Positions 1 to 45,338 of a DNA stretch of 45,338 nucleotides are shown here, piece after piece. Made by a program: the position numbers and the translations under genes. Origin of the DNA: Oehlia diaphana. Lineage: Eukaryota; Glomeromycota; Glomeromycetes; Glomerales; Glomeraceae. How positions within the stretch are numbered: position 1 is the stretch's first letter; each line of letters begins with the position of its first letter. The stretch is taken from assembly GCA_003833135.1 (NCBI GenBank), contig QZLH01000690.1, positions 2,453 through 47,790 on the forward strand, written 5' to 3'. Below the pieces are notes generated by a model. That model saw only the letters and a program-made list of their open reading frames with translations. It was not told the DNA's origin and ran no database searches.

Positions 1-1891
1 AATATTTATGGTATTATACCATTTATGGCACCTGAAATTTTAAAAGGTCAACCTTATACTCAGGCTAGTGATATATATAGTTTTTCTATGATTATGTGGG
101 AATTTACATTTGGAATTCCACCATTTAATGATAAAGCACATGATCTTCAACTTGCTTTAGATATTTGTAAAGGTAAGCGTCCTGAAATTATTGAAAATAC
201 TCCACAATGTTATGTAGATTTAATGAAAAATGTTGGGATGAAGATCCATTAAAAAGGCCATCTTCTGAAGAAGTTTTAAATATTTTTAACAATTGGATTT
301 TTCATTCTGAGAATATTAATAAAGAATTAAAAAGCAATATTATGGAATTTATAAATGCACCAATTGAGCATAATAACTTTACTGTAGAACCTCATCCAAA
401 AGCATGCTATACAAGTCATTTACTTGATTTTACTAGTAAAGAATTAAATGAAATTCTAGAAGATTCTCAAGAATTGAAATCTTTTGAATTGAAAATAAAA
501 AATGATGATGCTGGAAAACAATTTCATAAATTAGAAAAAATTGCTGAACTTTATCAAAGTTCTCAAAATGAATTAAAAGAAATACAAATTGATTATAAGC
601 AAATAGAAGAAGAAAATCTTAAGTTAGAAAATGAGTTATTTGATTTACAACAAAGAAATTTTAAATTTGAACTAGATAATCAAAATCTGAGGCTTAAATC
701 AGCTGTACAAATTAAGGAATTTGCGGAAAAAGAAAATATTTTGCAAACCCAAATTATTAACCTGCAAAAAGAAAAGCAAAATTTAACTAATTTAACTGAA
801 CAATTGGAGCAAAACAATCTGATTAACCAGCAAGTTCAAACTCAAATCAGCCAGTTAGAGCAAGAAAGAATTGATTTACATAAAAAATTAACTCAAACAG
901 ATGCTAATATTCAAGAATTAAAATCTCAAAAAGAAAGCTTAATTAAACAAAAAAAGCAATTAGAAGTTAAACTAAACCAGATTCAAGTTAATTATGAAAA
1001 AATAGAACAAGAAAAAATTAGGTTGCATGAAGTGGTAAAAGGTTTCTCACAAGAAAATAAGCTTACTATTAAATTAAAGGTCAAGTTGGAAAGAGAAATT
1101 TCTCAATTGGAACAAAAATTGAATAATGAAAAACAAATTGAAATACAATTAACTCAAGCTTTACAGATAAAAGAAGATAAAATAGATGAATCAGAACAAA
1201 GTTTAATTAACCTTGATTATGAACGTATTAATAAGTTAAAAAAAGAAATGAATGAAATTGACAAAAAATTATTAAACATATTATCTAGTGGAAAAAATAC
1301 TATTAAGATTCATAAAGAAAAAGAAGTCAAACAAAAAGAGATGGAGGAATTCAAACAAGAATTATCAAGAACTTCAGCTTCTTATAATATCAATAGAAAA
1401 AAATGGGTTTTCAAACAAGTTAATAATTTTCTAAAAGCCAAGGGTGATTTCTTAACTTTACAAGAAGAAGCTATTAAAAAACTGCAAAATTGTTGTAATC
1501 ACTTAGAAAGCTCTATTAATAAGGAAATAAATACTATTGGTTCTACCAGATATATGAAAGCCCCTGAATTGGCTGATAAGTATACTAAAGAATTTCAAAA
1601 TATTCTTGTAAAATATAATGATGGATTATTAGTATTGAACAAACAATTTTCTTCCTTAAGAAAAATTGTTCAGGAAAACAAAGAGTTGGAAGTTAGCCTC
1701 ACAATTAGAAATATCCTTAAGTTGTATTCTTATAATTTTAATAAATACAAAATTTTAAGCTTTGCTACTAATTCTCAAAAAGGAACTAATAAGATGATAG
1801 AAGATATAAATTCATTAAGAAAAACTTGAATGAATTGAAATTAGAATTGAAACAAGAAACAGAAGAATTAAAAAATTTAACAGCAGATTAG
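1..1891 (+). pseudogene. Pseudokinase C-lobe plus long coiled coil, copy 1, 5' cut by the window edge, two frameshifts
   Basis: The window opens inside the kinase activation segment: the APE motif (MAPEILKGQPYTQASDIYSF) is followed by a kinase C-lobe, then Gln/Glu/Lys-rich heptads from about 560 to 1350 that predict a long coiled coil, then a helical C-terminal region. Against the copy at 23.6-26.1 kb, the A run near 226-230 is one base short, so the kinase frame (25-252) must shift to join the frame that runs to 1829. A second one-base A-run loss near 1820 ends that frame at TGA; in the shifted frame the match goes on to TAG at 1891. Both breaks lie in homopolymers, so sequencing error is as possible as real decay. 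The coiled coil has one copy of a block that is present twice in copy 2. Positions 1-76 are identical to 22812-22887. The family is likely a scaffold or signalling pseudokinase; its role is unknown. Confidence 0.75.
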
Positions 1892-2560
1892 ATTCAACCA
1901 TATTAATGGATTAATAGTACAGTTCATAAATAGTTATAATTCATTAAAATGAAAATCTTTAGTATAGTATACTAAAATATATGAATATATATTCTAGAAT
2001 TTATTGAACATTATAACACGTATTTTTTAACAAATTTTTTTTATTAAATTATAACTATATTTTTATATTTTTTTTTGTTTTGAGGTCTCAATAAATAAAA
2101 AGCCATTTTAATAACCATTTATATTATATAAATGCTTATATACTTATATTTAAATTAAAATAAATAAAGTATAAATATACAGTTCTTGACAAAAGTGTGC
2201 CACATTTTTTAGGTGCCTGAAGTGCCTAAAGCAGGTGCAACCTACGGCATACTTTTAAATATATTTTATATAAAGATATTATTATATATATAAATGTACT
2301 TGGTAAAAAATAATTATACGTATAACTTTACTAATATTTTTTATAAACTCTCAGATTTCTTGATAGAGTAGTTTTCTTCTTGTTGAATCTTATTAGCAAT
2401 TATAATTTCCCATAAAAGCTTTATATTTTGCCCAAAATTCTTATGCTTGTTCTATGATAAGATTTTTTTTAAAAATAAAAATACCTGATTTATAATCTTT
2501 ATTAAGCAAGGCTATTCTATTGAAATTTGTATACAGTTAAGTGAGTTAACACTCTCTATA
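1892..2560. other. Intergenic, AT-rich, no gene seen
   Basis: Downstream of copy 1. The stretch 1990-2075 resembles sequence after the relic at 37.2 kb, so it is probably the shared 3' UTR of the pseudokinase family. Around 2190-2260 there is a short, less AT-rich patch with repeats of GTGCCT. No open reading frame or RNA gene is supported. Confidence 0.5.
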
Positions 2561-2712
2561 GCCACACATTTGGGACAAGCTATATTTGGTGACTATGATG
2601 AGATGTGACTATAAGCAACAAAATCATATGATCCAATCAGTAATTTTTGCCTAGAATTATAAATAATAATTTTGGCTAAATATTCAAATCACAATACTTT
2701 TGTTAAAATTAT

Positions 2713-3190
2713 CCCAATCACTATAAAATTGCTGCCATTAGATTCCTACAATGAAACGATTCTAATGAGTCTAATATCATTAAAATCTGATCACTAGAAC
2801 TTGCAGTAATTGAAATAAAGTCAAAATATTTAATGATACGCGAATTTTACATCGATTTGATCTTTAAAATTGGATTGTTCAGTTAATATTGATCAAATCG
2901 CTATGAAATTACTACATTTGATTTCTCTCAATGAGACGATTCCAATGAACTCAAGATCATTAAAATCTGATCACTAGAACCTGTAGTAATTGAAATAAAG
3001 TCAAAATATTTAATTTTACACGAATTTTGACATATTTAAAATGCTGATTTGCTCTTTAAATTTGGATTTCTCAGCCAATACTGATCCAATCGCTATGAAA
3101 TTACTATCATTTGATTCCTCTCAATGAGATGAATTCAATAAGATAAAGAACATTGAAATCTGAGCATTAGATACTGGAATAGTTATATTA
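2713..3190 (+). repeat. Degenerate tandem repeat, about 180-192 bp period, 2.5 copies
   Basis: Units begin near 2715, 2894 and 3086 with a motif like CAATCGCTATGAAATTACTA, followed by TTTGATTCCTCTCAATGAG and then CATTAAAATCTGATCACTAG. The third copy is partial and runs into the LINE relic. No coding potential is evident. Confidence 0.7.
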
Positions 3191-3194
3191 CTGG

Positions 3195-5900
3195 AAAAAT
3201 CCTAAATATTGAGAATTCATTTTATATATTAAATGATATAAAAATTAATAGGGAAAAGTCTGAATTACTATGTGAACTAAGAGGATATTCGATAGCATCA
3301 AATATGGTCATAAAACCAAGTGATAAGAATGGTTTGATAAGGATCTTTGGAGTATGGTTTAACGCATATAATAAAAAAAAGCATGTCCTGAATCAGGTTA
3401 AAGTAGAAGTCAAAAATTGTTGTTAGTTGATTATTTTGTGAAAAAAATTGACAGATAAACAAATGGCTTTCATTTTCAATGTTTTAATTGTGCCAAAAGT
3501 CGAATACTGTACACAGCAAATATATATTGTTAAATGACATAGAGTGATAGATTAATAACTCCTTTTAGGATAATGTTTAAGAATAAATTTAGGTTTAACG
3601 AGAACAGCATCAAACGTGTTAATATATATGAAAGAGGGATATAATTTAAAGAGCTTCCACAATAATCAGTTACAAGCGAAAATAACAAATTTTGTGATCC
3701 AAATTAATGTTTAAGAGAAATTACAAAAATTAGATTGTTTAATCTATAAGAATTACTCTTATTTATCACTGACCCTATAAAAAAAGTAGATACGTTTTTT
3801 ATACTGAAAGATACGTTTTGTATACTGAGAGATACGTCTAGATACGTCTAGATACGTCTAGATACGTTTTGAGATACGGAAAAATGCACAATTCCGTATC
3901 TCGCATGATACGTTTTTTCAGTGTCTCCGTATACAAAACGTGTCTTGCAAGATACGGAATTGTGCATTTTTCCGTATCTCAAAACGTATCTAGACGTATC
4001 TAGACGTATATCTCAGTACACATAACGTATCTTTCAGTATAAAAAACGTATCTACTTTTTTTATAGGGTGAGTGTATTAATATCAGGTGATATAGTACGA
4101 TTTAAGAAATTTTTCAAGAAGCAGCTTTTTAACACTTTTATTTTGGAGAACATTAAATTGATAGTTTTAATATAGTATAGTTAACACTTCTTTAGATGAT
4201 GATATGGAAGTCAAGGGAGGTAAATTGATTATAAAAGAAATTATTTAGGTCATCGATAATCCACAGTTTAAGAGAAAAATTAAAAACAAATTTTTGATAG
4301 GATTTCTGAAAAATACGCTCAGATTTAAAAGGTGACGAATTGATGTCTATATTAGCTAATCCGGATGCTAAGAAGTTTGTGAGAACCGTAAAAAACATAG
4401 CTTCAAGGCAAAAAAGTATTATATGGTAAAACATTTTACCAAGATAAAGATGTAGTAAATATAGTTCATTATAATACCGAAAATGATCCTTAAGATTTTA
4501 ATATTATTCTTAATAAGTGTGATGGTTGCATATGAAATGATGATACTATATTAGAAAAGCTGAAATATAACCAAGGTTCCTGTGTCTTAAGTTCAAAACC
4601 AATTGATACGTTCTTTTTAGAAAACTAAAAATACACAACCTTGATGACAAGGAAATCGTTTATAATTATGGATATAACGTAGAATCATTTTGAGTTAATA
4701 GTGCTTTATGATAGTTTTTTTCAAAGAAAACTCATATTAATATAAATCGGACGATATTAGATTATATATATATAATTAAGAAATTTATTTTAAGCGAAAA
4801 ATTCAATGAAAATTGGATTACATTAATTAAAGCTGAAACCCTTGCATGTTTTTTATTAGACTTAGTCATCGGATTAGATTGTGATAATATTTCTGTTTTC
4901 ACTGATAATGAGAATATGTATAATAGATATAATAAACTACGAGAAAAATACGTGTACTGTATATGAACACATGAAAAATTTTTAAGAAACAGAATAATGT
5001 ATACCTATGGGCATTGATCAAGATTTTAATCGTAAATGAAAAGTTTAAATTATCTATTTTGTATAAAGTTAAAGGACATGTCAACAATCCATATCATAAT
5101 CTTTTAGATAAAAAGATCATAGAAAGGTTTATTGATATGAATCAAACGTATTCAATTAAATTTAATTATAACGAAATTTCTGAGTTAAAATACGTGATAA
5201 CATGAAATGGTATAATGATAGAAAAACAGCTTCATTGCTTATTGCTTTATAAAAAATTTAAACAGAAACTCGAAATATGGAAGATTATACATAGATTGGC
5301 AAATATCTTTTGAATATTTGAAAGAAAATGAAAAAGCCTTAGTGACATCCTTTTGGACTATTAAAAAAGGCAACAAAGGCTAATAGAACAATAGAACAGT
5401 GTAAAAAATTAATGTTCGAAATTTATAAGAACTGGAAGTGTGTTTTTTGCGAAAGAAAAGGGAGACGTCTAAGGCGGTCTAACCATATATGGTTATGTAA
5501 TTCACAAAAGAAAAGAATTAAAGAAATTATTAAAAAGGAGTTTTATTTCTTGTCAAAGAAATTAGAAAATTCAAAAAATATAAGTATGACGAAACAAATT
5601 TAACTAAATTTTTCGTTAACGAAGATTTGGAAAATTATTTCCTAACGATAACGAATTAACTTTTGGATATAATCAAGGGGATATTTCCGCTTAAACTCTT
5701 AGAATTTTTAATAAGCATAGTTAAAATTAATCCTACTGATAGGAATATAAGCAAACAGAAAAAATTGAACGTGGTTAATGTTGGTTTAAGAAATTTGAAC
5801 AACAATAGCAACAATGGAAATATGCCATTACAAGTTTCCAAAGTCAAGGCGGAGGGACTTATAAATAGTATATATTTTAATCAGAAACCTTTGGATTTTA
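3195..5900 (+). pseudogene. Decayed LINE-type retrotransposon: RT thumb region, RNase H, C-terminal zinc motif
   Basis: Fragments of one long ORF lie in order on the plus strand with many stops and shifts. Near 3345-3420 a frame reads GVWFNAYNKKKHVLNQVK, and near 3445-3520 LTDKQMAFIFNVLIVPKVEY. From memory these match the region after the RT palm in Rhizophagus LINE-like elements. Near 4520 there is a CDGC segment. Near 4828-4920 comes an RNase H stretch (KAETLACFLLDLV, then NISVFTDNEN), and near 5060-5115 KVKGHVNNPYHNLLDKK, the usual RNase H C-terminal histidine region. At 5430-5520 a CxxC...HxxxxC motif follows (WKCVFCERK, then NHIWLC), typical of the zinc tail after RNase H in these elements. 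A foldback element interrupts it at about 3766-4076. It is clearly non-functional; the outer ends are approximate. Confidence 0.72.
3766..4076. mobile_element. Foldback (near-complete inverted repeat) element nested in the LINE relic
   Basis: The left half starts CACTGACCCTATAAAAAAAG and the right half ends with its near-complement CTTTTTTTATAGGGTGAGTG. The arms are about 130 bp and contain a GTAGATACGTTTTTTATACTG block, a direct repeat of the 10-mer TAGATACGTC, and GATACGGAAAAATGCACAATT, all mirrored on the other side of a short loop near 3905-3945. No ORF is present. It looks like a non-autonomous DNA element (MITE or foldback class). Target duplication is unclear; a TA type is possible but off by one base. 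Confidence 0.8.
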
Positions 5901-6390
5901 TAATACACGTGATCCAGAAATTTTTCTCTCTTTTAATTTCTAATTTGTTTGCTCTTTGGGGTAAGTTTCATTATAATTCCTATATTATATAGAATCTGTT
6001 TGACCTGGTTTGTTGGGAATAATTATTTTAGCTGTAACTTAGAATCAAACTAAAAAAATCCTATATTTTTTGTTAATAAATTTTTTCGTAAACAGTAAAA
6101 AAAAAATTTACTATATAGCAATTGCTATTGCTATTGCAAAAAATTAAATTGCATCTTTTAACATCATTAGAAATAATTACAAATTAGGTGATCTTAGATT
6201 TTTAAGATCATTTTTTTTTCTTTCTCTTTTTAAAAGAAATATCATTATTTTTTTTATTATCATTATCCAATTTGCAGTAAATCAACCATTTCGTTTTACT
6301 AAAAAAAATAAAAAAAACCATTATTTTTATTTTGTTTTTTTTTAAAAAACGAAAAAAAAAAATCATTCCAATTTTTTTCTTTTTTTTTAA
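5901..6390. other. Intergenic, homopolymer-rich, no gene seen
   Basis: Poly-A and poly-T tracts, plus a short repeat of GCTATT near 6120-6138. It leads into the poly-T/YAG locus that begins near 6391. Nothing else is supported. Confidence 0.4.
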
Positions 6391-6630
6391 GTATCGGCTT
6401 CAACTTTCGCTTTAGATCCGGCAAGTAATTTAATACACTTAAATCTGTGATATCAGATCACCGTATCTTTTAATATCTTTTAACGCAATTTTTGCAATAC
6501 TGTAAAGTTCGTCTAACTTCAAATATTCCATCTGACTATTTTTTCAAAAAAATAATTTTTGTAATTACAACTTTGGAAACATTTCAGTTAAGTGGATTTC
6601 ATTTTTTATTTTTTTTTTGTTTTTGTTTAA

Positions 6631-7013
6631 ATGAAACGTTAACTAACGTTTAAGTTTCATACTTGTTTTGACCGAACGTTAAGGTAATTTTCATAATATT
6701 TTTTCTTTTTAGTTAACGAACATTAGTTACCGTTCAGTTTCTTTTCTTTTTTTGTAGGTTTAGGCGTCTGCCTCATTTCGAAGGGTATAGCCTTCGAATA
6801 TTTTTTTTTTTTTATTTAACATTCTTATTTATTGTAGGTATGCCGAAGGTAAAAAAAAAAAAAATTATTATTTTTATTTTATCGAAGCGTTACTAACGTT
6901 TCGATTTTTTTTTTTTAGGTTTAGGAAGCCAAAGTCATGTGTCTCGATCTTCCATTTCGAAGGTTTTATTTATTTTTTTTTTATTATTTGTCAAAACATT
7001 TACTAACGTTTTG
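6631..7013 (+). repeat. Three palindromes centred on branch-site matches
   Basis: 6631-6660 runs from ATGAAACGTT to its mirror GTTTCAT around AACTAAC. 6881-6905 is ATCGAAGCGTT mirrored by AACGTTTCGAT around TACTAAC. 6992-7013 is CAAAACATT mirrored by AACGTTTTG around TACTAAC. The second and third are each followed within about 20 nt by a poly-T tract and TAG. In RNA each would fold into a hairpin with the branch adenosine in the loop. Confidence 0.75.
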
Positions 7014-7228
7014 TTGGTTTTTTTTTTTGTAGGGTTCGGTTTTTTTGTCCCAGAACTGAATTTTGAAGGTATTTCAAAATTCTTTAATTTTTATTTTTAT
7101 TTTTTTTCGTTTTTCAAAAAAAAAACAGTAACGATGTGTTCACATTTTTTAGATATATATATAACTATACAGTAAATTAAAAATAAATTTTATTGTTATT
7201 CAATTTGCAGCTGTATTAATAAGAATTA

Positions 7229-7341
7229 CACCGGGGTGATGATCACCGGTGACTGAAATTATGACAATCGACCAGCATTAAAAAATATAGTGCCGGTAAA
7301 AATTGATAATTCTGGCCAACGGTGATGATCACCCCTGGTGA
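7229..7341. repeat. Short foldback element with TGATGATCACC arms
   Basis: The left arm CACCGGGGTGATGATCACCG and the right arm CGGTGATGATCACCCCTGGT are near-complements about 75 bp apart. The inner part has the motifs CCGGTAAAAATT and TTCTGGCC. It has the size and form of a MITE and lies in the long candidate intron 7069-7479 of the mini-exon locus. Confidence 0.7.
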
Positions 7342-7570
7342 TTTGAAGTAAAAACCTATTAATAGAATAATAATATAGTTCAAAGTTTATTAATTAATAA
7401 ATCTAAATTTGTCTTTGATTAAATTCAAATGAGACAAATGAGACAAAGTTATCAAAAAAAATCTTTCTTTTTTTTGTAGATATCGTTTCGACCTTGGGCT
7501 TTCTCTTAAATCTGGTAAGTTTCTAAGCGAAGCTCATATTTTTAATTTTTTTTTTTTTTTTTTTTTTTTT

Positions 7571-7605
<35 letters not shown>

Positions 7606-8133
7606 ATGTTTTTTTTTTTTTTTTTTGTAGGTATCGGTTCTTTCGACTTCGGACTTTGGATGTTAGCTTCTTGGATATTTTTTTGCTGAATTTCTCGATG
7701 TTAGATAGTACTTGGATTGTAGGGTCAGCGTTTTGGAATTGCAACTTTTTTCTTTTGTAGGACGGCTCCTTGGACTTTCTTTTTTGTAGGGTCGGCGTCT
7801 CGGGATTGCTCTTTTGTAGGACGGTTCCTTAGACTTTCTTTGGCTTCAGTTTTTCTTTTTGTAGGACGATACCTTGGCGTAGATTGGCGTAATGGAAAGT
7901 TTTGAAGTTTCGAAACTTTTTGAAATTTATATTTTTTATTTTGTTTATTTTTTTAATTTTTCTTTTTTTGCAGGTATCGGTAAATTGAGCTTCTTGGATG
8001 GAATCGATAAATTTTGATATGGTTTGTTTCGATATTTTTAAAGTTTTTTTTTTTAATTTTTGAAGAAACTAACCGTTTCTTTCTTTGTCTGCTCTGTAGG
8101 TATCGTCTTCAAATCATCAGGTCAGCTTTTTGG

Positions 8134-9023
8134 GTAAGTTTCGAATTGAAACATTAAAAAAGCAAATTTTTATTATAAAGAATGGCTATTAATATTTTTT
8201 TTCTTAATATATAGCCAGTTCATTTGAGTATTTGAATGTGGAATCCAGATAAAGTTCGTCAAAACTTTAAAAAATTTAATGTTTTTTTCTTTTTTGTTCG
8301 TTTTTAGAAAAATTTGTTAATGTTTCTTTAAATAGATAATACATTCAATTCATTTATTTTATTACATTGTATAATATTTTAATAATAAATTGTATAATAA
8401 ATTGTATACAAATTTTAACAAATAATTAAATACTATTTAATGAAGAAATTATTATTTATCGCGGCTGCGATTTGTTGTGATTTGTCGTTAGTCAATAATT
8501 TATGTAGTAATCATGAAATTTATACTTTTTGATTATCAAATCGATCAGTGTTTCATTTACTTTTACTTTAATATTTTTTATGTAAAACTATACCATTTTC
8601 ATTTATTTGTTTCCCTTTAACGTAAATCTACCTTATAAAATTTGCTCATTGTATGTAATTAGGTAAAATATGTAGGCTTTAAAGTAGCATTGGCTTTTAT
8701 AGTAGTATTTGCTTTGGAGTAGCTAGTAGAAAAATGTATTAATGAGAAATGTATTAATAAAATACTAAAATGTTAATTAATTGTGCGGCTAATAAATCAC
8801 ATGACATTTGAGCCTAGCGATATTGGAAATGTATAAAAGCTAATTTTGGTATGCTGATTTTCTGGAATTTTGCTGGTCGATTTGTTAACGAGTGGCAGAC
8901 CAAATTCCATCAATTCCATCTAATAATCAGCAGTTTAAATTTCAATATGATTTCCAATAAAATTAATAAAGAATAATGGGGGACGAAGTCCCCGCAAAAT
9001 GCATATTCTAGTTTCTAAAGCAA
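8134..9023. other. Intergenic, no gene seen
   Basis: AT-rich. A short near-repeat (AGTAGCATTGGCTTT, then AGTAGTATTTGCTTT) sits near 8683-8725, and a small hairpin GGGGACGAAGTCCCC near 8979. No coding region is supported. Confidence 0.4.
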
Positions 9024-9245
9024 AGTAACATTGGTAAATTTTTTGGAAGATCTCCAAATTTATCAATATGCTGCAGATTTTTTAAGACATTTTTATAGAA
9101 GTCTACAAAATTCTGCGAACTACAGGTCCTTACCGATTTCTTTTGATCATTTTATAGAGATTTGCAAAAATCTCCAAAAATGCAGATCGTTACCAGTTTT
9201 TTTTACCATTTTATAGAAATTTGCGAAAGTCTTCAAACATGCGTG
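9024..9245 (+). repeat. Imperfect tandem repeat, about 70-75 bp period, 3 copies
   Basis: Each unit contains CATTTTATAGA, then a GATTTGCAAAAATCTCC-like stretch, then TGCAGATCGTTACC or a variant, then a T-rich tail. The open frame across it is a by-product of the repeat and is not supported as a gene. Confidence 0.6.
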
Positions 9246-9893
9246 CACTAAGGTTGCTCTATTTATCTATTTGATCGTTGATAAAATCATAATTTGACCT
9301 TATAGCCGGGATTATTTGCAGAATTACAAGCGTTCCTAAAAAATGTATAAAATGTACTGATATTTTTAATATTTTTTTTTTTTAATCATATAACCTTGAT
9401 CCACATTGTGATTATTTTGACGATTATTCGCTTCAAGAATTTAAGATGGAAGATATAGAGATTATCACTGGTTATTGAAATAAAAGGTACGAAAAATAGA
9501 AACACATAACTGTTAAAATTTTTATGAGAATTTATATAAAAACAAATAAATGACATTGTCATATTTTAAATTTATATTACAAGAGATATTATTTTTCATA
9601 TATAAATAACTAAATCTTTAATACCAGGGCTGATTTATACAATTTATTCTAATTATATATTGTATAATATTATCAATTCTTATTCAAGTTTCTATCATAG
9701 TATAAAAGAAATATTCCAATAAAATATGTATAATGTAGTAATAATAAAAGAAAAATAAATAGTAAACAATAGATACTAATAAAGAAATTTATATTCTGAA
9801 TATTCTTTTCTTTCTTTAATTGTTTTCATCTATAAAAAAGAATTATTAAAGCAAATTGTTAATATTATTAATAAAAGTAATCATGTAAAAAAA
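9246..9893. other. Intergenic, 3' flank of the kinase gene, no gene seen
   Basis: AT-rich sequence following the minus-strand kinase stop codon at 9894-9896. AATAAA-like words on the minus strand are frequent here and none stands out as a poly(A) signal. Confidence 0.4.
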
Positions 9894-11405
9894 TTAATGC
9901 ATATGAGTACTACCTCGTTCAGTAAAATCTATTAGGAATTCTATATGAATAAAGATAATTTTATATTAATAAGCATTTTAAGAATTATATTTGCAAAAAT
10001 AAGCTTAAAATATGAATTACCGGAAGATTCACTATTAATAATGTCTAAAAGTCTACTTGTGTAAATTGCTTGAGAATTTGTAGTATTTGAAAGAGTAGTG
10101 CCAGAATTTAATAATGAAGAAGATAGCTTTTCATTATTTCTATCTGCATCTTCAATTTGCTTGTTGATTTCATATTCACCAGAGCTACCATAAAAATCTT
10201 CCAATAAATCATTTAATTCTTTTGCTTTAAGTCGTTTTGAAGGATCTGTATCCCAACATCGTTCAATAATATTTAAAATTAGTTGGGGAATTTTATAATT
10301 AGATTTTGGCCTCTGGCCACCGCAAATTAAGGTAGCCAAGTGTATATCATAATCAGAATCATGATAAGGAGGACACCCTGTACAGACTTCATATGCAATA
10401 ATTCCAAATGAATAAATATCACTTTCTTGAGTATATTTTTTTCCTTTTAAAACTTCAGGTGCTACATAAGGTAATACACCATATATTTCTTCTTTAGAAG
10501 GACTTACATTTGCTGGTCGACACAATCCTAAATCAGTAATAAAAGTAATAAGATTATGACCAATTAATATATTACCACAATGAAAATCACGATGAATTAA
10601 TCCCTTTTCATGAATATTTTGAAGTCCATATGCAATCCTTCCCAAAATATCTAACTTATCTTTCCATTTCATTGAATTAAAATTATTATTTAAATGTTGT
10701 CTTAAACTGCCATTGTCTGCATATCTCATTACCATCATAAAATCACCAGATTTTGGATCTTTAGTAATTCCATAACAGCGATTTACATAAAATGAACCAG
10801 TCAGTATATGTGATTCAATCTAAAAAGAATTTCATAAAAGTTAGTTTAACATTTATAATTTCAATATTTTTATATACTAAGCAACTCACTTCATTTAAAA
10901 ATTCGGCTGTAATATTTTTGGAGTCATTTAAACATTTTAAAGCAACGTTTATCTTACTTCTGTACCATTTATTATTTTCAGAATCCCAACTTCTTATATA
11001 ACCATCTTTCCAAAATGCTTTATATATAGTTGAAAATCCACCTTTTCCCAAATATTTAATATTTTTAAATCTGTCATATTCAATCCACTCTAAAAATTCT
11101 AAATTATTATTGGCTTTAAGTTGAGTTCTTTGAATAAACTTATCAACTTTATCATTTCCACTAGCCCAATTTATGAAATTTTGTTGAAAATGGTTGGAAT
11201 TACATGGTTGACACCAAGTATCACTAGTATTATCAGTATTAGGTTGTTTACATTCTTTGCACAAACCATTCCTTCTATAACGTTCTTTTAATTCTTCATT
11301 TAATATTAGCCTATCAATTAATAAACTTTGTTCATGTGTTAAATTCCGATAGTTAAAATCTTTTATTTGTTCAAGTACATCGCTACTAAGTATAAATTCT
11401 TCCAT
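9894..11405 (-). CDS. Tyrosine-kinase-like protein kinase with N-terminal CxxC...CxxC segment, three exons, intact
   Basis: Minus strand, exons 11405-10890, 10819-10021 and 9928-9894; introns of 70 and 92 nt with donors GTGAGT and GTAATT and acceptors TTTTTAG and CTAATAG. The join is in frame and gives 449 residues. N-terminus: CKECKQPN and WCQPCNSNHF form a possible zinc ribbon, then WIEYDRFKNIKYL. Kinase landmarks: glycine loop GKGGFSTIYKAF, ALK lysine segment, catalytic HRDFHCGN, metal-binding DLG (TDLGL), APE (VAPEVLKGKKYTQESDIYSF) and the distal arginine region WDTDPSKR. All catalytic residues look present, so it should phosphorylate Ser/Thr or Tyr, probably in cytosolic signalling. The third exon is inferred from splice signals and is less sure. 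The first intron sits after an Asn-Glu pair, the same place as in the pseudokinases at 22-26 kb, which ties the two families together. Such kinases are a large expanded family in Rhizophagus. Confidence 0.88.
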
Positions 11406-12018
11406 ATTTGGATAATAAAAGTGAAGAGTAAAAAGGATTTTTTTTTTTTTTTAAAAAAAAAGCAGTATTATAAAACGTATTGCAGTCGCACAACAGCGAT
11501 CGACAAATCTTTTTTTTTTAATTGAGGCGAATGAGGCGTTCAAAAAATCAGCTGATGATCACAAGAATTTCGGTAAGAATTTCTTTTTATATAAAAATAC
11601 TTCGTAAGACAAAATTACTTTACTATCATTATGTACTGTATTATTGTAACTGTAATTAATATATTTTATAAAAAAAAATCCTAATGTGATTTAATCTTTA
11701 TGACCAATTCAATATCTGATATGTTTCAAGATTCAATAAATCTATATAACTAAAAAATTCAATGTCATGTTTAGATTACCCGGTTACTAATATTTATTCT
11801 TTTTTTCTAAATAGTTTTTTGATTTTAGTTTATTCCTTTATTTATTTTAATTAATATATTAAAAAATACCATTAAATTCTAAGAATTTTATTTTTTTAGT
11901 ATTTATTTTTTATTTTATTTTATTTTATTTTGTAAATTTTTTTTTTTGATGATAATTTTTTTTCGACCATATTGTATGTCCCTGATAATTTTTTTTTTTT
12001 TTTTGATCATATTGTATC
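11406..12018. other. 5' flank of the kinase gene, no gene seen
   Basis: Contains the divergent upstream side of the kinase start. Poly-T and poly-A tracts abound near 11440-11520 and 11940-12000. The 8-base flank ATTGTATC of the next mobile element is at 12011-12018. Confidence 0.4.
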
Positions 12019-12603
12019 AGGTTATGCCTTACGGTGTCCGGTCCGATGATCCTTCTGAGTCCAGTCACGTCAATTTTTAGCACAGTCATGTGAATTTGCG
12101 TCCGGATCATCAGACCACACACGGTCCAGTGATTCGCTTAAAATTACTTGGGTGATTATAAAGCTTGATCTACACGATTTTTTTTTTGCTGTTTCGCTTT
12201 ATAATGAGTTAATATAAAATTTTTTTTTTTTTGCAATTAAATATTTAATGAGTTAATGGTTTTAGTAGATGATAGAGTATATATAAATTTCTAAGAACCT
12301 TTTGTTTCAATAAATTAAGATGCAATTAATTTTTGTTACAAGTTTTTAAACATTTTATTGTATAAAAAATGTTTATTTAAACCTACAATTAATTAAAAAT
12401 AAAATGTAGATCGGTCATGTAGAATTAGTTCGGTCCGATTGATCAAAATCACAGGACTCAGCACAGTTAACTCAGTCCGATGGTAGCGAAGTCTGATCAA
12501 AGTTTAAATTCGGTCTGCATCAAAATTCATATGTCTGTGCTAAAAAATTGACATGACTGGACTCAGAAATATCATCGGACCGGACTCAGTAAAGATATAC
12601 TCT
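12019..12603. mobile_element. Non-autonomous hAT-like DNA element with 8-bp target duplication
   Basis: Near-complementary arms: the left 12034-12100 carries GTCCGGTCCGATGAT, then CTGAGTCCAGTCA, then AATTTTTAGCACAG; the right 12520-12585 carries the same blocks reversed. The direct repeat ATTGTATC lies immediately outside both ends (12011-12018 and 12604-12611). An 8-bp duplication is typical of hAT. The interior (about 12130-12410) has no ORF. Confidence 0.72.
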
Positions 12604-12654
12604 ATTGTATCTCCCCGATAACAATAGGCCTTTCTCTCGTTTATTTTTATTTTT

Positions 12655-12850
12655 ATTTTTACAATGGATCAGAATTTGTTTTCATTTAGTAATTTTTATT
12701 TATTTAATTTTTTCTTTTTTAACGATAGATCGTTCAGTAAATTTTTTTTTTATATTTAGAAATTTTTTTTAACAACAGATCGGATATTTTTTTTATTAGA
12801 AATTTTTTATTTTTTAAAAAATAATTTTTCCAACAATAGATCGGACTTTG
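12655..12850. repeat. T-rich tandem repeat around an AACAATAGATCGG core
   Basis: Cores near 12661, 12721, 12771 and 12831 are spaced about 60 bp with poly-T between them. The same core (AACAATAGATTTGATAATTGG) appears at 13968 on the other side of the assembly gap. On the minus strand the cores spell short peptides like RSIVKK or KSIVTKK, so they may be decayed coding repeats of the gene starting at 14099. Confidence 0.5.
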
Positions 12851-13028
12851 CCCTTTCTTTATGTTCGGTAACTGACATTAATAATTGTCCGGAGCGAAGC
12901 GAAGGACTATATATGTCTACGCACTATGATGATCTATGGAAATAACGTGTAAATTTTCAATCACGTGAGTTTCTCTGTCCAGGAATTCCAAGGCGTTATG
13001 CTGCTATTTAATAGAATATTGCTACATC

Positions 13029-13932
13029 NNNNNNNNNNNNNNNNNNNNNNNNNNNNNNNNNNNNNNNNNNNNNNNNNNNNNNNNNNNNNNNNNNNNNNNN
13101 NNNNNNNNNNNNNNNNNNNNNNNNNNNNNNNNNNNNNNNNNNNNNNNNNNNNNNNNNNNNNNNNNNNNNNNNNNNNNNNNNNNNNNNNNNNNNNNNNNNN
13201 NNNNNNNNNNNNNNNNNNNNNNNNNNNNNNNNNNNNNNNNNNNNNNNNNNNNNNNNNNNNNNNNNNNNNNNNNNNNNNNNNNNNNNNNNNNNNNNNNNNN
13301 NNNNNNNNNNNNNNNNNNNNNNNNNNNNNNNNNNNNNNNNNNNNNNNNNNNNNNNNNNNNNNNNNNNNNNNNNNNNNNNNNNNNNNNNNNNNNNNNNNNN
13401 NNNNNNNNNNNNNNNNNNNNNNNNNNNNNNNNNNNNNNNNNNNNNNNNNNNNNNNNNNNNNNNNNNNNNNNNNNNNNNNNNNNNNNNNNNNNNNNNNNNN
13501 NNNNNNNNNNNNNNNNNNNNNNNNNNNNNNNNNNNNNNNNNNNNNNNNNNNNNNNNNNNNNNNNNNNNNNNNNNNNNNNNNNNNNNNNNNNNNNNNNNNN
13601 NNNNNNNNNNNNNNNNNNNNNNNNNNNNNNNNNNNNNNNNNNNNNNNNNNNNNNNNNNNNNNNNNNNNNNNNNNNNNNNNNNNNNNNNNNNNNNNNNNNN
13701 NNNNNNNNNNNNNNNNNNNNNNNNNNNNNNNNNNNNNNNNNNNNNNNNNNNNNNNNNNNNNNNNNNNNNNNNNNNNNNNNNNNNNNNNNNNNNNNNNNNN
13801 NNNNNNNNNNNNNNNNNNNNNNNNNNNNNNNNNNNNNNNNNNNNNNNNNNNNNNNNNNNNNNNNNNNNNNNNNNNNNNNNNNNNNNNNNNNNNNNNNNNN
13901 NNNNNNNNNNNNNNNNNNNNNNNNNNNNNNNN
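13029..13932. other. Assembly gap (904 N)
   Basis: A run of N. Poly-A/poly-T sequence and the same T-rich repeat core lie on both sides, so the gap is probably a collapsed or unresolved low-complexity repeat. Any open frame through it is an artefact. Confidence 0.99.
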
Positions 13933-14099
13933 AAAAAAAAAATATTTTTTTTTTTTTTTTTTTTTGTAACAATAGATTTGATAATTGGTTCTTCTTTTTC
14001 TGAATCATTAGAATTAATAGAATTATTAGAATTGATAGAATTATTAGAATTGATAGAATTATTAGAATTAAAGTTTTCGTCACCCCAAATTTTCGGCAT
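13933..14099 (-). CDS. 5' end of an unknown gene with an Asn/Ser/Ile repeat, cut by the gap
   Basis: From the minus-strand ATG at 14097-14099 the frame reads MPKIWGDENFNSNNSINS, with the SNNSIN hexapeptide (18-bp DNA repeat) present about three times, then EKEEPIIKSIVTKK before a poly-A run and the gap. The repeat is a coding microsatellite, probably a disordered segment. A copy of its start (WGD, then FNSNNSINSNNS) sits at 20457-20506 inside an intron of the microexon array. No family is recognised. The 3' end and exon structure are hidden by the gap. Confidence 0.45.
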
Positions 14100-15479
14100 T
14101 TTTTAGATAAGAAAAATTTTAATTAAGAATTTAAAAGATTAATAGAATTTTGTTTATTGATGAAAATTTTTTTTTTGATATAAATTTTTATTTCAAACAA
14201 TAGATTACTATGATATAATCTTCTGTAATAATAACATTCGTATGATGGTATTCTTGGTGATGATAAAATTATTTATTTATTTATTTTTTTTTTATAACAA
14301 TTAATTATTCAGAATTGATTTTGTGATGAGCCTCTAAACGTATAAAAATATAATTCTATATTTGTATCAAGTTTATTATACAATGTCTTCTTAAAATTAC
14401 ATTCTTAGTATAATATTGAATATAAATCTACATAACTACTTTAGTCTTTTTTTAACATGCAAATAATGTTTTTTAACATGCAAAAAATTTTTTAATGTGT
14501 AAAAGAATTATTTTATATGAAAAAATTTTTTCTGAGGGTACTGACTACGAACCCCTTCTTAGACTTTTTTTCACCTTTTTAAATCTTTATTTTATTTAAT
14601 TTTATTATTTATTTTATTTTGAATTTTCAATTCAAATTTCTAATTACAAACAAAATTTACTATTATATAAGTAACAAAATTTTAATTTTCTTTTCAATAC
14701 AACAACATGCAAACCATCGTCTTAAACGTGCTCTTAACGAATTAACTCGTCTCTATGGAGCAAAACTATAAGAACTTGATATTACAAAAAGTTTGTTAGT
14801 ACACTATAATATGCAATTAATATATATTCTGGCACAGCGCGACGGGTTGCGGCTAGTATAAACTAAAAAAAGAAATCATTTAATTATTATTAGGTAAAAT
14901 AAATATCAATAAATGAATTCAGTATAATTTAATCATTTATGTTTATGAAAGAAAAATTTTACATCTGGTAAATAAAAATATTAGCTTGTAAATAAGAATA
15001 ATAGCTGGTAAATAAAAATAATTAATATTTATAAGTTATAACTATATTAAACTTTCAGATATTCCTAAATTTTTAAAAATATAAAAATATTTGAAAGTGT
15101 ATAAAAATCACATGTTTTTTTTAATGGTAAGACGTTATCAATTTATTTGTAAAAGATGCAGAACTAATACAAAGAAAAAATTTACATAACACTTGTGCAC
15201 ATCTAAGAAATGATTCTTGTTATACCAAACCTTTGTTATTCTTTCCCTGAACAAAGTTAACCGACCCTCACCCTTTATACTGTTATATCCTAATATTATT
15301 TAACCCCTCCAAAATAAATAATGCTATTATGCTAGTTACATTTGACATCGTGGTACACCACGTGCATTTTTTTGTAAAATAAATTTACTATCTACGATAT
15401 TTAGCAAAAAACCACATACTCGAAAACTATCCTAAAAATTTACCCTTCAAAAAAAAAAACGATAATACTATCTTACTCC
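14100..15479. other. Intergenic with one short coding-like fragment
   Basis: Mostly AT-rich. Near 14699-14769 a frame reads QQHANHRLKRALNELTRLYG with codons less AT-biased than the surroundings, stopped by TAA at 14770; it may be a lone exon or gene relic. The motif TTTTTTAACATGCAAA is repeated near 14451 and 14470. Nothing else is recognised. Confidence 0.35.
14967..15022 (+). repeat. Short tandem repeat, three units of about 20 bp
   Basis: The unit is GGTAAATAAAAATATTAGCT with small changes, three times in a row. Confidence 0.7.
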
Positions 15480-16119
15480 CTTTCTTCTATTTTCTTGACC
15501 TTTTGCAGTCTAGTTACCGTCATCTCTGTTTCTGTATTCACTCTTTTCGTCTTGTCCTCTTTCGCAAGCCGTTCTTTCATCTTCTGATTGTTAGCGTCGA
15601 ATTCTTCCACTGCTTCTTTCGTCGGGATTCATGTTGGAATTATAAGGCGTAAAGCCTGGAACCAAATTCTATCTATTTTTGCTCTACTAACCTTCTGATC
15701 TGACAACATGCCTCAACATTTTCGGTCAAATTCTTCTGTATATTCTCCTTTTGAAAAGACTGTTTGTCTATATAAATTGATATAATCAACAACGTCTTCT
15801 TTTATTAACGATTTCTCGTCTCTTTTATCGAGGATCCTTGAAAACGCTTTTGATACTTTGTCAGGTTCTTCCTCGAGGTCATGTGATTGTTGTTTGTTCC
15901 TTTGGTCCTCTACTACTTTTACCACTTCCTCAGGTTCGACCGCAGAATGTAAAATGTCCTTATGTAGGTTCCTTTCTTTTTCTTCCAGTCCGTCGAAGTC
16001 TCTTCCGAAACGATCGTGAATTTTATCTGAATCAACTGATCCAAACGATATACTGTATTTCTTTCTTGACGTTCTAATAGGTCTTCTTTCCGTTTTCTTA
16101 ACGAACTCTTCTCATCCAT
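15480..16119 (-). pseudogene. Decayed charged, helical protein gene, family unknown
   Basis: Two minus-strand open stretches nearly abut: 16119-15919 (begins MDEKSSLRKRKEDLLERQER) and 15925-15713 (contains SHDLEEEPDKVSKAFSRILD and ends EYTEEFDRKC). A third, in another frame, near 15625-15490 contains KEAVEEFDANNQKMKERLAK. All are rich in Lys, Glu and Arg and less AT-biased than the flanks, consistent with one helical protein broken by shifts and possibly an intron near 15650-15710. No domain is recognised. It could be a gag-like or structural element relic. Confidence 0.4.
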
Positions 16120-16199
16120 TTTCTTCTTCTTTATTTGTTCCTTTACCTTCTTGAAAGTTCGGAAAGGCCATTTTGTACATTCCCCTTTCTCTGTGGCTT

Positions 16200-17350
16200 A
16201 TAATAGCGTTGCTTCAAGATTTTTTGTGACTTAAAATAAGTCAACACTTTCCATGGACGTGTTTTTTATCGCTATCTGAGGGTAGGTAGTAAAAATCACA
16301 TGTTAAAAATAATACAGTTATATATTACTAATAAAATGTTTAAAAATAACGTACACTACTGTTTCGTACCCGTCATTAAGTTTTTTTATTTTATCATCAA
16401 GTTGTTTAGTTGTTTTCTTGCTTCAGTTTCATTATTCGTAAATAAAGATGACGTTATTTTTTATTATCCGGATCAGCTTACTAGTTGAATTTCTTATGAG
16501 ATTATGGGGAAACTTGTAGATCAATGATCTTTCGTTACTCTCAAACGACATGTACAGTATATCGATAATTGTAATTTTTATACTATCTAATGCCTCATTA
16601 TGTTACATAATTTTTTGCTTATATTTTTTCTCCTGCATCGTCTCCTATATTATGGTATTAACTATTACTATAATTATTTATTCTATTTTATTTATTAATA
16701 ATTATTTTTCAAAAACAAAAAGCTGTCCCCTTCCAGTGAATGAACTTCTTAATTATCGGCTTATTTAATTTATTTATAATCAAATATATTCCCTTTCGTC
16801 ATAAATATTATTTACTAATAAGAAAACATGGAGTAGCTATTTCCTACTTCTTTTTTTATACTATGTCCTATTTCGTTCAATCATTCTTATTATTTAGTAA
16901 AATATTTTTACAAAAATCAAAATTTTCCTAAATTTATCCATAATTTTTTTTATTCAAAATAAACCTTCGATAAAATAAAAATCATCAATTTACCATTAAA
17001 CCTTTTTTAAAATGAAAACATGTTTTTAAAATATTTACATCAATCAATCCTTTATTTTCGGAAAAAAAATTGATTCCCCCCTTTTATTAAATAATTTATA
17101 CTTGGATCTTTAATTTTATCGATTTTCGAGTTTTAGTTTATATAAAAGAGATTTCAGTGAGCACTCAAATCGGATGTAGTAGAACTTTAAGCTTTCGACC
17201 CCAGCCTCATGCTTAATACCATAGTTATTATATATTTTTTCCTTGGTATTCACCATCATTAGTATAAACATCAGTCTATCTCTTCCTCAGTTTCAATTAA
17301 TACGAAAATTTGTTCAGTAACAAATATTATATGAAATTTCCAATACCTTT
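16200..17350. other. AT-rich intergenic, no gene seen
   Basis: The open frames here are hydrophobic strings from T-rich DNA (for example 16550-16931) with no consistent codon bias or splice structure. Confidence 0.45.
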
Positions 17351-17356
17351 CAAGTA

Positions 17357-17640
17357 TTATATTAAAATCCAATGTTGTTCATTTGGATCATCTGAACCTT
17401 GAAGAAGAATTGGACCATCAATTAAACGATGACCTCCACCAGTAAATGATGAGTTGCGTACCTCCAGAATATTTGGTGAAACAATCTCAAAAGTGCATGA
17501 ATTTGTGAGGTCATCCAAATTGTGTAGGAAACTTTCAGATTTCTTATCATATATATTCGACTACCATCTTCATCATCCATGGTCATCGTCATTGTTAGCG
17601 TCATCCAATTCAATACACCGAACTGTACAATCTCCTATTT
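17357..17640 (-). pseudogene. Relic of a C-terminal exon, possibly beta-trefoil lectin-like
   Basis: Minus strand, ending at TAA 17359-17357. The frame reads NSCTFEIVSPNILEVRNSSF, then GGGHRLIDGPILLQGSDDPN and a final QHWILI. The last part looks like the Q-x-W strand of ricin-B or MIR-type beta-trefoils. Upstream (to about 17640) a stop-interrupted frame starts after CAAATAG with a CTVRCIELDD segment. The family call is weak; the decayed state is clear from two in-frame stops near 17575. Confidence 0.35.
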
Positions 17641-18221
17641 GAAATATTTGAAGTATCTGAAGACTTAAAGCCATACCAAAATATTACGGCACATTACACA
17701 AATTCCGCATTACACCAGTGTAAATGTGTAATACTGGCGCAATACTATTTATTATGAATCTTTAGTGTTACCATTAAGCCGCCTTAATGACAAATCATCT
17801 GGTATAGTTACGCCCCAGTTCTACTTCTTTGATTAATTACATAACCTCCTTGAAGTTTTATTCGTTCTCTCCTTTTGATGGCCTCCATGTGAGCGTCTTA
17901 TTTAATGCGCCACCCGCAGCCGTCTTCGAAGGTCGAAATTCCGTTATATGCGCATCTGTCTTACTTTATAACAAAATCTGCACACTCTATTGTTTCAGCT
18001 TTCCGAATTATAATTTAGTGATACCATAGATCAAATAATATGAATATTTCGGACGCTCCAACGGTCCTTAAATAAATCAGGAACTGAAACTGAAAATCGA
18101 TATCTGCATCTTGCATGAATAATATTACACAAACAACTATATATACTTGAATAAAGGCGTAATTGAATTTATTTATCCTATTTTTTTTTTTTAGGAAGAA
18201 TTCCAATAAAACTGTCTAGTA
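17641..18221. other. Upstream region of the microexon gene, no gene seen
   Basis: A small inverted motif with ACCAGTGTAAATGTGTAATACTGG lies near 17714-17738. A poly-T tract ending in TTTTAG at 18193 resembles a 3' acceptor just before the predicted start codon at 18222, so a 5' UTR intron is possible. Confidence 0.4.
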
Positions 18222-21200
18222 ATGGCTCAAGATAACGATAAAGGTAAATGCACATAGCATGAATATAGAAATTTAATACAAATTGAAATTATTCTAAACA
18301 AATTTGCAATATAATAAAACTAGTTTCAAAAATTAACGAAAAAAAAAGTAAGAAAATAATTAACAGTTTGTAAATTAAAATCATAATTTAAATTTAAATT
18401 AACCATTTCCAAAAATTTATTTTATTATTAATATTATTACAGTTGGTAAGTTAATAGCTATTTATTATTGTATTTTATATGATATTTCAAATAATTAAAT
18501 TTTCAATTAATATAATTATTAATATTATAGAACGTAAGTATTTAATTTTATATTAATTTAAAAACATATGTAATTTAAACTAATAATATTATTTGTTATT
18601 TATTTAAAAATTAGTTTGTAAGTTACTGCATTTTTTTTTATATACGATTATAGTATTTTATTAATTGATTGTAATTACTTTACTTTAAAATTATTGTTAA
18701 TTAATAATGCTACAGGGTGTAAGTTGTTTATTTAATTCTATTATATATATTTATATTTACATATAATTTAAACTAACTGAATATTTTATTTAAAATTATT
18801 CATTCAATAATATAGGGAGTAAGTTATTTATTTAATTCTATTATATTTATATAATATTTACATATAATTTAAACTAACTAAATTCTTTATTAAAAAATTA
18901 TTCAAATATTTTAGAACGTAAGTAATTTTATTATATTTATATAATATTTACATGTAATTTAAACTAACTATATTCTTTATTTAAAAATTATTCATTCAAT
19001 AATATAGGGAGTAAGTTATTTATTTAATTCTATTATATTTATATAATATTTAAATATAGTAATTTAAACTAACTAAATTCTTTATTTTAAAATATTATTC
19101 AAATATTTTAGATCGTAAGTAATTCTATTATATATATATAATATTTACATATAATTTAAACTAACTAAATTCTTTATTTAAAAAATTATTCATTCAATAA
19201 TATAGGGGGCAAGTTATTTATTTAATTCTATTATATTTATATATTATTTACATATAATTTAAACTAACTAAATTCTTTATTTGAAAAATTATTCAGAATG
19301 TAAGTAATTCAATTATATTTATATAATATTTACATATAATTTAAACTAACTAAATTCTTTATTTAAAAAATTATTCATTCAATAATTTAGGGGGTAAGTT
19401 ATTTATTTAATTCTATTATTATTTATATAATATTTACATATAGTAATTTAAACTAACTAAATTCTTTATTTTAAAAAATTATTCAAATATTTTAGATCGT
19501 AAGTAATTCTATTATATTTATATAATATTTACATATAATTTAAACTAACTAAATTCTTTATTTAAAAAATTATTCATTCAATAATATAGAGAGTAAGTTA
19601 TTTATTTAATTTTATTATATTTTTATAATATTACATATAATTTAAACTAACTAAATTCTTTATTTAAAAATTATTCATTCGATAATATAGATAGTAAGTT
19701 ATTTATTTAATTCTATCATATTTATATAAGATTTACTTTAATTAAAAAATTATTCATTTTATAATATAGGGGGTAAGTTATTTATTTAATTATATTATAT
19801 TTATATAAATATTTACCATATAATTTAAACTAAATAAATACTTTATTTAAAAAATAATCAAATATTTTCTTTAGCTGGTAAGTTATAAGTTATCTATTTA
19901 ATTCTATTATATTCATATATTACACCTAATTTAAACTAACTAAATTCTTTATTTAAAAAATTATTCAAATATTTTTTTTAGTTGGTAAGTTACAAGTTAT
20001 TTATATAATTCAATTATATTTATATAATATTTACATATAATTTAAACTAACTATAATTCTTTATTTAAAAAATTATTCATTTAATAATATAGAGAGTAAG
20101 TTATTTATTTAATTATATTTATATAAGATTTACATATAATTTAAACTAAATAAATACTTTATTTAAAAAATTATTCATTCAATAATATAGGGGGTAAGTT
20201 ATTTATTTAATTCTATTATATTTATATAATATTTACATATAATTTAAACTAACTAAATTCTTCTTTGTTTAAAAAATTATTCATTCAATAATATAGGGAG
20301 TAAGTTATTTATTTAATTCTATTATATTTATATAATAATAACATATAATTTAAACTAACTAAATTCTTTATTTAAAAAATTATTCTAATATTTTAGATGG
20401 TAAGTAATTTAATTATATTTATATAATACTTACATATAATTTAAACTAACTAAATTTTGGGGTGACGTAAACTTTAATTCTAATAATTCTATCAATTCTA
20501 ATAATTCTTTATTTAAAAAATTATTCATTCAATAATATAGGGAGTAAGTTATTTATTTAATTCTATTATATTTATATAATATTTACATATAATTTAAACT
20601 AACTAAATTCTTTATTTAAAAAATTATTTATTCTATAATATAGAGGGTAAGTTATTTATTTGATTCTATTATATTTATATAATATTTACCATATAATTTA
20701 AACTAACTAAATTCTTTATTTAAAAAAAATTATTCATTCAATAACATAGGGAGTAAGTTACTTATTTAATTCTAATATATTTATATAATATTTACATATA
20801 ATTTAAACTATATAAATTCTTTATTTAAAAAATTATTCATTCAATAATATAGGGAGTAAGTTATTTATTTAATTATATTATATTTGTATGATATTTACAT
20901 ATGATTTAAACTAACTAAATTCTTTATTTAAAAAATTATTCATTCAATAATATAGGATGTAAGTTATTTATTTAATTTTATTATATTTATATAATATTTA
21001 CAAATAATTTAAACTAACTAAATTCTTTATTTAAAAAATTATTTTAATATTTTAGATGGTAAGTAATTCTATTATATTTATATAATACTTACATATAATT
21101 TAAACTAACTAAATACTTTATTTAAAAAATTATTCATTCAATAATATAGGGAGTAAGTTATTTATTTAATTCTATTATATTTATATAATATTTACATATA

Positions 21201-22887
21201 ATTTAAACTAACTAAATTCTTTATTTAAAAAATCACTCATTCAATAATATAGGATGTAAGTTATTTATTTAATTCTATTATATTTATATAATATTTACAT
21301 ATAATTTAATCTAACTAAATTCTTTATTTAAAAAATTATTCTAATATTTTAGATGGTAAGTAATTCTATTATATTTATATAATAATTACATTTAATTTAA
21401 ACTAACTAAAATCTTTATTTAAAAAATTATTCATTCAATAATATAGGGAGTAAGTTATTTATTTAATTCTATTATATTTATATAATAATTACATATAATT
21501 TAAACTAACTAAATTCTTTATTTAAAAAATAATTCAAATATTTTAGATTGTAAGTATTCTATTATATTTATATAATATTTACCATATAATTTAAACTAAC
21601 TAAATTCTTTATTTAAAAAATTATTCAAATATTTTTTTAGTTGGTAGATTACAAGTTATTTATTTAATTCTATTATATTTATATATAATTTAAACTAACA
21701 AATTCTTTATCTAATAAATTATTCAAATATTTTAGATTGTAAGTAATTCTATTATATTTATATAATATTTACATATAATTTAAACTAACTATAATTCTTT
21801 ATTTAAAAAATTATTCATTCAATAATATAGGGAGTAAGTTATTTATTTAATTATATTATATTTGTATGATATTTACATATGATTTAAACTAACTAAATTC
21901 TTTATTTAAAAATTATTCAAATATTTTAGATGGTAAGTAATTCTATTATATTTATATAGTATTTATATATAATTTAAACTAACTAAAATCTTTATTTAAA
22001 AATATTTTCTTCAGTTGGTAAGTTATAAGTTATTGATTTAATTCTATTATACTTATATACTATTCATATAAAATTATTTATTATATTAAATTTTACAATT
22101 TTATTTAGGGTAAATATGATTAATAATATTTAATATTAAATTTTTAATGAATTTTATTTAAATTTAATATAATTTCATTTTTATTTTTAAAGATCTGATA
22201 CTAGTGGAACTAAAATTATGGATCAGTTTATTTCTAAAAATAAATTAAAATGGATTCCTTATAATGAATTTAAGAATATTGAATATTTTGGTAAAGGAGG
22301 GTATGGGACTATTTATAAAGCTGAATGTCTTATTTATAAAGTAATTCTTAAATCTTTCAATTATCTTAATAATTCAGATGAAAGTTTAAATAAATTTTTA
22401 AATGAAGTATGGTTAAATATTATTTTTTTTTTATAATATAATAATTTACTTTTACTAATTTAATAAATATTATTTTTATAGTGGAAAATTATTAAGTCAG
22501 ATGAAATTATTAAGATATTTGGATTAACAAAAAATCCAGATGCTTCAAATTATATGTTAGTAATGGAATATACAAATAAGGGTAATATAAGAAGATGTTT
22601 AGCAGAAATAACAAAAAATTGGAAACAGAGATTACTAAATTTATATCAAGTTATTGTTGGCCTCAATAATATTCATGAAAAAGGTCTTATTCATTATAAC
22701 TTTCATGATGGTAATATTTTATGTAACAAATATGATGAAGATATATATGGAATTTTTATTAGTGATTATTTAGGATTATATCAGCTTGCAAAATCTTTTT
22801 TAAAAGAAAATAATATTTATGGTATTATACCATTTATGGCACCTGAAATTTTAAAAGGTCAACCTTATACTCAGGCTAGTGATATAT
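18222..22887 (+). CDS. Pseudokinase/coiled-coil gene, copy 3, with a 5' array of 37 candidate 3-nt exons and a 1-nt exon; 3' end lost at N 22888
   Basis: Proposed exon 1 is 18222-18243 (MAQDNDK plus one base, donor GTAAAT). It is followed by 37 three-base exons, a 1-base exon G at 22109, exon 22193-22406 and exon 22482-22887 onward. Exon 1 ends in phase 1, the microexons keep phase, the single G moves it to phase 2, and the 22193 exon needs phase 2 (one base before SDTSGTKIMDQF), so the whole chain is open. Kinase landmarks: glycine loop FGKGGYGTIYKA, lysine VILKSF, catalytic-loop equivalent HYNFHDGN (HRD changed to HYN), SDYLGLYQ for DFG, and APE in MAPEILKGQ. The missing Arg and Asp of HRD suggest a pseudokinase. 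The intron 22407-22481 is at the same site as in the active kinase at 11 kb. Splicing of the array is inferred, not shown. Exon 1 itself is chosen by phase and donor only. Confidence 0.6.
20457..20506 (+). repeat. Copy of the Asn/Ser-repeat gene start inserted in one array intron
   Basis: The 50 bases contain TTGGGGTGACGTAAACTTTA and then AATTCTAATAATTCTATC repeats. They match the minus strand of about 14092-14040, the coding start of the gene at 14099, with one change (GAC GAA to GAC GTA). The insert lies between the branch site CTAACTAAATT and the CTTTATTTAAAA tail of a type A unit, with AAATT microhomology at the edge. It lengthens that intron to 141 nt and leaves donor, branch site and acceptor intact. 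Confidence 0.85.
22109..22109 (+). other. Candidate single-nucleotide exon (G)
   Basis: TTTTATTTAG, then G, then GTAAATATG. With AG as acceptor and GTAAAT as donor only one base remains. The same arrangement is at 23178 (TTTTATTTAG, G, GTAAGTATG) in the next gene. Reading through from this acceptor instead hits stops in all three frames within about 25 bases. One base here is exactly what is needed to bring the upstream phase into line with the next exon. Confidence 0.55.
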
Positions 22888-22888
22888 N
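22888..22888. other. Isolated N joining two copies: likely mis-join or collapsed gap
   Basis: To the left, copy 3 stops inside the kinase C-lobe at GGCTAGTGATATAT. To the right the sequence is abruptly array intron (AATAATATAG). The rest of copy 3 and the first exons of copy 2 are missing. One N cannot represent the lost kilobases. Confidence 0.9.
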
Positions 22889-23178
22889 AATAATATAGGG
22901 AGTAAGTTATTTGTTTAGTTCTATTATATTTATATAATATTTACATATAATTTAAACTAACTAAATTCTTTATTTAAAAAATTATTCAAATATTTTAGAT
23001 TGTAAGTAATTCTATTATATTTATATAATATTTACATATAATTTAAACTAACTAAATTCTTTATTTAAAAATTATTCATTCAATAATGTAGGGAGTAAGT
23101 TATTTATTTAATCCTATTATATTTTTTATATAAAATTTAAATTAATTAATTATATTAAATTTTACAATTTTATTTAGG
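22889..23178 (+). repeat. End of a second microexon array, in front of copy 2
   Basis: Candidate 3-nt exons GGA at 22899, ATT at 22999 and GGA at 23092, then the 1-nt exon G at 23178, with the same donor, branch and acceptor motifs as the first array. The 5' side is lost at the N. The last units match those of copy 3 in order, so the array existed before the two genes separated. Confidence 0.8.
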
Positions 23179-26075
23179 GTAAGTATGATTAATATTAAAT
23201 TTTTAATAAATTTTATTTTAAATTTTAATATAATTTCATTTTATTTTTAAAGATATGATGATACTAGTGAAAGTGAAATTATGGATCTATTTATTTCTAA
23301 AAATGAATTAAAATGGATTCCTTATAATGAATTTAAAAATATTGAAGATTTTGGTAAAGGAGGATTTGGGACTATCTATAAAGCTAAATATTCTATTTAT
23401 GATGTAATTCTTAAATCTTTCAATTATCTTAATAATTCAGATGAAAGTTTAAAAAAATTTTTAAATGAAGTATGATTTATTAATATTTTTTTTCAATATA
23501 ATAATTTATTTATACTAATTTACTGTATATTATTTTTATAGTGGAAAATTATTAATTCAATTGGAATTATTAAAATATATGGATTTACAATCCAGATACT
23601 TCAAATTATATATTAATAATGAAATATGCAAATAAGGGTAATATAAGAGGATGCTTAGCAGAAATAACAAAAAATTGGGAAAAAAGATTATTTAATTTGT
23701 ATCAAGTTATTGTTGGCCTTAATGATATTCATAAAAAAGGTCTTATTCATTATAACTTTCATGATGGTAATATTTTATGTAACAAATATAAAGAAGATAC
23801 ATATGGAATTTTTATTAGTGATTATCTAGAATTATATCAGCTTGCAAAATCTTTTTTAAAAGAAAATAATATTTATGGTATTATACCATTTATGGCACCT
23901 GAAATTTTAAAAGGTCAACCTTATACTCAGGCTAGTGATATATATAGTTTTTCTATGATTATGTGGGAATTTTCATCTGGAATTCCACCATTTAGTGATA
24001 AAGCACATGATTTTCAACTTGCTTTAGGTATTTGTAAAGGTGAACGTCCTGAAATTATTGAAAATACTCCACAATGTTATGTAGATTTAATGAAAAAATG
24101 TTGGGATGAAGATCCATCAAAAAGGCCATCCTCTAAAGAAGTTTTCAATATTATTAAAAATTGGATTTTTCTTCCTCAGAATAAGATAATTAAAGAAATT
24201 AATGAAGAATTAAAAAGTAATATTATGGAATTTATAAATGCACCAATTGAGCATAATAATCTTGTTGTAAAACCTCATCCAAAAGCATATTATACAAGTC
24301 ATTTACTTGATTTTACTAGTAAAGAATTAAATGAAATTCTAGAAGTATCTTTAGAACTGAAATTTCCTAAATTAAAACATGATGATACTAAGCAGGAACT
24401 TCTTAAATTTGAAAAGATTGCTGAAACTTATTATCAAAGTTCTCAGTATGAGTTACAAAATATTCAAATGAAATTAATTAATTTACAACAAAGAAATTTT
24501 CAACTTGAGCAAGATGTTCAAAATTTAAGGCTTAGCTTAGCTATACAGCTTAAAGAATCTACAGAAAAAGAAAATTTATTACAAACCCAAATTACTTACC
24601 TGCAAAATGAAAAGCAAACTTTAGCTGACAATTTAACTGAACGGTTGAAACAAATCAGTCAGTTAAATCAAGAAAAAAATAACCTGCAAAATCAATTAAC
24701 TCAATCAGAAGCTAATATAAAAGAATTAGAATTTCAGCAGGATCAAATAGAAGAAGAAAATCTAAAGTTAGAAAATGAGTTATTTGATTTACAACAAAGA
24801 AATTTTAAATTTGAACAAGATAATCAAAATCTGAGGCTTAAATCAGCTGTACAAATTAAGGAATTTGCGGAAAAAGAAAATATTTTGCAAACCCAAATTA
24901 TTACCCTGCAAAATGAAAAGCAAAATTTAGCTGGCAATTTAACTGAACAATTGGAACAAAATAAACTGACTAACCAGCTAGTCCAAATTCAAATCAGCCA
25001 GTTAAAGCAAGAAAAAATTGATTTGCAAGAACAATTAACACAAACAGGAGTCAAGATTCAGGAATTAAAATCTCATAAAGTAAGTTTATTTGAACAAAAA
25101 GAGCAATTAGAAAATAGACAAAAAGGTTTAATTGAAGAAAAGGAACAATTAGAAAATAGACTTAATCAGTCCCAAGTTAATTATGAACAAATAGAACAAG
25201 AAAGAATTAAGCTACAAAATAAGGTAAAAGGTCTCTCACAAGATCAAAAACTCACTGTTAAATTGAAAGCAAAACTAGAAAAAGAAATTGCTCAATTGAA
25301 ACAAAAATTGAATAGTGAAAAACAAATCAAAATGCAATTGACTCAAGCTTTACAGATTAAAGAAAGTAAAATTAATAAATTAGAACAAAGTTTAATTAAT
25401 CTTGATCAAAAGCGTATTAAGCAGTTAAAAGACAAAGAAAAAGAATTGAATAAAGTTAAAGAGGATTTAGTAAATAAATTAACTAGTGGAGAAAATACTA
25501 AAGAAATACATAAAGAAAAAGAATCTAAACAAAAAGAGTTAGTTGACCTCCAGCAAGAATTATCAAGAACATCAACATCTTATAATGCTAATAGAAAAAA
25601 AAAGGTTCTCAATCAAGTTAATAATTTTCTGAAAGCCAAGGAAGATTTCTTAACTTTACAAGAAGAAGCTATTGATTATCTAGAAAGTTCTATTAATAAG
25701 GATAGAAATTCTACTAGTTCTACCAAAGTTATGAAAACTTCTGAATCAATTGACAAGTATATTAAAGAATTTCAAAACATTCTTGTAAAATATAATGATG
25801 AATCATTATGGCTGAACAAAAACCATTACTCCTTAAATAAAATTGTTCAGGAAAATAAAGAGTTGGAAGTTAGCATCATGATTGAAAATATTCTTAAGTT
25901 GAATTCTTTTAATCTTGATAAATATAATATATTTAAATTTGCCACTAATTCTAAGGAAGGAACCACAATTCAATTAAATTCTAATATGATGGCAGAAGAT
26001 ATCAATTCATTAAGAAAGAATTTGGATGAATTAAAATTAGAATTAAAACAAGAAAAAGAAGGATTAAAAATTTAG
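22899..26075 (+). pseudogene. Pseudokinase/coiled-coil gene, copy 2, near complete, with one 4-base deletion
   Basis: After the array end, exon 23253-23469 (begins in phase, YDDTSESEIMDLF; glycine loop FGKGGFGTIYKA) is joined through the intron 23470-23541 to a long exon from 23542. Near 23588-23591 four bases (AAAA) are missing against copy 3, shifting the frame; from 23619 the frame is open to 26075. Motifs: HYNFHDGN in place of HRD, SDYLELYQ in place of DFG, APE intact, WDEDPSKRPS. From about 24400 to 25560 comes a long coiled coil with heptads rich in Q, E, K and L and an internal duplication (LQQRNFQLEQDVQNLRL, later LQQRNFKFEQDNQNLRL). A C-terminal helical domain follows (SRTSTSYNANRKKK to NSLRKNLDELKLEL). 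The end is one A shorter than in copy 1, so it stops early at TAG. Deletion or assembly error cannot be told apart here. Confidence 0.78.
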
Positions 26076-26093
26076 CAGCAAATTAAATTCAAC

Positions 26094-26497
26094 CATATTG
26101 ATAGATTGAATGGCTGTTGATTTATTGAAATGAAATTCTTTTCAGTATTTATTAAAATATATATTCTATTTACTGTCATTATAGCACTCATATTTTTTTA
26201 TCTTTTATGATAATATTTTTATATATATTTTTTTGTTTGGATTATCTAAAGGTTTAATAAAAGAACATTAAAAAACCTTTTAAAATAACGTTTATACAGT
26301 ATGAATTTTTTTTCTTATGTTTAAATTAAAACAAGATAACAGTGTAAAGTATACAAAGTCATTTTTATCAAGATCTGTTCATTGACATAAATTAACTGAC
26401 TTCATTTTACTGACTTATAATTTCACTAACAATAATTCGCCATTAAAATTTACTTAAAAATACAAGGACAACGTGATAAACGATAATATATATATAG
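26094..26497. other. 3' flank of copy 2, no gene seen
   Basis: Begins with sequence like the 3' flank of copy 1 (TATTTTTATATATATTTTT near 26210), then AT-rich DNA. Confidence 0.45.
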
Positions 26498-26650
26498 GGG
26501 TCAGGTGATGAAAAAATTTTATTACTATGAGCTGTACGCATTTTTTCAGGGCCGGAATTATGATAATGTCAGTCGGTTACTATATTAGGAAATAAAATTC
26601 TGACTGGAATTATAAAATTATCTAAAAAAGGAAAGATTTCCTGATTTTTT
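26498..26650. repeat. Dispersed repeat, copy A (GGGGTCAG end, GGGCCGGAATTATGATAATG core)
   Basis: Starts GGGGTCAGGTGATG after a TATATATA flank and contains CAGGGCCGGAATTATGATAA, then CGGTTACTATATTAGGAAAT. Copy B at 29252-29398 shares the core and has the complementary end CTGACCC followed by TTTATATATA. Together they suggest a small TA-flanked DNA element with GGGTCAG termini. Confidence 0.6.
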
Positions 26651-27230
26651 TAGTTCAAAATACGCACGATAAATCTTGAATGATCTGCGGACATATGTTT
26701 TAACATTATTTATAATGATAAAACAGATGTATTATATTAAAAAAAATAGTTAGATATATTAGTAAATTTAATACAAGTAATTTTTTTTATTTATCATATT
26801 CCATAATTAAAAAATTCTTAGATTATACAATATAAAAAAGGTTTAAATTATATATATTATATATCTGCATTAAATCTATTTGTATTATATCTATCATTTT
26901 TTTAAATTTTGTTGGATCGGTATTGATTTATTAAACCCATCGGTCCCCGGTGCGAAGCAATGAATGACTACTAGTATAATAAAAAAAATAATATGAAAAA
27001 AAGAAAAAATCTAAAATAAATATTGAAGACATCAAATAACTTAATTTTGTAAATACATTATGCTTCGAAAATATAAAAAAATTACTAATAAAAATTCATA
27101 TATATATTCAATTATAAAAATTCAAAAAAAATGAAAAAATTACTTTATTTTAAAGAAAAAATGGAATAAATGACATTTCACTAGAGGTTTCACCTTGATT
27201 CATATTATATGATTTCTTGTAATGTGAATG
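26651..27230. other. Intergenic, no gene seen
   Basis: AT-rich. A short GC patch ATCGGTCCCCGGTGCGAAGC at 26938-26957 stands out; nothing is recognised. Confidence 0.4.
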
Positions 27231-27239
27231 TTCATGATT

Positions 27240-28530
27240 GACTTCAGGTTTCTCTAGTTATAAATCAAACTGAAGAAGTCCAAAAAGTTAACATCCAAAG
27301 TCCAAAGCCAATACCTATAAAAAGAAAAATTACATTAAAAAAAATAAAAGAACGAATCAAAAAAAAAAAAAAAAATGAAACTCCAAGCTGTCACCAATAA
27401 AAAGAAATGTTAATTTGTTTCTTAAATTAAAGAAACCTCCTCTTTTTCCTGTTTCTTACCTTAAAAATTTCATGTCCAAACCAGCACCCTAAAAAAAAAT
27501 AATGTAAAGAAATGTTAGTTCATTTCTTAGATTAGAAATAAAAAAAAATTCCCTCTTCCCTACTCTCATTTCTTACCTTGGAGTCCAGTTTCGTGTCCAT
27601 GTAACGTCCTATAAAAAAACGAGGAAAGAAATATTAGTTCATTTCCTAATTTAAATAAAAAAAATTCCCTCTTTCCCATTTCTTATAAAGTCCAGTTTTT
27701 TGTCCAATCTAGCAATCTACAAAAAAAATAATAAAAGAAATGTTAGTTTATTTTAGAGGTTGGAACCGGTTAAGCTTAACCGGTTAATTAACCGGTTAAA
27801 ACGGTTAACCGGTTAAAACATTTGTTAACCGGTTAATAAACAATTTTTAACCGGTTAAATTATCCGGTCAAATTATCCGGTTAAATTAATCGGTTAAATT
27901 AATCGGTTAAATTAACCGGTTAAAATGCTGAAAATATTTGTAATTCTGGCCAAATTTACAGTGCCGGCCAGAATTATAAATCACGGGACTTCGGATAAAA
28001 GTTTAGCCATCAGGTAAGATAGAATTTTTTATGTTATATAATATTCATAATGCGGCCAAAATTCATAGTGCCAGCCAGACAATTTTGACCTGAATTTCGT
28101 CTTTCAGCTAGAGTTTCGTTTCGATTAGTTAGAGTTTTGGTCTTGCCTAATTTTGGCCGGGATTAAAATATATTTGATGCTAATCCTGGCCGAATTTCAG
28201 TATTGAGTTTTAACCGGTTAATTAACCGGTTAAGGTTTGGTTAACCGGTTATTAACCGGTTAAGACTTTTTGGACCGGTTCCAATCTCTAGTTTATTTCT
28301 TAAAAAAAGTAGATCCCCTTTCCTTAAAATCTGGTTCGTTCTAGCTGGCAATTTCTACAAAAAAAAAAATAAACGTTAGTAAAATGTTTCCATAACCTAG
28401 CATAAATAAAAAAACTTCGCCTTCCGAAGCTGAAATAAAAATGAAAATATTAATAATTTTTCATTTATAAAAGATTTTTTTAAAAAAAACCATAAAAAAC
28501 TTACCTATTTACAGATCGAAGCTGAAAAGA
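27240..28530 (-). other. Minus-strand mini-exon locus, relative of 6.4-8.1 kb, interrupted by a hAT-like element
   Basis: Read on the minus strand, exon-like blocks lie between poly-T/YAG acceptors and GTAAG donors: 28521-28505 (17 nt, donor GTAAGT), 27608-27577 (32 nt, donor GTAAGAAATG) and 27488-27460 (29 nt, donor GTAAGAAACAG). Further acceptors are at about 28357, 27719 and 27315. The block at 27314 starts GTATTGGCTTTGGACTTTGG and ATGTTAAC follows, close to the plus-strand block at 7631 (CGGACTTTGGATGTTAGC). Branch-site palindromes (GAAATGAACTAACATTTC type) recur in the introns. As on the plus strand, the block lengths are not multiples of three and no frame could be fixed. Confidence 0.5.
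27754..28290. mobile_element. Non-autonomous hAT-like element, 537 bp, copy 1, with 8-bp duplication GTTTATTT
   Basis: Ends TAGAGGTTGGAACCGGTTAA and, on the right, CCGGTTCCAATCTCTA, nearly complementary. GTTTATTT flanks both sides (27746-27753 and 28291-28298). The subterminal regions are built of many TTAACCGGTTAA palindromes; the middle has GGCCGGGATTAAAATATATT and related words. No ORF. The TAGAG/CTCTA ends with an 8-bp duplication fit the hAT superfamily. Confidence 0.88.
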
Positions 28531-29251
28531 AACTGGCAATGTAAAATCAATGTTGAAAGAACCAAGATAAAATATCTTTCTAAAGAAAGTAATATAAAAA
28601 GTTCAGAAATTTTTTTTTTTTTTTAAAAAAAAAAAAAGATTATCATTCGTAATACAAACTATGATTGATCGGTCTAATCATCCAGGTTTCGAATGGGATA
28701 ATTCTGATACATTGACTCATGCCTGTAAAAATTAAGCATGAAATAAAATTGTTTCCAGAGAAGATATGGCTGTCACTTTTGAGCTTTTTTTAATTTTTTT
28801 AATTTTTTATATTGTGAAATGTATTAATGGTGAAAATTATTAATGTTCAACACTACTTGGTAACGTAATATTTACCAGTTTTTAAATTTTATATTGCATA
28901 ATATTGAGTAACGTGTAAAATTTTTAAAATTTTTTTTATGAAGAAATTGAATTGATAGATTTCATATTGTGTAATATATTGGGTAACATATAAAATTTTG
29001 TTTTTTGCGTAGTTTGTGTAATATGCGTTAAAATTTTTTTTTTTTTTATGAAGAAAAAAATATATCGTTATGTATAAAGGCCATCAATTCATAAGGAGGG
29101 TGGCGTTATACTCTTGGATTTAAGATTCATTATTTTTATTCATGAATCTTTATTATCTAAAGATCCAAATATAAATTCACAGGCAAAGTTTTCATGTATA
29201 TTACTACCAAAAAAGAGTATACTTTGCAAGTGTTTAACCAGGACGCAGAAA
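28531..29251. other. Intergenic, no gene seen
   Basis: AT-rich with a poly-T/poly-A foldback near 28610-28635 and a degenerate motif like TATTGNGTAATATNNTGGGTAAC repeated near 28892, 28966 and 28978. No coding region is supported. Confidence 0.4.
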
Positions 29252-29398
29252 TATAATATAGGAGTCATTTTTTCAGGGCCGGAATTATGATAATGTTAGT
29301 CAGTTACTATAATAGGAAATAAATTCCGACTGTAATTATCAAAAAAAAAATCCTAAATAAAGAAAGATCTTCATGATTTTTTTTTTTTAGCTGACCCT
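29252..29398. repeat. Dispersed repeat, copy B
   Basis: Shares CAGGGCCGGAATTATGATAA and ACTATAATAGGAAATAAATT with copy A at 26.5 kb and ends AGCTGACCCTTTATATATA. The left end is shortened: the stretch between the GGGTCAG-like end and CATTTTTTCAGGG is missing relative to copy A. Confidence 0.6.
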
Positions 29399-29798
29399 TT
29401 ATATATATTTCTGGGTCCTGTTTAACCGGGTTATTTTATTTTAAAAAATATAAAAAAGAAAATTGTAATACTATATTTAGAGAGTACGACAGATTACCGA
29501 ATAGGAAAAGGTTATTGTCTGCTTTTTTACTCTACGATAATATGTCAAGTACCAGATTGTACTGTCCGCAGTAACAGAGGTTCAATGATTATCGGCTGTT
29601 TGTGGGTACAGTATTATTATAATGAATCATTTTAATTTCTATATTATTAGATATTAAATATGTTATAAGATGAATAATTTAATAATTTATACTTTTTTTA
29701 TACTTTGGTAAAATTTTAAATTATTTAAAATTGTTATAAATAAACGTTAAATCTTTCCAAACATAATTTTACCTTGTTGATTTACTTATTTTCATATT
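29399..29798. other. 5' flank of the Myb/SANT-like gene
   Basis: AT-rich, with a less AT-rich patch at 29500-29610. No TATA box is placed with confidence, although several TATAA-like words lie within 100 bases of the start. Confidence 0.35.
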
Positions 29799-30810
29799 AT
29801 GGGAAAAACTAAATCAATAAAAAAGACCGCAGTTACATTATCTGTTCCAACGACTTCGTCAAATGAAACCAAGGTTCCAATAAAGAAATACACGGAAAGG
29901 GAAATTATAAATGTCTTACAATATATTCTTGATCATTATGATGATTGGATTAACAGAAAGATAAATCAAAGAAAAATCATCGTTGGAGCTTTAGATCATC
30001 ATAATATGAAAAATCGTACTCCATATGCAATGCACTTTAAAATTAGCAGATTGCAATTCGAATATAAGAATTGTGGTAGAACTATTGGTTATTCGAACAC
30101 TATTAATGATATGGTAGCGAAAATACTTAAAGAAAATGGAGCAATTGATACAGTTAAATTTAAGGAAGAGACAGTTTCTAATGATGAACAAATTATCGAA
30201 GGTATTGTATAATAAAGTTAAAGAATTCGAGAAAGGGTTGACAACTAAAAAGATATTCTCTAATAAATCGAATTTCTTACCTTCATTTATAGTCATGGAC
30301 AAACCTGCTTTGCAAGAAGGTGAATTAAATAAGATTCTCAAACACAATATTTGTGATCAAAGTAAAGGTCAAAAGCCATCGGGGCTGTCTCATGAACAAT
30401 TTGAAACTACTATTGTGCCTTCAAATAATGAATTTGGTGATTTTCTCTCGTTGATTCAAACTAATTGCGCACAAATATCAAGGTAAAATAAAAATAGTTT
30501 AATAGTTATAATAGTTATTATATATTGATAAATATTAATAATTAATTTGAGGTAATTTTATATTAGTTTAAATAAAGGTTATTCTATCCCACCTAATGTG
30601 TACACAATAATGGAGACATTAACAACAGGTGAAATATACAAGATGAAATTACAAGAAATTCGAAAAAAATTCCAAGAGGACAAGAATGAAACCAATAGAG
30701 AAGAATTTAAAGCAATTGAGAAACTTAATCAGTCGTATGCTGAAATTATATATATATTAAGTCAGATAGAAGTTAGAATGGCGGAAATGCATGCAAAGGG
30801 AATCATTTAA
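29799..30810 (+). CDS. Myb/SANT-like (trihelix-type) DNA-binding protein, three exons, intact
   Basis: Exons 29799-30201, 30293-30482 and 30567-30810; donors GTATTG and GTAAAA, acceptors TTTATAG and ATATTAG. The joins are in phase (1, then 2) and give 278 residues. Without splicing each frame stops, which explains the staggered open frames. The N-terminus is basic and Ser/Thr-rich (about 1-25). Residues about 28-110 (from KKYTEREIINVLQYILDHYD, with NRTPYAMHFKISRLQFEY) have the three-helix spacing of a Myb/SANT or trihelix domain. The C-terminal part from about 195 is helical and charged (KMKLQEIRKKFQEDKNETNR) and may dimerise. Likely a nuclear DNA-binding factor or a domesticated transposon-associated protein; the target is unknown. 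The domain call rests on pattern, not search. Confidence 0.72.
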
Positions 30811-32372
30811 AAGTAATTAGATTAGGCGGTTGAATTGCTATTACGAAGATTCAATCTATGCTTAAAATGAAAAATAATAAATTGTAACAATAAATATGTT
30901 ATTTTACATTAGAAAAACATATTTTGACAGTTGAATGAGTAATTGCGAAAATCCATATACCAGAGTGTTTATAGACTTGAGGTAGAGTGGTGAATTTTAT
31001 AGGAGAAAAAAATGCATCATTTATCTGTATTGAAGTATTAAAACTTAAAACTTGCATCATGAGATTTGCAATTATTGCAGAGGATCTAGATAATCATAGA
31101 GCAATACAAAGAAAATTAAGAAAATTTTCATTATAATAACATTTTACGCCTTCAAGCTTTCTTGCCAAACACTCGAATCAGATATTCAAGTTTCGGTATA
31201 CATTAGATAAATCGTGACATTTCGGATTTTATTGTGTTTATTATCTTATACTTCATTGACATTATTTCTATAGGAGAAGGAAAGGAAAATTTTAAGAAGC
31301 TATATAATAAACTATAAATTGTAAAAATAAACTAAAAACACTTTACTGTGAAGACATTACATAATAATAGATTTAAAGTAGAGTCTACTACATACAATAA
31401 TATATAACGTGTAATATCTTCGACACTTTTAAAGGTAGACAGATTATGACAACAATCCCATGTTATAATTACGTTTTTCTAAAAAAAATATCTTTACATA
31501 CATTGCATGATTTGGCTGATTTGGCTGATTTTACAAATCATGCGACTTTGCATAATAAGTCTATATTAAGTATATCAGGTTCTAAACCCGAAATTTTTTT
31601 GCACTTTGTATTACATCAAATAAAGGCGTTTACTTTAATATTCTTAATATAACTTGAGATCCGCTTTGTCGATCCTATCACATTTAAAATTTTCTTAATA
31701 TTACAATTACAATTTTACACTTAGAAAAAAATATTCATTTTATTTGATTTAAACTCACTTTTTGTAAAAATATACTTATAGTGTTAATTTTTAGATTATA
31801 ATTTAAAAATTATGTTTCTGAGATTGTTTTTAAACTTGAATTAATCTGGTATTACATTAAAATATGATGGTTTACATGTTAAGAATGTTAAGAGAAAATA
31901 ATTGGGTAAATACATGAAACAACGAAAGACAAATTTTTCAATAATAAACCCATCTATATTTTAATTTATATATGTACACAACAAGTTACTAGACTAACGA
32001 CATTAAAATAAAAATTGTAATTATTTTCAATATATTTATCGTTGGAGTAAAGTCAAAAACTGTGGAAAAATAAAAACAAATTCATCAAAAAGAAACAATG
32101 CATTTCACCTTTAATAATAATAATAAATCATAGATTTAAGATCAGAATCATGAGAAGTAAAAGCTATAAGTTGTAGTAATGTTAATTTTGTTTAAAAAAA
32201 CAAAAAACAAAGCAATAACAGTAAAAATAATTAAACATTTACCAGAACAGTTTTAAAAAAACAATTTTTTTTAAGAAATAAATTTAAATGAGATTGACAG
32301 CTGGTGTTACATGATCTATCGACCTCAGAAGTCGGAACTGATATCAATCTGTTGAGTTTAGATGTTTAATCG
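30811..32372. other. Intergenic, no gene seen
   Basis: Long AT-rich stretch. The open frame at 31446-31652 has no codon bias or recognisable motif. The short direct repeat TTGGCTGATTTGGCTGAT is at 31511-31528. Confidence 0.45.
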
Positions 32373-32380
32373 ATCAAGAC

Positions 32381-33475
32381 TAGAGATTGGAACCGGTCCA
32401 AAAAGTCTTAACCGGTTAATAACCGGTTAACCAAACCTTTAACCGGTTAATTAACCGGTTAAAATTCAATATTGAAATTCGGCCAGGATTAGCATCAAAT
32501 ATATTTTAATCCCGGCCAAAATTAGGCAAGACCAAAACTCTAACTAATCGAAAGAAAGACGAAATTCAGGTCAAAATTGTCTGGCTGGCACTATGAATTT
32601 CGGCCGCATTATGAATATTATATAACATAAAAAATTCTATCTTACCTGNNNNNNNNNNNNNNNNNNNNNNNNNNNNNNNNNNNNNNNNNNNNNNNNNNNN
32701 NNNNNNNNNNNNNNNNNNNNNNNNNNNNNNNNNNNNNNNNNNNNNNNNNNNNNNNNNNNNNNNNNNNNNNNNNNNNNNNNNNNNNNNNNNNNNNNNNNNN
32801 NNNNNNNNNNNNNNNNNNNNNNNNNNNNNNNNNNNNNNNNNNNNNNNNNNNNNNNNNNNNNNNNNNNNNNNNNNNNNNNNNNNNNNNNNNNNNNNNNNNN
32901 NNNNNNNNNNNNNNNNNNNNNNNNNNNNNNNNNNNNNNNNNNNNNNNNNNNNNNNNNNNNNNNNNNNNNNNNNNNNNNNNNNNNNNNNNNNNNNNNNNNN
33001 NNNNNNNNNNNNNNNNNNNNNNNNNNNNNNNNNNNNNNNNNNNNNNNNNNNNNNNNNNNNNNNNNNNNNNNNNNNNNNNNNNNNNNNNNNNNNNNNNNNN
33101 NNNNNNNNNNNNNNNNNNNNNNNNNNNNNNNNNNNNNNNNNNNNNNNNNNNNNNNNNNNNNNNNNNNNNNNNNNNNNNNNNNNNNNNNNNNNNNNNNNNN
33201 NNNNNNNNNNNNNNNNNNNNNNNNNNNNNNNNNNNNNNNNNNNNNNNNNNNNNNNNNNNNNNNNNNNNNNNNNNNNNNNNNNNNNNNNNNNNNNNNNNNN
33301 NNNNNNNNNNNNNNNNNNNNNNNNNNNNNNNNNNNNNNNNNNNNNNNNNNNNNNNNNNNNNNNNNNTAATTTAACCGGTTAAAAATTGTTTTTTAACCGG
33401 TTAACAAATGTTTTAACCGGTTAACCGTTTTAACCGGTTAATTAACCGGTTAAGCTTAACCGGTTCCAACCTCTA
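32381..33475. mobile_element. Non-autonomous hAT-like element, copy 2, inverted relative to copy 1, with 8-bp duplication ATCAAGAC and an internal gap
   Basis: Begins TAGAGATTGGAACCGGTCCA and ends TTAACCGGTTCCAACCTCTA. ATCAAGAC flanks both ends (32373-32380 and 33476-33483). The sequence is the reverse complement of the element at 27754-28290 with few changes. The N run 32649-33366 lies inside it. Confidence 0.9.
32649..33366. other. Assembly gap (718 N)
   Basis: The gap lies inside the hAT-like element. In copy 1 the same two flanks are only 149 bp apart (27862-28010), so the stated gap size is too large or extra DNA is inserted. Confidence 0.99.
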
Positions 33476-33483
33476 ATCAAGAC

Positions 33484-35275
33484 ATGTCTTTTAATTAACA
33501 AGTAAGTTAGATATAACTTGATTTCATTTTATAATTCATTTTAAATTAAAATAAAGTTAATAGACTTTGGCATGTTGTTTGATTTGATATATGTGGCATA
33601 TTTAATTATCGTATTTACTTTTTTGGTTCGAGATAGATTAGTTAAGATAATTCAATATTATATTATTGATACTGTTTTTAAGTTTTCTATATTCTAACGT
33701 CAATAAATTACTTCAATATGGAAAAAGTAGAACATTTAAGCATTACCAATTACCAGTGCGAAATCACAAAGCAAAAGCGTCAAAAGAGGTATCACTTTTA
33801 TACATGAATGTAATAGTATATTTTGAGTAAAAATTTATGATTCACATATCACTTCGGCTGTATTATTTTCATTGGGTTAATACTGTATGTACTTGGATAA
33901 TTTGGATAGCGGACTTTTTGATTTGCTATAGAGTTACTGTACAGTACTTGTTCCAGCGCGAATATCAAATCTGTTATTAACAGTTAAGCTTTAGCATCGC
34001 GTGACAATACATGTGCGTGGAATAACAAAAAAGCCAAAAAATAGTAGAAAAATCTTAATCATCGCCAATTAAAGAGTTTCAAGTGAATGTTTAGTTAATC
34101 ATGAATCATTCTAATAGAAAACTATACTTGTTGGGGATAGTTAAGAATTTACGGTCTTAAATATATAAAATTGAAGATGAAATTACGAAGCTCGAACTGA
34201 TCACTGATGCAGTAAGTGAAAGGTAGACCTTTTAGCATCTTCATCAGATGGACAATTTCTTAATTATTGACATTTTTCAAAATCTATACAATATGTACTA
34301 AGGAGTTAAGATTGTAATTAATTCTTTTCTAACCCTGTAAAAAAAAAATATTTTCGGAATTAATAACCTTATATCCTGGAATTTATCGAATTATTTACAT
34401 TTTCAGTGAATGGATCCGTGAAAGGCTCATTTTACGGAGATTTTGCAAAAATAATGGATAAAATTTTTTATAGGGTAAATGTTAGAACGAATTAATTTTA
34501 TAATAAATTTTTTGATCTCTACACATATAGTTTTAATTGCAACAAATTCAATTGAAGAAAAAGAAAATTATCAATGTGATTTGGAAACATTAATCTGATA
34601 CAATATTGTATTCACATTTATTGGTTTAATAATCCTTGTATCATGGATTGGTTGGAATAACTAGGTTATTCAAATATTGTTGAAATCGTAATTTTGAACA
34701 CGTTTTCATGTCAACTTTTAACACGGATAAACGAAATACAAGAAGTTTTTCAAAAAAAAAAAAAGCCTTATTAATGATAAAAGTCATAAAAATCCACAGG
34801 CATCCAACCTAGAGTTAGAAACGGCCAATATTATAGACAATCTGATAATTTTATTCGGATAAAGATCGTTCTATCAGAATAACTGTTTGTAATTTATTCT
34901 TTTAAAAAATATGGCGAGCCTATATAGACAGATTTGTATTTTTAAATACCAACTCCTGCTATTTTTTAAATAATAAACATGAAATAAATTGAAAAATCTT
35001 AATTTTAAAATACATGAGTTGGTATTTAAAAAATACCAATCCGTACGTCATAAAAAAATTACACTTTTATAATTATTTAATTATGATGTTCATTCTTTTT
35101 TTCGGAATTCTAGTTGTTACCAGTGTTAAAAATTTAAAAATCACATAAAACTAGCGTTTTTTTTTTAAATCCAATAATATTTATTTAATTCACTAAAAAA
35201 TTGAATACAAAATGAATAATATATATAATAATTCCCTAATAGATATACAGTATGAATATAACATTAAACGTATCC
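33484..35275. other. Intergenic, no gene seen
   Basis: AT-rich DNA between the hAT-like element and the 3' end of the F-box gene. Apart from the inverted repeat at 34931-35041, nothing is recognised. Confidence 0.45.
34931..35041. repeat. Inverted repeat with 25-bp arms
   Basis: The left arm GATTTGTATTTTTAAATACC plus AACTC and the right arm GAGTTGGTATTTAAAAAATA plus CCAATC are near-complements about 60 bp apart. It may be a small foldback element or a 3' structure. Confidence 0.6.
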
Positions 35276-37008
35276 CTAATACATCTCATCTATAAATTCA
35301 TATGCTCTAACATATAAATTATTGTATTCTTTAACTTTAATATTATATGATTCAAATTCCTTCAATTCATCTGTCATAAAAAACAACTCTTTTTTATCCC
35401 TATATTTACTTGCTAGAATTTCTATATATCCTTCAATAGCTAAATATTCAACCCTTTTTTCTTTCATAATATATTCCTTTATATATGGTAAAAAATCATC
35501 ATATAAATTATTAATTTTAAATAATAATTTCTTAATAAAAATATGGTTTAAATTCTTTAAAAATATTTCCCAAATATTTTTTCTAATCGGAGTATTAAAA
35601 TATAAATTCAAATATTCTAATTTACAAGGAAGAACATGAGCTAATCTTAATAATAATTCTATTCTAGACTCATCTTTTTCATCATATGAAGTAAAAGTAG
35701 ATATAGAAAGATAATTAAGGGTTTGTTCAAAAATTTTGACTGAATCTAATACAATATGAGATTTTTGAATACTAGATGTATGTATACCAAAAAATTTAAT
35801 TCTTTTACAATAATTATTAATAAATTCTAATGATTTATATCTTAATTCATCATTTACATATAAATCAAAACCAATATTTTCTAAATATTCCCAACTTTTT
35901 GAAATAATTTCATTAATAATTCAATATGTAAATTTCTATTTTCATCACTCATAAAAAATTCATGTTCATCCTTTCTTAAAAATAAAGATATTAATTTAAA
36001 TGGTTTGTTAAGATCAATGATTTGTTGAATAAAATTAGAATTAAAAATAAAACAATCAATTACATGAATAGATTCTAAAACATTTAATTGTTCAAATGCT
36101 TTTTTTATATATATTATAGTTCTAAAATCAATTCTATGAAATATAATATTTTTTAAAGATTTTGAACTATCAGTATTACCAATAATATTATATAATGGTA
36201 TACTTACAGAAGAAAATGGAAGCATATATTCACTTATATATCTAATATGTGAAAAAATAATTTTTAAATTTTTTTGTGAATTAATAATTTGTGATAATTG
36301 ATCTTCAATTATAAAATGATTATTTTTAAAACTATTATATTCAGAAAATATAATATGAAATGATGAAATTGAATTACAATGATAATAAAAACATTTTAAA
36401 AATTTATAATCAAAATCATATTCTCTAATAGCTTCATTAAAATGAAGTTTTAAAATTTTCATATTATTAATAAATTTTGGATTTTCTAAGATCAAATTAA
36501 AAATTGAATTAAAATATTTTTTACCCATTGTAAGGTATTTATATGAAATTTCGATTTCAAAAGTATTTAATTTAGCTTCATTTTCAATAAATATTTTAAT
36601 TAATAAAAAAAATGTACGACCATTTGAAAAAGTAAAATTCTTATTAGTTCTATTAATTTCAAACCAATTTATAATAATTGAACACATATTTCTTGTATTT
36701 ATACATTTAATAAAATTGGAATAATTGAATAATGTTTTTGTTGGTAATATAATTCCACATTTATTTAATAATGTTTTGTCTCTTTCATTTATTTTTTGTA
36801 AATAAATTTCAATAAAATGAAAATTTTTATAATTTTTAGGATTTTTCATTGAAAAAGGATCTTTCCATAATAATGGAATCGTAATTTGACATAAAAATTT
36901 ATTAATTAAAATACATGAACGTAATGTTGGAATGTCATCTTGAAAATATTGAATAATATCATATGTTAATTCGGGAAAATTTCCTAAAAATACTTTTGAG
37001 CATGCCAT
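35276..37008 (-). pseudogene. F-box protein gene with one frameshift near the C-terminal third
   Basis: The minus-strand start is placed at ATG 37008 (MACSKVFLGNFPELTYDII), since the more upstream ATG at 37113 adds an unrelated hydrophobic stretch. Residues about 8-50 form an F-box (FPELTYDIIQYFQDDIPTLR, then ILINKFLCQITIPLLW). The rest is leucine-rich and irregular, as in Rhizophagus F-box proteins. The first frame runs to a TAG near 35881, and the second frame continues from about 35890 (SWEYLENIGFDLYVNDELRY) to TAA at 35276. Inserting one base near 35884-35890 (AATATTTA against an expected AATTATTTA) would restore GNYLEN; the break is therefore one lost T or A. Combined length is about 577 residues. 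The role would be substrate selection for an SCF ubiquitin ligase. Real decay and sequencing error are both possible. Confidence 0.75.
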
Positions 37009-37210
37009 ATTGCAAAACGAAGAAAGAAAAAAAAGAAAAAAAAAGGGAATTACTCGGAGAGTTGGAGTTATTTTCTTGATATATATGGTGATCAAGTGAT
37101 ATACCCATTCCATTTATAGATAACAAGGGATCATCATTTTAACCAATCAGTTTACCCAAAAAATTCAAAAATGATTTTGATGCAAATTTATGTCGATCAT
37201 TATTAATTTA

Positions 37211-37525
37211 ATAGTATGGATGGCAGAGGATATAAATTCATTGAGAAAGAATTTGGATGAATTAAAACTATAATTAGAGTTTTAGAACAAGAACAAAAGA
37301 ACTAAAAAATTTAGCAGTAGATGAGAATCAAGGATTTCAGCAGTACAAGTTTATGAATAATGGTCGTTGAAATAAATATCTTAAGTGTCAATTAAAATAA
37401 TTATTCTAGAATTTATTTAATAATATAACGTATTTAACAAAAAAAAAAAAAAATATGCAATTCTAGAAATTCTAGAAAAATTTTTTATTAGATTATAACT
37501 ATATTTTTATATTTTGTTAAAATTT
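37211..37525 (+). pseudogene. 3' relic of the pseudokinase/coiled-coil family (C-terminal codons and 3' UTR)
   Basis: ATGGCAGAGGATATAAATTC and then TGAGAAAGAATTTGGATGAA match the last coding part of copy 2 (25990-26035), followed by shifted and stopped sequence. The next 200 bases match the 3' flank of copy 1 (TATTCTAGAATTTATT, then TTATAACTATATTTTTATAT). It lies just upstream of the F-box start, in the opposite orientation. Confidence 0.8.
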
Positions 37526-38204
37526 ATTTAATGAGATGGATTCTATCTTCAAATCTATAATTTACCAATGTAAAATTAAAGTGAATAATACAGATTGATC
37601 AAGTAAATAACATCAAGTTACAAGTTTTACTTATTGTTACTCCCTATAATACTGATAATATTTATAAGGGTTTGTTACTTTCTTACACTCTTCAGTTCCA
37701 ACACTGTCACTATTTTTATCAACAGTCGAAATAATGATAAAAAAAATTTTTAAGCTACATTCATTAAAAAAGGATCCTGATGAATTCTGTCTTAAAATAA
37801 ATAAAAAATGTTTAGAATTACTTTGAAAAGAATAGCAAAGACAGTAGAAATTAACAGATCGGAAGTATTTAGTAATCAATTTTTTCTGTTACAATTTTAA
37901 ACAATTCATGTATAATTTTGGAAAAGATCAGGCTGATTTTGATTGTCGATCCGAAAAAAAAAATTTTTTTTTAAAAAAAAAAAGTGAATTACATCTTTTT
38001 ATCACTACAAAGAGTATTTCGGTTTTCATAGTAATTTTTTTTTTAAATTTTATAAATATAAATATGCCAATATGTTTTTAGTCGTGCATTTGATTTTAAA
38101 TTATAGTTGGAATATCATTATAAAATTCATATGATGGTTATACTATTTAAAGAGTAAATTTAAAGAAGGTAGCACCAGGAGTAAATTATTTAGCAGAAAT
38201 GTTT
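37526..38204. other. Intergenic, no gene seen
   Basis: AT-rich with poly-A/poly-T foldback at 37955-37980. The small minus-strand open frame at 37637-37879 has no support. Confidence 0.4.
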
Positions 38205-38510
38205 AAAGTGAACTATTTATTCAGATTGAATACAGCGTTGATAGAAAGGGTAGTAGAAACAAGCCCAGCAAACATTAGACGCCGCAATTACTAGAGCTAA
38301 AGCAGTAGAAATAGAAAATCAAATGATGATACAAAATATGATTTACAGTATGTCAATCATCATCGCCCCAGCATTAACAAATATTAGCAGACGAAGTTTT
38401 TAATTCTGCCCAAAATCCTACCCAAAATCCTACCCTAATTTCTGGTAATACTCAATTTTTTATACCTCAAATGACGATAATAGAATTTTCACGAGAGTTA
38501 CGAAAATCTT
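38205..38510 (+). pseudogene. Gag-like retroelement relic
   Basis: Frames broken by stops spell ENYLFRLNTALIERVVET-like, then LDAAITRAKAVEIENQMM, then NPTQNPTLISGNTQFFIPQ. The AITRAKAVE stretch recalls the end of a retrotransposon gag domain followed by a Gln/Asn/Pro-rich linker. No LTRs or later domains are seen. The call is tentative. Confidence 0.4.
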
Positions 38511-38852
38511 AAAAATTCGCTTAAACAGTGTAAACAGTTAAACTCGTTATATGAAGAGAATTTTCTGTTTAAAGATACCAATACTTAGGAACTTAATAGT
38601 TAATCACGTTGCAATAAAAAAAAGGTTTTATTTATTATTAACAAAATTTTAATATATAGACAGATTTCAAATTCATGAATTAAAATATAATCTATTAAAT
38701 TATTTTTTAATACATAACGTGGACTTATAAAAAGTAAATTCAATTATTGACACCAAAAAAACATTATACTACATTCCCGTCATTTAAAAATACTATACAT
38801 AATAAATACATTTTTTTTACAAATTCATACCATTTTTGAAATAACTCAATTA
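38511..38852. other. 3' flank of the membrane-protein gene
   Basis: AT-rich, no gene. It holds the presumed 3' UTR of the minus-strand gene ending at 38853. Confidence 0.4.
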
Positions 38853-40398
38853 TTAATGTTCTAATAAGTAATATTTAATCACGGATTTAATTTCAGTAAG
38901 TTCATGTTCGATGAGATTTGTCCGTTCATCTTGACTGAGCTTTGATCGAGTAGGTGAAAGTTTTAGAATTTGAGCTTTAGCTTCATCTGGATCTTCAACG
39001 TCAATCACAAAAACACTTGGGGATTTTTCTTTAAGGAGTTTATGTGCATAACCCCATGGATTCACACGAGAATCACCAAAGAGTACTACAGCAATTCCTC
39101 CAACGACTCCTATTTAATTACCAAAAAAATAAATTAATAAAGTACCCAATCAAATTGTTAAAATATATACTAAAAAATATATATACTAACCTAGAGCACC
39201 ACCAGCTGATCCAATAGCACCTAGAATAGTGGATGAACTATATTGAAAGTTTGTAAGTGAAATAAGTTAATTATTAACATAGTATTTTAAATAAATCAAT
39301 AGTTAATAATATTTGTTAAAACCGTTAATTTACCGATTTTCGGTTGTTGATTCCTGAATAAAACTTCCAGCAGCAACAGAGAAATAACCAGTTGTTCCAA
39401 CTGGTGCATTAAATGGATTACTATTAAAAGGAAAATAATTAACTAAGCTTTCTATCTTTGGTGTTGTATGGTAATTGGGACCGAATCCTATAATAGCACT
39501 AGCATCACCCGGAAGAATGGCATTATATACGCTCGTTTTAAATTTGACCTAGAAAATATATAATAAAGGTTAATAAAATAATGTGTATTAAATTGAAAAA
39601 TTAATTAGTAATGTGAACCGTTTTACCAATGCAACATATTTGGACATTCCAGCAATAAAATTCCATTGAAGTTTCAACTCTGATCGAGTAGCCTTGTCCA
39701 TTTCACTAACAACCTTCTCTGGTTGCAAAAATGGATCGAAATCTAATAAAAATATTTTTTTAAAAAAAAAAAAAATTAATGAATTGAACAAACTTTTTAA
39801 ATTTATTCTCTTGATAATTTTTACTAACCGGGAGAAATTAATTGTACGGAAAGTGAAGCTATGCCAAGAGTATTTACTTCTGCAGCGGTTGTATTTTCAT
39901 AGAAATAGAATCCAATCTTTGACAAACCATCAATAGGCTTGTCTGGGTGGGCGTACTTGATAGTTTTGTTAGCCTTGAAGGTATAACAGAAATTTCGATG
40001 GGTACCCAAATCGGATAAATCAGAACTTATATAATTATTACAACTATTAAGTCCATTATTATTCCCGTTTTTCATTATAAAATCGCAACGCAATATTGTC
40101 AGATCTGAAGACGTCCCACATATTTTTATATCTATAAAAAAAAAAAAAAAAAAAAAATTTACTTTTAGTTGGATCCAATTTTCGTAATTTAATCTGTTGA
40201 TAGTAAATAATAAGGTTTACCAGGAACATCTATTTGATCCAAGAATTTTTGCTCAACATTCAAAAGTGGCTTATCTGTTACAAGTATATATATCAAAAAA
40301 GCTAAGTAGGTGACATAAATTATAGTAAGTAATCCACATATAATGAAGCGGAGATTGCGAAATCGTCTTGACTCATCCTCTCGCTTAACAAATTCCAT
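38853..40398 (-). CDS. Two-pass membrane protein with a large Cys-containing outer domain, six exons, intact
   Basis: Minus-strand exons 40398-40221, 40131-39829, 39742-39627, 39548-39334, 39237-39191 and 39109-38853; all introns are GT-AG and the joined frame is open for 371 residues. A charged N-terminus (MEFVKREDESRRFRNLR) precedes a first membrane helix at about 18-42 (FIICGLLTIIYVTYLAFLIY). A soluble region of about 220 residues follows with Cys at CGTSSD, LRCDF, NSCNNY and NFCYTF. A second, Gly/Ala-rich membrane segment is encoded across the exon 5/6 junction (TILGAIGSAGGALGVVGGIA). A charged tail contains VFVIDVEDPDEAKAQILKL. Topology is probably tail, loop outside, tail inside. The codons are less AT-biased than the F-box gene, as for a conserved housekeeping gene. 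The family is not recognised; the function is unknown. Confidence 0.82.
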
Positions 40399-40679
40399 AA
40401 TTTAATAAAATTTTCAATAAAATCGTAAAAATAATAAGAAACTGTGAAATGCTAAGTTAAGCTCAAAAGTATCAATTTTTAACTGGTTTATTTTACGCCA
40501 ACTCGGTTTTTTGTGGAACGGATAATCGGGTCTCACAGGAAAGTGAATAATTGTATTGTAAATTTCTAAATGAAGAATAATATACGATAAAAGTATTTCC
40601 AGATTAATTTAAATGATTGGAAATGGTGAATTTCTTAATGAAATACTCTTAATGAAATATTATCGTGATTGAAAATGCG

Positions 40680-40713
<34 letters not shown>

Positions 40714-41546
40714 AAATACACGAATAAATACAAACAATTTCTTTTTAGATTTATCATTGTCTAAAACAAATATTCCTTATTCTTCATTTTGATTATTCTC
40801 CTATAAAAAGAATAAAAAAAAGAATATAAGGTTATATTTTTATATAACTTAAAGAAGAAATAATTATCAAAAATTCGGGAATTTGAAATACTAAATTTTA
40901 ATTTATTTTCATTTTTTTCGGTTTTTGACCGAATTAAAAACTTTGGTTTCTACGAGTTTTTGTATGATGTCGTTATGTAATCTTATTAATCATGTACTCA
41001 TTGATAATTGCTACATTTAGTAAATGGATAAAAAAAAAACTTTTTTATTGTGGATATGTAAACAAATAATCTAACTAAATTTGTTGTTCGGGTCATGTCG
41101 GATCATGTCGGGTCATGCAGGAGGGTATCATTTTACCGGTTTATCATTCTGTGATACAGTACAAATTAGCCAGACATAACATACCCTCAATATTGTGAAT
41201 TGTGAATTACGAAATAATAATTATTATTTATTTTAACAAATTATTCCCAATGCTATCAATTTAGTTCAATTTGCGATCTGCTAAATATTTTCGTTATCGA
41301 AAAGGCGTTTAAAAAGAAAAAAAAATAATATCGAAGGTATTTATTAAGACAAATAACGTGTTATAATTATGAATTTTAAATAATTGAACGATCTTGAATA
41401 TGAACGTTCAATAAAAAATTTGTACTAATTATTTTATTATTTTATTTTGACTATATTTAATATGAATAAATTTCTACAATGACACGCTATTTAGAAATAA
41501 ATATATGACGTAGTCAGTAATCTAAAGTCTCTTCATATATAAACGA
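40399..41546. other. Intergenic, no gene seen
   Basis: Contains a poly-T/poly-A foldback at 40680-40716 and a short direct repeat (GGGTCATGTC, three times with changes) at 41100-41128. No ORF is supported. Confidence 0.45.
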
Positions 41547-41554
41547 CGGGTCAG

Positions 41555-41768
41555 TAGTGCTTCGATCCGGATGGGTTTTTAACGGATCAATCCGCGGTTA
41601 ACTACGGTTTGGCATCGGTTTATTTGAGTCGGAGCTATAAGTATGGCCAAAATTGATAAAATTTGTAGAAGAATAATTTTTTTAAACCTAACAAAAATTA
41701 TAGTTTGACAAAAATAATGGAAAAATGTTGTGATGCTAATCAACGGATCAATCCGGATCGAAGCAATA
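41555..41768. mobile_element. Small hAT-like MITE, 214 bp, with 8-bp duplication CGGGTCAG
   Basis: Begins TAGTGCTTCGATCCGGATGG and ends ATCCGGATCGAAGCAATA, a near-perfect inverted repeat. CGGGTCAG flanks both sides (41547-41554 and 41769-41776). The inner part has the inverted word ACGGATCAATCCG repeated. No ORF. Confidence 0.88.
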
Positions 41769-41776
41769 CGGGTCAG

Positions 41777-42329
41777 TTTAAATATTCGTTATCCTGATAA
41801 AATTAACGTTGCCGCTAAAGATAAACATATAATAATTGGAAAAATAAGTTGAGTCAAATATTGAATCATACAATTTAACGCAAAAGTAATATACGAGGTT
41901 ATTGAAAGTATCATGAATAAGAATCTTTACTTGGGTATAGAAAACAATATTATATAAAAAATACTATGAAAATCTATACAGTATGGCTAATTTCTTATGA
42001 ATAGTAAATCGAAAATATATTTAAAAAATGCATCAATTATTTTATAATTTTGTGTAGGAAATGTTACATGTTAAAGCTTACAAATAAAATAAAATAATTT
42101 TTTTCCAATTATGGATGTATTTTACAGAAATAAATCTGACATCAATTTATCTTTTTTAATTTCTCGAAATTACACATTATTTTGATGTGTTCTTATCTAT
42201 AAATCCTCATCATTTTTGAAATAAAAACGCAAAAAATTGTCTTTTCGACTCATTCAACAAAACAGGTTAATTCCTGTAAACAAATCTAATACCTCATGAT
42301 TATCAAACGTATTACCATTTGCTATGTCA
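41777..42329. other. Intergenic, no gene seen
   Basis: AT-rich, no features recognised. Confidence 0.4.
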
Positions 42330-43430
42330 AAAAATTTCATTGTATTCGTTTAATCCGGTCCATATCCATAAGTAAAATATTTATAATGATTTCTTAAATG
42401 TTTGAAAGTAGCTTTCTTTTTAAGATCAATTGCAATTCCTGTGAAAACAATTTTTGATTAAAGCCGTTAAAGTTAGAGTTTGGTTTTTGCGCAGAATTCA
42501 AGGATATACTCTTAAAACTATATCTCTATATTCCATTTTCAATTTAAGGCTCGTTTTATCCCAGGCCGCATGTCTTTATCACCAGAAACTAAAACAATTG
42601 TGCCAGGTTCATTTTGAAGAATAGCTTGTGTTACAACACATGCGATTTCCCATTTCTGAATCAACCTCTTTTTCGTGGTTTTGATGGCCTCGATCGAAAG
42701 ATTCTACTTCAGACCCTGCCTTTTGATATATTTCCAAGAATCGTATGTGGAGGCCATTATTCAACAAGGTATGGCATACTTCCTATTTCGCGATCATTTA
42801 TAATTAACTTTAGGAGTATTCAATAATCAATTCTTGAATTTCTAAAATATCAAATTCCATCTTTATTAACTGCGTTATATAATATTGAAAATACAATAAT
42901 GAGGACGAAAAAAAAAATTGTGATTAAAAAATTAAGTTCACCATGTTTACTAAGCCATTATGACTCACTTACCAGCATCGGGTTGCTCTATGATAACGTG
43001 TAATGTGTTTTTTGGGCAATTTTGATGATAAGAAGCAGGAAATAAAAGCACAAGAATAAGTAAGTATTCAGTATTATTGTCAAATATATAAAAGCACTGG
43101 AATAAATGAAGCTCCCTTACCTCCTTTAATTTGTTCAACCAATTCTTCGATTGCTAAAGCTGGTCCATATTTCAGTCTGAACGGGCTAGGATCACGAGTA
43201 AGATTCAAACGAAGGAAGGCTTTACTAGAGACCTCTTGATCATATATTACGCCAATAACATTTCCTCCAAGCCTTAATTCAGCTTGCAAAAATCCCTTAG
43301 CCCTATCTCAATCCCATCCATTAATTTCTTCCTTCTGGAAAAAATCAGACAAATAACCCAGAATTTGAGACGATATATAAGTTAGTTCACCACAATATTC
43401 ACCGGAACCCTTTATAGCGTTCCATATACT
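42330..43430 (-). pseudogene. NYN-domain (PIN-like ribonuclease) pseudogene
   Basis: Minus strand, several exons with stops and shifts. From 43420: GEYCGELTYISSQILGYLSD, then a TGA where a Trp codon is likely (near 43305), then KGFLQAELRLGGNVIGVIYD and YGPALAIEELVEQIKGG, ended by a GTAAGG donor. Near 43020-42972 comes NTLHVIIEQPDAG with donor GTAAGTG. Near 42700-42560 KAGSEVESFDRGHQNHEKEV is followed, in another frame, by IACVVTQAILQNEPGTIVLV and SGDKDMRPGIKRAL. The last block is the diagnostic NYN pattern (VSGDKD). After a further intron comes GIAIDLKKKATFKHLRNHYK near 42440-42380. It would have been an RNA-processing or RNA-decay nuclease; too broken to work. Confidence 0.65.
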
Positions 43431-43564
43431 TTTTCTTTATGATCTCCATTGCATATAGGAGTTAGGTACGGTCTTCAGCTTCGAAACATAAGATCATGGT
43501 GGTACACTGTAGTAATTCGGTAAGTGGCAGGATTTTTTTCTTATTATTCCTTTAATAAATTACT

Positions 43565-43592
43565 AGTTAGTAATAAATATTTATTACTAACT
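43565..43592. repeat. Perfect 28-bp palindrome
   Basis: AGTTAGTAATAAAT is followed directly by its exact reverse complement ATTTATTACTAACT. In AT-rich DNA this may be chance or a protein-binding site. Confidence 0.7.
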
Positions 43593-44502
43593 AAGTAGGA
43601 ATGCATATGGGTGGGTGCTAAGCTTAAAATTTGAAATGAATAAGTGACAATAACATTTGGTAAAAAACAGATGACCATAAAGTTTGTCTAACAAAAATGT
43701 AATCAAAATTTTTGGAAGACATTACATTATTTAGACATTAATAGATATTATAAAATATAAATATTAATTTAATATGATTCTTTATTACCTTGGATAAAAT
43801 ATTTTGCAATTTAATGTCATTTTTTCTTTGCAAGTAAAGTAAGTAAAGAGATGATAATATAAAATAATTATATGAGCACAAATTACTTATTAATAATGAT
43901 TTATCAAATGATTGTTGGTTTATAAAAAAAAAGCTTTTCTTATTTTTGAATATTTTGGTTATCTACTCTAAAAATATGACGTAAGTGACTTTATTTTATT
44001 AATATTCAACTTAACACAAATATAGTGTAATTGATTTTACTAAACAATTATGAGTATTCTGGCTAGTTTTTTATTGTCACATCAATGAAACTTGTTGGCT
44101 ATTTATAAAACAATTAAAACAATTGCATCTTTAATAATTTGTTAAACAATCCCTAACCCTAATTGTCATTGTAATTTGTTAATTGATTTGATAGTTAACC
44201 CATGTAATATTCCTTCCTTCGCCTACATCATCCTTATTCACCCCTGCATTTTAAAGAAAATAGTTAAAAAAATGCCGACTGATTATTTTTTTTTTATTGC
44301 AAATTTGATCACAATGATATTAAGATGTAAATTATTAGTACGGGAAATCAACATTTATTTTTAAAGGTCCGTCTGAGTACAGATTCAAACGGCTTGATGC
44401 TAAATCAGAGTTAGTATAGATGACTCATATATCAAACAAACTATTAATCATGGTTGATAACAATATTCATTGACAATAGACTATGTCATTGTAGACTTAT
44501 TT
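43593..44502. other. Intergenic, no gene seen
   Basis: AT-rich DNA with two telomere-like hexamers (CCCTAACCCTAA) at 44152-44163 only. No ORF is supported. Confidence 0.45.
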
Positions 44503-44527
44503 CACGTGATAAGAAAATAATATAAAA
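44503..44527 (+). promoter_or_regulatory. Promoter-like pair: CACGTG box and TATAAAA
   Basis: CACGTG at 44503-44508 is followed 12 bases later by TATAAAAGGGGGC at 44521. The order and spacing fit a Pol II core promoter with an E/G-box. The downstream transcript is unknown. Confidence 0.35.
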
Positions 44528-44539
44528 GGGGGCACCTTC

Positions 44540-45338
44540 CTAACAAAAAAGCCACTACCTACTCTCCTAACAAAAAAAAAACTCTGTCAGTCCATATGAA
44601 CAATATGAACAAAAGGTTAACAATAAAGTTGTTTCCGAGTTCTAAACTCTTTTAACAAATTTTATTAACGTCTTCCTTTAGGTATGTGGGTTGGGAATGT
44701 GGGCTTGTGTGTGTTTGTGTGTGGATGGTGTTTTAATTTCTTTTTTTTTCGTCTTCCTTTTAGGCTATCCTTCTCTCCCATACGAACAGCAAAAGGCTTT
44801 TATGGATAAAACAAAACTCTCCTAACAAAAAAAAAAAGATGACGAACAACTATAGATAATAATGTTGCCTCCGACCTAACTGGATTTTAAAGAGGTGGGT
44901 AAAGAGTATTTCTATCACCCACTGGCCATAATCCTTGACTGCACACCGCGAAAGCAACGTGCGAAGGTTTATGAGGGCTGACCGGACGGCTTTAAAGGGT
45001 TGCAAACAGATGACTGGGGCCCATCATACGAGAACCCACCCCAAGGTTATATCTTTGAAAGTGGAGCCTTGGTTAAGGTACCTGAATATAAGTCATCAGG
45101 TTCCAATTCACCGTCTTAAAGATATAGTAGTTGGTCTGCCAAGTGCTCTGGAGCCACTCTTGCAAAGGATCTGATGGTCATAATAGAGAATATAGATGGT
45201 GGTGAAGGATACCATAATATGTATAGTCACTCCTGAAACGTATGCTTATCCCTAAGGTAGTTGGGTTATGGTGTACAACCACTTGTCAAAATGGTCACTG
45301 TTTACAATACCATTTTGGTATTCACTATTATAGCCTGA
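44540..45338 (+). other. Unassigned, less AT-rich segment, possible intron-containing transcript or SINE-like sequence
   Basis: CTCTCCTAACAAAAAAAA occurs near 44563 and 44818, and CGTCTTCCTTTAGG or CGTCTTCCTTTTAGG near 44669 and 44750 (the latter two look like 3' acceptors). From about 44930 the DNA is clearly richer in GC. TGGTTAAGGTA at 45070-45080 and GGTTCCAATTC at 45099-45109 are near matches to Pol III A and B boxes, but no cloverleaf can be drawn. The open frame at 44935-45174 has no recognised domain. Origin unknown. Confidence 0.3.

Follow-up and report, generated by a model that had tools for sequence, protein, structure and literature searches.

In the genome of Oehlia diaphana, we observed tandem arrays, mostly leading into kinase genes, in which exactly three bases stand time after time between a splice-acceptor-like and a splice-donor-like site. 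We are fairly confident that these triplets are serially spliced 3-nt exons, translated in the frame predicted from the first exon as a variable N-terminal segment of the kinase. The array from which we started lies on the forward strand of contig QZLH01000690.1, in a stretch of 45,338 nucleotides analysed as a whole and called here the window.

Between positions 18443 and 22017 the window carries 37 tandem units, and in each of them exactly three bases separate a YAG from the donor, as the initial annotation had stated. Thirty-five donors are exact GTAAGT, the other two being GCAAGT (19206) and GTAGAT (21641). The unit mostly measures 80-110 bp, and an exact CTAAC is present at most 60 nt upstream in 28 of the 37 units; the initial claim that nearly all have one was overstated. 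The predicted 3-nt exons (n = 37; 18443..22017, +), a call based on the pattern and on a chance control, have their first bases at 18443, 18531, 18615, 18716, 18816, 18915, 19008, 19112, 19206, 19297, 19391, 19496 and 19590 (units 1-13), at 19691, 19770, 19875, 19982, 20093, 20191, 20297, 20397, 20541, 20644, 20750 and 20853 (units 14-25), and at 20956, 21056, 21150, 21253, 21353, 21447, 21547, 21641, 21736, 21831, 21930 and 22015 (units 26-37). Exact YAG-NNN-GTAAGT sites number 38 in the window, versus 0.34 expected and at most two in any of 100 shuffles, which rules out a chance origin. Thirty-five of these sites belong to the main array and three to the stub of a second array (22899..23094, +; triplets GGA, ATT and GGA), whose 5' part is lost at the N at 22888.

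The pattern recurs throughout the genome. In the 108.8 Mb counted (1,672 contigs), TAG-N(k)-GTAAGT occurs 2,618 times for k = 3 versus 623, 515 and 509 times for k = 2, 4 and 6, respectively, an excess of about 2,000 sites. Short exons of any length are unsupported as an account of the motif, since the counts for k = 2, 4 and 6 fall far below that for k = 3 genome-wide. When one repeat unit was used as query, the matches listed lay on at least 34 contigs, that of the window among them, which rules out an artefact of a single contig. Stretches of N interrupt several loci, and several end at N or at contig ends. Our sample consisted of the window and 20 regions around unit matches (first set), to which five regions were added later (test set). 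In the window and these 25 regions we counted 702 units in 26 loci, with up to 77 per locus; 15 loci, including the window, were modelled through into the kinase exon, and the array of locus L022 leads into a different coding stretch. With one member of the kinase family as query, 119 exon-level matches were obtained in the genome, arrays not necessarily being present at all of them.

A profile of the unit gave 515 matches in the first set, 102 of them outside the strict pattern; 97 of these 102 are still AG-NNN-GT with other donors, chiefly GTATGT, and five lack AG-NNN-GT, one of the five being cut by a contig end. This profile had been built from these very loci and is therefore not an independent test, unlike the genome counts. 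The introns in the arrays are mostly about 75-120 nt long, and an exact CTAAC accompanies 332 of 558 units.

The predicted first gene of the window begins with a 22-nt exon 1 (18222..18243, +; ATGGCTCAAGATAACGATAAAG), which would encode MAQDNDK plus one base and is followed by the donor GTAAAT. A near-identical 22-nt exon 1 stands ahead of nine further arrays; by eye, no hydrophobic leader was seen in the MAQDNDK product of the window gene. Predicted exon 2 (18324..18347, +; 24 nt, VSKINEKK) runs from phase 1 to phase 1 between CTAG and GTAAGA. Then come the 37 triplets, a predicted 1-nt exon (G; 22109..22109, +) between TTTAG and GTAAAT, which the kinase frame needs, and the kinase exons: the first of 214 nt, entered in phase 2 (22193..22406, +), and the second, ended by the N at 22888 (22482..22887, +; Pfam Pkinase, E 1.8e-14). 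The second gene has its own predicted 1-nt exon (G; 23178..23178, +); its kinase part (23253..26075, +; Pfam PF07714, E 1.8e-23) opens with a first kinase exon from 23253, and the frame at 23574-26075 holds the kinase and a long coiled-coil-like stretch. By Pfam, a Pkinase or PK_Tyr_Ser-Thr domain lies 3' of the array in both window genes, and kinase frames are also found downstream of the arrays in the modelled relatives.

The initial annotation had recognized the array and overlooked both the 24-nt exon 2 and the stub of the second array. Its expected transcript, about 112 nt longer than exon 1 plus the kinase exon, agrees with 37 x 3 nt together with the single base predicted as an exon at 22109, and would become 136 nt longer once exon 2 is included. 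In 8 of 21 loci we saw a candidate exon 2, of 24 nt in six of them and of 96 and 51 nt in the other two; two test loci also have one, and every candidate is a multiple of 3. The kinase exon has an ATG of its own in just 6 of the 15 modelled genes, and this ATG would therefore be a poor general start.

Both exon 1 and exon 2 finish in phase 1, so that the array would be entered in that phase, each codon then combining the final base of a triplet with the two bases that open the following one. In the 21 arrays of at least three units, we found a single phase-1 stop, in L038, among 535 junction codons (4 of 560 units, in groups of fewer than three, were omitted), whereas triplets shuffled within arrays gave a mean of 17.3 stops and a minimum of 7 in 2,000 runs. 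The same 21 arrays show no depletion of stops in phase 2 (89 vs 73.9). The avoidance was repeated in the five test arrays fetched afterwards, with no phase-1 stop among 137 codons; 2,000 shuffles averaged 5.8 and always contained at least one stop, and Fisher p was 2.8e-4. The arrays are of common ancestry and these counts are hence not fully independent.

The avoidance can be followed in the endings of the triplets. AA, AG or GA comes after only 1 of 119 triplets ending in T versus 87 of 417 with other endings (Fisher p 1.7e-9), AT (35) and GG (29) being common after T. No bias in a following AA, AG or GA was detected for endings in A (31/156) or C (20/133), and triplets ending in G show the opposite bias, these dinucleotides following more often (36/128, p 1e-4). 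A narrow control comparing AGA with GGA was not significant (1/21 vs 12/71, p 0.28).

These results bear on the idea that the array is a satellite within one large intron, removed whole, the triplets being skipped or retained as rare noise. The units are indeed alike and the arrays vary in length, and exon 1 or exon 2 joined to the 1-nt exon and the kinase exon would also be in frame. If the triplets were skipped, however, nothing would keep one frame clear of stops; their GC content (about 0.39) is also higher than that of the surrounding array (about 0.12), and we hold removal as a single intron to be unlikely.

The predicted 1-nt exon is itself recurrent. A site TAG-[A/G]-GTAAGT, or a near variant, was found 3' of the array in all 15 modelled genes, and also in the second gene of the window, in four of the five test loci and in L048 and L049; test locus L044 gave no match to the pattern. 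Judged from sequence and frame only, a single base stands between acceptor and donor and is required for the frame. In all ten genes having exon 1, the joined frame with the 1-nt exon enters the kinase exon, and a stop appears within the first kinase exon when this base is left out. We rejected skipping of the 1-nt exon, alone or with the whole array, since the kinase is then out of frame in 10 of these 10 genes; skipping of triplets alone keeps it in frame. The kinase exons of L028 and L033 contain a stop in the proper frame as well. The predicted 1-nt exon would shift phase 1 to phase 2, as the kinase exon needs.

Among deposited proteins, P0001 of Rhizophagus diaphanus is 99% identical to the predicted protein of locus L035, 82% of which is covered; the genome is thus likely that of R. 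diaphanus or of a very close relative. Between exon 2 and the kinase P0001 carries DEWWNRMVEF. L035 has 31 triplets, and ten of these, taken in order and read in phase 1, give this peptide. This peptide was spelled by 4 of 2,000 shuffled arrays, none of 2,000 shuffled peptides was spelled, and none of the 25 other loci spells it. An annotation pipeline had thus already put 3-nt exons there; the P0001 model omits many triplets and does not use the 1-nt exon. P0083 and P0086 of R. irregularis have, by eye, the look of triplet-encoded segments in phase 1, and they are spelled by no fetched array, the arrays compared not being from R. irregularis DNA. The predicted N-terminus of L025 used as query returned 16 proteins, and the triplet-encoded segment was absent from the N-termini inspected.

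Another deposited model, P0061 of the same species as P0001, takes its triplets in phase 0 and uses an exon of 5 nt. It raises the possibility that the triplets are exons but are translated in this phase, the 1-nt exon being replaced by one of 5 nt (AGTAA). The last triplets of the P0061 locus agree with phase 0, with one residue coming from an undetected unit and one triplet unused. P0029, P0037 and P0060 resemble this reading by eye, and no fetched array spells any of these four proteins completely in phase 0. Triplets that are stops in phase 0 are likewise uncommon (1/556 in the first set, 0/142 in the test set), and consequently the stop counts do not exclude phase 0. Nevertheless, the avoidance of phase-1 stops would be left without explanation, and exons 1 and 2 end in the wrong phase for it. 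In the first gene of the window, moreover, the GTAAAT after the 1-nt exon gives a 5-nt exon no GT donor. From the first to the third codon position the GC content is 0.48/0.37/0.33 in phase 1, a fall shared with the kinase exons (0.31/0.22/0.10), and 0.37/0.33/0.48 in phase 0, where the third position would be the GC-richest (0.48 vs 0.10 in the kinase exons). The predicted exon phases and the composition thus speak against phase 0, which we regard as very unlikely.

We then return to the triplets as exons read in phase 1, and to their variability. The mean column diversity is 0.59-0.71 in the triplets versus 0.14-0.37 in the introns, for the 16 of 21 loci with at least 8 usable units, a gap that partly reflects the AT-only make-up of the introns. 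When units with flanks no more than 4% apart are paired (28 pairs), the triplets are identical in just 11; 15 loci were compared and such pairs found in six, few independent events standing behind them, and the pairwise part of the analysis of triplet endings covered 12 loci. All three positions of the triplet vary. It is doubtful whether amino-acid selection alone caused this diversity, since the presumed wobble position, too, is more variable than the introns; a mutational or conversion process which spares or renews the introns is possible.

The ends of the arrays are more alike. Sixteen of 26 arrays start with CTC or CCC, the next triplet beginning with TT or TC in 15 of these 16, and in phase 1 such starts are silent variants of Ala-Leu. 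A Trp codon, split as T and GG, falls within the first six triplets in 14 of the same 16. At the 3' end, CCT or CTT and then TTG were counted by hand in 14 of the 20 arrays with a 3' end.

Could the arrays have a role at the DNA level, or none, the motif being copied along with a satellite and the triplets having no coding meaning? The tandem structure and the spread over at least 33 contigs besides that of the window would fit. Against this, the stop avoidance is specific to one frame, the arrays precede the kinase exons of the 15 modelled genes, and the triplets vary while the flanking splice sites, by which the units were chosen, stay the same; we consider a lack of coding meaning very improbable. 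The initial annotation had left the choice between a gene spliced through serial minimal exons and a satellite kept as serial introns. Our comparison favours serial coding exons over an inert satellite, because of the excess at exactly three bases, the stop avoidance repeated in the test arrays, the like array ends and the recurrent predicted 1-nt exon; exon 2 was missing from that proposal, and the array is one of many, and we regard the proposal as supported in part. The two options are, in addition, not exclusive: the array resembles a satellite in which an intron and a 3-nt exon together form the unit.

From this anatomy we infer a course of splicing and translation, with its order, the number of triplets kept per mRNA and the role of the segment. 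A 3-nt exon has hardly any room for acceptor and donor recognition together, and simultaneous use of two sites three bases apart would hardly be possible; splicing would therefore go in order, sequentially from the 5' end. Once exon 2 is joined to the first triplet, the next GTAAGT would lie three bases past the junction, ready to serve as the next donor. Codons would straddle the triplet junctions until the 1-nt exon at 22109 shifts the phase for the kinase exon. With three bases per unit, the frame would stay intact whether units are added, lost or left out, and the array would be free to grow like a satellite.

Each of these steps would resemble recursive splicing, with three bases left behind. 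One might thus propose that the units are recursive-splicing steps which aid removal of the array, the triplets mostly not being kept in the mRNA, and the acceptor and donor, almost back to back, recall such sites. Yet in known recursive sites AG is joined directly to GT, mostly in long introns (PMC13149111), whereas in all 37 units of the window three bases lie between, and the introns of the arrays are short. As the triplets are also constrained in one reading frame, we find it highly improbable that they mostly leave the mRNA; in the stepwise removal that we infer, they would stay.

Taken together, we lean towards a new gene architecture in which the satellite unit is an intron plus a codon-sized exon, with up to 77 units per gene and of the order of two thousand per genome. 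The units would be spliced serially and closed by a 1-nt exon, unequal recombination would write a peptide three bases at a time, and every kinase of a large family would have an N-terminus of its own, changing fast and possibly varying between isoforms. If real, dozens of serial 3-nt exons would be a natural stress test of spliceosomal exon definition and would probe whether splicing can be forced into order. If true, the N-termini of a large kinase family of mycorrhizal fungi would be mis-annotated in public databases, and a repeat expansion would be able to write coding sequence without frameshifts.

Single tiny exons have been described elsewhere. Exons of 1 nt were verified by RNA in plant APC11 and VPS55 (PMC4674806, PMC8831610) and in Fusarium CYP621A (PMC12940212). 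There, as predicted here, a single base restores the reading frame; those exons are isolated, whereas in many paralogues here the predicted 1-nt exon comes at the end of a series of 3-nt exons. For alternatively spliced exons, 3 nt was the minimum cited in 2015 (PMC4674806), which is the length of our triplets, but such micro-exons are single cases there and a tandem series here. Introners, and introns gained by tandem duplication (PMC4974935, PMC8469720), likewise give sets of similar introns or introns of duplicative origin; the introns here are in tandem, with a fixed spacing of 3 nt and in the one gene family examined. For the SP7 effectors of Rhizophagus, PMC11333574 describes repeats at the protein level and not micro-exons. 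We found no paper on serial codon-sized exons in a literature search from which subscription journals were mostly absent.

The closest relatives in architecture are the micro-exon genes (MEGs) of Schistosoma mansoni, for which PMC10526429 gives 10-20 short exons, mostly of 15 bp (range 6-81 bp in the text, 3-81 in the abstract), introns of up to about 5 kb, secreted products and verified proteins. As in MEGs, many tiny exons, mostly multiples of three, would alternate in series with introns, in gene families with variable products and difficult annotation; on sequence alone, the 5' units of our genes are mostly tiny and multiples of three. Membership of the Schistosoma family itself does not apply, this being a fungal kinase gene and not a schistosome gene for a secreted protein with a signal peptide. 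We therefore file the array, pending RNA, as a putative extreme variant of micro-exon genes, and a new one. It differs from the MEGs described in that source by up to 77 predicted units of exactly 3 nt, set between near-identical short introns and placed before a kinase.

A series of tiny predicted exons was also recognized, by eye, in a gene unrelated to the kinases, located at about 3073-1946 on the minus strand of L041 (G000:C19:111000-117000), another fetched region. Again by eye, the first exon of this gene is signal-peptide-like and the predicted exons that follow it measure, in order, 6, 3, 6, 3, 12, 3, 3, 6 and 3 nt; all of these are multiples of three in phase 1, and once joined the predicted exons read ...HPDGCCWCVGFITCLAICC. 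The R. irregularis protein P0137 matches the N-terminus of the product and then continues with an apparent read-through of the first intron. Thus, judging from the sequence, serial micro-exons may extend beyond the kinases.

In the window array (18443-22017) and in those of the fetched regions L021-L040, the triplets, i.e. the predicted 3-nt exons, are much more variable than the adjoining introns, and this excess holds between near-identical units too. None of the 43 triplet kinds listed for the window and the first 20 fetched regions has the form TAN, though TAT and TAC are not stops.

A single N at 22888 links the truncated first kinase gene with the stub of the next array, and an assembly gap likely hides the remainder of both. 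Elsewhere in the window, we observed an additional kinase gene (9941-11450, minus strand; Pfam PF07714, E = 2.8e-39 for 9941-10816), a plus-strand frame (195-1829) that by eye is similar to the second array gene's coiled-coil tail, and short tandem repeats based on the palindrome TTAACCGGTTAA (27764-27924, 28212-28280 and 33370-33465).

Active kinases possess an HRD motif; at this position most relatives devoid of the coiled-coil-like tail carry HCD, and HYN is found in both plus-strand array-gene kinases of the window (22482-22887 and 23574-26075) and in those of L025, L027 and L029, a replacement suggesting from the predicted proteins that they are pseudokinases.
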